Source: a candidate division SR1 bacterium Aalborg_AAW-1
Lineage (GTDB): Bacteria > Patescibacteriota > Gracilibacteria > Absconditabacterales > Absconditicoccaceae
Assembly: GCA_001007975.1 (NCBI GenBank)
Contig: CP011268.1
Span: 372,001 to 436,000 of the forward strand
Length of the DNA stretch: 64,000 bases
Reading direction: 5' to 3'
Shown in pieces: positions 1 to 64,000 of this stretch (positions are counted from its first letter, which is position 1; each line of letters begins with the position of its first letter). A program made the position numbers and the translations under genes. A model generated the notes under the pieces. That model saw only the letters and a program-made list of their open reading frames with translations, did no database searches and was not told the DNA's origin.

Positions 1-72
1 TAATGTTGTTTTACCAACTCAGAGAAATCATGAGAGGACGGTAACGGGGATTAGAGGTGATGATATAGTCAT
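1..72 (-). CDS. CobW/COG0523 family GTPase, 5' end only (runs off the window)
   Basis: Only the first 24 codons lie in the window. Reading from the ATG at 72 with TGA as Gly gives an N-terminus ending PVTVLSGFLGVGKTTL, the Walker A strand and P-loop of the CobW/Zng1 G3E GTPases. Members of that family act as GTP-dependent metal chaperones, often for zinc or cobalt, and are frequently Zur-regulated. Two of the P-loop glycines are TGA codons. It follows the PLP-rhodanese gene on the same strand after a 27-bp gap, so it is probably the third gene of an operon starting at 2247. The metal cannot be told from this fragment, and the GCxCC motif expected later in the protein is outside the window. 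Confidence 0.8.
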
Positions 73-99
73 ATTATCCAAGAAAATAAATAAAATATA

Positions 100-1386
100 T
101 TACTTATGAATGCATATTTGGTTCTTACATACAGGATATCAACTATTGTATCGATGTATTATTCAAGATTCTAATGATTGAGCGTTATATCATAATGATT
201 TGACATACTTCGCAACAATATCAGATTTAGAACCATATGAACATACAAAGACATACTTATATTCTTTCGATAGCGATGTCTCTACAAACTCATCCACATA
301 ATGAAATGGAATTGAAGATGCTGCATCAATATGATATTCATTGAATTGGTCTTGAGGTCTAAGATCTATAATCCAAAGATTATCAAGATATTGCATATCA
401 TCAATCAATTGTTGCACTGTATATCACTCTGAATTCGTTGTATCTAGGACAACTTCATAATCATAAAGATATGGTAATGCAGTATCAGGACAGGCAAATA
501 CAAGATGAACACCTCTATTATGTGCTAACTGAGATTGAGCATATTCTAAGGTTGCATAATAATTCATACCAGAACTTGGACCTCATAAAATCCCATATTG
601 ACACAACTTTGTGCTATATTGATAGGCATCATGTGTTCATACTTTAATAATCTGATCAGTCCATTTTTTCCAATCAAATCAAATATGTGAAAGTAATCAT
701 TCTGTTCTTGGTCAAGGTATAGGATTATTTTCTTTTCTTACTACACCTATTGTGTATATATCAGGATTTTGTTTTTTTAAATACTGAGAAATACCTAATA
801 AGGTACCTGTAGTTCAAAGGCTTGTAATAATTCCATCTATTTCTGGTAACTGATTAAAAATCTGAGGTCAAGTAATATCATAATGACTCTTCCAATTTAT
901 ATCATTATCGTATTGTCAAAGGTTATGTCGTCAATCTTTTTTTCATAACGATTTTGCAATATTGATACTACTCTCTGGATCATTAGGATTAGGACAAATA
1001 GGCTCATTATTATATTTTATATTCAATCACATGAGAGATAATAACTTTCTCTTCCCCTCAGTAACCTCTGTAGAGACAATAGCAGTCGTATCACAATTAT
1101 TGTAAACTTTACCATACACACTTACAGAATAGGCAGTATTTCATGAAGAGCTTTCTACAAAATGATTAATATCAGAACTATTTGACAGAGCATCTTGTAC
1201 CATATATCGAGCGGGTAATGATTTTATATTCAATAACGGATTCATATAAAGAAGTTTTGCATAGATATGTATTCAATTATTATAATAGGGATTCAACGAC
1301 TCTGGTAATTCAACCAAAGGAGTAATGTAATTATGGGGATCATGAAATTGTTGTAATGCATCTCTACCTCTATATATATTTTTCAT
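100..1386 (-). CDS. Cysteine-synthase-like PLP enzyme fused to a C-terminal rhodanese domain
   Basis: 428 aa read through many TGA-Gly codons. Residues about 20-320 have the fold-type II PLP layout: NPLLNIKSLPAR with candidate Schiff-base Lys55 (family form NPTGSFKDR), ESSSGNTAYSV as the substrate-binding loop, SLGTTGTLLGISQYL as the phosphate-binding loop, and GGPSSGMNYYATLEYA near the end. From about residue 325 a rhodanese domain begins (LWIIDLRPQDQFNEYHID) with a likely active-site Cys in FVCSYGSKS. The C-terminus adds VCKNQIC, a possible metal-binding pair. The family makes or degrades cysteine-type amino acids; rhodaneses carry persulfide sulfur. The substrate is unknown. It lies between a MinD-like ATPase and a CobW GTPase, 27 bp from each, which suggests one transcript. 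Confidence 0.8.
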
Positions 1387-1413
1387 CAAATAAAAAACTC
1401 ATCAAAATAAACA

Positions 1414-2247
1414 TTAATTGTTTTTCAAACTCTCCAATTTCATCACTCTTTCCACCAGACTAAATCACTGATAATTTTTTACCTCTTCATAGATATGAGC
1501 AATGCTATCTTTGACCGTAGGAGAAACCTTATCATAATCATACGCAAATAATCCATCATCAAATCCTATACTGCCAATGACCTTATCACCAAATTCTTCA
1601 TAGATCTGATGAATGTATTCGTTCTCTTGATACTTATTTACTACAAATCAGAAGTTAACATCAGACATCTCGCATAAGTTTTTGATCTGACGAGCGACCT
1701 TAATACTATTTCTACTGGGTTCTACAACCGTGATAAGATAATCACAAGCATGATAGAGTCCAAAGTTGATCATATCGACACCAGCTACTCCATCGACCAC
1801 GACATCTCGATTTCATTCATCTAAGAGTGTCAACCATACTTTGAGTGGATTACTCATACCGTGCGAACAGCGCCCACCAGTTATCACATCTTCAGAACCT
1901 AGTCAGACAATACCTATTTGAAGATTTTTGCTATGATCAACTAATACTCTTTTACTAAACTCATCCCTATCATCCAAAAAAAACTTACAATGACCGAGAT
2001 GTTTTTTGATCACTTCTCTAGCTTTGGATAGTTCAGATTCTTCCAAATACACGAACAAATCATCATATAATCATTTAAATGTCGGAGTCTCTGATGTAAA
2101 ATCATATCACAATAAGTCAGTAAAATCCATATTATGATCACTATCAATCGCACATACCGTATGATTCTCATGCAAGAGATATTGAGTTAATAATCGACTG
2201 ATACTACTCTTACCACTACCTCACTTTCAGACAACTGCTATTTTCAT
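1414..2247 (-). CDS. MinD/CooC-like deviant Walker A ATPase
   Basis: 277 aa starting MKIAVVGKGGSGKSSISRLL, a deviant Walker A motif (KGGxGKS) whose glycines are partly TGA. The switch region AIDSDHNMDFTDLLGYD and the later VVVDGVAGVDMINFG match the SIMIBI class that includes MinD, ParA, NifH-like and CooC proteins. CooC loads nickel into CO dehydrogenase; relatives insert other metals or move cargo. A single Cys in GGRCSHGMSNPL sits about where CooC has its metal-binding cysteines, so a metal role is possible but unproven. It is the first gene of the minus-strand group and starts 40 bp from a 15-bp palindrome shared with the divergent Fur-family gene. A cell-division role is less likely, as there is no MinC/MinE and no C-terminal amphipathic helix is evident. 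Confidence 0.75.
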
Positions 2248-2286
2248 GATATAGGTTTGAAATAAAGTTCAATCAATATACACAAA

Positions 2287-2301
2287 TGCAATAATATTGC
2301 A
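2287..2301. promoter_or_regulatory. Fur-family operator candidate 1
   Basis: A perfect 7-1-7 inverted repeat, TGCAATAATATTGCA, in the 125-bp gap between the divergent MinD-like gene (start 2247) and the Fur-family gene (start 2373). A 15-bp 7-1-7 palindrome is the usual form of Fur-superfamily boxes. Binding by the neighbouring regulator is inferred. Confidence 0.65.
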
Positions 2302-2309
2302 ATAGTAAA

Positions 2310-2324
2310 TGCAAAATAGTTGCA
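2310..2324. promoter_or_regulatory. Fur-family operator candidate 2
   Basis: TGCAAAATAGTTGCA is a second copy of the first palindrome with imperfect inner arms. It begins 23 bp after the first, about two helical turns, which would allow cooperative binding on one DNA face. It lies 49 bp before the Fur-family start codon and so probably overlaps its promoter. Confidence 0.55.
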
Positions 2325-2372
2325 ATTACAAAAAAAATAAATAATATGTAGCTATTTATATCCCTCTATCAC

Positions 2373-2777
2373 ATGTTTCAAGAACACGCACTAAATATTC
2401 TCAAACAACATAATCAAAAAATCACTAAAACTCGTCTTCGAATTTTAAATCAACTTGCTGAGATCAAACAACCTCTCAATCCCTATGAACTCATCAAACA
2501 ATCTACAGATTCAACGATTGATATTACCACTATCTATAGAAATCTCGAACTGTTTGAAAAAATAGGTCTTGTACATAAGGTACAAAGTCTGTGATGATAT
2601 CTTCCTTGCACACATGAACATAAAGAATGTAGCAAATCACATGATATTATTATATGTACAAGCTGTAACACCATCAATGAAACACATATCGATAGTAGAA
2701 CAAAAACACTACTCTGACTCAGTCAGTGACCTGTAGAGTTGAACGGACGTTGTAACTCCTGTGAACAAAAAAACTAG
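2373..2777 (+). CDS. Fur-family metal-responsive repressor (Zur/PerR-like)
   Basis: 134 aa, the usual size. Residues 1-80 are the winged helix (QKITKTRLRILNQL ... TIDITTIYRNLELFEKIGLV), with the TIYRNLELF recognition helix typical of Fur proteins. Next come the His/Cys-rich sensor segment CTHEHKECSKSHDIIICTSC and a C-terminal CNSC, giving the two CxxC pairs of the structural zinc site. It is divergent from the MinD-like ATPase, PLP-rhodanese and CobW GTPase genes, and two palindromes between them suggest that it represses both directions. The CobW partner favours zinc sensing, but the metal cannot be fixed from sequence. Two adjacent Gly codons are one TGA and one GGT-like run read through. 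Confidence 0.88.
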
Positions 2778-2797
2778 TCAATAATGACTAGTTTTTT
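2772..2797. terminator. Intrinsic terminator between the convergent fur-like gene and rpoC
   Basis: Stem AACTAGTCA (2772-2780), loop ATAA, stem TGACTAGTT (2785-2793), then a T run. The upstream A run makes it usable for rpoC from the other side. It overlaps the last codons of the Fur-family gene. Confidence 0.85.
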
Positions 2798-2807
2798 ATA
2801 TAATATG

Positions 2808-6662
<3,855 letters not shown>

Positions 6663-6730
6663 AAATGGTGATTAACAAGAAATAAATTTTAGAATATATG
6701 TCACTCTTATAACTTTATCATACAACAGTA

Positions 6731-10333
<3,603 letters not shown>

Positions 10334-10518
10334 GAAAGAAACAACAGATAAATTAAAAGAGCAAGTAACGAAAAAAATAGCCAACTACATTAGAGAGCAA
10401 ATTGACTATCATGAAAACAAAGGAGAGTATGGAAGAGTGTACTGTGTGAGAAATTCATGAAAGGATGTGTGTGTAAAACAAAATAATATCACAGTGATAT
10501 TCTATGTTCTAGCAAAAA

Positions 10519-10701
10519 CTATCCTCTTATTGATTTCTTTTTTGGTCTTTGTGGAGTCAACACATGTCTTCCTTTTCTTCTTCTTGCATTAATTGTTTTT
10601 TGACCATGTGATGTTTCCATCTTTTTTCTTCGTCCATGTTTACGAAGTCTTTTACCAGTTACCCACTGATATTTTCTAATTCTTCTTAATTTACTTGCCA
10701 T
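10519..10701 (-). CDS. rpmH: Ribosomal protein bL34
   Basis: 60 aa, very basic. The segment TGKRLRKHGRRKKMETSHG followed by QKTINARRRKGRHVLTP matches the bL34 core (KRxxKHGFRxRMxTxxGRxVLxxRRxKGRxxL). It has an N-terminal extension of about 15 residues and a short C-terminal KK-rich tail compared with the usual 44-46 aa. bL34 is normally next to rnpA and dnaA; here it sits between bS18 and rpoB on the same strand, an unusual place. No TGA codons are used. Confidence 0.85.
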   Translation of the reverse strand: MASKLRRIRKYQWVTGKRLRKHGRRKKMETSHGQKTINARRRKGRHVLTPQRPKKKSIRG

Positions 10702-10808
10702 ACGGACACCTTATTTAAGTAAGTAAAACAATGATATTCTACAACAAACAGCAAGTATATAACACTATTTTTAGGTTATTATCACTTCCTTAAGTTATAT
10801 CAATCAAA

Positions 10809-11018
10809 TTATTGAGTATATGCAATAAGACCTAATTCTCTTGCTCTAATAATAGCTTTTCTAAGCTTTTTTTGAACACGCACAGAATGCTGAGAATATT
10901 TTCTTGGTTTGATATTATCAAATCTTGTCATATATTCTTGCAACAATGGTACCGCTTTCCAAGAGATAAGTTCTATCACATCATTACTTTTGAGAAGATC
11001 ATTCTTCTTTTTGATCAT
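10809..11018 (-). CDS. rpsR: Ribosomal protein bS18
   Basis: 69 aa. The core IDYKDVxLLxxFI-type region is present as VIELISWKAVPLLQEYMTR, followed by KIxPRR-type FDNIKPRKYSQHSVRVQ and KKLRKAIIRARELGLIAYT, typical of S18. It binds the small-subunit platform next to bS6, whose gene lies 50 bp upstream on the same strand. The usual ssb gene between rpsF and rpsR is absent. No TGA codons. Confidence 0.92.
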   Translation of the reverse strand: MIKKKNDLLKSNDVIELISWKAVPLLQEYMTRFDNIKPRKYSQHSVRVQKKLRKAIIRARELGLIAYTQ

Positions 11019-11068
11019 ACTGGAGAGAGTTTATATAATAAAATGATACAGAGACTGTAGATTGTACC

Positions 11069-11446
11069 TTATTTTTTTGAAGGTTTCTTTTCTTCTTTGT
11101 CAGAAAGGATTTTTTCAACTTTCTTTTGCATATCAGCATACGTTACAAATTCTTCATTTGCTTTCATTGCATAGAAGAAATGTCTCAACAATCCTTTTAC
11201 GAAAGTAAATTGTTTTGTAAAGTTATTGATTGCTACTGGATCAGTATGAATATAATATGACACAAGGTGCATATGTGTATTTTCTTTCTTTCCTTGAAGA
11301 GAATAAGCAGTCTTTACAACTCCAATATCATCTTTAGCTTTGATAGTATCTTTTCCGATAATATCTTCAACAGTTGAAAGAAGTTCTGTCTTTTCATCCG
11401 CTCAAAGAGAAGCTTTGATAACAAGAACAAGTTCGTATGGTTTCAT
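11069..11446 (-). CDS. rpsF: Ribosomal protein bS6
   Basis: 125 aa from ATG 11446 (MKPYELVLVIKASLG), matching the S6 opening MRxYElxxIl. One TGA-Gly lies at codon 15. The RNP-like beta sheet follows (KAKDDIGVVKTAYSLQGKKE and HMHLVSYYIHTDPVAINN), with a lysine-rich tail. It forms a dimer with bS18 on the 30S platform, and the genes are adjacent in the same order as in most bacteria. Confidence 0.93.
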
Positions 11447-11485
11447 GATGAAACGAAAATGAAATAAAGAATATAGTATACTATT

Positions 11486-11571
11486 GTCATTCCGAGCGTA
11501 GTCGAGAGATCCTTTACCCACAAAGGGAATAAACGATTTCTCCACGCCACTTTCGTTTCGGTCGAAATGAC
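11486..11571. repeat. Dispersed palindromic repeat between rpsF and tsf
   Basis: The ends are imperfect inverted repeats: the left end opens GTCATTCCGAGCG and the right end, read from the other strand, opens GTCATTTCGACCG. A small inner stem CCTTT...AAAGG is also present. GC content and k-mers differ from the AT-rich surroundings. It resembles the non-coding GTCATT(T/C)CGA-type dispersed repeats known from many bacterial genomes. Whether it acts as a terminator, mobile unit or RNA signal is unknown. Confidence 0.6.
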
Positions 11572-11583
11572 TATATATGATAA

Positions 11584-12375
11584 TTAAATAGAAACTCTCA
11601 AGAAAGATTTAACAACAAATCCAGCTGGGAGAAGTTCTTTGATTTTTTTACTTTGATCTTTGATAGATACTTGTTCAAGAAGAATATCATCTTGTACAGC
11701 TTTTTGCACCTTACCTTCAACAATTTGATCTCTAATGTTTTCAGGTTTATTTGCCAATGACTCATCTGCAGCAAATTCTGATTTCAATTGCGCAATACGA
11801 TCAGTTGGTACATCATCAATTGAAACAAACAATGGATTCATAGCAGCCACTTGAAGCGCTACAGTTTTTGCGACCTCATCATCAGAACCATCATAGAACA
11901 CTACTGAAGAAAGTGATCCTCCATGATTATAAGCATAGGCATGTGCCTTTGTTTTGTAAACATAGGCAATTTTCATAGCTTCTCCAATAGTTACTGCTTG
12001 ATCTTTCACAAGAGTTTGTAATGTATCCATAAGATCAGCTGGAACTTGTTCTGGATCAACATCACCAGCATATTGTGCAGTAGCACTTACCAATGAATCA
12101 ACCAAAGCACCGAATGCTTCATTTTTAGCCACAAAATCTGTTTCACAAAGAAGTTTTATTCCAACAACAGTATCATCAGAAACTACAAATCTTACAATAC
12201 CATTATTTGTTTCTCTATCTGCTTTTTTATCAGCTTTGATTGCTCCTTTTTTCTTCAAGATTTCTTTTGCTAATTCAAGATCACCATTAGCTTCCACTAA
12301 TGCTTCTTTACAATCTCCGAGAGGAGCAAGCGTTGCATCTCTCAATTGCTTGATCATATCGATTGATATACTCAT
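11584..12375 (-). CDS. tsf: Elongation factor Ts
   Basis: 263 aa with no TGA codons. The N-terminal UBA-like domain (IDMIKQLRDATLAPLGDCKEAL) is followed by the TDFVAKNEAFG motif that contacts EF-Tu. EF-Ts exchanges GDP for GTP on EF-Tu. The family motif is usually TGAGMMDCKKAL; here it reads ATLAPLGDCKEAL, a common CPR-type variation. It is downstream of uS2 as in most bacteria, but a membrane-protein gene lies between them. Confidence 0.95.
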   Translation of the reverse strand: MSISIDMIKQLRDATLAPLGDCKEALVEANGDLELAKEILKKKGAIKADKKADRETNNGIVRFVVSDDTVVGIKLLCETDFVAKNEAFGALVDSLVSATAQYAGDVDPEQVPADLMDTLQTLVKDQAVTIGEAMKIAYVYKTKAHAYAYNHGGSLSSVVFYDGSDDEVAKTVALQVAAMNPLFVSIDDVPTDRIAQLKSEFAADESLANKPENIRDQIVEGKVQKAVQDDILLEQVSIKDQSKKIKELLPAGFVVKSFLRVSI

Positions 12376-12412
12376 ATCTGATGTATGATAACGAATAAAA
12401 TAAGATTAATTT

Positions 12413-12829
12413 TTATACTCAAACAGATGGTTCTGACACAGGCGGTGTCTCGTCACTAAACAGCGACAAGATCCAATCTCCAAGCCCCACCAACAATTTA
12501 ACCACCACAAAGGAATGATTATATGCTCCTGCTCGAGCTTGTTGTACTGCAAAAGCCCAAATACCAAACCATGCCAATAACACTAAGACAAACAAATATC
12601 CAACAATACTTGCCACAAAGAAGATAAGTACAGCAAGCAAAAACATTATCAAACCTAATGACCACAATGACAGGGAAAAAGCAAGATAATATCTTTCAAA
12701 TACCGACAACTCTTTTTGTACTGACAGCATCATTACAATACCGACAAAGAAGAGAGCCGTAATAGCCCTTTTCTTCTCAACTGTCGATGGAATATATTGT
12801 TCAGAAATAGATGTAAGTTCTTCGTTCAT
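12413..12829 (-). CDS. Small multi-pass membrane protein of unknown function
   Basis: 138 aa. A polar N-terminus (about 20 residues) is followed by about three hydrophobic spans: AITALFFVGIVMMLSV, ALSLWSLGLIMFLLAVLIFF and ASIVGYLFVLVLLAWFGIW. The C-terminal tail is acidic and Pro-rich. The true stop is TAA at 12413; a TGA two codons earlier is read as Gly. It is placed between rpsB and tsf, which are usually adjacent. I do not recognise the family; the shape recalls DUF4870-like proteins, without decisive motifs. Confidence 0.75.
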
Positions 12830-12921
12830 GTATCCTATAAGAATTAAAGGACAGTATGCGCTCCTATAAGTTTATGTTTATTTATTGATACCTATAAACA
12901 GGTATAATTCCATAAAAACTA

Positions 12922-13581
12922 TTAGGCAAACAATGTTTCTAGAACATACGTAGGTGATTTTTGGTTATGCATATTAAGGACTGCAATATTTCCACGATCC
13001 CATCGTTTTGGGAAATCAGTAGAAGCAAGCAAAATACTTGGTGTATTTGAAACCTCGATCTCATGAACAAGACCATCAAACATTGCTGCATCTACAACGA
13101 TAACCAATTCAGGTTTTCTTGTAAGGTTTTTTACTCCTTCATAGATTTTCTCAATTTTTGCAAGATGTCTCTTATTCATAGATTGTTCTTTTTTTGTAAG
13201 TTTAGCAAAACTCTCACTTGCAATAAACTTTTTCTTTTCGTTCATTTGTTTGATCGTAGAGAAAAGTGTATCGAAGTTTGTAAGAAATCCTGCTGGTAAT
13301 TTATTAGTAAGGTAGTGAAAACCATGCTTTTGAGCAAGACCAGCAATCACGTCAGAAAGTCCTGATTTTTGACAAACCACAACAATTTCTTGATTGTTTT
13401 TCTTCGCTTCTTGCACCGTTACATAAATATCATTCAATGCCTTGACTTGAGTTTCTGGATCGAGAACAACAGTACCGTTTGTCTCTTCTTTCCAGAATTT
13501 CTTCGTCTTTGGGCTTGAAGTATTTTTGATACCACCAACGTAGACGAAATTGTCTACAATTCATTGTACTGTAAATGCCAT
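12922..13581 (-). CDS. rpsB: Ribosomal protein uS2
   Basis: 219 aa, slightly shorter than the usual 230-260. It starts MAFTVQGIVDNFVYVGG; the VGG corresponds to the GxHFGH region. The body contains VVVCQKSGLSDVIAGLA, FHYLTNKLPAGFLTNFDTL (family: RWxGGxLTNxxT) and TRKPELVIVVDAAMFDGLVHE, then SILLASTDFPKRWDRGNIAVL (family: PvIalvDTNcdPd). Several of these motifs are weakened relative to other bacteria, notably RWLGGTLTNF changed to NKLPAGFLTNF. The TGA at codon 7 is Gly. It lies upstream of tsf, one gene apart. Confidence 0.88.
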
Positions 13582-13612
13582 CGACAACAAGAATAATTAA
13601 AAAAGGAGAGAA

Positions 13613-13996
13613 CTATTTGAGAGTTACTACAGCTCCAGCGTCAGATAATTTGATTTTGAACATTTCAGATTCATCACCTTTCACTCCAGCTTTCACGATA
13701 ACTGGTGCTTTTTCAACCATTTCTTTCGCTTCAGGAAGAGAAACTCCAAGCAATTCTTTTACAACTTTGATAACAGCGATTTTTTGTTGTCCAACTTCAG
13801 TAAGTTCTACATCAAATGAATCTTTAGCAGCTCCTCCAGCATCATCATCAGACGCAGCAGCTCCTCCAGCAACTACCATAGATGCAGCAGTTACTCCAAA
13901 TTCTTCTTCAAGAGCTTTCACAAGAGCAGCTAATTCAACAGCTGTAAGTTCTTTTACAAGGTCAAATACTTTTTGAGCGTTTTTAGTTAATTCCAT
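13613..13996 (-). CDS. rplL: Ribosomal protein bL12
   Basis: 127 aa, acidic, with no TGA codons. The N-terminal dimerisation region (LTAVELAALVKALEEEFG) is followed by an Ala/Gly hinge (VVAGGAAASDDDAGGAAK) and the factor-binding C-terminal domain, including KIAVIKVVKELLGVSLPEAKEMVEKAP. It forms the ribosomal stalk on uL10, whose gene is 71 bp upstream on the same strand. Confidence 0.97.
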   Translation of the reverse strand: MELTKNAQKVFDLVKELTAVELAALVKALEEEFGVTAASMVVAGGAAASDDDAGGAAKDSFDVELTEVGQQKIAVIKVVKELLGVSLPEAKEMVEKAPVIVKAGVKGDESEMFKIKLSDAGAVVTLK

Positions 13997-14067
13997 TAGG
14001 GTAATTAATATAATAAATTAAAACCAAACATTAGTGTGCTATACATATCACTGAACTTAGTCAGAAA

Positions 14068-14583
14068 CTATGCATTTTCTTGTTTCTTTGCAATTTGATC
14101 CAATACTCCAGCCGTAGCTTGCATAGGATATTTCAAAAGATACAAGAATTTTCCAACCAATTCTTCCTTTGATGGGATATTTGCAAGTTCAGATACATAA
14201 GTTGCATCTTTCCATTCGCTTCCATACCATCCTCCTAAGAATGAGTAAGAACATTGTTTTCCTTGTTTTTTGAATAATTTGTTCATCTTCACAATAGCCT
14301 TCAATGGAGCGAAATCTTCCGTTTCCAATTCCATAACCAAGAGAGACCCATTCAGAGTTCCCAAGTCTACGACATCTTTACCGTTTTTTTCTGCCGTTTG
14401 AAGAAGAAGTCTTTTCTTTGCAATTCTTGACTTAGCAGCAGTAGCAGCAAGTTCTTTTTTGAACGCTACCACAGAATCCACAGGGAGTCATTTTTGCTCG
14501 ATCAGAACAACATCCTTACCAGAAGATAACAGATCAGCATATTGGCTGATAAGTTCTTGTTTTTGTTGTCTTGTAAGTGCCAT
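14068..14583 (-). CDS. rplJ: Ribosomal protein uL10
   Basis: 171 aa from ATG 14583 (MALTRQQKQELISQYADLL), the normal L10 opening. A TGA-Gly follows (LIEQKG). The typical VAFKKELAATAAKSRIAKKRLLLQT resembles the LRxxLrxagxxyxVvKNtL region, and the C-terminal helices that bind bL12 are present. L10 holds the L12 stalk and represses its own operon through the leader RNA seen just upstream (14701-14772). Confidence 0.93.
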
Positions 14584-14602
14584 ATGACACAGCCATAAAG
14601 AA

Positions 14603-14630
14603 TAAAAAAATACTGTTGTTCAGACAGCAT
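14603..14630 (-). terminator. Attenuator hairpin in the rplJ leader
   Basis: On the minus strand ATGCTGT, a 7-nt loop and ACAGTAT form a 7-bp stem with one G-U pair, followed directly by a T run that ends 19 nt before the rplJ start. Its place downstream of the L10 leader suggests regulated termination. Whether it is relieved by L10 shortage is inferred. Confidence 0.7.
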
Positions 14631-14700
14631 TCCACGAAATTGTACAGAAAACATCACAATAAGAGATCTTACAAAAAGCAAGATTCTGACGGACATTGAA

Positions 14701-14772
14701 TGTAGCAGTTCCTAGGCAGGCAGTGGTGTTTCACACAATTAGAGGACAGAGTCCCACCTACTGTTTTGGGAA
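14701..14772 (-). ncRNA. Ribosomal protein L10 leader RNA
   Basis: The minus strand has AACAGTAGGTGGGAC, a stem segment, then CACTGCCTGCCTAGGAAC. These match the conserved parts of the L10 leader (ACAGUAGGUG ... CCUGCCGAGG). The leader binds the L10(L12) complex and represses rplJL. It lies about 120 nt upstream of rplJ with an intrinsic terminator in between. Confidence 0.75.
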
Positions 14773-14844
14773 TGTATCAAATTTAATATAATGATTTTGA
14801 AAGAGATTGCAAGGGGAAATAAGTATAATAATAGACAATTTCTT

Positions 14845-15186
14845 CTACAAAAACTGATCAATATCCCAAGGAGGGAATCTTTTATTAAATTCATTTTCGG
14901 AGATCTCAATAAGTTTTACATCTGGTCCTTGATTGTCTTTCATCAGTTGCAGTCTTTCTTCAGAAACTGGTCCTACATAATATATTACTCAATCAATCCA
15001 TGAAGAAGCACGAACTCTCATTACAGATATAAGTTTTGAAAAATCTAATGTTTTTATATTTTCTTTGCCTGATATAAGATCATTAATAAAATCGTTAGCG
15101 TGCATCTTATAGTTTTTGAAATAAATGAATATATTCACCTCCTGATAGATTAGTTTTTTTTCATAATCCCAAACTCTTACTAGCAT
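14845..15186 (-). CDS. Hypothetical protein
   Basis: 113 aa from ATG 15186; a TTG at 15198 would add four residues. One internal TGA (SWIDGVIYYVGPVSEE) is Gly. It has no signal peptide or membrane span. The N-terminal half looks like mixed beta (LVRVWDYEKKLIYQEVNIFIYF) and the C-terminus is polar and acidic. It sits convergently just downstream of the restriction-modification gene on the same strand. I do not recognise the family. Confidence 0.6.
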
Positions 15187-15246
15187 ATTACATCTCAACC
15201 GCTGCAGTTATATCCTTTTTATTCTACTTAAGAAAATATCTCAATA

Positions 15247-18200
15247 CTATAAAAAGTTTATCCCATCAATCTCCTCCATCACGCGTGCAGTATTGGTCAG
15301 TGCAACGATGAGCTTCTGATAGTGCATGATATCTTCATACGACAATACTTTCCCTTTACGATCTTTGAGTCGTTTTTGGGCTGGTTGATATCATCAGATG
15401 TAGAACTCTCGAGCTACTTGTGGTACATTATCAATATATTGCGTGGCATTGATCCATACTTTCCCAGTTACCTGTCATTGCGAGGAACGAAGCAATCCAT
15501 CGTCACCAGAAGCATCAAACACTATCTTCTCCACCTTATTATCTCCTCAGACAGGATAGGTCGTGATAAGTGTGTCACTCTGCGGATGTTCCATGAGGTG
15601 TCGGAGTCTCAATTCATGACCTTTCTCCACCAGCTGTCGGAACATCTCCTTATCCTTCGTAAACGGTACTCTCGGGAAGTCAATCTTGAGAAACTCCTTG
15701 TAGGTTTCACGATAGGTCGGACTATGAAGTACTGCATAGATATAGTCAAAAATATCTTCCGGTCAGACAGTGCTTCTCCCATCTCCCTGTCATTGCGAGG
15801 AACGAAGCAATCCATTAGGTGATTTGTCATCCCACTCCATCCCTAACCTCTCACAGATCCCCTGCACGATACTCATATCCATATTAACTGATCTGGTCAT
15901 CTCACCATCGAGTCATTTATTGTAGAGATAGAGAGGACTAAAGGTTGTTTCTCAAGTCAAAGCATGTCTACATATCATATCTTTTGATACCATTATATGC
16001 GATGAAGTATTTTTTGATTGCCTCGTAAATATTAAACTCAAATTAGGTTGTATAATATGAGAAGAGAGGCTTCTTGGCCAGGCCAAGAAGCCTCTGGCGC
16101 AGCCAGAAAAAATTGTATACCTGTCATCAAATAGACGATATAATATCTTAACAATGTGTGGATCGTTAGATAATACATCATTCTTTGCTCTAGATATTTG
16201 TCGATCTCTTCATTCTTTATTGATTGAATATTTAGTCTTAATATTATCTTCTGATAAATGCTTGAAATCATTTAAAACCATTTGAGCATCATTAACTGTT
16301 TCTCTAATCGTCAAAACATCGTTTTGTGTCTCTATACCAATAGATATACTGGAGAATAATTGATCAAGTTTAACACCATTATTATATTTTTCCTCTAAAG
16401 CAAAATCTTTAGGAACAAAAAAGTAGTACGGCTCTTTGGGAATGAGTTTTTCCCATTTAATATCTTCTATAGTTTGTATCTCTAATCTTTCATACTTTAT
16501 ATCCCTCTTACCATAACTATCATAATGATAAACACTTGCTAATTTCTTGCTAGTTGAATTTTTCACGGCAAAAATAATTGATACTCCTTGCATAATATCA
16601 AATACATTTTCATCCTTTCATCATTCAGGAGTGACTTCTTTTTTTCTACCATCTCCATGTAAATTATAGATATATATTTTATCGAAACTCTCCATAAGAG
16701 TCTTTCTCATCTGACGATATGTTACTCCATCAACATAGCTATTATTGGTAATAAATCAGATAATTCCTTCTTTATTATTATCGACAAAATATTGAGCAAA
16801 TCTAATAAATTTAACATAATCATCATCAATGTTTATTTTTCTTTCATTGAGATTTTTTTTATAATCTGCAATAAGATTTTGTATCCATTCTCATTTATTA
16901 TTACTACTCACACTATACGGAGGATTTCCCATCACCACCATGATAGGTTGCTCTTTCTTCACTTTACTGGCTTCTTCTGATTCTCTCGCCAACTGTGCAG
17001 AAAACAATGATCCAATATGATCATGTGGCTCTTCCAGTGAGTTGGTGAGGAAGATATTCAGACGTTCATCACTACTATCGATCCCGAGATGTTCAAGTGT
17101 GAGTCCAAGCTTGAGATGAGCCATCGTGTAACTCGCCATCAGGATTTCAAATCCCCAGATACGAGGAAGCAGGTCTTGTCCTACATATCCTGACCAAGCT
17201 CCTGCCTGTCCTGCGAAGTAGGTATCATGGATATATTTGATCGTCTCATCGAGGAATGTTCCCGTTCCTGTTGCTGGATCCAGGACTTGGACACGATGGA
17301 CTTGTTTTTTGATTTTTTTACCTTGTTCCAAGAAGCTATGCTCGATCTTACTTGTATCAGCCAATCCTCTACTCAGTCCAAATTCTGACTTAAGCAGATG
17401 GTCAACTCCTCTCACGATAAACTTCACCACCGCCTCAGGAGTATAGTAGACTCAGCGTTTTTTACGCATCGCTGGATCGTATTCTCACAGAAACGTCTCA
17501 TAAAAATGGATGATCGGATCATTTCTCCCTGTTTCTTTGTTGTATTGCTTGAGCAATCCTGCTACATCCGTATGGAGAAAAATATTCACCAAATCATCGA
17601 TGATATGAGCCACACGATCATCAAATTCATCATCATTCGCCATCTGACGAAACAACCATCTCACGAATGGAGTGGATTTGGGGATGAGTTTCTCCGCTTC
17701 ATAACGAGAGAAGGTATCCAAATCAGTATCATGTAATCTTGCCGCAAATAATCCATACGCGATCGTCTGCGCGTACATATCTGCAAACTGATCTTCAGTC
17801 AGGTCAGAAATCAACATATCTTTAAAAGTAAGATACTGACTGTACAGTCACGCTTGGTCTCCGTCTTCTTGGAAGATATGCTGGATAGCGTATTTGATCA
17901 GTTGTGCTTTCTGAGCCATGGCATGAGCGAGCTTAGCAGGAGAACTGATCGTCTGTCCACTATACGAGAGAAAATCTACCAACAATCTCTCCAACTTCAC
18001 AGTCGCATCTCCAAACAGATCTGAGGTGTTCCAGGTGATCGTCTTTTTGTCACAACTTCATAGTGAGACACTTTCGACCAATTTCCCTCCACGATAGAAC
18101 TTAAACGTCAGATTGTTCGTATAGACGAAGTTATCAAAAGCTGACAAATAACGACCGAGCTGATCACTATTTTTCTTCTCATCCAGATCTACATAGAGAT

Positions 18201-18429
18201 CTTTGGCTTCTATCCATCCGATATTGATGGTATTGTTCTTGGTGTCCTTGATCGTAAAATCTGGCATCCCTACTCCAGTGATACGCTGTGATTCATTGAG
18301 GGCAAGTATCTTAGGATTCAGTGATTCCAATAAGGTCTTCAATGCACTACGAAAACTATGTTCTGTACTCTGACCAGTATTAAATTCTGACTGAATGGAT
18401 GATATGTATGAAATGATAAGTGATGACAT
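15247..18429 (-). CDS. Single-chain restriction-modification enzyme (type IIG/ISP-like, Eco57I-type methylase)
   Basis: 1060 aa in one frame through TGA-Gly codons. N-terminal PD-(D/E)xK nuclease: MPDFTIK at about residue 55 and IEAKD at about 73-77. A helical region leads to an N6-adenine methylase with motif I VLDPATGTGTFLDE (about 382-395) and catalytic motif IV NPPY (about 502-505). The C-terminal third should hold the target-recognition part. One protein would methylate and cut its own site. Two copies of a 30-bp repeat and a long palindrome lie in frame in the C-terminal third (see repeats). No separate specificity or restriction gene is adjacent. Ample TGA-Gly use argues against very recent import from a standard-code bacterium. 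Active nuclease and methylase residues look intact. Confidence 0.9.
15471..15500. repeat. 30-bp dispersed repeat, copy 1, in frame inside the R-M gene
   Basis: Identical to 15786-15815. It begins CCTGTCATTGCGAGGAACGA. Read on the coding minus strand it encodes GLLRSSQGQ, where the second G is TGA. Very similar TGTCATTGCGAGGAACGAAG sequences are known as dispersed repeats in unrelated bacteria. Confidence 0.85.
15786..15815. repeat. 30-bp dispersed repeat, copy 2, in frame inside the R-M gene
   Basis: Exact second copy of the repeat at 15471-15500, 315 bp away (105 codons), in the same orientation and frame. It encodes the same GLLRSSQGQ peptide in the putative target-recognition region. Confidence 0.85.
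16066..16094. repeat. Perfect 29-bp palindrome in the R-M gene
   Basis: Two 14-bp arms (GAGGCTTCTTGGCC and its complement) around one A. A second small stem CTGGC-GCA-GCCAG follows at 16094-16106. It is GC-rich against an AT-rich background and is translated in frame (about residues 779-788, RGFLAWPRSL). It resembles a palindromic element inserted in coding sequence. Confidence 0.8.
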
Positions 18430-18514
18430 TGTTCTTTACAGATCATAAAACTTCCCATACTATAACTATCTTCATCATCCTCTGCAAGCTCAAAAACCTT
18501 CTGTCTCCTTCCTC

Positions 18515-18543
18515 TTGACATCCCCAAATCGAAAGTCTATAGT
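18515..18543 (+). promoter_or_regulatory. Sigma-70-type promoter for the 82-aa gene
   Basis: TTGACA at 18515-18520, a 17-bp spacer, and TATAGT at 18538-18543. This is a near-consensus promoter 35 bp before the ATG at 18578. Confidence 0.7.
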
Positions 18544-18577
18544 GGTGGTGTTTTTTTATCTCAGTATCAGAATCATC

Positions 18578-18826
18578 ATGACAAACGCTGAGTTTATCGT
18601 CATCTACAATAGTCGAGAAGATAATAAGTCATATCTATGATATTTTGATATCCATGAATGGAAGAATATCGAACAAAAAACCCAAGGCAACATCCACAAG
18701 ATGTTTATAATCCCTATGGCGTATGAAGACATCTCCCTCCTCAATACATTACAATGACCAGATCTGGCTCACAGACTTGTAGATCTCTTTCATGAACATG
18801 CTCAGAAAGTCATCTATGTAAACTAA
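18578..18826 (+). CDS. Small hypothetical protein
   Basis: 82 aa with two TGA-Gly codons. The N-terminus is beta-like (MTNAEFIVIYNSREDNKSYLGYFD) and the C-terminus helical and His-rich (AHRLVDLFHEHAQKVIYV). It is soluble, with no signal peptide. A near-consensus promoter lies upstream, between it and the divergent R-M gene, so a link to that system (for example a controller or inhibitor) is possible but has no motif support. Confidence 0.6.
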
Positions 18827-18834
18827 AAAATAAT

Positions 18835-18871
18835 TACAAAAAACCTCCTTTACTCTATTCAGTAAAGAAGG
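18835..18871 (-). terminator. Intrinsic terminator for the acidic small gene
   Basis: Minus strand: CCTTCTTTACT, loop GAATAG, AGTAAAGGAGG (11 bp with one G-U pair), then a T-rich run. Confidence 0.75.
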
Positions 18872-18882
18872 CATAAAGAGTT

Positions 18883-19113
18883 TTACTCTTCGTCATACTT
18901 AGCTAGCTCTTCATCGCACCATCTGAAAGCCTCTTCTACTACTTTCGTAGCTTCATCAGCCATTGCATCTTCATCATCACCTTCTAAATCATCAAGCCAT
19001 TCTACTTCTTCTTCCTCGACATTGAGGACAAATCGTGGATATTCGGTGTGAATTACAAACAGATCTTCTGGGAATTCAGAATTGTATGCCATCAAAAATT
19101 TTGGTAGTTTCAT
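18883..19113 (-). CDS. Small acidic hypothetical protein
   Basis: 76 aa from ATG 19113 (MKLPKFLMAYNSEFPEDLF). An upstream in-frame extension exists but is AT-rich and implausible. The body is strongly acidic (EEEEVEWLDDLEGDDEDAM) and ends in a helix with Trp, Cys and Asp/Glu. The 15 bp directly before the start match those before another small minus-strand gene (start 56542), which supports this start. The function is unknown; the size and charge recall small DUF-type regulators or DNA mimics, without proof. Confidence 0.65.
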   Translation of the reverse strand: MKLPKFLMAYNSEFPEDLFVIHTEYPRFVLNVEEEEVEWLDDLEGDDEDAMADEATKVVEEAFRWCDEELAKYDEE

Positions 19114-19233
19114 TTTTTTTATTTTTAGGGTTAGGTCATACTTATAAAGAAAATAATCACAAAAGTCAATACATGATAATGAAATCAAAAAGAAAATTAT
19201 CATGTCCTTAGGAGGAAGTATCACTACACAGCA

Positions 19234-20676
19234 ATGTTGCAGCTTGTTTTCAAAGTTTGTTTTTTTATACTTTTAATGATTTTACCGTTCTCCAATGTTA
19301 TGAAAGCACAGAGTTATACCACAACACCTGATCTCAAGACACCCTTTGCTCAGACCACGAGCTCCTCTCACAAGCTACGTACTATCCAAGAGTCAGAAAA
19401 TTATCTTTTTGTAAATCCCAGTAGTGTGAGACACGAGATTATCGGTATCGGTGGTGCGATCACTGATGCGAGTGCCGTCGTGTATGATGGCTGTTCATCA
19501 GAGATGAAAGCGAAAATCATGCAAGCATATTTTGATCCAGAGTATGGACTAGGATATTCAGTTGTTAGGACAACGGTCCATAGTTGCGATTTTTCTCCTG
19601 AAAGTTACTGCTATGTGAAAGAGTGAGACAAGGAATTAAAAAGTTTTTCGATCGAACATGATCTGCAATATCGTATACCGATGATCCAAGATGCGATAGC
19701 CACTGCTCGTCATAATCTTATGATCTATGCGAGTCCTCGAAGCCCGCCTGCATGGATGAAGACAAACAAGTCACTCTATCAATGATGATCTCTTCTTCCC
19801 AAGTACCATGATACTCGAGCACAGTATCTCCTCCGTTTTATACAAGAATATGAAAAAGTCGGGATCAATCTCCGAGGACTCACTATACAAAACGAAGCTG
19901 CAGCAAGTCAGAGACGAGAGTCTTGTCTCTACACAGCCCAAGAAGAGATAGTTTTTGCTCTCGAACATCTCCGTCCAGTATTAGATCAAGCTTGATATGA
20001 GAATCTGAAACTCATCGGACGAGACCACAATCGTGACTATATGTATCAGAGAGCAATCGCCTATCAGGAGTATCTGGACACACATCCTGAATTGCCAGTA
20101 AATGCTCTTCGAGGTATAGGATATCACCGATACGAGACGCGATCCAATTCCAAAGAATTATACCCTACAATTAGTGATATGGCTCGTGATTTTCCTGAGT
20201 TTGCGCTTGTCTTCACTGAAGGGTGTCAAGAAGGATTTGATGCCAAGAGATTATATGATCGATCGATAGGAAGAAGATATAGTGCAAGCTTAATTCGCGA
20301 TCTTCAACAAGGTACGTGCTTACGAACAGACTGGAATATAGTCTTGGATATGAACGGAGGACCAAACCATGCGGATAACAAATGTTTTGCACCACTTCAT
20401 GTTTTTCCTGAGTATGACATTATCCACTTCACTCCCTCATATTATCATATCGGACATATTAGTCGTTGGGTCACTCCAGAATCACACATCATCGGAATCA
20501 ACGCTAGCAAGAGTCATCTGATCTCTCTGGCAGCACAACGTCCTGATGGTAAGATAGTTATCGTCGTGAGTAATAAAGAAGATATTTCACATGAGTATCA
20601 TATTGTCCTCGACCAAGAAGTTATAACCCTAACCATTCCACCTCTGGCTATTCAGACGACGGTTATTGAATTCTAA
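19234..20676 (+). CDS. Secreted glycoside hydrolase family 30 (glucosylceramidase-like)
   Basis: 480 aa. A hydrophobic signal segment (VFKVCFFILLMILPFSNVMKAQ) opens the protein. The (beta/alpha)8 barrel follows, with GIGGAITDASA near the start, GLGYSVVRTTVHSCDFS, ASPRSPPAWMK, the acid/base in TIQNEAAA (Glu221) and the nucleophile in VFTEGCQEG (about Glu329). A short C-terminal beta domain includes ISLAAQRPDGKIVIVVSNKED. GH30 enzymes cleave beta-glucosyl, beta-xylosyl or beta-1,6-glucan links. Export suggests use on external or host glycans. TGA-Gly is used (for example YVKEGDKEL), so the gene is adapted to code 25. It is divergent from the acidic small gene. Confidence 0.9.
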
Positions 20677-20772
20677 AACATGCTTGCTTACGAAACACTT
20701 GCAACCATATAATATTTGCCTATCATAAAAACTAGGAAACCTGTATTTTTTACCTTCTTCATTCATACTCTT

Positions 20773-21444
20773 ATGACGATACAACAGACCAATCGAATCT
20801 TGTGATTAGGAATACTCATTATGTTAGCATTAAACGGTATGGCCTCAGCAACTGACAAGTTATGAATCTCAATCACCGATCTCAATACCTTCTTTCCATT
20901 TAATTTTATGCCTCCAGGACGAGCATTCATGGCATCATGGGGATTGATATATGTGGGACTATTAGTTTTCTTTGTGTTCTTCGTCCGTGCATCATACAAA
21001 ATAAATTCTCCTGACACGGACCACGTCAGATTCTCGAAATTGTTTGCTACGATCATTGGTCTCAATATCGCTTGGATCATAGCCACGACACAACAATGGT
21101 GGATAGCCAGTGTCATTATCATCATGGGTATGATGTATACACTCTATGAAATCATTAGACATCTTAACCAACATCCATCATCTTATAGTATACGAGGGAA
21201 ATTCTCTCGAGGGATCTATCTAGGATGGATTACTGTTGCTACTGTTGTCTTAGGGATATCACAGATAGTCTATTCTCTATGAACTCAAGGAGTAACACTC
21301 GTCCTTTCGAATAATTGGACTTATAGTATCCTACTCTTATGAGTCATTAAAAGTTTGTGAATCTACTATAAAATCCGTAATCCCTATACTCTTATATGGA
21401 GTCTGTTTGCACTGGGTGCTTGTACCTATGCTGCTTTCTGATAA
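20773..21444 (+). CDS. Tryptophan-rich sensory protein-like (TspO-related) membrane protein
   Basis: 223 aa with about six membrane spans. The segment NFMPPGRAFMASWGLIYVGLLVF resembles the TspO-type PPxxAFxIWGLIYLGL sequence, and LNIAWIIATTQQWWIASVIIIMGMM resembles the NxxWIxxWxxxxIxxSLxxM helix of larger bacterial relatives. TspO proteins bind porphyrins and sense redox or light state; the longer relatives are uncharacterised. The last Gly before TAA is TGA. It sits 96 bp after the GH30 gene on the same strand, and a terminator follows. Confidence 0.55.
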
Positions 21445-21460
21445 TCAATATATCACAATC

Positions 21461-21490
21461 AATCCTTAAGTTAATTCTTGAGGATTTTTT
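21461..21490 (+). terminator. Intrinsic terminator after the TspO-like gene
   Basis: AATCCTTAAG, loop TTAATT overlap and CTTGAGGATT form an imperfect 10-bp stem followed by six Ts. Confidence 0.7.
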
Positions 21491-21560
21491 ATATTTTCAA
21501 AAATAGAGATAAAAAAATCCCACCGAAGTAGGATTACTTTTAACTTATAACTATAAACTT

Positions 21561-24500
21561 TTAACCATACTCCTTATCTTTTCTTACAACAGGAAGAGTA
21601 AACTGAGTTATCTGACCAGGTGCAAGTGCATTCTGATCGATGACCGTTCCAGAGAGTTGTAGATCTTCAGTATTCAATCCAGACAAGACCGTATCGACTA
21701 CTCCTGTATTTACAATAGATCAAGTCTGTGTTTGTAGTACTGGTGGCGTACCTTTCAGCCAAGTTCGAAATTGTGACCAAAATCATGGCTGCGCTACCTC
21801 TCCAGAAACGGATACTTCTCCTGTTTCTAGTTGAACATCTCCCGTCAAGGTAACATCGGGTATATTTATATCACCACTCAATTCAATTGATGGAACTTCA
21901 ACATCTCATGTCAGGACAATATTAGGTACTTCAACATCTCCCGTTACAGGCACGTCAGGAGTATCAACACTACCGCTCAAATCAGATGTTCACCACTGTG
22001 GCCAAGCAAATTTAGTAGACCAGCTATGAGCAATAGTATCTTTCCATGTGACGAAACTATCCCAAGACCACGATGGAAATGGAAAGCGTTGTGTCCATAG
22101 TTCTCATACAGAATGTTTTCGTTGAACAAACATGTCTAAACTTGGCAATGGAAAACGTGAAGACCAAGAAGAACTGACACTATTTTTCCAATCAGCGAAT
22201 TGTTGTCGGAAAGAAAGTTTTACTTCTGAAATATTTGGCGGAGTAATATCTCCTGTAGTTGTTGAAATTTCGACATCTCCAGTCACCGTCACATCAGGAA
22301 GACTACCACCAGTCTGAACTACATCTGATGATGAAGTATTGAGACCAAGCCAATTCAAGAGTTGTTGTCCTAGTTCAAGAGATTGAGTCTGTGCTCCAGT
22401 ATCAATAACAGGATCTAGTTGTATTACTTGTCCAGTATTAACCAACGATCAACTTGTCAGTTCTCCTGAAGAAACTGTGCCTGTATGAATAATAACAGGA
22501 TCTGGTGACACTACTGATTGTCCATCAAAGAGTTGTTGTAAACTCTCCGTATCCAGATGATAAAACAATGCTTGTGTAATAATTTCTCTCTGTTCACGAG
22601 AAAGAAGCGCAAATTCAGATACTGTCATCTTGCCAGATTGTAAGTCTTGAAGAGTCTGCGATAGCCATGGTTTATCAAGCAAATCAGTATAGGATTGGAG
22701 CGTATCATAGTTATATACACGATGCAAGAAATTCATCAATTCATTCCAACCATCATGTTGCACACTTACCGGAAAATTATTAGCCAAAGCACGACCAAAC
22801 AATTCACTTGTCATAGTATCATCTGATATTTTCCATCGTGTATCCATAAGATGATTGGTGTAGATATTACCCTTCGTATATCCAAACGTATCGACCATCG
22901 TATCCCATAACGTAGCTGAAGGATGATGAGCAACCACATCGAAGAATTGCTGAATATCGCTTGTAGGCATCACCAATTCCATCTGATCTATCAATTCAAG
23001 ATGAGACAATACTACATCATCTGACTGAGTGAGTGTCGGGGCAAGCAGTGAAGGTCAAGCTGCTAATGCGCTGCTTCCTCCCGCTGACCAGTTCCAGAGA
23101 TATGATCACATCCATCCCAACACTCATGAACTTATAGCAACAACAGCACCATCTCGTAAGGCATTACGGAATGTCCAAAACCAGAATTTATATTTTTTAC
23201 CATCTATCAATTCATCGATACTATCATACTGATCCACGTATTCTTGTTCATACTTCCCATTTTTGGGAACAACTTGTTGCATCACATTCAGAAGATTATG
23301 AAAACGATACAGTGCCTGCTCTGAGTAGTGTCCATCTTGCACTATAAGAATAGAGAGATGATGATCTTGTGACCACTGAGCAATAGCATTCATCATGGCT
23401 ACATCTTTCTGAGTTTCATCATCACGAGCAAATGACATCACATAACTATAGAGACGTTTCGCATAGCTTGTCGATTCCCACATGAGCTCATGTCCAGAAA
23501 ATGGTATAACATCAAACCAACGACTCATGAGATGTTGTGCTTTCAGCGTATCATTCGTCGCTTGATCAGGATCAACCATCGTGTCATACAACTGAAGATA
23601 TTGAGTATGTTGTTCTGTATACGATGTATATCGTTGATTAAGGAGTTTCTGAATAATACCTAAATACTGGGATTGAGTTCTCGCTACTGCAAGTATTCAC
23701 CATACTATAGGTAAGATAACCAAGGTAGATCATCACAACCATAATGAAACAAGCACAATTCCAATACTCACTGCCAATTTCACATACCATGTACTCTTCG
23801 CCCATCGATATCAAAGTTTACCAAATCGTGTAGAATAAGGTGTTTGTGTAACTTCAACATATCCATAAGGCACAACAGCTGCTGTATCAAGGACTGCGCA
23901 TTCAAGCGTATATTGTGGTTCCAAAAAAACATATAATCTCGATGGATCATCAATAGCTGAGGTCATTGTTTCTAGTGACCATCCTGTCTCATAAAGCGAA
24001 ACAAAACGTGGAAAACGAGCAAACGTCCCCATATATTCACCACACATCTTCAATAATGTCTGATACGTATGTTTTCACTCAACCAACTGTTCAACGATAG
24101 CAATATCTGCACGCATACGACGCAGCTCTAAAAGCAAATCACTCATAAAGGGATCTTGTGATTGTAACACCATAGGCGCATTTCACTGACGCAATGCATC
24201 AACAACAACCTGAACCATCAACTCATCAGCCTGTCCATAATCTCTATCCAAAAACTGACCCTGTCCAAATAAATAATCATTAACGAGTAGAGTCATTTCA
24301 TCTCGAGACTCATATGAAAGCGATAATCAAATCGCAGATCTTGCCAAGAGGGCTTGATACTCTGGATCTAAAAGATGATGAGGAGTTACTTGATGTTCCT
24401 GTTCTATAAGCTTGGTAATATCTGTACGGATTTCTTGTTCAAAAAAATAAAACCACAAACGCTTATACCAGACCGTTTTCCAGTTCGCCGTAATACGAGA

Positions 24501-24572
24501 TTCTACCTGTTCATGACGTTGTTTTTGTATAATACGATTATCAGCAGACCAATGAGTAGAAATATGATACAT
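21561..24572 (-). CDS. Giant membrane-anchored protein with TGDV-type beta repeats, unknown function
   Basis: 1003 aa assembled through TGA-Gly codons from pieces that are all in one frame. The first 250 residues are soluble and charged, followed by a double hydrophobic region (LAVSIGIVLVSLWLWW and STLVILPIVWGILAVA). Next is a helical part with a later hydrophobic stretch (GAVVAISSGVLGWMGSYLWN). The C-terminal 350 residues are low in Lys/Arg and rich in Thr, Asp, Gly and Val, with repeats such as VTVTGDVEI, VPVTGDVEV, IVLTGDVEV, VTLTGDVQL and EVSVSGEV. The ATG at 24572 is chosen; a TTG precedes it. I do not recognise a family. The layout suggests an inner domain, one membrane hairpin and a repetitive outer tail. 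It follows the lipoprotein gene on the same strand. Confidence 0.7.
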
Positions 24573-24657
24573 CAAGCGTTTTGGGTTACAAATAAAACAC
24601 CTTGTTTCTATAAAATAATATATAATAATAATAACTTATGTCAAATGCAAGAGATTA

Positions 24658-24688
24658 TAAAAAAATTACCTTACACTAATAAGGTAAT
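24658..24688 (-). terminator. Intrinsic terminator after the lipoprotein gene
   Basis: Minus strand: ATTACCTTA, loop TTAGTG, TAAGGTAAT, then a T run (A run at 24658-24665 on the plus strand). Confidence 0.8.
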
Positions 24689-24714
24689 CTCTAACAGTCT
24701 CCAATATAGATTAA

Positions 24715-25263
24715 TTATTCACTTGTACCAACAGATGTTGATGGTGCAGCTTCTAATTCGTAACCATGTTTAGCAGCAAATGATGTTTGAATAGTTTCAA
24801 ACGTAGTATCCATCTCATCAAACGCTGCATTGATTTTATCTACGATAACTTTTTGTTCTGCCTTAAATGTTTCTTCACTCATCGTCTCATCATCAGCAAG
24901 TTTTTTCCATAATGCAACTAATTCTTTTTCTGCTCCATCCATAAGTTCAAGGTTTTTCTTTCCATAATCACGTGCTGCATCAATCAATGTGCTATCATCA
25001 CGATACGAACCTATTGTATCAAATTGAGCAACCAATCCTGACATAGTTGCAAGTGCTTGCACGCGTCTTTCTTCTATCTTATCAACATATTCTAATGATG
25101 TCTCTTCTCCGTAGACAGAATAATCATTATACACTTTATCAATATTATTCATTACATCAACAATACTGTCATTATACGTAACAGGATCTACTGATGACAT
25201 TGAACATCCAGTAGCAAATACTCCTACTGCCAAGAAAGCCAACAAACTAAGAATTTTTTTCAT
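24715..25263 (-). CDS. Predicted lipoprotein, helical
   Basis: 182 aa. The signal peptide MKKILSLLAFLAVGVFATGC ends in a lipobox (ATGC), so Cys20 should be lipidated. The rest is acidic and helical (IVDVMNNIDKVYNDYSVYG, GKKNLELMDGAEKELVALW). It uses no TGA codons, with GGA/GGT only. The function is unknown. It is followed by a terminator, so the giant gene downstream has its own promoter. Confidence 0.85.
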   Translation of the reverse strand: MKKILSLLAFLAVGVFATGCSMSSVDPVTYNDSIVDVMNNIDKVYNDYSVYGEETSLEYVDKIEERRVQALATMSGLVAQFDTIGSYRDDSTLIDAARDYGKKNLELMDGAEKELVALWKKLADDETMSEETFKAEQKVIVDKINAAFDEMDTTFETIQTSFAAKHGYELEAAPSTSVGTSE

Positions 25264-25401
25264 ATTAGAAAACTATAAAAAGTAAAAATAACATCACAGA
25301 ATGCTAATAAAATACTGTAACTATTCTACTCGATTATTACAAGCTATAATGATATCATAAGTGTAGATTTTATTCTACAAGAGAACAATGATGTATTAGT
25401 A

Positions 25402-26112
25402 TTGCAAATATCTTATCAATACATTATAGTTGATAACTTATACCTTATAATTTCTTATATGTTTTTTTATCGCTTTGGTTCAAGCATAACCAACAATATT
25501 ATTCAATCTCCACCACAACATACAAAACCTGGAGATCTTATTTTTGATGGTGAATGGTATTATCTGAATCTTGGAGATGAAATTGCTCGACCAGAACAAT
25601 GATATACAAACCAAACCATCACGATCAGTCAGAATATTCCTTCTTTGTGCCACAACAGCACCATAACGTTCATTCATCGAATGGTCAATGAACGATTTAG
25701 TAGCTATAATAAAGTTATTCCTCTTTTTTTATGAAGCGAGATCACCACTCTTCTTAAACATAAAATCAACAAGAAACAAAAACTAGAGAAAAAAAATCAG
25801 CAACTTTTTCTCTTCCCTAGCATTCTGAGCATACAACAATATCTCAATAATCATCCAGAAATAAACAACTCTCTCGTACTCAGCTGATCCTCTACTACAG
25901 TACAGAAAGCAAAAGCCTACCGATCTTTATCAAACCATACTGAACAGACACTTCTCTGTACCCATTCCCAGATATTTCAAAATCGACATAATCTGACCCA
26001 TATTCACGTCATGGATCCACATTCTCCGTATTATCACACCTTCCAAGAACCCAGATATACGATCACTACTGTGATAGAAAAGATGAGAAAAATATATAAT
26101 ATTATACATTAG
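25402..26112 (+). CDS. PriA-like helicase-fold protein lacking Walker motifs
   Basis: 236 aa from a TTG at 25402; an ATG at 25459 (217 aa) is an equally possible start and has TATAAT 11 bp before it. The C-terminal half aligns by eye with the first helicase domain of PriA: QQLFLFPSILSIQQYL (PriA: VLVLVPEISLTPQ), LVLSGSSTTVQKAKAYRSL (LHSGLSxxER) and TLLCTHSQIFQNRHNLTHIHVMD (VVGTRSALFxPFxxLxLIIVDE), ending EPRYTITTVIEK (xPRYxxRDVA). The GSGKT P-loop is absent and DEEH is replaced by DPHS, so it is probably not an ATPase. It may be a degenerate replication-restart protein. It overlaps the convergent NUDIX gene by 4 bp. Confidence 0.55.
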
Positions 26113-26780
26113 TTATAATAATCTATATCAATATTTTTTGTAGAGAACTCATATAACATTGCTGGTCTATGTCATACGTTTTGTTGTTGTTTTCCAGTAG
26201 ACTTGAGAGAGACATAACGCTGTATAAATTTACGAAAATTTCTTATATCAGATGTCTTTCATTGAATCTGATCATATACAGTCTGTAACTGTGTAAGCGT
26301 AAATTGTCTAGGAAGAAAAAATTGAGCAATATTAGAATCCATCATTTTCTTTTGTAAAATACTATATGCATAACGAACAATATCACTATGATCAAATGGC
26401 ATTTTTGGTAGTTTTTTGAGAGAGAAAAGCTTTACTTCTCCATACGAAGAAAGTTTCTGAATATTATGATACAATCAAGCCGAAACATATGCAATATTAA
26501 CTGCCCTCCATCTTGGATCTCTCTTAGGATCACTAAACACTCCTATAGATTCGAGATAAACATTAACTAATCATAATTTTTTAAAAAGTTTCAATTGAAC
26601 TGTTTGTTCAGCTGATTTATTGGTCATAAGATATCATCATGGTAAAGCCCACATTCATGATCGAGGTTTTTTTGTTCTCTCTAAAAGTACTATTTTCAAC
26701 TCTCATTCATCTAAAGTAAACATAACAACCGACATAGTTACATAGACCTGATCAGGGATTTTTTCATTTTTCTCTACCAT
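26109..26780 (-). CDS. nrtR: NrtR-like NUDIX-domain transcriptional regulator
   Basis: 223 aa. The N-terminal NUDIX fold (YVTMSVVMFTLDEGELKIVLLERTKKP, MWALPGGYLMTNKSAEQTV) has a degraded Nudix box: the REUxEExGU part reads LKLFKKLGL, so the catalytic Glu residues are gone. The C-terminal part (MPFDHSDIVRYAYSILQKKM, FFLPRQFTLTQLQTVYDQI, NFRKFIQRY) is the winged-helix domain of NrtR proteins, which repress NAD biosynthesis genes and respond to ADP-ribose. It is divergent from an NAD kinase, nucleotidase and NMN adenylyltransferase-like group, which fits NrtR well. Two palindromes lie in the 167-bp gap. Four of the NUDIX-domain glycines are TGA. Confidence 0.82.
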
Positions 26781-26803
26781 TTTTTCTTTTTAAATAAAGT
26801 ATA

Positions 26804-26826
26804 CTTATTGTACTATAAACAGTAAG
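26804..26826. promoter_or_regulatory. Candidate NrtR operator 1
   Basis: CTTATTGT, 7-bp spacer, ACAGTAAG: an 8-7-8 inverted repeat with one mismatch. It overlaps a possible minus-strand -10 (TATACT at 26804-26799) 20 bp before the nrtR start, so it could allow autoregulation. Confidence 0.45.
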
Positions 26827-26855
26827 ATAAATCAAGATTAAATCAAATGTGTGTG

Positions 26856-26876
26856 TTACATTATTGTCAAATGTAA
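26856..26876. promoter_or_regulatory. Candidate NrtR operator 2
   Basis: TTACATT, 7-bp spacer, AATGTAA: a perfect 21-bp palindrome upstream of nadK, similar in geometry to the copy at 26804. TATAAT follows at about 26907. Assignment to NrtR is inferred from position. Confidence 0.5.
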
Positions 26877-26947
26877 ATATGAGCGTTGTAAACAATAACA
26901 TACTATAATATAATAAGAGTAGATTTATACCATAACCAACAACAACA

Positions 26948-27727
26948 ATGAACTATTATATTTATGAACATGAAAACGATGTAAGAAATTCTGAACTCAA
27001 ACAACAAATACACCAGAAACTTTATCATATAGTTACAGAACCAACTCAAGCAGATCTTATTATAGTATTATGATGAGATGGGACTATGTTAGATGCTATT
27101 CATGAACTTCATTCATATAATATTCCATTCTTTTGAGTAAATTGTTGAACATTATGATTTCTCCTCAATGCTATTCGTTCTCCAGAGGAGATTCCTCATC
27201 ATCTAGAAGAATTAGAGTATATTACCGAACCACTCCTCCAAGCAACAGTAACTACAAAAGATGATAGAGTATCAACTATTCAGGCCATCAATGATTTTGT
27301 TATAGCCAAACTCGATCGTAAAGAATGGATTTCTATGAAATTATCGAAGTGAGACAAAGAAAAAGCAATACAATGATCGGGGTTGCTTATCACATCAGCC
27401 ATTTGATCAACGGGAACATGGGCTAATGAAAGATGACTAATGTTACCAACAGGAAATAATCTTATAGGAATTATGTGATTATCTACTGGTCCTTTCTCTA
27501 CTCTAGTAACAAAACACGATAAGGATATCTCTATTTCACTAGAATCTCGTCGTCCTATTCATCTAGATATAGATACCAATAGAATGACTGTAGAAAACAT
27601 TAAAAAAGTAGATATCTGACTATCACCTAAGACATATCAATTAGCATTTTTAAGTAAGGCAGGAACATCACACTTTCACAACAAAAGATTAGAACTTTTT
27701 ACAAAAAAAATGGCACAAGATTTTTAA
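26948..27727 (+). CDS. nadK: NAD kinase
   Basis: 259 aa. The invariant GGDGTMLDA motif is at about residues 42-50 and its two glycines are consecutive TGA codons (27071-27076), one of the clearest proofs of the code. The segment FFGVNCGTLGFLLN (family: GVNxGxLGFL) and the glycine-rich LLITSAIGSTGTWANE (family: STPTGSTAYSLSAGG) follow. NAD kinase phosphorylates NAD to NADP with ATP. It is the first gene after the NrtR divergent promoter region and is followed by a nucleotidase gene 20 bp later. Confidence 0.93.
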
Positions 27728-27747
27728 AACCATAACCACTATAGCAT

Positions 27748-28383
27748 ATGAACCAATCACAACCAATTATTAGCTTTGATATGGATAATACTCTTTATGA
27801 TTTTTCTAAAAATCGAATTGAAGTTATTCAAAACAGTCCTGATAATTATATACCGCTATCTATTAAACAACAAATTACTCATCCGGAAGACTTTAAAGAA
27901 TATAATATAGCTAGTATTATTGATTATACAGGCACCAACCTACATGCCAAAGAACTGATGCATCGCCTCAAACAACTCTATCAATCCAACAAACATTTCT
28001 TTCTTACTCTATCTCCTTATCATGGAGTTATAGATACAATAAATCAATTGAAACAACTCTTCGATGTATATATACTAAGTAAACCATCAACAGCAGATAC
28101 AAGCAACTGTGCTACTGACAAGATTATGAGTATAAAGAGAGATTTTTGAATTGAGCGAGAAGAAAACATCAATCTTTCTAGTAAAAAGACACTCTTTTAC
28201 AGTGACATCCATATTGATGATGATCCCAATATTCTGAATACTCCTCTACAACCACATCGAAAGCGAATTATCATGGATCAGCCATACAATAGACACCTAC
28301 TATGACCAAGAATCTATAAAGATAAACAAGAACAACGACTCTCAACTATAGAATCTGTTCTTTCATCATCACAGTCAGAATAA
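27748..28383 (+). CDS. 5'-nucleotidase (NT5C-type HAD phosphatase)
   Basis: 211 aa. HAD motif I is SFDMDNTLYDFS (DxDxT), motif II lies around VYILSKPS and motif III/IV is LFYSDIHIDDDPNIL (DDxP type). The FFLTLSPYHGVIDTINQL segment is the cap-hinge signature of NT5C-type deoxyribonucleotidases. These enzymes dephosphorylate nucleoside monophosphates. Between NAD kinase and an NMN adenylyltransferase-like gene, it could act on NMN or a related nucleotide, but this is inferred from context only. Confidence 0.8.
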
Positions 28384-28410
28384 TTAATTTTATATTCTAT
28401 GTAATATCTC

Positions 28411-29007
28411 ATGAACAATAATATCAAACAAGGTCCTGGTCTTTACCTATGAAGATTTTCTCCTATTCATTGAGGGCATGAAGCAGTAGCTAATGCAATG
28501 ATACAAAAATGTAAAGACAATTGTGCTTTTATTCTATGAAGTGTTAATGCTCCTCAATCACTTAAACATTTTTTCTCAGCTGAAGAAAGAGAAAAGTTTA
28601 TAAAAATACTATATCCAAATATATCTATCATTAGACAAAATGATGTAAGAAATCAATGAAGTGATTCTGAAAATGATCAACTACGACTACAACAACTTGA
28701 TCATAATATTGAACAACAATTTCCATGACAGTATGATAACACAACTTTTTATGGAGGATGTTATGAAGACGTAGAGTTTTTTGAAAAAGATAACAGAAAC
28801 ATTATTTATATGGATCGTTTTGATGGAACAACACCTCTAATCTCTGCAACTCAAATAAGACAACTGCTTATAACACTGACACTCACTGAATCTAATGACA
28901 ATATTCGTATACAAAGACTATTAGATGCAAATATCATTAATCCTAAAATTGCGGAATTATTACTATCTACATTTATACCAAAACGGCATGAGTTTGAAAA
29001 AAAATAA
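28411..29007 (+). CDS. Nicotinamide-nucleotide adenylyltransferase-like nucleotidyltransferase
   Basis: 198 aa. The nucleotidyltransferase signature GRFSPIHGGHEAV (GxFxPxHxGH) is at about residues 11-23, followed by CAFILGSVNAPQ and, late, the ISATQIRQLL motif (family ISSTxIR) that binds the phosphates. Best fit is NadM-type NMN adenylyltransferase, which makes NAD from NMN and ATP. A related cytidylyltransferase cannot be excluded. It is third in the NrtR-linked group, and the operon ends with a terminator. Confidence 0.78.
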
Positions 29008-29103
29008 TCTCTTGTTTTCTCACCAAAAAAATCTATATATTCATTCCATGAATACATCTCATGGCATCAGAATAATATGATATCTAATTCTCATTATACA
29101 GAG

Positions 29104-29128
29104 AAGTCGGTCTTGCACCGACTTTTTT
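29104..29128 (+). terminator. Intrinsic terminator after the NAD gene group
   Basis: AAGTCGGT, loop CTTGC, ACCGACTT, then a T run. Confidence 0.9.
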
Positions 29129-29182
29129 CGTGTATCAAAAAATAGTCAAACTCTATACTTTTAACTCTTAACTTTTAACTCT

Positions 29183-30769
29183 ATGAAAATTATCTGTATC
29201 ACGGGTTGAGTTCTTTCAGGTATTGGAAAGGGAATTACCTGAGCAAGTATTGGAGCTATCCTGAAATCTGCTGGCTACAATATCTTTATGCAAAAATTTG
29301 ATGGTTATCTGAATATCGACCCAGGGACGATGAATCCCCTTGAACATGGAGAAGTATTTGTCACTGATGATGGAACAGAGACTGATCTGGATATTGGTCA
29401 TTACGAAAGATTTATTGATACCAATCTCACCAAAGATTCAAGTTGGACTACAGGAAAAATCTATCAAGAGATATTTGAAAAAGAAAGAAAAGGAGACTAT
29501 CTCTGACAGACTGTACAGGTTGTATCACACGTTGCCTGATTAGTAAAAGAAAAAATCAAACAGTGATACGAACACAGTGGAGCCGATATTTCACTGATAG
29601 AAATATGAGGAACCGTCGGTGATATGGAAAACGAATACCTCATCGAATCTCTCAGACAACTCAGACATGAATTAGGGTCAGATAATGTTATTTTTATACA
29701 CCTCGTCTACCTACCCTACCTATGAGCAAGTAAAGAGCTCAAAACAAAACCAGCACAAAACTCTGTGAGAGATCTTATGGCAAGAGGTATTGATCCAGAT
29801 CTCTTAGTACTCAGAGCTGATATGCCTATCGATGATAATATTATTAAAAAACTTTCTATCATGTGTTGATTACCAGAACAATGTGTCATTCCCTCAACAA
29901 CAGTAAGTTCTATCTATGAAGTACCTGTCAATTATCATCACTATGGGGTAGGTGAAAGGATTATCGAGAAACTCAAACTCCCAAATAGTAAATTTGATCT
30001 TTCTGCATGGAATACCTTATTAGAATATAAACAAGAAAGTACTACTACTAAGAAAATAGCAATGGTATGAAAATACTGTAAATTAGAAGATGCATACTAC
30101 TCACTCAATGAGTGACTAAAAACCGCTGGATATTGGAACAAAACTTTTATCCATATAGATTTTATCGATGCTACAGATATTGAAACAGAAGGAACTCAAC
30201 TCCTGGAATCATATGATGGAATCTGTATACCATGAGGATTTGGAACGAGAGGCATCGAAGGTATGATCTTAACGACACAATATGCTAGAGAACATAATAT
30301 ACCTTTTCTATGAATTTGTCTAGGGTCACAAATTATGGCTATTGAATATGCCAGAAACGTACTGTGATATAGCGATGCAACGAGTGAAGAATTTGACACA
30401 GCTAACCAAAGCACTAACCATATTGTACATATCATGAATCATCAAAAAACCATATCTGACAAATGATGAACGATGAGACTCGGAAGCTATGAGTGTATCC
30501 TCACTCCCTGATCCAAAGCTGAACAAATGTATTCAAACAACACCATACAGGAAAGACATCGCCATCGCTACGAATTTAATAATAATTATAGAGAAGAGTT
30601 TGAAAAAAACTGATTCCATATTTCAGGAACCAGTAGCGATGGACTTCTTGTAGAAATTGTTGAACTCTCGAATCATCCATATATGATAGCTACACAAGCC
30701 CACCCAGAACTGAAATCGAGACCTCTCAATCCCCATCCTTTATTTATAGGGTTTGTACACGCTTTATAA
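29183..30769 (+). CDS. pyrG: CTP synthase
   Basis: 528 aa. The synthetase domain starts [24 protein letters not shown] and continues with [27 protein letters not shown] and [13 protein letters not shown]. The glutaminase domain has PGGFGTRG, the nucleophile Cys in [11 protein letters not shown] and the HPE at the end ([10 protein letters not shown]). It aminates UTP to CTP using glutamine. Family GGVVSGLGKG reads [10 protein letters not shown] here. Usual YPxxRPxxP-type tetramer regions are slightly shorter. It has its own 175-bp upstream region after a terminator, so it is probably not part of the NAD operon. Confidence 0.95.
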
Positions 30770-30776
30770 ACAACAA

Positions 30777-32399
30777 TTAATCAATAAGAGTATCTGTTTG
30801 TTCATGATATGAAATAAGGGCATCAAATATTGATCTCGTAGATATGACTACATTACGATTTGTCTTCAGTAGCTGAGATCGATAATGGTTATTCTCAGCA
30901 TCTGTGTTATTGTTTGCAATACTCGACTTAATATCTTTCAAAAATCTTGCATCATCCAATAACAACACCTGCTCACCTTGAGCTATTTTTTGAAGAGAAG
31001 AATCACGTTTATGTACTAAAGCATATTCCATAATGTCAGTTAAATGAAGAAGCTTTTCATCAAACTGATCCATGTATTTATGAATAGCTGTTGAATCAGT
31101 TTCACGTAAATGATAGTAATGTCATGATATATCTTTTAATTGTTTAATAGCAGCAAGAAAATCAACAACAGTTAACTGATAATATTCAATTTGTCTCTGT
31201 TGTACAGTATTGGCTTGCTTAATGTCATATTGTAATACTTTCGTCATCCATTCTTCACAATCTTCTTTAATGGTTGCATACGTATCACTCAATAACTTAT
31301 CGGGATGTGTATGAGAAGCTAGCGCACGAATCATTTTGACAATATCATCTCCAAAATCGAGAATATCTTTTTTCATAGCAACGACATACTCTTCTGGCAT
31401 AGTAGTAGAAACCTGATCTATCGCAAAAACTGTTGGATCTTCTTGATCTAAAAAGTGTTTTTTTTGTATAAATTTCACATATAGACCCACAAATGGAATA
31501 AATAATGAGACTCCAATAACATTATATAACGTATGATATGCTGCAATTCCAACAACAGGATCTGAAGACAAACCTGTAACATCCAAGAATCGATGAACTG
31601 GCATAAAGAGTAACAACATTACCACCATCTGGTATATATTAAGAACAAGATGTGCCATAGCAATTACTCTCTTAGTACGATATTTACCTGTACTACTAAG
31701 AAATCAGACCAAAAATGTTGTAATCGCTGATCACATATTAGCACCAATCATCATACCAAGTGCGATATCAAAAGTAATCATACCACTACTCAGCGCCGCC
31801 AAAGTCATGACACTTGTTCCTGTACTTGTTTGTAAAACAACTGTAATCACAATTCATAACAGTATACTTCTAAACAATCACATACTTGCATCATCTAATG
31901 CAAAAAGAGTAGATAAGGTATCAACAGACTCTTTCATATATGATAGACCAAGAAAAAGCAGTCCAAATCAAAATAAAAATTTAGCAACCGTCATCAATTT
32001 GGGATAACGAGAACCTGTAATAAGCAATACTCAACCCAAAGCAATAATAGGAAGTGTAATTGCTTCTATATTCACTTTAAATCATAACAATGCTATCATC
32101 CATGGAGTAAGTGTGGTCCCAATATTTGCTCACAATACAATACCAATACCTTGCTGAAGATTGATAATATTTGCTCCCACAAATCACAACATGAGCATAA
32201 TCACAACAGTACTACTTTGTAAAATAGCCGTAGAAGTGATTCATACACCAATACTTTTTAAAAGAGAAGATGTATATTTGTGAATAAAGTTTTTAATACT
32301 ATTTCCAAAAGCATCATGTACTGTTTCTTCAAAAAACATCATACCAAAAAGAAATAGTGCAATACCCGCAATCAACATCGCTCATGTCTCAAAACTCAT
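30777..32399 (-). CDS. Na/Pi cotransporter family protein with PhoU-like C-terminus
   Basis: 540 aa from ATG 32399 (MSFETGAMLIAGIALFLFGM). Two inverted repeats of the NptA type carry the QSST motifs: STAILQSSTVVIMLML and VVLQTSTGTSVMTLAA. About eight spans lie in the first 350 residues, then a helical cytoplasmic domain (VVAMKKDILDFGDDIVKMIRALASH ...) resembling PhoU. It probably imports phosphate with sodium, with the PhoU part regulating. Convergent with pyrG with 7 bp between the stops. Many TGA-Gly codons lie in the membrane part. Confidence 0.88.
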
Positions 32400-32615
32400 A
32401 ACAATACCAAAAAGTATAAAACATAACTCTATCTATAATATTGATTTAAACATATATTTCAAAAATCTAAAGACTTACGAAAAGTATAATCCTGACAGAT
32501 AGTATTTTTTTGATTTGGTTAGATTATATTAAGCACACAAAACACGTAATTCTCTTGACTATTGATGAAATATTTTTTATAATCAATTACTATTTTATTA
32601 TTTTACTACTACACC

Positions 32616-33092
32616 ATGAACAAAAACACACCTATAGCTAGAAAAATCATTAACATTATTGTAATAATTCTTGTTGTTATTCTTCTTCTTCAGAATTTAT
32701 CACTCGCTAGCGTAGGATTTCTCCTCTTTAGTATCAAACTACCATTGATTGTTGTAATGGCAGGAATGTTTATTGCTGGATGGTTTGTATCGAAAGCATT
32801 TGGTTGAGAATTCGATTATGAAGCTATGAAAAAGAAATATGAAGAAGTGGAAAACTCACTAGAAAAAGTAGTTGATAAATGACTTGAAGAAGGTAAAGGA
32901 GTAGTTAACAGAGTAAAAGATGCTGCTTCTGACATTAAAGAAGGTGGTGAAGAAGTTATTGAAAAAGCTAAAGATGCTGCTGAAGATGCTAAAGAAACTG
33001 TCTCTAAAGCTGTTAATAATGCAAAGAAGACTATATCTAAAGCAACTCCTACCAAAAAACCAACTCCAAAAAAAACTCCTACTAAAAAATAA
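32616..33092 (+). CDS. LapA-like membrane protein with amphipathic lysine/alanine tail
   Basis: 158 aa. Two spans (IINIIVIILVVILLLQN and LPLIVVMAGMFIAGWFV) surround SLASVGFLLFSIKLP, the pattern of the DUF1049/LapA domain. A long charged helical tail (YEEVENSLEKVVDKGLEEG, EKAKDAAEDAKETVSKAV) follows and the C-terminus is Lys/Pro/Thr-rich. LapA helps LPS assembly in proteobacteria; here LPS is unlikely, so only the fold is transferred. The end of the gene is followed by a strong bidirectional terminator. Confidence 0.65.
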
Positions 33093-33105
33093 TCTACCTA
33101 ATTGT

Positions 33106-33134
33106 AAAAAAACCCACAATTGTGGGTTTTTTTT
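33106..33134. terminator. Bidirectional intrinsic terminator
   Basis: An A run, CCCACA-AT-TGTGGG self-complementary core and a T run on both strands, between the convergent LapA-like and YceI genes. Confidence 0.88.
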
Positions 33135-33151
33135 ATATATAAAATCATAAT

Positions 33152-33685
33152 TTATATTCCTTGTTTACTAATTTGGAGATTAACAATAAATTTAACATCT
33201 TCTCCAATCATCATTCCACCCTTCTCAAGTGGAGAATTAAAGGTTATATTAAAATCACTTCTTATAATAATACCAGAAATTTCAAAACCAGCTTTTTCTA
33301 CTCCATAAGAAGATACGGTAATTCATCAAAATTCTGCTTTTAAGATAAGAGATTTTGTAATGCCTTTCATAGTAAAATCTCCAATAAGTTCGTATTCGTT
33401 TTTAGAAATCTTTGTGAAAGATGTGGAATAAAAAGTCATTAATGGATAATCTTGTGTACCAAAAAAATCATCTCATCTTAAATGTTCGTCACGAGCAGTA
33501 TTATTAGTATCAACACTTTTTGGATCAATTTCAAAATAAACTTTTGCTCCCTCAAAATCTTCTCACTCTTGAATTAATCTTCCAGAAAATGTCTTAAATG
33601 AACCTGTAACGGTTGATATTACAAGGTGTTTAATTTTAAATTGTACATCAGAATGGGCTTGATCAACAATCCATGTTGTTGCCAT
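33152..33685 (-). CDS. YceI-family lipocalin-like protein
   Basis: 177 aa. It begins MATTWIVDQAHSDVQFKIKH (family: W.iD..HS.v.F.v.Hl), with GSFKTFSGRL, DPKSVDTNNTARDEHLR and FFGTQDYPLMTFYSTSF, all YceI marks. The protein binds isoprenoid or amphiphilic lipids in characterised members. No signal peptide is present, so it may be cytoplasmic. TGA-Gly codons occur in EFGGITVSSYG and elsewhere. Confidence 0.92.
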
Positions 33686-33844
33686 AGTATAAAGTAACAA
33701 TATAAACGTATTCTTATCTTAAAGATCACATATGAAAAAATCAATATTAGTTTATTTTATAAAGTAAATTGTAATATTAAATTTTATTAATATATAATTT
33801 TCATAAAAAAACACCTCATATAGTTCCCTATGAGATGTTTTTTA

Positions 33845-33917
33845 TGGGTCCAGAGGGATTCGAACCCTCGACCAGCGGCTTAAAAGGCCGTTGCTCTACC
33901 GACTGAGCTATAGACCC
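33845..33917 (-). tRNA. tRNA-Lys (anticodon TTT)
   Basis: Acceptor GGGTCTA pairs with TGGACCC, and the discriminator is A. D-arm GCTCAGTCGGTAGAGC, anticodon loop CTTTTAA, T-arm GAGGGTTCGAATCCCTC. CCA is not encoded. 73 nt. Confidence 0.95.
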
Positions 33918-34059
33918 AACAAGAAGTTGGTATTAATACTATTATTGTTGTTGAAAGCAAGCTCAGTTCGGATGTTTACCTTCCTGAGCTATAAACTCAT
34001 AAAGAAATTAGATGTAAATCACTAAATTATTATTAATTGCTAATTACTTATTAGATTAA

Positions 34060-34251
34060 CTAGATAGTGAAACCTCTCATTTTCTTATATGCTTTTGCAG
34101 AGATTTTAACTGGTACTTTAATACCATCACCAAGATCAATTTTTACTTTAAGAAGATTGACTTTGAACTGTCTTTTGCTTTGTCTCATTGAGTGAGATCT
34201 TTTCGCTCCAGCTCCTGTCTTCTTACCAGTAAACATACATACTCTAGACAT
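34060..34251 (-). CDS. rpmB: Ribosomal protein bL28
   Basis: 63 aa from ATG 34251 (MSRVCMFTGKKTGAGAKRSHS); an upstream start adding three residues is less likely. The CxxTGKxxxxGxxxSHSxxxTKR pattern of L28 is present with RQSKRQFKVNLLKVK in the middle. It begins a minus-strand ribosomal group read from 37281 down. No TGA codons. Confidence 0.93.
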   Translation of the reverse strand: MSRVCMFTGKKTGAGAKRSHSMRQSKRQFKVNLLKVKIDLGDGIKVPVKISAKAYKKMRGFTI

Positions 34252-34300
34252 TATTTGCAAGGGATAATTAATAAAATTGATATGTTATCATTAAGAGAAC

Positions 34301-34894
34301 TTATTCAGCAGTAACTTCACTAGTTGCACCTTCTTCAGAAGATTCTGTTGAGAATTCTATTGCAGTAGCTACAGCTTGCTCTGGATCATTTTCAATTTCA
34401 ACATCTTTCGCTACTTTAAGATCTTTAATAAAGATTACATCTTGAAGCGTTTTAATTTCACTGAGATTAACTTCAATATGTTTTGGAAGTTTTGTAGGAT
34501 CAGCTTTGACAGTCACTTCGTTAAGAAGGTGCTCGATTCTACCAAGTTTATCTTTTTCCACAAGAGATTCCCCAACATAAACAAGTTCTACTTCAGCACT
34601 AACTGCCTGACCTTTTACAACTCCAAGAAAATCAACATGAGAAAGAGCTGTTGTTACAGGATGAACTGCTACTTCATGAATAAGTACTAATTCATCAATA
34701 CCATCTCCTTTAATAGAAATAGGCGTAGATTTACCTGCTTCTCTATACAACTTAATGAATTCGTTTTTGTTGAAAAAAATAGAAATAGGTTGTTTAATAT
34801 GTTTTGCATAAATAACAGCTGGAATTTGATCATTTTTTCTGTAAGCATTTACTTGCTTACCAGATACTGTACGGAGAGTTGCATTCAATTTCAT
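34301..34894 (-). CDS. rplY: Ribosomal protein bL25 (CTC form)
   Basis: 197 aa. The N-terminal 5S rRNA-binding domain opens MKLNATLRTVSGKQVNAYRKN and includes QIPAVIYAKH, then HEVAVHPVTTALSHVDFLGV. The longer C-terminal CTC domain (VGESLVEKDKLGRIEHLLNEVTV, LPKHIEVNLSEIKTLQDV) makes it the long form. It ends in an acidic Ser/Glu tail. No TGA codons. Confidence 0.93.
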   Translation of the reverse strand: MKLNATLRTVSGKQVNAYRKNDQIPAVIYAKHIKQPISIFFNKNEFIKLYREAGKSTPISIKGDGIDELVLIHEVAVHPVTTALSHVDFLGVVKGQAVSAEVELVYVGESLVEKDKLGRIEHLLNEVTVKADPTKLPKHIEVNLSEIKTLQDVIFIKDLKVAKDVEIENDPEQAVATAIEFSTESSEEGATSEVTAE

Positions 34895-34928
34895 GAAAAC
34901 AATAGAGGAAAATTATAAAGAAAGAATA

Positions 34929-35420
34929 TTATTCATTTGTAGACTCAGGAGCATCAGCTTGTTCAATTGTTACTGATTCTACAGATTCATCAACAAGTTC
35001 AGCAGGAACTTGTACCTCTTCAACAACAGGAACAATTTGAAGAGTAAGGAGATCCATATTTCTTCTTTCAGAAGTCATAAGACTCTTTAATCTTGCTCAC
35101 TTACCAACTTTAGTTCTTAAGAAGTAGAGCTTAGATCTTCTCACTTTAAATTCATCAAGAAGAATGATCTTAGCAAATTTATCAAAACACAACGGATAAA
35201 TTTTTTCAATCACAACACCAGAAGAGACACCCCTTACAAGAAAAGTTCAATTAGGATGACTCGGATTTTTTACAGCATATACCAAACATCTAAATTTCCA
35301 GTTTCTTTTATTATCTCCTTCTCCAATAGTTTCATGGATTTCTAGGAGTTGTCCAACCTTAACTTGGATCTTTTTCATTCCAAAACTGTTATATACTGCT
35401 TGTAGTCTAGAAAAGTTCAT
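34929..35420 (-). CDS. rplS: Ribosomal protein bL19
   Basis: 163 aa. The KVGQLLEIHETIGEGDNKR segment fits the L19 pattern FxxGDxVxVxxxIxEGxKxR, and FLVRGVSSGVVIEKIYPL matches the SGxGVERxFPxxSPxI region, weakened. It ends VRRSKLYFLRTKVGKGARL (family: RRAKLYYLRxxxGKxAR), which is decisive. The usual C-terminus is extended by about 55 acidic residues (VPVVEEVQVPAELVDESVE). Two TGA-Gly codons. Confidence 0.88.
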
Positions 35421-35470
35421 TGAATTGTAAATGAGAGGGAATAAATATTGATATGAAAAATTATATGAGA

Positions 35471-35647
35471 TTATGCAGTAACTTTTTCAGCAACTTTCTT
35501 AGAAGAAGGAGTTCTTGAACTCGTTACTTTAGCCTTCCATTTTCTTTGTTGTTCGATGTTTCTTCTCATTTCCATAAGAATTACTTTTTCAACTCTTACA
35601 CGAGCCTTATTTAGTTTCTTTTTTGCTCAAGTTTTTAATCTTGTCAT
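35471..35647 (-). CDS. Small basic protein in the ribosomal cluster
   Basis: 58 aa, very basic and helical (MTRLKTGAKKKLNKARVRV, EMRRNIEQQRKWKAKVTSS). One TGA-Gly at codon 7. It lies between bL19 and the Lys/Ala-rich gene, all on the same strand. The composition suggests an RNA-binding or ribosome-associated role. I do not recognise it. Confidence 0.55.
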
Positions 35648-35677
35648 AGGATTAGGATGAATAATGATAAATTATAT

Positions 35678-36214
35678 TTATGCTGCTTTTTTTGTAGTAG
35701 TTTTTTTAGCAGGTGCTTTTTTTTCAGAAGTTTCTTTTATAACAGCTTTCTTAGGAGCAACTTTCTTTACAGTTTCAGTTTTTTTAGCAGGTGCTTTTTT
35801 TTCAGAAGTTTCTTTTACAACAGCTTTCTTAGGAGCAGCTTTCTTTACAGCAGAACCATCAGTAATAATAGGAGAAACTTTAGCAAGTACATCTCTTTTC
35901 TTAGAAATAGAAACATTCTGACCTTTTCTTTGCACAAAGACAAGATGAGTAGCAACAAGATCTTTCAAAGAAGACAATCCTTTATGATCTAGAGCTTGTG
36001 TTACTTGAACAAAAGTAATACCATAACTCTTAATCTTTGATTGAGCCTTATTAAGAGCATTAGCTATCCATTTAGTCATACCTTCTTTCTCTAGTCTTTT
36101 AGCAAGAGTGATCGTGTGATCAATAAGATTTTTATATTTATCACCAGACTTTACTCTTTTGATATTTTGATTATAAAAGAATCTTTTTCGTCCTGATTGA
36201 TTTGGCTTTGGCAT
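35678..36214 (-). CDS. Basic protein with histone-like Lys/Ala/Pro repeat tail
   Basis: 178 aa with no TGA codons. Residues 1-115 look folded (MPKPNQSGRKRFFYNQNIK, ATHLVFVQRKGQNVSISK). From about 120 there is a tandem 26-residue repeat, APKKAVVKETSEKKAPAKK and APKKAVIKETSEKKAPAKK, like histone H1 or AAKK-rich bacterial tails that bind nucleic acids. It sits just downstream of uS7, in the place where EF-G often follows. It could be a lineage-specific ribosomal or nucleoid protein; the family is not recognised. Confidence 0.65.
   Translation of the reverse strand: MPKPNQSGRKRFFYNQNIKRVKSGDKYKNLIDHTITLAKRLEKEGMTKWIANALNKAQSKIKSYGITFVQVTQALDHKGLSSLKDLVATHLVFVQRKGQNVSISKKRDVLAKVSPIITDGSAVKKAAPKKAVVKETSEKKAPAKKTETVKKVAPKKAVIKETSEKKAPAKKTTTKKAA
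35701..35850. repeat. 78-bp tandem repeat in the Lys/Ala-rich gene
   Basis: 72 bp at 35701-35772 recur at 35779-35850 with two mismatches, a period of 78 bp (26 codons). The copies encode the repeated Lys/Ala/Pro tail, so length can change by recombination without breaking the frame. Confidence 0.9.
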
Positions 36215-36285
36215 TATTAAGAAATGAGTAAGGTATAAATTTTTTAATTAAGAGTAATAATTGGGCTTATATACATATACAGAAA

Positions 36286-36750
36286 TTATTTAACATATTT
36301 AGCCATATACGCAAATGCTTTATTTGCTTCAGCCATTTTATGTACATCTTCTTTTTTCTTCACAGCTGTACCTTGTTCACTATATGCAGCAAGCAACTCT
36401 TCAGAAAGTTTTTTTGACATAGGCTTTCCTTTCTTTCCTCTTGCAGCATCAAGAATCCATTTGCAAGCAAAATACATCTTTCTTCCTGTTTTTACTTCAA
36501 CTGGTACTTGGTAGACAGATCCCCCAACTCTTTTAGACTTAATCATGATAGAAGGAGCCGCATTCTCAATAGCAGTAAAAAGCACACCTTGTGGATTCAT
36601 ATGTCCAGCAGCTTTGATTTCGTTCATCGTGTCAGCAAATACTTTTCTTGCTACAGACTTTTTACCATCTTTCATAAGGTAGTTGATAAATTTTTCTGTC
36701 TTTGCATCAGCCAACACAAGAGCTCCTGATTTTGGTTTTTTAAATCACAT
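36286..36750 (-). CDS. rpsG: Ribosomal protein uS7
   Basis: 154 aa from ATG 36750 (MGFKKPKSGALVLADAKTEKF); codon 2 is TGA-Gly. Family marks include KFINYLMKDGKKSVARKV, the NAAPSIMIKSKRVGGSVYQVPVEV beta hairpin and DVHKMAEANKAFAYMAKY. The usual N-terminal RR motif region is short. It is downstream of uS12 as in the str operon, with no EF-G or EF-Tu gene following. Confidence 0.95.
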
Positions 36751-36864
36751 AATGTTTGAAATTATAAGTTATAAATCTTAATGTTTGAAATTTCTAGAAA
36801 TATGAAATATAGGTTTATTAAGAAAGTAATTCACAATACACAGGGTTTAATGTTTAATTATATA

Positions 36865-37281
36865 TTATGATTTTGGTCTCTTTGTACCATAAAGAGATCT
36901 ACCTTGTCTTCTCGCATCTACAGAATTAGAGTCATATTTACCTCTTACAAGATGATATTTCACTCCTGGAAGGTCTTTTACTCTACCTCCCTTTACCAAT
37001 ACTACTGAGTGTTCTTGAAGAGTATGTTTTTCTCAAGGAATATATACTCGAGCCTCTGAACCATTAGACATTCTTACTCTTGCTACCTTTCTTTGTGCTG
37101 AGTTAGGTTTTTTAGGAGTCATAATTGTCACCTTAAGACATACTCATCTCTTGAATGGAGAAGGATTGAATACTTTTTTATTATGATTCAATCTATTAAG
37201 AGAGAATTGCATAGCTGGAGCTTTAGATCTATACGTTCTTTTCACTCTAGGACTTTTAACAAGTTGTTGAATAGTAGGCAT
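36865..37281 (-). CDS. rpsL: Ribosomal protein uS12
   Basis: 138 aa. It starts [20 protein letters not shown] and includes [20 protein letters not shown], the streptomycin loop [17 protein letters not shown], and [19 protein letters not shown]. Lys in TPKKPNS and GRVKDLPG is the streptomycin-sensitive form. It heads the minus-strand ribosomal group. TGA occurs only twice, at conserved Gly positions. Confidence 0.97.
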
Positions 37282-37442
37282 TAAAGCAAAAAATTATAAA
37301 TTATAAATGAATCAAAATAACAATATGTTTTGAAAGCAATGTCGTACAATATACGAAAAAAAACTTGTATTTCAAGGAGAAGTTAGACTTTTTTGTTTTG
37401 AGAACATGGATTTTTAGAAAAACAAAGATTTTATATATGTTT

Positions 37443-39056
37443 TTATAAAATAATACTTTCTTCCAAAGAAGTATTATTTATATGATGAGTAATATGTCCA
37501 AATTCCTGCATAATAAATCTTACCCAGAGAGCAATGATGACCACATTAAAGACAGCAAACATAGCTATAAATTGTCAGAAATTCAACAACACAAACCATG
37601 GAGAAACCAAGAGAAGTCCTATAATAACGATAAAGAAAATATGCATCTTCCAGTGACTGGAGTAAAAAATCTTTGGCATAATATTGTGTTTACGAGCATA
37701 ATATACTGACCCTACAACAAACAAAAATTCCATAATAAATTGTGCTATTAATCAACCAATAAGATTATATGATTTCACTGCTCAGAACGCAATTATACTT
37801 CAGACAACAACACCAAATAAATTAATGGGGAAAAGAAGATTTTGACGATTAGCAGCCACAAAGACATAGTTAAATACCGTTTTGATGAAACTCAGAGCAA
37901 GTATAATTGCCAATCCTGGCAAGAGAAAATCTGTTCCTAAAGCACTCCAGTTATTAAGATGTAAGAACTCTATCATTCCTTGAAGATTAAAACCAGAAAC
38001 AGGAGTGAGATATTTTTTTCCTGATACAATTTGAATAATAGGAGTAGCAAACACAACAAAATTAGCAATACATATTCGTCCAAAGAGAATCAGAAGATTC
38101 ATCAGGTGTCAGAATGATCTTTTTTGTCATTGAGGAGAAAGAGCGGAAATTTTATGAATCAAACTATTTGCTAATGCTGCAGGTATAATAAGAAGAATTT
38201 GTATAAGCTGAAGACCTAGTCATCGAATACCAACGTAAGTAAATCCGCTAATAGTAGGATATACAATAGAGATAAGAAGTGAAACAATAAGAAGGTGAAA
38301 GCTACTCAAAAAAAATGCTGCACCGTATTTTCCATTCTCCTTAATGTGTGAGATCATATGATCCCAAAAAGGAACAAAACGAATTTTAATAATACGACTA
38401 CTCTGCCAAAGGGTATATAAAGTCTGTGTAAGACTACTTATTACAACGGATCCTACCATCACAAGAAACAAAGTAAGAGGAACTGCATCATGATCAATAT
38501 GGGGCCAAAAGTTTCATACTACCACAATTCATAACACAGCAAGCTGTGCAACTCTCGCAAGTACAAGAGCTATACTCACCTGTTCCATCTTCCAAAATAG
38601 TTGAAGAGGAAGTTGTATAATGCCTGCAATCATAAATCAAGCAGAAAATAGCATACCAAGAGGAAGTCATCGAGCAATATAAGGATTACTAGCGTACGAT
38701 GGAACTAGATAAGCTACCAGTATTGCAATCCCATACACAATTACAATCTGCCCAATTCTTGCCCAGACAAATTGTGATATAGCGAGAGAAAAATCTTCTT
38801 TCTGACTGGGTGTAATCGTGTCGAGATCCTTGGGCGTATTGATCCCAAATTTCGCTTTCAACTTTCCTAAATCTTTCAGTCCTATTACATACAAACCCAG
38901 ATCAGATAACGCTGACCAAAGCGCAAAATAACTCAGGATAGTTGTATAATCTCCATATCTTAGTGGACCAAGTAATGGAGTCATAATAATTACAATCAAA
39001 AAACCTGATAAGGCACTGATCATTCTTCCTAATATCTGCCAAAAAGCATCTTTCAT
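37443..39056 (-). CDS. Polysaccharide/lipid flippase (MATE/Wzx superfamily)
   Basis: 537 aa with about 12-14 membrane spans. The start MKDAFWQILGRMISALSGFLIVIIM and GPLRYGDYTTILSYFALWSALSDLGLY are the N-terminal pattern of Wzx-like transporters (GxxxYGxxxxxxsxxxxxxxlxdlGl). It would move undecaprenyl-linked sugars across the membrane. No glycosyltransferases are adjacent, so the cargo is unknown. Its stop codon lies within a terminator-like hairpin. A MurJ role is possible but the MurJ-specific Arg residues cannot be assigned here. Confidence 0.85.
37449..37478 (-). terminator. Terminator-like hairpin over the flippase gene end
   Basis: A 10-bp perfect stem AATAATACTT/AAGTATTATT with a 10-nt loop, followed on the minus strand by a short TTTTATA run. 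It overlaps the last codons and so may be coincidental. Confidence 0.45.
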
Positions 39057-39126
39057 AACTGAAAATTTTCACATCTTTTATAATTTAATTATTATACCTA
39101 AAGCTATTACAATGAATATCATAGTA

Positions 39127-39393
39127 CTATACCTTCACATCATAGAATCTTCGATCTTTTAAAATCTGATCTAAGATTTTCTGTCAGGAAAACTCTCGTT
39201 TTGGTCAAGCTTGCAAGACAAGTAGTTGAATATTATGTGTACTTGGTTTATTCTTATCATCAAGAGAAAAATATTTTACATGAGGAATTTTATAGGCACT
39301 AACAATAGCCTGTGACTTGAGTAATGCATTCATGGCTTGTTTTATTTGTCTGCTCGTAACAGTGGTTTGGACAATGAGTTGTTCTAATTGCAT
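39127..39393 (-). CDS. Small hypothetical protein, possibly CutA-like
   Basis: 88 aa with TGA-Gly codons. It reads MQLEQLIVQTTVTSRQIKQAMN, then beta-like YKIPHVKYFSLDDKNKPSTHN and IQLLVLQAG, ending RRFYDVKV. The beta-alpha-beta order and the YDVKV end recall CutA (YEVPEI) but the trimer and copper motifs are not clear. It has no membrane span. Family membership is uncertain. Confidence 0.5.
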
Positions 39394-39511
39394 AATACAT
39401 TATCAAATAATCACTAAAAATTTCCTTGCAAGAAGATATTTATTTTACTATACTCCAAGTGTTACCAAACTTCAAGAGTTTGTGTTTTAAATTATTATTC
39501 TATTATCAATG

Positions 39512-40030
39512 ATGAATAAGAAAACATGGTGAATACTTGCCTTATGAGCAGTAGTTCTTGTCCTTTCTGGATGTGGTACTGCAGCTACAACAAGTTCTAC
39601 TGAAACAGTTGCTTTAGCTGAATGTCTAAGCGCAAAAGGAGCTATCATGTACGGAACTGAACGATGTCCACACTGCCAAAATCAAAAAAAACTCTTTGGA
39701 GAAGCATTTGAAAAAATAAATTTCGTAGATTGTGATAAAGAGAAAAACGTCTGTCAACTAGCTTGAGTAACAGGCTATCCTACATGGAAATTTGCTGATG
39801 GAACAGTATTACAAGGTACACAAACTCTTGAAATACTTTCTTCTGCAGCATCATGTTCTATAGATAGTACTACAACAGGAGAAAACATAACTGGAGATGT
39901 ATCTACTAGTGTAATAACTACTTGATCTGAAAACAGTCATTCAGGCAACACTGAAGTAGTGTCTGGAGAAATAGCAACAGGAATTATAATACAAGAAGTA
40001 GCGACTGGTTCTACATCAACAGGTTCATAA
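39512..40030 (+). CDS. Thioredoxin-like lipoprotein
   Basis: 172 aa (an ATG three bases earlier adds one Met). Signal peptide and lipobox VVLVLSGC give a lipid anchor. The thioredoxin-fold core is GAIMYGTERCPHCQNQKKLFG with a CxxC (CPHC), then INFVDCDKEKNVCQLAGVTGYPTWKFADG containing the cis-Pro (GYPTW). This resembles the thioredoxin domain fused to VKOR in other bacteria, and it may oxidise or reduce disulfides outside the membrane. The C-terminus is a Thr/Ser/Gly-rich linker. TGA-Gly codons are present (LAGVTGYPTW). Confidence 0.82.
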
Positions 40031-40050
40031 CAAAAAAAAATTATTATAAG

Positions 40051-40082
40051 AAAACCATATTCTGCCACGGATATGGTTTTTT
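40051..40082. terminator. Intrinsic terminator between convergent genes
   Basis: AAAACCATAT, loop TCTGCCACGG, ATATGGTTTT then more Ts. The A run allows use from the minus side as well. Confidence 0.85.
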
Positions 40083-40938
40083 AGTTCAGTGAAATAGGTT
40101 CTTGTTTACAAATAAGATTGTATTGAAAGAGTGTCTTTAATAACTCTTGTTTTGAAGTAATAATTTTATTTTCTATGGCATACATATTATTAATAAAAGA
40201 CTCTCTTGTCTCTTGTATATGATGATGTTCTTTACTTACTTTTTCTATCAGATTTTCTATATGTTTCTTAATAATATAAGTAATATCATCGATCGCTATT
40301 GTATGCTGAGCATGAGATGCTATTTCTTTTTCTATAATATATGCTTCTCGGAGTTTGTGAAAAAAATTATTTTTATTATGATAACTTTTCATTTTAACGA
40401 GATAAGGTGAGAAAACTCCATAATTTTTGTATTTTGTTAAATTTTTTATCATATAATCTTCTTGATTGAAAAGATTTTTCTCTTCTTGTGAAACATGAAT
40501 TCCTGTAGTTTGATTGAATGGACCATAAGGAGTAAGATCTAAGAGTTCAGTCATAAAATCAAAAAGAAGTTTTTTTTCTTCATCAATGAGATCATACTTT
40601 TTTGTTATTTCATCTAAAATATTTTTTTTAACTTGTATTGAATTGTATTGAATATTTTCTCGATACTGATCTTCTTGATCAATATATTGTGCTATGATAT
40701 CTCCCATTTTTAGTAAAATTATTGACAGTTTTTTACTACCAAGATTCTCATCTAGTGTGAAAATTTTATAATCTTCTTTATTTCATACATAATATGATAT
40801 CTTGTTAATATGATCATTCAATCCAATAATTTCTTCTTGTAATTCTTTAACTGTATTTTGATATATTGTCCTAATAGAATCTACATATTTTTTTTCAATA
40901 TATTCTACTACTGGCTTTACAAGATGTCCATTCTTCAT
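40081..40938 (-). CDS. Hypothetical coiled-coil protein
   Basis: 285 aa from ATG 40938 (MKNGHLVKPVVEYIEKKYV), joined across one TGA-Gly to the longer part. Mostly helical, with heptad-like stretches (EYIEKKYVDSIRTIYQNTV and ENLIEKVSKEHHHIQETRE). No signal peptide or membrane span. It is next to another helical gene of similar style on the same strand, 40 bp downstream of that gene. I do not recognise a family. Confidence 0.65.
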
Positions 40939-40978
40939 GATTAGATCTACACAATGAATAAATAATATTTAATAATAT

Positions 40979-41674
40979 TTATTTTTTAATTTCTTTGCTT
41001 ATCGTATCTTGATAATTTGTTAATTCTTGGAACAGAAAACGCCTTGTGGTATGAATTTTCTCAATATAGTCATGAATAGTTGTATAGAAATGAGTTGTAA
41101 TATAAGAATATATCAGAGAATGAAGTTGATGATAAGCTTCATGAGATAAAGAATGAGATCAGTTACTATTTAGACAACAATGTATTAATTTTTCTTGCAA
41201 GTAACTTATTTCCAGTTCTTCATTCTTATCTACAATACTCTGTAGAAACATATCATATGATATATCATGAGGACTATACTCTTTTTCGAAGAGAGATCAG
41301 GAATATATACTAAATAGTTGGTTTAAAAATTGAGAAAGATCATGTAAAAGTATATGATTTATATCACTGCAATAAGTAATAGAATGCCATTGTTTAATAC
41401 TATTAATGATTGCTATACTATGTGAATCAATAAGGCGATCTAACCCAATCCAACTATTCACCTCATTACACTTTACATACATATATTTTGTATTAAGTTT
41501 ACAAAGTTGTTGATGATAATATTCTATGGTAGAGTGAAGAGCTGGGAAAGTAACATAATCAATGATATCGTATTGATTTTTTAGACACTCATAAAGTTCA
41601 TCCATTCTATTAAGAAGTTCTTGTGATTGGTGAATAAAATCATGACTCAGATATCAAATAGATTTTTTGACCAT
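40979..41674 (-). CDS. Hypothetical helical protein
   Basis: 231 aa from ATG 41674 (MVKKSIGYLSHDFIHQSQELL). Helical with many Tyr, His and Cys (YYHQQLCKLNTKYMYVKC, EISYLQEKLIHCCLNSNGS). It precedes the coiled-coil gene on the same strand, with 40 bp between, so they are probably co-transcribed. The function is unknown. AT-rich composition and few TGA codons. Confidence 0.65.
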
Positions 41675-41746
41675 AGATTCAATAACATAAAGAGAAAATT
41701 ATAATAATCAATAATACACTATATGTCAATTCTTTATAGGTGATTT

Positions 41747-42442
41747 TTATCCATTTCTCGCTACACATAATCACCATACCGTACAATCAGGTTGTATTGT
41801 TTTCATGGTCTTCGCCATCTCTATCATCGTAGCTCCAGAAGTAAGGACATCATCTACAATCACAATCGTCGATCAAGGAGCAATTGGAACGACAACGTGA
41901 AATGCACCAGATAAATTCTTTTTTCTCTGCTCTCTACTCATACCCACTTGTGAATGCGTATGTTTTACTTTTTTGCAGAGTTGTGGTGGTGAGCTAATTG
42001 AAAGGGTCTTACAGACCGATCTTGCAAGAAGTTCTGATTGATTATATCATTTTGTAATGTGGCGGCGAATTCGATGCGAAGGAACGTAAGAAATTATAAG
42101 CTTTGAATCAGGAACGAGAAGTTGAGAAAAAAATTCATGAGTTTGAAGCTCAAGAGCAAGTCTTTGTCATAGAAAAGAACTCACATGAGCATGATGATAA
42201 TACTTAAGATTCCTTATCAGTTTTTTTATTAAAGGATCAAAACGGAAAAGAACAATACAACCATCTAATGGACTAGTTTGAGTCAAAAGATCTTGTCTGA
42301 CAGCATATCAGGGACTAAGCTTATGAGTGATGGGACAAATTTCTGGATGAGGTTTAAGATTTTTTCTACAACTAGAACAAAGGTACGATCATCACGATCT
42401 ACAACCAACACACTGTTCTGGAAATACAGCATCTAAGATCAT
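41747..42442 (-). CDS. ComF-family phosphoribosyltransferase-like protein
   Basis: 231 aa. The N-terminal zinc motif is EQCVGCRSGGSYLCSSC (C-x2-C...C-x2-C). The phosphoribosyltransferase domain ends in IVIVDDVLTSGATMIEMAKT, the PRPP-binding loop. The middle PSHRIRRHITKGYNQSELLAR is the ComF RxRGfNQs motif. ComF is needed for DNA uptake in naturally competent bacteria and links uptake to recombination. Its start overlaps the end of the upstream AAA ATPase gene by 10 bp, so translation is likely coupled. Confidence 0.9.
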
Positions 42443-43698
42443 ACTACCGTTTGTATCATAAAATGAGGTATACAGAGGAATTTTCTATCAAGAGTGGCTC
42501 ATTGATATGCGAGAAGTGGTGTCGTTTTGATGTATTGTCTTACACGATCTCCATACACTTTATGAAATCATTTAAATATTTTAGCAGGTTTATTGGTATT
42601 ACTTTCGGATACTATAATAGGTGTAAGCGTTCCATCTTCATGTTGGATAATAAAATCTATTTTCGAATTATTAATCTTCTGATAAGTAAAACATTGTTCA
42701 TGTTCTCAGAGATTTTTGACAATTTCATTATACACAAAATTCTTGATAGCGACAATGTTATGAAGTTTTGAACCAAAATTTCCTGTCATATAACTAAAAA
42801 TACCCATATCACCGATAAGAATCGTCTCTTGATGAGAAAGTTCTTTTGTTTTGTTCGTATAAAAGTAAGAAAGTGTTTCTATCAAACAATTATCATTAAA
42901 AAAATTAATATATCTCTTCAATAAGGGAATCGATATTTCTAGTTCTTGTGCAACAGTCTTATATTTAAATCATTGCATACTGTTGTGACACAGTTGTTCC
43001 ATAAGATCCTGGAAAACCAAAATTTCTTCTCCATTAAAATAAAATCCCACATCTTTGTCGTAGACTTTCTGGATAATAGCTTTAAGTTGATGTTCTTTAC
43101 GGTCACTTGTAGTAGCTTTAATAACCTCTGGATATCAACCCCAAATAAGATATTCATCCAGAAGAGTTTGAATTTCTCTAAACATAATTTGGCTTGGATT
43201 ATCAAGCGTGAGATAGGTGGTATGAATATTTTTATATTGAAGAAAATCAAAAAATCATAATGGATGAATGGTTATTGTTGTTGTTTTACCTCAAGACAAA
43301 ATCTTTTGATATTCCTCACTCTGTTGTTGGATAATCCCTGTTACAATGATGATGGTATTGATATCACTATCCTGAAGAAGTTCTTCTAAGACATTAATAA
43401 AATTTTTACTATATTGTATTTCATTCAGAAGGAGAATATTGTTCTCATAAAAATTAATTCCGTATTTAATCTGCATGTATCACTTGAAATCATCAGCATT
43501 TTTAAACTTTTTGGCAACAATTTCATCTTCAAAAGAAAAATAATATTTTTTCTGACTGAGTGAATGATCAGAGAGAATTTGTTTCAGTATCGTAGTCTTT
43601 CACGATCATCTCCCTCCATGGAGAAAAATAAGTTTTGAATGAGCTTGTTGTATAGTATGAACAAGTTCATCAACATAATAAGGACGGAAAATTTGCAT
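42433..43698 (-). CDS. AAA-family ATPase with DUF4143-like C-terminus
   Basis: 421 aa. Walker A is LIFLHGGRGSGKTTIL (about residues 23-38); Walker B region is NNILLLNEIQYSKNFINVL, followed by the TGIIQQQSEEYQ sensor. The middle FFDFLQYKNIHTTYL...EYLIWGGYPEVI is typical of AAA_14/DUF4143 proteins, and the C-terminus (QKINNSKIDFIIQHEDG) resembles the restriction-endonuclease-like DUF4143 fold. The role of these common ATPases is mostly unknown; some are linked to defence or mobile DNA. The gene overlaps comF by 10 bp. The intergenic region upstream (43699-43964) is AT-rich with no gene. Confidence 0.82.
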
Positions 43699-43964
43699 GA
43701 AATTATACTAAATCATATAATATAAAGATTATAGAGTATAAAAAAAATAATATCAATATCAACATATAGTATAAAAAAAAATGATATTTATCTTTTTTAA
43801 TGTTAAATACGGTATAAATATTTATTTTATTTACAATAAAATCACAAAAAAAAATCTTAATCTTGTAATAAGTAATTTGATTTAGTATTATCATTTAACA
43901 AATAATACAAAAACAAATACATTAACAGAATCGCTTTATTTTCATATATTATATTATTACTATA

Positions 43965-44231
43965 ATGCTACTTCGTATTGTGAGTATAGAATGAGAATTA
44001 TATAATGGGAATATTGAAAAAGTATCATTCCCAACTGATGAATGAATAATTGGTATCTTATCAGGACATATTAATATTGTAACTGCCCTTACAAAGGGAA
44101 CTCTATCATATCTTCCTAAAGTACAATGACAATCATCCCTTGAAGAATTTACAGAAAAAGCAATTAAAGTCTCTATCAATGGATGATTGGCAATGGTGGA
44201 AAACGATATAATCACCATTGCAGCTGAATAA
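43965..44231 (+). CDS. atpC: ATP synthase epsilon subunit
   Basis: 88 aa, the short form with the N-terminal beta sandwich. It begins MLLRIVSIEGELYNGNIEKV and contains SFPTDEGIIGILSGHINIVTAL (family: LPTxxGxxGILPGHxPxxTxL). The C-terminal helical hairpin of longer epsilons is missing, so the regulatory latch is probably lost. It is the first gene of the operon, whereas atpC is normally the last. TATAAT overlaps the start. Confidence 0.9.
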
Positions 44232-44252
44232 TTTAACGACTTGTTTTAAAAA

Positions 44253-45140
44253 ATGGCAGATATTAAACAATTAAAGATCAAAATTTGATCTACAAGAAAC
44301 ATTAAGAAAATAACCAGTGCAATGGAAGTTATTTCTACTATTAAATTTCAGAAAGTTAAAAAAAACGCAGACCATTTAAGAGAATATATGAATACTTTTC
44401 TTGGTATGCTTTCTTCAATCCATGTTTACACAGATTTATTCCCCCAACCATCACTTTCTTCTACAAGACAATTAGCAATATTAGTTTCTTCAGAAAAGTG
44501 ATTGTGTGGTTCTTTGAATTCATTACTCTTCAAACAATTTGATGCTGAATATAAATCTCATAAGGATAATCTTGATGTTTATGTGATAGGAAAAAAATGA
44601 ATAGAATATTGTACACGTCGTGGTTATCATATTGTATGATCTATGCATCTTCAAGATATATTTGTCTCTAGTGATCTTGCTGAACTTTATACTCTATTAA
44701 GCAAAGCACACACAGATGGCAACTATAAAGAAATTAGAGTCTGGTATAACTTCTTTAAAAATACAATGAAACAGATACCAGTTTGATTTCAACTATTTCC
44801 TCTTTCTTCTAAAAAATTTCATGAGTTTATGAAGACCTTAGACATAACTCTTTCTCCACAAAAAATAGAGAGAAATACTCATTATATGAAACTAGAACCA
44901 AGTAAATCGGTTATCTTGAAAAAATCATATGATATCATGATGAATGTGATCGTCTATGGTGCTATTCTTCATAACAAAACTGGTGAATTTGCTGCTCGTA
45001 TGCTTGCTATGAAAGGAGCAAAAGATAATGCATCTACTATCATAGAAGATCTAACTTTGGCTTATAACAAAGCAAGACAGGATGCTATCACCAAAGAAGT
45101 ATTAGAAATAGTCAGTGCAAAAACAGTTATCGAACAATAA
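44253..45140 (+). CDS. atpG: ATP synthase gamma subunit
   Basis: 295 aa. The N-terminal helix KIKIGSTRNIKKITSAMEVIST and the C-terminal helix GAKDNASTIIEDLTLAYNKARQD (family: MxxAtxNAxxxIxxLtLxYNkxRQa) are the rotor coiled coil. In the middle are SSEKGLCGSLNSLLF and VYGAILHNKTGEFAARMLAM. It is second in the operon instead of between alpha and beta. TGA-Gly codons: GSTRN, GLCGS. Confidence 0.93.
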
Positions 45141-45173
45141 TATTATTTACTTTCAATCATTAAAAATTTATTC

Positions 45174-45977
45174 ATGGATTTAGCATCACTTATACCAGAT
45201 GTATTGCCTCATCTTATTGAGGTAGGTCCTCTTCATGTCTTCCAGTCTCTTATTGCTGGACTAATATGAACTGGTATTTTTGTGATATTTATACTTTTTT
45301 ATAATTGAAGAAAAAACAATCATCCTTATGAAAAATTTGTACAAGGAGTTGATGCAATTGTAGAATTAGTCTATAAACTATTTGCTGACATTGCTGGTCC
45401 TCATGTAGGACGTAAAGCCATAGTATTCACCATCACATTATTTTTCTTTGTGATGTGGCATAATCTCTTTGGTCTGATTGGTGATATGATTGTCTTAGTG
45501 TGGCCAGCAGCTCACCATATTTTTAGGCCACTTACCACTGATATTATCTCCAATACTATCTTAGCATTTATTGCTATTATTGCAAGCTTGTCTTATGGAT
45601 TTGCTCTTCATGGGTTTGGATTTATAAAAAAATATTTACCTATCCATGGTATGGGTATTGTGAAAAAAATAAATCATTGGTATGATTATATTACGAAGTT
45701 CTTAGATATTATATTGTGATTATTAATTTGAATTATTGAATTATTAGGTGAGTTTGGAAGAATGTTATCTCTTTCGTTAAGATTGTTTTGAAACATGTTT
45801 GTAGGTATGATTCTCTTGACGTTGTTGTTGTATGCAACACAACAGTTATTGCATTATCCTGCGATTTGACCGATCGTAGTATTTGCATATGAATTTGCAG
45901 TATCGTTACTTCAAGCATTTATCTTTGGATTATTAACTACCATTTATTTTAAACTGGCTGCTGATGCTAGCCACTAA
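45174..45977 (+). CDS. atpB: ATP synthase subunit a
   Basis: 267 aa with five to six spans. The stator Arg is in GRMLSLSLRLFGNMFVGMILL (family: xSLxxRLFGNxxAG), and the last helix QAFIFGLLTTIYFKLA matches the QAFVFxxLtxxY end. It forms the proton half-channels with the c ring. The N-terminus is atypical and long. Confidence 0.93.
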
Positions 45978-46033
45978 ATCTTGTTCACAAACTATTGTGA
46001 TTATATTCTTTTATTTATTATTCTCTTATCGTT

Positions 46034-46228
46034 ATGACTTCAGTTCTTTCTATTGCCGTTGCAGGATTTGCTGCTGCTTTTGCTATTGCTATTATTGGTT
46101 ATGCTTGGCTTACAGGTATCTCAAGAAACCCAGAAGCAGCTGGATCTATGTTTACACCTGGTATTATTGCGCTTGCACTTGCTGAATTTGTTGCACTTCT
46201 ATCATTTGTAATTGCTTTGATTAAGTAA
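46034..46228 (+). CDS. atpE: ATP synthase subunit c
   Basis: 64 aa, two helices. The loop is ISRNPEAAG (family: RNPE/Q), and the ion-carrying Glu is in ALALAEFVALLSFVI. The helix after Glu lacks the Ser-Thr of sodium-binding c subunits, so protons are more likely, although this is not certain. Shorter than the usual 75-80 aa. Confidence 0.93.
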   Translation: MTSVLSIAVAGFAAAFAIAIIGYAWLTGISRNPEAAGSMFTPGIIALALAEFVALLSFVIALIK

Positions 46229-46265
46229 TTATTAGTTATTATTTTACTTAAATTACATTTGTTCT

Positions 46266-46769
46266 ATGGAACACGAACTATCACACACGGATATCATTAT
46301 TAATGTTGTGATTCAAATTCTGAATATTGCTATATTCTTCTTCTTTTTTATAAAGTTTGCTTGAAATACTATTTCTAAGGCTATTCAAGATAAAATCGAT
46401 AAAGAAAAAAAACTTGCAAATGCAGATGCTGAATATACAAGATTAATAGCTGATGCTGAGCAACATAAAAAATTACTTCTTGACGAAGCACTTGCTCATA
46501 AAAATCAAATTATTGCAGAAGGTAAAGTTTTGGCTGAACAAGAACAACAGAAGATACTTGAACAGGCAACTCGTGAATCAAAGATTATATTAGATAAAGC
46601 AAATCAAGAAGCTGAATTGAAATCTCGTGACTTAGAATCTCATTTTGTGCAAGGAGTTAAAACAACCGCCTTAGCAATGGTGAAACAACTCTTTTCATCA
46701 AACAAAAATCTTCAAGAGTCTTATATTGAAGGTCTTGTTGAAGAATTTAGTGCTTCTTATAAAAAATAA
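46266..46769 (+). CDS. atpF: ATP synthase subunit b
   Basis: 167 aa. One N-terminal membrane helix (IINVVIQILNIAIFFFFFIKF), then a long charged helix with Ala/Glu/Lys repeats (LANADAEYTRLIADAEQHK, KILEQATRESKIILDKANQ). It is the peripheral stalk that binds delta. Its stop codon overlaps the atpH start by four bases (TAATG). Confidence 0.9.
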
Positions 46770-47209
46770 TGAACCAAAGACCTCTCCTCAAAAAGATAGT
46801 ATCACAAGTCACAGAGAAACAAGCTCTGTTGCATATTTTAGAAGTTACAAAAAATCTGATAATTATCATGAAGAAATTTGGTAAACAGTTGTCAGAACCT
46901 TCTCTCTATAACTTTGTAAAAGATAACTATCCTGAGGAATACCAACTTTATGAATTATTATGATGAAGTGCTCGCATTAAGATAAAAGACTGTCAATTAT
47001 TACAACAATATCTTCGCGAGGCAATTGGATCTGAATTCTTAGTTGTAACAAGCTCTCATACGGATTCGATGGATAGCATAAGCAAATTAGCTCCTCATAG
47101 TGAAATTTCTCTTGTTGGAGATACAATAAATCCTTTGCTGATTGCTTCATCTTCAGATAAAATCTACAGAAGATCTTTACAAGACGACCTTAAGAAATTG
47201 TGAATATAA
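46769..47209 (+). CDS. atpH: ATP synthase delta subunit
   Basis: 146 aa, shorter than the usual 175-180. Helical N-terminus (LLKKIVSQVTEKQALLHILE) and a C-terminal beta-like end with the SLxDDLKKL region of delta (RRSLQDDLKKLGI). Sequence similarity is weak as usual for delta; the position between b and alpha is the main support. It shares the TAATG overlap with atpF. Confidence 0.82.
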
Positions 47210-47252
47210 TTGTATTACTTCGTTTTCTCTTTTAATTTATATTACTCTGTGA

Positions 47253-48761
47253 ATGTCTGCCCTTACTCTTATCCAAAAGATTGAACAACAAATCAATGAC
47301 GCAAATCTTGCAGAATCATTTATCGAACAAGGAACTATCATTGATATCAAAGACGGTGTAGCTACCGTATCTGGTTTACATAACGCTCAATACTCGGAGA
47401 TTGTGCTCTTTCAAAGTGGTCAGAAAGGTCTTGTTTTAGATCTTATGGAAGACTATGTTGGTATCCTTATCCTTGGAGACTATATGGGTCTTTCTCAGGG
47501 CGAAACAGTAAAAACAACCTGACAGCTTTTCTCGGTATGAGTAGGAGATGAATATATCGGTAGAGTTGTGAACGCTCTGTGAGATCCTATCGATGGAGGT
47601 AAGGCAATCACACCAAAAGAGTTTTTTCCTGTTGAAAAAGTAGCTCCAGGAGTTATTACAAGACAATCTGTAGATCAGCCTTTGCAGACAGGTATTAAAG
47701 CGATCGATGGTCTTGTACCAATTGGAAGAGGTCAAAGAGAGCTTATTATTGGAGATAGACAGACAGGAAAAACAGCAGTAGCTATCGATACTATCATCAA
47801 TCAAAAATCTGAAAACGTAATCTGTATTTATGTTGCTATTGGACAAAAAGAATCCAAAGTAGTGCGTATTGTCGAAACTCTCAAAAAAGCTGGAGCTATG
47901 AATTATACGATCGTAGTAAATGCCCCTATCAATACACCAGCAGTGATGCAATATATCGCTCCTTATGTAGGTGCTACTTTCTGAGAATATATCATGGCTC
48001 AAGGGAAAGATGCGCTTATTGTCTATGATGATCTTACCAAACATGCCTCTGCCTATAGAGAGATGTCACTTCTTCTCAGAAGACCTCCGGGGCGTGAAGC
48101 ATATCCAGGAGATGTATTTTATCTCCATTCAAGACTCCTAGAAAGAGCTTGTAGACTAAATAAAGATTATGGAGGTGGTTCATTAACTGCTCTTCCTATT
48201 ATTGAGACACAAGCAGGAGATGTGGCTGCTTATATTCCTACTAATGTGATCTCTATTACTGATGGTCAAATATACCTAGAATCTGATCTGTTCAATGCAG
48301 GTATCAAACCAGCTATCAATGTTGGACTGTCTGTATCGCGTGTGGGGTGATCTGCACAAACAGGTATTATCAAAAAAGTCGCTGGAACTTTAAAGCTAGA
48401 ACTTGCTGCTTTTAGAGAATTGGAAACGTTCGCTAAATTTTGATCAGACCTTGATAAATCTACTCAAGCAAAACTTGCTAGATGACAAAGATTGGTTGAA
48501 ATGCTCAAGCAAAAAGAAAATAGTCCACTATCATTTCACAAGCAAGCACTCATAAATTATGCAGGTATTAAAGGGTATATAGATCAAATAGAACTATCTG
48601 ATATCGCAACATTCGAACAGAAATTATACGATAAATTGGATACAACACATACATCTCTGTCAGATAAAATTCTTTCAGATAGAAAATTAACAGAAGAAAT
48701 TGAAACACAGATGAAAGAACTCATTCAAGATGTTGTTGATGAAATGGTTGCAGTGAAATAA
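47253..48761 (+). CDS. atpA: ATP synthase alpha subunit
   Basis: 502 aa. The P-loop is [18 protein letters not shown], and other anchors are [30 protein letters not shown] and the conserved [23 protein letters not shown] with [16 protein letters not shown]. It forms the non-catalytic nucleotide sites with beta. TGA-Gly codons are frequent in this frame, for example at 47521 and 47983. Confidence 0.97.
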
Positions 48762-48793
48762 ATCACATTTTAATTTATAAATTTTTTGTCTTT

Positions 48794-50191
<1,398 letters not shown>

Positions 50192-50218
50192 CTCATAATA
50201 TTCAAATACATTACTAGT

Positions 50219-50245
50219 AAAATCTACAAAATGTAGATTTTTTTT
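50219..50245 (+). terminator. Intrinsic terminator of the ATP synthase operon
   Basis: AAAATCTACA, loop AAA, TGTAGATTTT and a run of Ts. Confidence 0.9.
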
Positions 50246-50319
50246 ATTATTTCACTTGCAATATAACACTCATATAGCTAGTATCGCCCGTTGTGATTTT
50301 AGTTAATTTTCTATTAATA

Positions 50320-51999
50320 ATGAACTTATGATGACTCATATCCAAAAAAAAAGTACTATGATTGTTGCCCAATATTAAAGCATGACTGACAGTAAGTCTT
50401 ATCTCTATACCTCTATCTATATCTCTTGCTGTAGCATCAGGCGCTACTCCATTGCAATGAATATTAACTGGTATTTGGGCTTGTATCATTGCAGGATTTA
50501 CAGGGTCATCAAACTATAATATTTTCTGACCAGCAGGTGCGTTGACGGCACTGTTGATGGCATATTATGGTGCAACGAACGACATAGCTACGTTCCCACT
50601 CCTTGCTCTCGCAGTAGCTGGGCGATCCTTACTTATCTGGTTGTTACGTTTGACAAAATATGTAACACTTATTCCAGCAACAGCATTGCATGGATTTATT
50701 GCTGGAGTATCGCTCACGATAGCGTTTGGACAATTAAACACTATATTATGAATTGGAAATCTCGTGAAACATGAATCAGTGATTCAAAATCTTATAGAGA
50801 CATTTTCTCATATTTGATCGAGCAACATAACTTCTGTTATAGTATTTGTCATATGATTTGTATTTCTACAACTTTGGAAAAAGACAATTCCCTCTATTCC
50901 AGCACCCATTCCACTAGCACTACTTGGAATGGTATTCTGATGATTGATGCAGTCAGATATTATCACTTTTAATCTTCAATTGTTGGCTGATAAATTCCCA
51001 AATCTTGTATTTCATCTACGAGATTTCAATCGATTAGCTGTTGCATCAAAAAAATTTTCTTTCGATGCACTATGATTTTGGCAAACAACTCTTATAAGTG
51101 GTTTTGTGATTGCTGTGATTGCTATTTTAGAAACCATGATCTCTGCCAAAATAGCTGGTCAAATGACTCACACCAAATTTGATCAACAAAAAGAAACATT
51201 TGGTACAGCAATGGCTAATCTTGCATCAGGATTGCTTGGTTGACTACCAACAACCGCTGTACTTATCCGTACAGCTCTCAATGTAAAATCTTGAGCAACA
51301 TCATATTGGGCTGCTGTTTTCACGGGACTCTTTGTACTTATTATATCACGACTATGATTTACGTATTTTACGTATATTCCCATGGCAATTATTGCTGCTA
51401 TTTTAGTAAATATTGCTTTATGATTACTTGATTTTAAGCACTATCGTGAAATTTACAAATTTGATCGCTATGATGCCATTATCTTAACTATTGTAGCATT
51501 CGTAACATTCTTATCTGATCCTGTATATGGTGTTTTAACAGGCGTATCGCTAAGTCTTTTGAGATATCTCAAACACAGTACTGAGCAATGTCCGTATCTC
51601 ACATTATTTAGACAGGGTAAATTTGTAGAGAAGACCAAACTTACCAAATACCTGCCTCATCAGCAAGATGGTGATCTTTTGGTTATTAAATTTACAGGAG
51701 AAATATCATTTTTATCTGTTTCGACCATCCAAGAATCTATTGAAAAAATACATATCAGACCCGTGATTGTGTTTGCATTTAGTAATGTGGCACGTATAGA
51801 TTTAGATGGCGTAGAAACTCTTGAGCATCTCTTACATCATTTGGATAATGAAGGTATAGAATACCACTTTTCTGGGCTTTCACGTTATCTTAAAGAACAG
51901 CTTGCTAAAACTCATTGTTATCATCTTCTCGTCAAAAAAGACAGAGTACATTATGCTACTGCCGATGCTATTGAAATATTGATGAAGAAAGAGTTATAG
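50320..51999 (+). CDS. SulP-family anion transporter with STAS domain
   Basis: 559 aa from ATG 50320, where codons 4-5 are TGA-TGA. The SulP signature ISIPLSISLAVASGATPLQGILTG is followed by NYNIFGPAGALTAL (family: GPxGALSxxl), about 12 spans, and a C-terminal STAS domain (GEISFLSVSTIQESIEKI, FSNVARIDLDGVETLEHLL). SulP proteins move sulfate, bicarbonate or other anions. A BicA-like or sulfate role cannot be chosen from sequence. It is 128 bp after atpD, behind the operon terminator. Gly codons in the membrane part are often TGA. Confidence 0.9.
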
Positions 52000-52123
52000 G
52001 ATTATCATAATATACAATTATTTTATGGAACCCATAATCATCTATGAAAAACACTTGCAATTTAGTAGTAAATTATGTATAAAGGAAAGTTCAAACTTTT
52101 TTATATTGTTCGTCGCAAAGACT

Positions 52124-52405
52124 ATGGCACACAAAAAAGCCACCGGTGCGGTTAAAAACGTACACGACTCTAATGCTCAATACCGTGGTATTAAAGTATT
52201 TGGAGGTCAATCTATCCATGCTGGAGGGATTATTGTAAGACAAGCTGGAGCTAAATATAAGCTTGGAGCTAATGTATACGAAGGAAATGATTTCACTATT
52301 CATGCTGCTATTGATGGAGTAGTAACTTTCTCAAAGAAAAAAGTAGAAAGATTTGATGGAAGAAAATATCTTCGTACTCATGTAAGTGTTACTCCAAACG
52401 CATAA
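52124..52405 (+). CDS. rpmA: Ribosomal protein bL27
   Basis: 93 aa. The start at 52124 (MAHKKATGAVKN) is chosen over an upstream in-frame ATG because L27 begins MAHKKxxGs. The body has SNAQYRGIKVFGGQSIHAGGIIVRQ and VYEGNDFTIHAAIDGVV (family: GxNVGxGkDxTLFA). The peptidyl-transferase N-terminus is present without a cleavable extension. bL21, its usual neighbour, is not here. Confidence 0.96.
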   Translation: MAHKKATGAVKNVHDSNAQYRGIKVFGGQSIHAGGIIVRQAGAKYKLGANVYEGNDFTIHAAIDGVVTFSKKKVERFDGRKYLRTHVSVTPNA

Positions 52406-52434
52406 TTTTTTAATTTTTCATTGTCACTATTCGA

Positions 52435-52665
52435 ATGGGAGCAATTGGACCAAAAAAGAAAAGATCTATTCACAAAAGAAATGTAAGACATGCATCTTGG
52501 GAAAGAGACATATTAAAGAAACTCTCAAACATGGTTTCTTTGAGTACTTGTACGAATTGTGGAACGCCTAAACTTGCTCACAGAGTATGTAAAGCGTGTG
52601 GATACTATAAAGGAAAACAAGTTCTTACTATTAAATCTAAGGGAGCTAACGTGATCGACGCGTAG
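52435..52665 (+). CDS. rpmF: Ribosomal protein bL32
   Basis: 76 aa. [16 protein letters not shown] is the typical N-terminus (PKRKxSxxrrxxRRa), and the zinc ribbon [20 protein letters not shown] (C-x2-C...C-x2-C) is intact, so it is the zinc-binding form. It is 29 bp after bL27. If the Fur-family gene at 2373 is a zinc sensor, a zinc-dependent bL32 is relevant. Confidence 0.95.
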
Positions 52666-52719
52666 TCCTCTTTTTTCGTCAGGAATAGATTTTTTATCGT
52701 TTGTTCATAACAAGAGCCT

Positions 52720-53214
52720 ATGGGTATTCAAGCAAGGATTGTAAGTAGAAAAATATGGATTATGTCACTCTATGAACAATTAGCTGCACAACAAGCTCAG
52801 GAACAATCAAACAATTACGATTTTCAATTATTTGAAGACGTTTCGCTTACCATGGTCCAAATGGTCTATATGGCGGAACGGTTTTTTACAAACGAAGATA
52901 AAACAAAAGAACAAATTACTGACATGGTGGATGTATGATTTTTGAAACCTATGATTCAACAGTGGAAAACATATTATCCAGCAGTTATTGCTGCAGTCAA
53001 CAACAATTCTACGAGTTTCGGATTTGAAAAAATGGATCCTATTGACAAGGCAATCTTCTTAGGTTGATGAGTAGAATATCTTGTTCACAAAACGCCATTG
53101 AAAATTATTATGAATGAAATGATTGAAATCGCAAAAAGATATGGAGATGAAGGAGCACCTAAACTTATCAATGGAATAGGTCATAAAGTTATGGAAGAAT
53201 TAACAGTAGAATAA
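52720..53214 (+). CDS. nusB: NusB-family antitermination factor
   Basis: 164 aa. The C-terminal part is diagnostic: FGFEKMDPIDKAIFLGGGVEYL, TPLKIIMNEMIEIAKRYGD and EGAPKLINGIGHKVMEEL (family: tPxxVxINEAVELAKxyg...kFVNGvLdk). The N-terminus is less conserved and starts MGIQARIVSRKIW. NusB with NusE (S10) promotes rRNA antitermination. It follows bL32 on the same strand, 54 bp on. Confidence 0.88.
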
Positions 53215-53298
53215 TCTTCTCTTGAAAATACATCATAGTTTTCGTATACTGAGAGCTATGATATTAGATTCGATAGATGTCCAAGTTGAATAATAACT

Positions 53299-53400
53299 GG
53301 GAGCTTGTAGTTCAATGGGACTATATCCGATAACAAATTATTTCATTACCTTGGGGCTGATAGCTCGAAAGTCGGGTATGTATCCGACTACCATCTTATA
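53299..53400 (+). pseudogene. tRNA 5'-half remnants upstream of tRNA-Lys(CTT)
   Basis: CTTGGGGCTGATAGCTC at 53350-53366 is identical to the start of the intact tRNA at 53409-53425, 59 bp later. An earlier, more diverged copy starts near 53299 (GGGAGCTTGTAGTTCAATGG). Both copies end in a similar ATCCGA...TAACAAAT segment and have no T-arm. They look like tandem partial duplications. Confidence 0.55.
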
Positions 53401-53412
53401 ACAAATATCTTG

Positions 53413-53485
53413 GGGCTGATAGCTCAGTCGGTAGAGCAGAAGACTCTTAATCTTTTGGTCGCGGGTTCGAATCCCGCTCAGCCCA
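53413..53485 (+). tRNA. tRNA-Lys (anticodon CTT)
   Basis: 73 nt. Acceptor GGGCTGA pairs with TCAGCCC, discriminator A. D-arm GCTCAGTCGGTAGAGC, anticodon loop CTCTTAA, T-arm GCGGGTTCGAATCCCGC. CCA is not encoded. This complements the TTT tRNA-Lys at 33845. Confidence 0.95.
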
Positions 53486-53492
53486 ATAAACT

Positions 53493-53518
53493 CTCTAGCT
53501 TCGGTTAGAGATTTTTTT
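53493..53518 (+). terminator. Intrinsic terminator after tRNA-Lys(CTT)
   Basis: CTCTAGC, UUCG tetraloop, GTTAGAG (one G-U pair) and a T run. Confidence 0.88.
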
Positions 53519-53537
53519 CATTAAAAAATATAGTTCA

Positions 53538-53604
53538 GGAGGTATACATCACGAGGTACGAGTGTAGAGTAGGATATAAGGGTTCGAATACTGTCGTACC
53601 TCCA
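53538..53604 (+). pseudogene. Degenerate tRNA-like element
   Basis: GGAGGTA at 53538 pairs perfectly with TACCTCC at 53597, with a discriminator A, and a GGTTCGAAT T-loop-like string lies in between. The T-arm and D-arm stems do not pair in the canonical way and the total is only 67 nt. It is followed at 53615-53629 by a 15-nt copy of the tRNA-Lys 3' end plus its trailer. A functional tRNA is unlikely. Confidence 0.4.
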
Positions 53605-53630
53605 GACATTTCCAGCTCAGCCCAATAAAG

Positions 53631-53663
53631 CACAGAGCCCGAAATATGGTACTGTGTTTTTTT
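53631..53663 (+). terminator. Weak terminator after the tRNA-like region
   Basis: CACAG/CTGTG, 16-nt loop, then a run of seven Ts. It implies that the degenerate segment may be transcribed. Confidence 0.45.
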
Positions 53664-53724
53664 ATTTGCAAAAATAAAGTAATAACATTATAAACCTTAT
53701 AAACTTTACAAACACTACAACCTT

Positions 53725-55110
53725 ATGAAACTTAAAAACTTCCTCCTCTTCAAATATTATCAACTCCTCGGACGACTCGCTCATCGCTATCTTGCGAAAC
53801 GAAAACCACTTATCATTGGTATCAATGGGAGTGTTGGAAAAACCTCATGTAGGATGATAATTGATGATGTGCTTCAAGCAAATCTCTGAGATCAACTCAT
53901 TATCTACACCAGTCCAAAAAACTTTAATGGTGAACTCGGAATGTCTCTCAGTATTTTCAAGATCGAAGAATGGACGCCATCCGTGTCAGGTATGATATCT
54001 GTTTTAAAGACCATCATTAGCCAGTTTAAATCCTCTGCCAGCAAACCTTATGATATCCTTATTTTAGAATACGGTATCGATCGTCCGAGAGAAATGGAAT
54101 TTTTGTGTAGTATTTGTAAACCACATATTAGTATCTTGACGAAGCTCGATGCTGTTCATAGTCTCCAATTTGGTACTGCAGAAGATATTGCCAATGAAGA
54201 GTTAAAATTACAAAAAAACACTCTCCTCAAGTGCTACATCAACAATAATGATCCTCACGGGATGAATCTAATCTCTTCTTTGCAGACAAAGGTAGCAATC
54301 TATAACACTCAACACAACACAATACTAGAAAAAGGAATCATCTGAGCGACAGATTATACGATCTATCATAATGATCACAGCGAACCATCACTCACTGCTC
54401 CGATTTGTTCTCAGTCTACTCTTCATGTTGGTGGTATGACCATGGATTTTGCTACTGATTGTATTGGTCAGATTCATCATGATTATGTAGCATTAGCCTA
54501 TGATATCACTGAGACGATAAGAAAACAGTACAATCTCGCACCGATCACGATGAAGACTGCTCTTTCACTCCATCTCCAAGCTGGTAGGATGTCGATATTC
54601 GAAGGGATACATGACAGCATCATCATCGATAGTACCTACAATAGTTCTCCCCTCAGCGTGAGAAAAGTAATCGAAGAATCATTGATGGTAAAAAACAAGT
54701 TATTTTCTGACAGACCGACACTGTATATTCTTGGAGAAATGAGAGAATTAGGAGAGAGTGAAACCCAACACCATCTCGAACTTGCTGATTATCTACTGAG
54801 TAAACTCCACCCAAACGATCAAGTACTACTCTTGTGACAAGCGATGACCCACACGTATAATAAAATCCTAGGAAATAAAAAACAGGAAATAGGAACTATC
54901 TCTCACTATCTCGATCGACATGATGTCGCAACGAAAGCACAAGAAATCATAGAAACCAAGAAGCAAGAAATAGGAACTAAATTCTTTATCATAGCCAAAG
55001 GCAGCCAAAATACGATCTTTCTCGAAGAAGTAGTGAAATCACTCCTAGCTCATAGCGAAGATGCGAGTAAACTCACGAGACAAGGATCACGACGAGAAAA
55101 TAAAAAATAA
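53725..55110 (+). CDS. Mur ligase family protein, MurF-like
   Basis: 461 aa. The ATP-binding loop is PLIIGINGSVGKTSCRMIID (family: VxVTGSxGKTTTK). Central domain: PYDILILEYGIDRPREMEFL and LTKLDAVHSLQFGT; a HNDPHG-like INNNDPHGMNL; C-terminal IIIDSTYNSSPLSVRKVIE (MurF: DDxYNAnPxSmxxAl) and TLYILGEMRELGESETQHH. MurF adds D-Ala-D-Ala to the UDP-MurNAc-tripeptide for peptidoglycan. The N-terminal substrate domain is reduced and replaced by a basic helix (KNFLLFKYYQLLGRLAHRYL), so a related ligase role is possible. TGA-Gly codons are few. Confidence 0.83.
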
Positions 55111-55139
55111 TAATAAACTTTATGATATTATTATAACAC

Positions 55140-55715
55140 ATGAAACTACGAGTATCTCTTCTCCTACTTTGTTCACTTGTGTTACTCACAGGATGTACAC
55201 TATGAATACAATCTACAAAGCCTGAACCTGAAACTCCAACAACAGGAATCGTGGTCGAAACCACAACTCCTACTCTGACTACAACAGGAATTTCACTTAC
55301 TAGTCCTGCCTACAGTCTTAATGAAATAACTGGATCAAACATTCCACTTACTTACTCAGGAAATGATTTTACCTTATATAAAATCACCAATCTTTCGACT
55401 AATAAATGGACATATTTTGTGATCTATAACTGATCTCGATCAGAGTTTTCAAAAGTCAGAGAATCCAATATGTTCAGTGGTGAAGTCATGAGTGCAACAG
55501 GGACGACACTATCAGATATCTCTTTCGCTACCCTTACAGGAGCAGATGATATTGCCTGGAATCATGTACAAGTCCCTATTGACTGGACACTACTCGTCCA
55601 TGAAACAAACAACAAACTCTATGTCCTTGATTTCGATGATCCTAGTGGATTACAAAACAATATGTCCTACGCAGATATTCAATCCCTAATACAATATATT
55701 TCTTTCATAAAATAA
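55140..55715 (+). CDS. Predicted lipoprotein
   Basis: 191 aa. Signal peptide MKLRVSLLLLCSLVLLTGC with lipobox LTGC. A Thr/Pro-rich linker follows (TPTTGIVVETTTPTLTTTG), then a beta-rich domain (YSGNDFTLYKITNLSTNKWT, NHVQVPIDWTLLVHETNNK). It lies 30 bp after the MurF-like gene on the same strand, so the two may be co-transcribed. Function unknown; a cell-surface role is likely. Confidence 0.82.
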
Positions 55716-55789
55716 AATATTGACTTTGAAATTTAAATTCATTATATATAAACAGAAAAATACTAAAAAATTAAATAAATATATAAATC

Positions 55790-56269
55790 ATGAAAAAAGA
55801 ATCTATTTTATGTTCTGGAGATGATGTTATTATCATTGGACAGAAAGGTACTATTTTTGAAAACAAAGATGGTACGGTTAAAGAAATTAATCTTTCTACT
55901 AAAAAAGCTATTATTCATTTTCATCAAAATTATTCTTATATTTTTGGATATGAATACCAACAAGGTATTACAACTCATGAATTTGACTTTGATGATCTTA
56001 AAAAAATAGATCTAAGTTTGAAAGATAATATAACAAGAAAAGCAAACCGATTATTTGGAAAAATGTATCATTCATTATATAGTTTGAAATATTCATTTTC
56101 AAACAATAACGAGTGTATGCATAAAGAATGTAATAACCAGGCAAGTAAAAGAATACTTTATAATTGCTGGGGAACTGTCTGTGAATACGATGTATGTATT
56201 CAACATGAAAAGTTAGATGGCATAGCTGGAGATGGCTTTGAATGTAAAACAAACTATAAAGTCTCGTAA
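55790..56269 (+). CDS. Hypothetical protein with Cys-rich C-terminus
   Basis: 159 aa with no TGA codons, although it has about a dozen glycines, mostly GGA/GGT. The N-terminal half is beta-like (DDVIIIGQKGTIFENKDG, TKKAIIHFHQNYSYIFGYE), a possible SH3/KOW-type fold. The C-terminus has ECMHKECNNQASKRILYNC and VCEYDVCIQHEKLDGIAG, a likely zinc-binding set of Cys and His. The absence of TGA could mean recent arrival from a standard-code genome or chance. The strong terminator follows. Confidence 0.65.
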   Translation: MKKESILCSGDDVIIIGQKGTIFENKDGTVKEINLSTKKAIIHFHQNYSYIFGYEYQQGITTHEFDFDDLKKIDLSLKDNITRKANRLFGKMYHSLYSLKYSFSNNNECMHKECNNQASKRILYNCWGTVCEYDVCIQHEKLDGIAGDGFECKTNYKVS

Positions 56270-56286
56270 TTTATTAAAAAAAAGAG

Positions 56287-56310
56287 CCCCGCGAATCGCG
56301 GGGTTTTCTT
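56287..56310. terminator. Bidirectional intrinsic terminator, GC-rich
   Basis: CCCCGCG, loop AAT, CGCGGGG with a T run downstream and an A run upstream. It separates the convergent 159-aa gene and the small membrane-protein gene. Confidence 0.9.
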
Positions 56311-56542
56311 ATACATCATAACCACCTCCACCTACTGGTCCTTCATACTTAGGATCATTGACAGAAGATTTTTCTCGTTCACGATCTCGCAATACTAAGA
56401 ACGTCATAAATAAGGCGCCAAAAACAAGAACCATAAATAACATAATAACAGAAACTATTGATTTCTCCAGCTCAGCGGGTTTGTGTGAAGCAAATCCCAA
56501 TAATGGGATAAAAATACACATAAGAATAATGGCTTTTTTCAT
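56309..56542 (-). CDS. Small secreted/membrane protein
   Basis: 77 aa. Two hydrophobic segments: an N-terminal one (MKKAIILMCIFIPLLGFASH), probably a signal peptide, and a second VIMLFMVLVFGALFMTFLVL. The tail is polar with GGGG. The 15 bp just before its ATG match those before the acidic gene at 19113. The function is unknown. Confidence 0.65.
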   Translation of the reverse strand: MKKAIILMCIFIPLLGFASHKPAELEKSIVSVIMLFMVLVFGALFMTFLVLRDREREKSSVNDPKYEGPVGGGGYDV

Positions 56543-56610
56543 AATAATTTATTTTTAGGGTTTCGTATTGTTTATAATATAAACAAATTATACATATAAG
56601 TCAATATTAT

Positions 56611-57264
56611 CTACTTCTCAATCTTATACCCAAACCCCTTTAAAGTCTGAATGAGTTCACGATCGAGTTTACGGCGAAGATTAGCGATATAGACATCCAA
56701 CTTATCAGTGTTTTCAAACAATGAATCCCCTCACCATACATATTCAATCACATCAGCACGTGAGACTGGAAGACCACGATGACGAATCAGATATTCGAGA
56801 ATATAAAATTCCTTGATCGTAAGATTCACTTCTTCTCCTGATTTCATGACGCGTCTGGTTTCTAATTGTACCACAATATCCTGATAAGAAAATTCTTCAT
56901 CCTTACCCACAGTTCTCTTATACAAGGCACGAATACGAGCAACCAATTCATCCAGATCAAATGGTTTCACAAGATAATCATCAAATCCCTGATCAAAACC
57001 TTCAAGCTTGTCAGACAATTCTCCTTTGGCCGTTAGCATAATCATAGGTATTGTTGAATGACTACGAATTTTTTTACACAATTCTATACCGTTCATCTTG
57101 GGCAACATCCAATCAACAACTAAAAGATCATAATTATACTGTTGTACCATCTCTCGTCACTGTTCTCCATCATAGGCACAATCGATAGTAATATCTTCCA
57201 TTGCACAAAAATCCTGAATATTATGTGCTATCGTAACATTATCCTCAACAAGTAAAATACGCAT
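56611..57264 (-). CDS. OmpR-family response regulator
   Basis: 217 aa. The receiver domain starts MRILLVEDNVTIAHNIQDF with phosphoacceptor Asp51 (LLVVDWMLPKMNG), and the conserved Thr/Lys are at MLTAKGE and VKPFD. The winged helix follows (LTIKEFYILEYLIRHRGLP, SRADVIEYVWGGDSLFENT, DVYIANLRRKLDRELIQT). It lies 22 bp downstream of the histidine kinase gene on the same strand and is almost certainly its partner. Targets are not visible in the window. Confidence 0.94.
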
Positions 57265-57286
57265 ACTCTATAGAAAAAAATAAAGA

Positions 57287-58549
57287 TTATTCTGACCAGA
57301 TAAGAGTAAAGAAAATACGATCTCCTTGCAACTGGGCAGTGATAGTCCAACCGAGACGATCGACTAACTGACGTACAATAGTCAATCCCAAACCATGACT
57401 TGTACCATCTGTTCTTGAAGAATCAGCTCTATAAAATGGTTCTCGTATCATATCAATATCGAGTTGTTGTGTCGTATCATATCTATTAGAAATGAGCATC
57501 TTTCCTGTCGTTATGGTTATATCAATACTCGTATCTGGTAGAGCATATTTATAGGCATTGGTTATCAAATTCGTCAGTAGAGATTCCAAAACCATAGCAT
57601 CTGAAATCAGGACAAGTTTTTTAGGAAATGATTGTATAATCGATACTCATGGTGAAAGATGTTGTTCACGATCGAGAATCCTATTCGTCATAGCAACAAT
57701 ATCAACAGGTTCTTCATCTAAGGTATCTTGACGCATCGTCGTCATCAAACGATCAATAAGTGATTTCATTGCAATTGTTGTATCCTTAATGGCTACGATC
57801 TGTGGTGAATTCTCTCCTTTTTTCTTCAACACATCGACAGCACTAGATATGGTCATGAGTGGTGTTTTGAGTTCATGAGAAGCATGAGTAACAAATTGTT
57901 TCAGTCTTGATGTCTGAGAAGCAATTGTCTGCATAGCATGACTAAAAGCTGAACTTACCTGTTGGAGCTCATCATGATCTGGTCAGACGACAAAATGTTT
58001 ATAAGATTCTGGATCTTGGACTTGTTGAATATGACGAGTAAGACTATATAATGGTTTCAACCCACGTTTCACAACCCAGAGCGATACCATATAACTAATA
58101 CCCGCAAACACTATCGCACAGATAAGGGTAATGTAAATAAGTAAAAGTTGACTATCAATCAAACCATCAACTGAAGTAAGAACTACTCAATGATTATAAT
58201 CAATACGATAGTGCCAAATTTGATCATTATATACAATCAAATCAAACCATCCTTTACGATTATCTAAAAGACTCATAAATTCTTTATTATCAATAATAAG
58301 TGGCTCTTGACCACGCCACATAGGACGAGAAAATCTATCAAATAACTGTATTTCCTGTGGCTGAGATGACAATCATCATTGATCATTAAACTCCAAGGTA
58401 ATTTTATTTTTTCACCCATTAGGAAGACGCGTATCGATAATACGATACCAAGATACAAAAAATATTGTATTAATGACAATTCCAAAAATTAGAATAAGTA
58501 AGGTTACATATCCAGCAAACAATAAACTAATACGCTTGGAAGTTGTCAT
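57287..58549 (-). CDS. Membrane histidine kinase
   Basis: 420 aa from ATG 58549. Two membrane helices (ISLLFAGYVTLLILIFGIVIN and LLIYITLICAIVFAGISYMV) flank an extracytoplasmic sensor of about 115 residues, then a HAMP-like segment. HisKA is FVTHASHELKTPLMTISSAV with the phosphorylated His in SHELKTP, and the ATPase has ESLLTNLITNAYKYA (N box), DSSRTDGTSHGLGLTIVRQLV (G boxes). It is the first gene of the two-component operon and the sensor domain has no recognised ligand motif. Confidence 0.94.
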
Positions 58550-58676
58550 AACGTCCCTATATCCAAGAAACTAAAGATTTCTTATTATACTCTACTATTC
58601 TTACAAAATCAATCAATTGTACAGAGAAGTTGTTATAAACATATAAACAACAACCTTAAATAAAACTTAATATCTT

Positions 58677-59051
58677 CTACCCCAAACGTTGCGTATGTTT
58701 GTCTTTTTTGTATTTACTAATGTTTTTGAGTTTTTGGATACGATTAAGACGAGTCATATGTTCGTCTCTCACTTCATCAATATTTCGCTCAGATGAAAAC
58801 AATTTTGCAACTTCAGTAATATAATGTTTCATTTCACGATGATAATTAGAATAGAGTTCTACTCTTTGCAACAGTTCTATTTGTTTATATAATACAAAAA
58901 ATCTCTCCTCAACATCATGTTGTTTAATCTCTACATTACGAAACATTCTAAAAAGATTTTTCATCATTTTTTCTAAGAGATTGATACATTTTTGACGTTG
59001 ATATTTTGCTAATTGTTTGGGTGAAAGTGTATTAGGAGAAATTGTACTCAT
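58677..59051 (-). CDS. Hypothetical helical basic protein
   Basis: 124 aa from ATG 59051. Basic and helical (LAKYQRQKCINLLEKMMKN, MFRNVEIKQHDVEERFFVL, RLNRIQKLKNISKYKKDKH). No signal, membrane span or known motif. It lies 29 bp downstream of the Xer recombinase gene on the same strand, so it may be co-transcribed. Confidence 0.6.
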   Translation of the reverse strand: MSTISPNTLSPKQLAKYQRQKCINLLEKMMKNLFRMFRNVEIKQHDVEERFFVLYKQIELLQRVELYSNYHREMKHYITEVAKLFSSERNIDEVRDEHMTRLNRIQKLKNISKYKKDKHTQRLG

Positions 59052-59080
59052 ACCAATCAAAATAAGAATGAAAACGATTA

Positions 59081-59989
59081 TTAATTATTTTCTAACATTT
59101 TGTGAACATCAGAAAGGTGTTTATCATCAACATGGGTATAAATTTGTGTTGTAGTAATAGATGCATGACCAAGCAACGCCTGAACTGAACGAATGTCTGC
59201 TCATTTTTTAAGAAGCTGTGTTGCAAAGCTATGCCTAATAGTATGAGGAGTTATTTTTTTATCAATACCACATAAGGTTTTGTATTTTTTTACAATATCT
59301 TCCACGGCATTACGTGAAAGATGATCAGGACGACGGTTTTTTGTATGCGACACAAACACATAATCACTATCATCCGTCCTTAGTGTCCGATATTCTTCAA
59401 GTTTTTCTAATGCCTCACGAGTAATAAAAGTCGATCTGATCTTACGACCCTTTCCAATAATAGTAAGCTGATTACTATCAGTACGAATACGATCTTTTGT
59501 TAAAGAAATAAGTTCTGATACACGAAGTCAGGTACTGAAAAGAAATGAAAGGAGTGCCGCATCACGAAGTTGAGTAATCTCTTTTTCTTCAAAACGATAA
59601 GGAGCTCAAAGTAAATCATCAAGTTCAACCTCTGTCAGATACGACACTTCACGAGGATCTATTTTTGCAAGATCACACTTATCTGGCGCCAAAGTATCAA
59701 TATCATTACGAAGCAAAAATTTAAGAAAACTACGAATAGCAACGATATGATAGTTAATAGTTTTAATGGATAATGCCTTTTTTTTAAGATGAAGACGGAA
59801 ATTTAAAATATGAAAAGCTATCAGTTGATTGGGTGTGAGTTCTGGTCATAAAAATTCTACAAATCTCCCTAATCGTAACGCATAGTTTTCAATCGTCTTA
59901 GGACTTGAATTTTTGGATTCAGCAAGATAGTGGAAAAACAATTCCAAATATGATGATAGTGGTTGTTGACTTTGCACAATAGTATTCAT
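59081..59989 (-). CDS. xerC/xerD-like: Tyrosine recombinase (XerC/XerD family)
   Basis: 302 aa from ATG 59989. SAM-like N-terminal domain ([19 protein letters not shown]) and catalytic domain with the five active residues: [11 protein letters not shown], the beta-hairpin Lys region ([11 protein letters not shown]), [28 protein letters not shown]. This is the chromosome-dimer resolvase type, which usually acts as a pair. A Xer alone may be normal in small genomes. The gene is not next to an obvious att site or phage gene, so an integrase role is less likely. Confidence 0.9.
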
Positions 59990-60030
59990 GATATGACTAT
60001 AATAAAACACAATTGCATTGCAAGCCAACA

Positions 60031-60052
60031 AAAAAGTCTCTTAAGAGACTTT
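60031..60052. terminator. Perfect 22-bp palindromic terminator
   Basis: AAAAGTCTCTTAAGAGACTTTT is self-complementary, with T and A runs on both sides. It serves the minus gene ending at 60069. Confidence 0.85.
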
Positions 60053-60068
60053 TCAACAATACAGCATC

Positions 60069-61085
60069 TTATTGCACAACACTATTATACAATGATTGTA
60101 AAGTATTATATTGTTCAACCATATCCTGTGTAACTTGCGATGTTGTAGATAATGATTCTATCATAGATTGAGAGTTTTTATACACTACTCTCATCTTTGC
60201 CAATCTTGCATCATTATTACCAATCAAACTATTCATAGCAGTTTGTGCCTGTTCTGAAAGCGTCAGGAGTTGTGTTTGAAATTCAGCTACTGTTGGTAGC
60301 GAACTCGATGAAGGTAACTCAAAGTTTGGATCATAGTTTGATACAGGAAGAGATCCTCATGAAGCACCTGAAACCACCGTACCGGTCATTTGTGTTCATG
60401 TGGTAAGAGCAAAATCAATCGCATTAGTTTCAGAACTACCAGAATTAAATACTGAATCCATAAGTTGATCTGCTTGGTTTGGTCAAGTTGTTTGTGAAGA
60501 TGCATCATCCATTGCATCAGCTAAAGGAGAATCTAAAAGATATTCACCCGCCACTCCATGTGTTTCATCTAGTGTATTCGTAGCATCTGACTCTCCTACG
60601 GTCATGCCGTCAGGATCCATATTTTTTTCTGTCACTCCTGCTAGAGTAGAAAAAGTACCAGTAATACCATTCCAAAATGTTCTCGCCTCTTCAGGATATT
60701 GTACACTCAAAAACCAAACAGCAAAGATAAGAAACAATAGGGTACCAAATGCAGAACCAAGAACTCTCACCCATCCAGGTAGAGAAAATTTTTTATGTTG
60801 AGGTTGTACAACTCATGAAGAAACAATTGGTGTGGTTGATTTATCCAATGATTCTACAGAAAATGATGGAGCCGGAACAGGAGATTGTTGATTTTGTACT
60901 ACAACAGATGGTACAGAAAATGATGGTACAGGTTGTTCTCCTACAATAACTTCAGTTGGTTGAACAACAGGCGTCTGTGATTGCAATCAATCGATAACTT
61001 GTTCCACAGGCGATGGTGTAGTTTGTTGTAAATTTTGTAACATTTGATCAATGTTAAGTCATCATGATGGTTGATTTGGAGTCAT
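60069..61085 (-). CDS. Single-pass membrane protein with Pro/Gln-rich N-terminus
   Basis: 338 aa. The N-terminal cytoplasmic region is rich in Pro, Gln, Ser and Val, with a loose repeat (PVPSFSVPSVVVQ ... PVPAPSFSVES). One membrane helix follows at about 110-130 (GSAFGTLLFLIFAVWFLSVQ), then an acidic Ser/Thr/Gly-rich part and a helical end (TALSEQAQTAMNSLI-type). I do not recognise a family. It has the look of an envelope scaffold or sensor. Confidence 0.7.
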
Positions 61086-61293
61086 AACTAAGAGATATTA
61101 CATAGAATAAATACTACCTATAAGTATAAAGATAATATCTCAAATACCATTTTCTGTGATCTCCACACAAGAGAAAGAAATTGACAAAACACATATTTAT
61201 ATTATAGAATAATGTTATGATATATTTTGTATTGCATAGTTTTTTTCTTTCTCTATACTGACTGATGATATAATTTTCATTACTGCATGAATT

Positions 61294-62307
61294 ATGATAA
61301 ATTTTTTTCAATCAGCTCTTCGAAAAGATATAAAAACCATCGTTTATGGAGATAAGAGTTTTCAGATAACTTTATTTGATAAAGAATTTTTTGGATTACA
61401 AAAAGAAAAAAAAATCTGACCGCTTTCATTGTCATGGTTTCAAGTATTGGGTGTTGAACTCCCAACAAACAATACCCAACGAGTACGTGAAGAAGTCAAA
61501 AGAGTGCAACAAGATTATGGTAATCATCGATGAAACATTTTTTTTCAACGAGGGGTGGTGAATGAAATTTTAGCATTCTATAATATCTCTCACAGATCTC
61601 CAGATTTTGCACCAGGAATGAGAACCACAAGACAAAAACTCGAATCTCGACTTCATCATGAAACCGGTCTGATAGCATCATTTAGAGAAAACATGCCTCT
61701 AGCTACTGTAGTTATAGAAACAAATAAAAGTGATGCAGAACTTCTTAATGATATGAACTCAGGAGCAAAAAATCACGTTCGTAAAGCACTCAATAAAGAT
61801 ATAGATTTTCATATTGCACAACCCCATGAATATGAAACATTCTACGAAGAACGACATAAAGTATCACAAATGAAATGATTTAATATCATTAGTAAACATA
61901 CCTATCTCAAGCTGATGAATTATCTCACAGAAAACAAATGTGGAAATATTTTCATAGCAAGCAAAGATGGTGTCTTATTAGGTTGATCTATTGCTATTTA
62001 TCAAGAAGATACTCTCACCTACCTGTATGGATTCTCTAATCGCGATGAAAGATTTCGCAATGTTGGCGTTCATCAGTTTATTAAATATAAAATGTTTTCA
62101 TGGGCAAGAGAGAATGGTTTACAGTATCTAGATCTTTTTGGGTGAGCACCAACAGGATTTCCAGAACACCCTCTAACGAGTGTGAGTGCGTTTAAAGAAT
62201 CACTCTGAGGAACGAAAATAGAATGGTATGGTAATTATGATATTGTTCTCAATCCAACACTTTATTATAGCTCCAAAACTATATATAGATGGAAACGTAA
62301 AAAATAA
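61294..62307 (+). CDS. FemAB-like peptidyltransferase (GNAT-type lipid II bridge enzyme)
   Basis: 337 aa. The C-terminal GNAT-like part is diagnostic: GNIFIASKDGVLLGGSIAIYQED, LTYLYGFSNRDERFRNVGVHQFI and FSWARENGLQYLDLFGGAPTG, ending KIEWYGNYDIVLNPTLY (family: YxGxxdLvlnp). FemAB proteins add amino acids from aminoacyl-tRNA to lipid II stems. Together with a MurF-like ligase this points to peptidoglycan synthesis with cross-bridges. An alternative is a protein-tagging member of the same fold. Confidence 0.85.
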
Positions 62308-62439
62308 ATAATAATATAGTATAAACAAACACAATTATTATGCACATGTTGTAAACTTTTTCTGTCACAAATATATTATTTTTTCGTAGTATAAGTAGTA
62401 TCTTATACTCGCTTCATATTACAAGCAATTATTCTTCAT

Positions 62440-63744
62440 ATGAAACAAAGTTTAGCTCAACATTTAGCCTCATATCAACCACCTCATCTTAGCACAACAC
62501 ACAGAGCTGCTGTCTATAAAGATTTTTTAGAAAAAAAGCAGAGAAGTCATAATAATAACCGAATTCGTATCTACAAAAGCATAGCTTATAGTATCAGTAC
62601 TCTTGTTGTTATTAGTACAATACTATTTGGTAACTTCTTCGGAATATTTGATTATAAAGCGACTGAGTTTTCACAATCAGTTGTTGCTCAAACCATAGGA
62701 AAGATACTTTCTTCTGAGTGAACATTTACGATATATAATAAAGACAATAGACCTATCGCATGAGATGCTGTAGAAATTACTGATCGTGTTGTTGTTGATG
62801 AAAAATCTCAAGTTAATATACTTGTTTCTGATTCGTTTATTGCACAAGTGAGCGGACCAGCACAATTTGAGATTATTTTAAGCGACGATAAGGAAAGTTA
62901 TACCATAAAATTCATGAATTGATGAGACAATATTGCCATTAATAGTATTAGCGAAAGCGACAAAAACATTAGCATTCAAACGAGCGATGGTGTTGTTATA
63001 AGAAACAATGATAAAGGTCAGAAATTATCATTTTCTGTCAACACCAACACAGCAGATAATCAAAAATCTATTAGTAACGAATCATCTGCACGTATCGAAA
63101 TTATCAATTCTGAAAATACACAAACATCATCTATTGTTGTCCAACCTCAGCACACACTCAGTTTTATCAACAACACAGAGAAAGACAGTATTGAAGTCAT
63201 ATCAGAACAAGCAATACTACCAACACCTATTCTACCTGAAAAACAAACAAATAGCTCTTCAAAACCTATCCCTCAATCACAAACCACACCTGAAGAACAA
63301 ACAAACAACTCTTCAAAACCTATCATAACCAAAAATCAAATTAAAGAGATAAAAACAAATCTCAATATTATATTTGTACAAAATGAATATAATGATCTTG
63401 TAGTATCATATTTTATCAACAATACAAACTCTTACCAGGCTATATTGACTAACATCAACAGTAGGCTAAATAGATTATCAACCATTGCAAACCTTGAACC
63501 AAACACATCTCTAGATCTTACTAATCTTATTATTCATGCCGAAAAAATCATCCAATGATTTGAAAACCTCAAACTTAATCCATCTGTCTACTACAATTTA
63601 AAAGTCATGGTTAATAAATTAAAAGAAATACAAACACACCAACCTGGCCTATTACAAAAAACCAATACTATAAAGTCCGTAGACATCAACTATATACAAT
63701 CTGTCATTAATTTTAATAATGATCTTGCGCATACTTACCTGTAA
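62440..63744 (+). CDS. FecR-like membrane protein
   Basis: 434 aa. A short cytoplasmic N-terminus, one membrane helix (SIAYSISTLVVISTILFGNFF) and an outer FecR-like domain (GTFTIYNKDNRPIAGDAVEIT, VVVDEKSQVNILVSDSFIAQ). The rest has a Ser/Pro/Gln linker with an imperfect repeat (LPEKQTNSSSKPI, PEEQTNNSSKPI) and a helical C-terminal part. FecR proteins usually act with sigma factors; none is adjacent. A cell-surface or anti-sigma role is open. Confidence 0.7.
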
Positions 63745-63751
63745 GAAAAAC

Positions 63752-63779
63752 AACTCCTATCGACAAGAGAGGAGTTTTT
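63752..63779 (+). terminator. Intrinsic terminator after the FecR-like gene
   Basis: AACTCCT, 11-nt loop, AGGAGTT then a T-rich run. Confidence 0.85.
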
Positions 63780-63801
63780 GTTTTATTACTAATACATTAC
63801 G

Positions 63802-64000
63802 ATGAAACATATACATAGGATGTTATGATATAGTATAGGAATTATAATACTATTCAGTATAATTGTTTTATGATATATGTATTATACAACATACCACAAA
63901 AGGAAAGAACATAACACTAATCATATCAATATACTTACAACACTTAAATCAGGACAGTCGTTCTTGATACAATGAACCTACAATCATAATGAGAATATAT
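63802..64000 (+). CDS. Membrane protein, 5' end only (runs off the window)
   Basis: The first 66 codons, with TGA read as Gly, give one N-terminal membrane helix (MLGYSIGIIILFSIIVLGYM) followed by a basic, then polar region. Only the start is present, so no family can be named. A stop is not reached before the window edge. Confidence 0.6.

Follow-up and report, generated by a model that had tools for sequence, protein, structure and literature searches.

We find that a Fur-family regulator and the operon divergent from it, which encodes a CooC-like ATPase, a PLP-rhodanese fusion protein and a COG0523 GTPase in the candidate division SR1 bacterium Aalborg_AAW-1, almost certainly form a conserved, Fur-controlled module; the four-gene set is not a local accident. 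We read it as a metal-scarcity module, most likely for zinc, repressed by a Zur-like protein, in which a ligand would be made and the metal would be moved by the CooC-like and ZigA-like NTPases, and we give this reading, taken whole, an even chance of being right. Its parts differ in strength: the support for regulation and linkage is good, zinc is the probable metal, and the product we infer from the kinship of the enzyme that would make it.

A metal-scarcity operon under a Fur-family regulator is a known arrangement; it is the enzyme pair that is unusual. We found no description of this module in the literature that we could search, and none of the papers there dealt with metallophores or with Zur in Patescibacteria. 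These bacteria have genomes of about 1 Mb and depend on hosts, and their acquisition of trace metals is hardly known.

Organization of the locus

The window, by which we mean the whole stretch of 64,000 nucleotides analyzed, covers 372001-436000 of a single-contig genome of 1.04 Mb (G000:C1); 12 kb of the genome to its left were also read. Its relevant features are as follows, in window positions unless contig positions are given.

G000:C1:370439-370903, left of the window: His-rich 4-TM membrane protein, 154 aa, end of the operon
To G000:C1:370927, left of the window, minus strand: remainder of the COG0523 GTPase (full length 381 aa; cobW 178 bits, CobW_C 62 bits for the whole protein)
1-72, minus strand: first 24 codons of the COG0523/CobW GTPase
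100-1386, minus strand: PLP-rhodanese fusion, 428 aa (Pfam PALP 133 bits, Rhodanese 32 bits)
1414-2247, minus strand: CooC-like deviant-Walker-A ATPase (MinD/CooC-like), 277 aa (Pfam CbiA 37.5 bits)
2287-2301, no strand: operator 1, TGCAATAATATTGCA, perfect 7-1-7 palindrome
2310-2324, no strand: operator 2, TGCAAAATAGTTGCA, imperfect repeat with TGCAA/TTGCA arms
2373-2777, plus strand: Fur-family metalloregulator, 134 aa (Pfam FUR 49.4 bits)

The first-pass annotation had described three minus-strand genes 27 bp apart and divergent from fur, and the coordinates, the Pfam domains and the gaps (27 bp between ATPase and PLP-rhodanese, 27 bp between PLP-rhodanese and GTPase) all bear this out. Beyond the window the GTPase gene is followed, after 23 bp, by that of the His-rich membrane protein, behind which lies a DUF167 gene. 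The other neighbor of fur is rpoC, with an inverted repeat and a T run between them (2773-2797, found by eye). Genetic code 25, in which TGA encodes glycine, is required: under it all four genes are open at the positions claimed earlier, whereas table 11 interrupts the genes of the locus. Code 25 is correct because TGA falls on invariant glycines, for example, in the PLP enzyme, G82 (SSGNT), G191 (GTTGT) and G225 (PGPR).

Conservation of the module

The PLP-rhodanese fusion is carried by nine of 288 genomes of the class, and in all nine a CooC-like gene is adjacent or a few genes away. Further fusion loci were found in a set of 380 genomes of the phylum; gene sets include ZIP, Fur, CooC and PLP-rhodanese (G311), Fur, CooC and PLP-rhodanese (G419), and Fur, CooC, a decarboxylase and PLP-rhodanese (G601). 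Two sub-types can be told apart: sub-type A is the AMA-synthase-like fusion of the window (see below), and sub-type B is a CysK-like protein with a rhodanese domain, which is accompanied by an Orn/DAP-decarboxylase-type gene, in many cases by a class-V aminotransferase/desulfurase-type gene as well, and at times by a methyltransferase. An alignment of nine proteins from both sub-types contained no conserved stretch, and a sub-type A alignment was used to scan GTDB contigs. The scan added Liptonbacteria, Saccharibacteria (including TM7 oral taxon 348), Woesebacteria and Dojkabacteria, as well as a Marsarchaeota bin, Firmicutes, Myxococcota and Obscuribacterales; contamination of metagenome-assembled genomes could misplace single taxa, but not the overall pattern.

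Removal of repeats left 39 fusion loci, of which 38 have an intact neighborhood. A CooC-like gene lies beside 34 of these 38 untruncated loci, in many phyla, and a Fur gene lies within about 5 kb of 21 of the 39; for comparison, the 1.04 Mb of the window's genome contain a single Fur gene, the one described here. The Dojkabacteria locus L189 has CobW, Fur, CooC and PLP-rhodanese in a single operon, and Fur-CooC-PLP-ZIP occurs in L138 and in Saccharibacteria (L208). Repeated linkage with CobW and Fur and a shared palindrome had been named at the outset as the expected signs of a real module, and both were found when related genomes were checked. The COG0523 gene is present in just four to five module loci, which counts against the metal-scarcity reading as a whole.

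That a cysteine synthase, a ParA/MinD protein and a GTPase are neighbors by chance is scarcely credible. All of these families are common and the set is missing from many relatives, but it recurs across phyla with a shared operator, and the linkage counts already refute coincidence.

Copies of the operon broken by frameshifts or stops occur at L033 (G134), L061 (G140) and L141 (G290), indicating that some lineages are losing the module. A plasmid collection yielded weak matches, the best at 27-39% identity, mostly annotated as cysteine synthase or unannotated.

Regulator and operators

The regulator has two CxxC cysteine pairs (C95/C98 and C127/C130) of the structural-zinc type. Its best NCBIfam match is Zur (PRK11639), at 46 bits against a cut-off of 167, so that the protein may be called Zur-like at best; that it is derived and far under the cut-off counts against zinc. 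Of the two 15-bp palindromes reported in the 125 bp between fur and the operon, the first, TGCAATAATATTGCA, is indeed a perfect 7-1-7 palindrome and the only site in the 1.04-Mb genome that matches TGCAATANTATTGCA with no or one mismatch, but the second, TGCAAAATAGTTGCA, is imperfect, with five of seven pairs matching and the TGCAA...TTGCA arms retained. Operator 1 overlaps a promoter-like -35 element (TTGCAA) of the minus-strand operon, by a promoter scan that is weak in that shuffles yield as many matches. TGCAA-N5-TTGCA, with at most one mismatch, stands at 17 of 38 operon fronts, a set that includes a few close relatives (300 shuffles: mean 0.73, maximum 5). Taken locus by locus, the palindromes are mostly not significant against shuffles; only the shared core is. 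Judging from the position and conservation of these sites, the metal-loaded Fur-family protein would bind both TGCAA-N5-TTGCA operators and keep the operon off when metal is plentiful, and the operon would be expressed when metal is scarce.

Zinc is probably that metal: a ZIP transporter gene adjoins Fur in three loci (L138, L057 and L208), the COG0523 GTPase is nearest to ZigA, and L201 and L199 have a Zur-like box. At L201 the sequence TGAAAATGATTTTCA is exactly the Zur consensus footprinted in Streptomyces coelicolor (PMC2823685), and L199 has the same sequence with one change; the exact consensus occurs in L201 only, and a 7-1-7 box recurs among the relatives. COG0523 is a core member of Zur regulons (PMC2823685, PMC2770081), and PMC2770081 makes no mention of a rhodanese or a cysteine synthase. 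Counting against zinc, ZIP is absent from the window's genome, and sequence alone cannot separate zinc from iron or manganese. The first-pass annotation had left two readings side by side, zinc starvation and the supply of persulfide sulfur with a metal; the ZIP genes, the ZigA-like GTPase and the L201 box favor the former, and the latter is the weaker of the two, given the AMA-synthase kinship described below.

The GTPase and the His-rich membrane protein

The GTPase gene, of which the window holds only the start, had been taken for CobW, and it proves a true COG0523 member to its end, with the cobW domain, the CxCC motif (GCICC) and the CobW_C domain in its 381 aa. Its nearest NCBIfam model is ZigA (455 bits, below the cut-off of 600). 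It shares GCICC, CobW_C and linkage to a Fur-family regulator with the ZigA/YciC-type zinc GTPases, but differs from them in its score under the ZigA cut-off and in its new partner genes. A ZigA-like protein of this kind would hand the metal to client proteins. The 154-aa membrane protein has a His/Cys-rich tail and belongs to no Pfam family; homologues occur in seven of 144 other genomes of the class, among which linkage to CooC was not found. It may aid movement of the metal across the membrane.

We also observed a solo protein of about 92 aa with a zinc ribbon and a helix-turn-helix (InsA-like/HTH_Tnp_1), mostly single-copy, which takes the regulator's place at three CooC/CobW loci and in two other cases adjoins a homologue of the His-rich membrane protein.

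L034:7935-8210, minus strand: zinc-ribbon/HTH protein
L036:11695-11964, minus strand: zinc-ribbon/HTH protein
L039:7598-7867, plus strand: zinc-ribbon/HTH protein
L238:1180-1473, plus strand: zinc-ribbon/HTH protein
L239:1123-1401, minus strand: zinc-ribbon/HTH protein

Of 40 genomes of the family, 17 have one copy of it and one has two; the window's genome, which has Fur, has none. It is possibly a domesticated transposase-type metal regulator.

The PLP-rhodanese enzyme

The enzyme had been described as cysteine-synthase-like with a rhodanese domain, a label that comparison shows to be too simple: by sequence and predicted fold it is AMA-synthase-like (aspergillomarasmine A synthase) and not a plain cysteine synthase. 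Its best PDB sequence match is 8H4H/8H4Q (E = 2e-61), followed by SbnA (1e-21), with CysK and CBS weaker. An AlphaFold2 model (pLDDT 84.9, pTM 0.72) searched with Foldseek retrieves 8H4H (E = 4e-36; next unrelated entry 3e-22), an entry titled 'apo structure of Aspergillomarasmine A synthetase', which is about 28-30% identical to the window's enzyme over the structural alignment. A relative with a longer linker, at L138, aligns to 8H4H across both domains (E = 7e-87), and its rhodanese cysteine aligns too. A maximum-likelihood tree of 78 PLP domains places AMA synthase inside the clade formed by the window's protein and its relatives, which is split 100/100 from sub-type B, CysM and SbnA; some branches are long, and just where in the clade AMA synthase belongs is uncertain. 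AMA synthase (8H4H, 8H4Q) and Fda4 of Fusarium poae share PLP fold-type II and a C-terminal rhodanese domain with the bacterial enzyme, in which the PLP lysine and the rhodanese cysteine are kept, as Lys55 and Cys382 of the window's protein; the cysteine is invariant in nine of nine aligned fusions of sub-types A and B. Unlike the fungal synthase, the bacterial enzyme is encoded in an operon with metal NTPases, under a Fur-type operator. The window's copy is divergent (33-42% identity to its relatives), which we count against our main reading. Two narrower identities were rejected: CysK/CysM, at 124 bits against a cut-off of 344 (cysKM) and 101 against 351 (cysK), and SbnA, at 105 bits against 350 and with no dehydrogenase (SbnB) partner in the operon.

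Aspergillomarasmine A disarms metallo-beta-lactamases by removing zinc. The kinship with its synthase points to the synthesis of a metal ligand and not to persulfide supply to a metal center, and the case for a ligand rests on the nesting of the enzyme with AMA synthase in tree and fold together with the chelation of zinc by AMA (PMC8319579). AMA synthase joins O-phosphoserine and L-Asp, and the related PLP-rhodanese Fda4 uses L-Ala (PMC12751119); the condensation by AMA synthase yields toxin A and AMA, a zinc-binding aminopolycarboxylate. By analogy, the substrates of the bacterial enzyme would be an amino acid and a serine in activated form, which for the fungal enzyme is O-phosphoserine, and their condensation would yield a zinc-binding product; we lean slightly toward an aminopolycarboxylate. 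SerC has no match in the window's genome, which counts against our main reading: O-phosphoserine would need to be supplied by a host, unless the enzyme uses another substrate. ZIP is absent too, and the module has no linked gene for an exporter or a receptor, so that secretion of the ligand as a metallophore would be conjectural.

A different reading is sulfur delivery: cysteine or a persulfide would be cleaved by the PLP domain, the rhodanese cysteine would accept the sulfane sulfur, and the CooC-like ATPase would add a metal, so that a metal-sulfur center is built in an unknown protein or small molecule. We think it unlikely, though it has several points in its favor: the invariant rhodanese cysteine, the class-V aminotransferase/desulfurase gene that adjoins many sub-type B loci, the lack of SerC, and the fusion of a rhodanese to two separate CysK-like lineages, both with CooC, which implies that the domain matters. 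Against it, the nearest characterized enzyme also bears a rhodanese and yet condenses O-phosphoserine with Asp, sub-type A, the window's own, has no desulfurase, and the module has no conserved gene for an apo-target.

Ligand synthesis also has precedents. SbnA of staphyloferrin B is CysK-like and makes an aminocarboxylate metal ligand, although it is not orthologous to the PLP-rhodanese protein; nicotianamine synthase clusters make such ligands by a SAM-based route; and the EDDS cluster of Amycolatopsis is another aminocarboxylate metal-ligand cluster. These are in part under metal-sensing repressors, as is proposed here. The operon has no NIS synthetase or SbnB, and to our knowledge a CooC-like ATPase is new to aminocarboxylate-ligand clusters.

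The CooC-like ATPase

The best PDB match of the ATPase model (pLDDT 88.2) in Foldseek is CooC1 (3kje, E = 4.7e-11), followed by MinD and ATPase-type HypB, and the family profile matches CooC1 at E = 2.5e-37. With CooC, the ATPase that inserts nickel into CO dehydrogenase (3KJE), and with ATPase-type HypB the family shares its fold, the deviant Walker A motif GKGGxGK, the D-x-x-AG-x-D region and the position of the metal site. CooC binds metal through a CxC motif. The family instead has an invariant C-x-H, found in 41 of the 41 relatives that span the site (a few being one contig counted twice), with C-Y-H falling on the C-Y-C of CooC1 and C127-S-H129 in the window's protein; this comparison relies on the profile alignment to CooC1. 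Most family members have a C-terminal extension, which the window's copy lacks. A dimer of the ATPase would bind metal at C-x-H and use ATP to load or release it.

The folds of CooC1 and HypB, among the closest retrieved, might suggest that the CooC-like ATPase and the COG0523 GTPase mature a nickel or cobalt enzyme with a ligand made by the PLP enzyme. This we regard as very improbable, since no nickel or cobalt enzyme gene occurs in the module at any locus read and C-x-H replaces the CooC CxC. The absence of CODH and hydrogenase from the module is a further difference from CooC and HypB.

Related pairings and the proposed role

In 17 loci of Alpha- and Gammaproteobacteria, AMA-synthase-like enzymes without a rhodanese domain have ArsD, ArsA or both as neighbors, and at several of these loci ArsR is present too.

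L161-L183, L193, L202: rhodanese-less Ars-linked loci, with an FmdE-like gene between in L183

These enzymes are about 50% identical to the Patescibacterial sub-type A, the ArsA and ArsD proteins tested exceed their NCBIfam cut-offs, and the CooC/Fur set is absent beside them at the loci read. The loci suggest an undescribed arsenic-linked PLP enzyme, and the ArsR-ArsD-ArsA neighbors suggest an enzyme family without a fixed link to zinc, a point against our main reading. They also raise the idea that arsenic, or a soft metalloid like it, is detoxified either by the PLP product or by the PLP enzyme with arsenite as its nucleophile, with the CooC-like ATPase in place of ArsA. For the module itself we hold this improbable: the rhodanese-bearing loci read never have ArsR, ArsD or ArsA, and have Fur, ZIP and COG0523 instead.

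Two Gracilibacteria loci, L058 (G149) and L059 (G152), combine a nicotianamine-synthase-like gene (Pfam NAS 124 and 136 bits) with two CooC-like ATPases, here of a sister type, and a CobW-type GTPase. Nicotianamine synthase may give these two genomes another way of making an aminocarboxylate metal ligand. The AMA-synthase-like clade itself is paired twice with SIMIBI-class metal ATPases, the CooC-like protein and ArsA. The pairings with ArsA and with nicotianamine synthase favor, over cysteine synthesis, an arrangement in which the enzyme makes a metal or metalloid ligand and the ATPase handles the metal.

We tentatively propose, as a possibility that is less likely than not, a new metal-supply system widespread in Patescibacteria, in which a pathway under a repressor makes an AMA-like aminopolycarboxylate, this zinc ligand and ATP hydrolysis by a dedicated C-x-H CooC-type ATPase jointly feed zinc to client proteins, and the rhodanese domain is an essential sulfur- or redox-linked part. 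If this is true, a zinc ligand is produced in some Patescibacteria by an enzyme related to fungal AMA synthase, AMA-synthase-type enzymes can be obtained from bacteria, and the C-x-H motif marks a large, unnamed family of CooC-like ATPases with a role in metal handling. The module makes the role of the rhodanese domain in the AMA-synthase class a testable question of enzymology, and, recurring as it does in Patescibacteria that are only distantly related and in several further phyla, it looks like an undescribed metal-scarcity strategy of tiny genomes.

In Obscuribacterales (L191 and L194), a protein of about 900 aa with an AMA-synthase-like part lies beside a decarboxylase-type gene, and L191 also has an SDR, a Cys/Met-type PLP gene and an oxidoreductase; these two loci look like a larger natural-product cluster.

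Follow-up and report, generated by a model that had tools for sequence, protein, structure and literature searches.

Short repeats that are dispersed in a genome and translated in frame within conserved proteins are known from Rickettsia, viz. RPE-1 and others (Ogata et al. 2000, as relayed in PMC10969869 and PMC2229807), and the element described here resembles them in both respects. However, the Rickettsia RPEs, as these later sources present them, are about 100-150 bp in length and their translation follows the standard code, unlike that of the element described here. A second group of described repeats, the CGTC-tagged REPs, includes Rickettsia RPE-4 and RPE-6, and is reported to be without a dedicated transposase (Di Nocera et al. 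2013, PMC3733652). The use of TGA as a Gly codon is documented in Absconditabacteria (PMC8080830). The present work concerns one stretch of 64,000 nucleotides (hereafter, the window) from the candidate division SR1 bacterium Aalborg_AAW-1, in which a restriction-modification (R-M) gene carries two in-frame copies of a short dispersed repeat (Table 1).

Table 1. The R-M gene and its two repeat copies, with positions given in the window
Feature	Position	Strand	Description
One-chain R-M gene, 1060 aa, code 25	15247..18429	-	Nuclease + N6-adenine methyltransferase + Type_ISP_C specificity domain
Repeat copy, site B	15471..15500	-	Residues 978-986 GLLRSSQGQ, TGA codon 985; variable loop, C-terminal domain
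Repeat copy, site A	15786..15815	-	Residues 873-881 GLLRSSQGQ, TGA codon 880; linker before conserved EDIFDYIYAVLHSP helix

The R-M gene and its genetic code

The R-M gene contains 17 TGA codons, and its reading frame is open over the full length only if TGA is a sense codon. The Pfam matches of its product are N6_Mtase, Eco57I and Type_ISP_C (PF18135, residues 691-1053), and PADLOC assigns it to REase_MTase_IIG (6.8e-277); as is characteristic of Type IIG enzymes, the nuclease, methyltransferase and specificity domain are all found in one chain. For the AlphaFold model of the protein (mean pLDDT 83.5), fold matches were obtained to LlaGI and LlaBIII, Type ISP enzymes in DNA-bound form (Z 34), as well as to the Type IIG enzyme DrdV (Z 33, with residues 1-1060 aligned, but at 18 A rmsd overall), and the protein is similar to these enzymes in its fold and in the order of the methyltransferase and specificity domain. 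In contrast to the Type ISP enzymes, in which a helicase-like ATPase lies between the nuclease and the methyltransferase, no helicase family was detected among its Pfam matches and the chain has only 1060 aa, while its C-terminal domain scores Type_ISP_C. Due to the lack of a detected helicase domain, the most apt description is that of a one-chain, Type IIG-like enzyme whose specificity domain is Type-ISP-like.

Opposite four of the TGA codons a Gly is found in at least 20 of the 22 other homologues that were aligned, viz. codons 326 (22/22), 603 (20/22), 1012 (21/22) and 1013 (22/22), and the reading of TGA as Gly (code 25) in this gene is thereby supported. TGA codons number 34 in a homologue from the same family, and also in the homologue labelled Candidatus Absconditabacterales (about 60% identity).

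The gene also contains a perfect 15-bp inverted repeat with a 1-nt spacer (16065-16095), directly after which a second short hairpin, TCTGGCGCAGCCAGA, is found. This 31-nt perfect hairpin was considered as a further insertion and was rejected, as it aligns with the conserved GFxAxPR segment of the family and is single-copy in the genome. Elsewhere in the window, a 72-nt inverted repeat (33840-33911 versus 53419-53490; 78% complementary, 19.5 kb apart) and an imperfect 78-bp tandem repeat (35684-35850) are present.

Two identical copies of a 30-bp repeat

The repeat CCTGTCATTGCGAGGAACGAAGCAATCCAT is a 30-mer whose two copies start 315 bp, i.e. 105 codons, apart. Both are in frame in the gene, and in the peptide that each encodes the second Gly is specified by TGA. 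The first-pass annotation had described the pair in the same terms, and both copies proved to be exact. No match to the 30-mer was found in dinucleotide-preserving shuffles of the window and the number of exact 30-mer pairs expected in the gene is about 3e-11, due to which a chance origin of this pair is excluded.

The likeness between the two copies ends at the 30-mer, save for a partial match within the 9 bp that adjoin one of its ends. If the two copies had arisen by segmental duplication of the gene, then the similarity should extend beyond the repeat, and as it is confined to the 30-mer this source was rejected. It is also possible that a single insertion was followed by gene conversion or local copying within the gene, leading to the second copy. 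The identity of the pair over 30 bp, their common strand and frame and their spacing of only 315 bp are in accordance with this, as is the difference of one base between this pair and the copy in a PrmC-like gene described below. However, the end of the similarity at the 30-mer speaks against such copying, and copies in the TGA frame also occur singly in other genes, so that we regard this origin of the second copy as a tentative possibility.

Evidence for insertion at sites A and B

The homologues used for comparison (22 in number, other than this gene) are from this phylum as well as from Bacteroidota, Caldisericota, Armatimonadota and others. None of them (0/22) has the GLLRSSQGQ peptide at site A or site B, and the linkers at both places are variable in length. 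At site A the anchor-to-anchor length among the homologues is 7-102 residues (modal 12 or 24) and it is 35 here, while at site B it is 17-38 residues (modal 19) and 34 here. The excess, which is about 9-11 residues for site A and 9-15 for site B, is that expected for about 30 bp. In the structural model pLDDT falls below 50 only in the repeat loops (residues 872-883 and 976-981) and at residues 325-327. That the repeat was inserted into the gene, as had been proposed from the sequence in the first-pass annotation, is therefore upheld, and the interpretation of both segments as insertions of a dispersed repeat into length-variable linkers is well supported. No close strain was found in which either site of this gene is empty, and as the nearest homologue is only about 60% identical, the ends of the inserts are not exactly fixed.

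If the two segments were instead ancient coding sequence shared by this R-M family, resembling a dispersed repeat by chance, then they would be expected, as observed, to be in frame and free of stops under the code of the organism. However, other members of the family would also be expected to encode the same peptides, which the 22 aligned homologues do not, and this 22-24-mer core recurs, dispersed, in the genes and gaps of many genomes, so that this interpretation is extremely unlikely. Homologues with the same peptides had been named in the first-pass annotation as the finding that would go against insertion, and this check did not overturn it.

Also in favour of insertion, the site A linker of two homologues (L035 and L046) carries other, GC-rich repeat-like inserts (L035, TSSPLGGEMPKAEG; L046, PPHPNPLLEGEG; also TCTCCCCTCGGAGGGGAGATGCCGAAGGCAGAGGGG and CCTCACCCTAACCCTCTCCTGGAAGGAGAGGG).

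Distribution and class of the dispersed element

The genome contains 4 good copies of the 30-mer, and 6 copies if up to 3 mismatches are allowed. The distribution of the core is patchy: it was found in 10/379 genomes across the phylum, with up to 9 copies in each, and in 11/49 genomes of the family, at 57 listed places (58 on scanning the loci); the reversed control pattern gave 0 matches in both searches. Most of the core copies are extragenic, and inverted pairs are seen in two genomes (G239 and G291). The suggestion in the first-pass annotation that the core is a non-coding repeat elsewhere is borne out within the phylum, as in its distant genomes the core lies mostly outside genes.

The layout of the element is TGTC-ATTGC...GCAAT-CCA. 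In several characteristics it agrees with the CGTC-type REPs: the copies in the window begin with TGTC, which with CCTC is a common variant of the CGTC tag, and CGTC itself is common in the copies of one relative (G380); A and T come first in the stem and the unpaired tail is CCA-like, with some copies in relatives ending in CTA or CTT; and the copies are dispersed, in part as inverted pairs, and mostly extragenic. However, the CGTC REPs have a stem of 8-9 bp and a loop of 4-5 nt, whereas the stem here is 5 bp and the loop 10 nt, and because this stem is outside the range of the class, the element is REP-like and not a member of the CGTC REP class. The folding of the monomer is no more stable than that of shuffled sequence (z 0.58 and 0.11). 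The element also differs from the RAYT-mobilised GTAG REPs in lacking a GTAG tag, and the genome has no match to PF01797; a RAYT (Y1-type) transposase as its mover was rejected on this ground and because no clear link with copy number is seen in relatives. A known RNA element was likewise rejected, there being no Rfam match above the gathering score. Plasmids and viruses were searched as a possible origin of the repeat and gave none, and a literature search with the repeat sequence as a string gave no match.

Copies in other genes and their reading frames

A third in-gene copy in this genome (321934-321957) is in a PrmC-like gene, where it is read in the same TGA frame as GLLRTSQGQ. The net gain here is only about 5 residues, due to which this copy may have replaced sequence at its site. 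In G408, a genome of a sister genus, copies are present in Tex, MetG and ComEC, all in the TGA frame. The Tex and MetG proteins of G408 have inserts of 27-30 aa ending in GLLRSSQGQ which their relatives lack, including those of G399 from the same genus, whose Tex is 83-88% identical to that of G408. Another repeat-like segment (IPLRKGGSNEFAGGS.. and IPLTKGGSEAGGS..) stands ahead of the repeat in both of these inserts, so that the two are stacked. The copies within HsdR (G411), RimO and a protein without a Pfam match (both G380) and UvrC (G392) are read in other frames. The ORFs for GltX, MurA, MurI, TruB and S2 were left out of the in-gene count, as the copy near the start was judged to lie upstream of the real start; the names of the first four are from reading the sequence.

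Some further repeat-like peptides were seen in these proteins. The MetG of G408 (L095) has, besides its insert, a second one (GLLRFARND) in a variable region; the PrmC linker, which holds the copy in the genome of the window, has others (SEAGGS; SPFVSPFIKGG) in or beside it in G408 (L127) and G390 (L130), in the manner of a hot spot for insertion; and in the UvrC of G392 (L221) the element is read as VIAKNEAIS, with a further repeated peptide, SGRKK(N/T)SPEG, present twice.

These copies in other genes also bear on the possibility that the R-M gene is decaying as a pseudogene and that its insertions are neutral. A dead gene would be expected to carry such insertions. However, genes that are normally maintained, viz. 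Tex, MetG and PrmC, carry equivalent insertions, and the R-M gene is of full length without TAA or TAG, with its DPATGTGTF and NPPY motifs and its C-terminus conserved, which makes its decay improbable.

With the standard code, a stop is present in only one of the six frames of the 30-mer, namely the frame used here, and the other five are open. The statement in the first-pass annotation that the repeat is only tolerated because TGA is sense thus holds for this frame, but it does not hold for the element as a whole, because the other five frames are open and copies in them are found inside genes in the standard-code genomes of the phylum. Within the family the TGA frame is used by 6/10 in-gene copies (p 0.002 versus 1/6), and all 6 of the in-gene copies in the two genera of this genome and G408 are of this kind. 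When the R-M gene is excluded the fraction is 4/8 (p 0.03), and as the copies are also clustered in two genera, the preference for the TGA frame is suggestive only. The share of copies that are in genes, 10/58 in recoded versus about 2/27 in standard-code genomes, is not significantly different (p 0.32). That the change of TGA to Gly made the sixth frame translatable, with GLLRxSQGQ being preferentially kept in genes, and in this way altered where selfish repeats live, is conceivable, but we consider it doubtful.

Position of the inserts relative to DNA recognition

In LlaGI, bases are read by the TRD loops 1223-1230, 1324-1331 and 1365-1374 and by the helix 1286-1294, and the guide subdomain begins at 1440 (PMC4872093). 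By sequence alignment, allowing for the deleted N-terminus, residue 883 of the R-M protein would be near LlaGI 1389 (good to about 10 residues), which approximately places site A just after the base-reading Loop VI and site B in the 'guide' subdomain. It had been suggested in the first-pass annotation that the insertions may alter specificity, and if they had changed the DNA specificity of the enzyme and been retained for this reason, then a location within the C-terminal specificity domain (PF18135), where both segments lie, is to be expected. However, both are disordered-looking, low-confidence loops of variable length, which according to the approximate LlaGI alignment are outside the base-reading loops IV, V and VI; further, most of the indels that distinguish LlaGI from LlaBIII are reported to lie away from recognition regions (PMC4872093), and the element is also found in unrelated housekeeping genes. 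A change of specificity due to these segments is thus not supported, and we regard it as quite unlikely.

Proposed origin of the two copies

The two copies very probably represent separate insertions of a short, non-autonomous, CGTC/TGTC-tagged REP (RPE-like) element in tolerant loops (or one such insertion together with a copy of the core alone), where it is read through with TGA as Gly. The element would have landed in two loops of the enzyme that tolerate extra residues; an insertion of about 30 bp would keep the reading frame; and, because this lineage reads the TGA in the element's frame as Gly, translation would continue through it, and the loop at each site would be longer by about 9-11 residues. 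Copies out of frame or outside loops would afterwards be lost to purifying selection. We infer this order of events, and presumably the R-M protein and the other insert-bearing proteins are made and active, and it is probably selection, rather than a choice of target, that places the copies in loops.

Comparison with known systems

The element has in common with the CGTC REPs (PMC3733652) the TGTC/CGTC tag, the AT-first stem and the CCA-like tail; both are mostly intergenic, often in opposed pairs and without a dedicated transposase, and both are sometimes found in frame inside genes, including those for tRNA synthetases. It differs from them in its few copies per genome, in its host, a member of the candidate phyla radiation using code 25, and in that one of its in-gene frames needs TGA as sense. 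The R-M protein for its part differs from the one-chain Type IIG and Type ISP enzymes in having two extra loops derived from the repeat. The literature that was searched contains no account of REPs in the candidate phyla radiation, nor of palindromic elements inserted in frame in an organism that uses an alternative code.

A consequence of stop-codon reassignment is that mobile repeats which elsewhere would truncate proteins can be kept within the reading frames of conserved genes. Tex, MetG, ComEC, PrmC and the R-M enzyme are also natural tests of TGA = Gly readthrough, because a full-length protein needs each inserted TGA as sense. In-frame REP/RPE insertion is of a known kind, described in Rickettsia and others, and is here extended to the candidate phyla radiation; what is new is that the retained frame depends upon a reassigned stop codon and that it recurs in the conserved genes of two genera.
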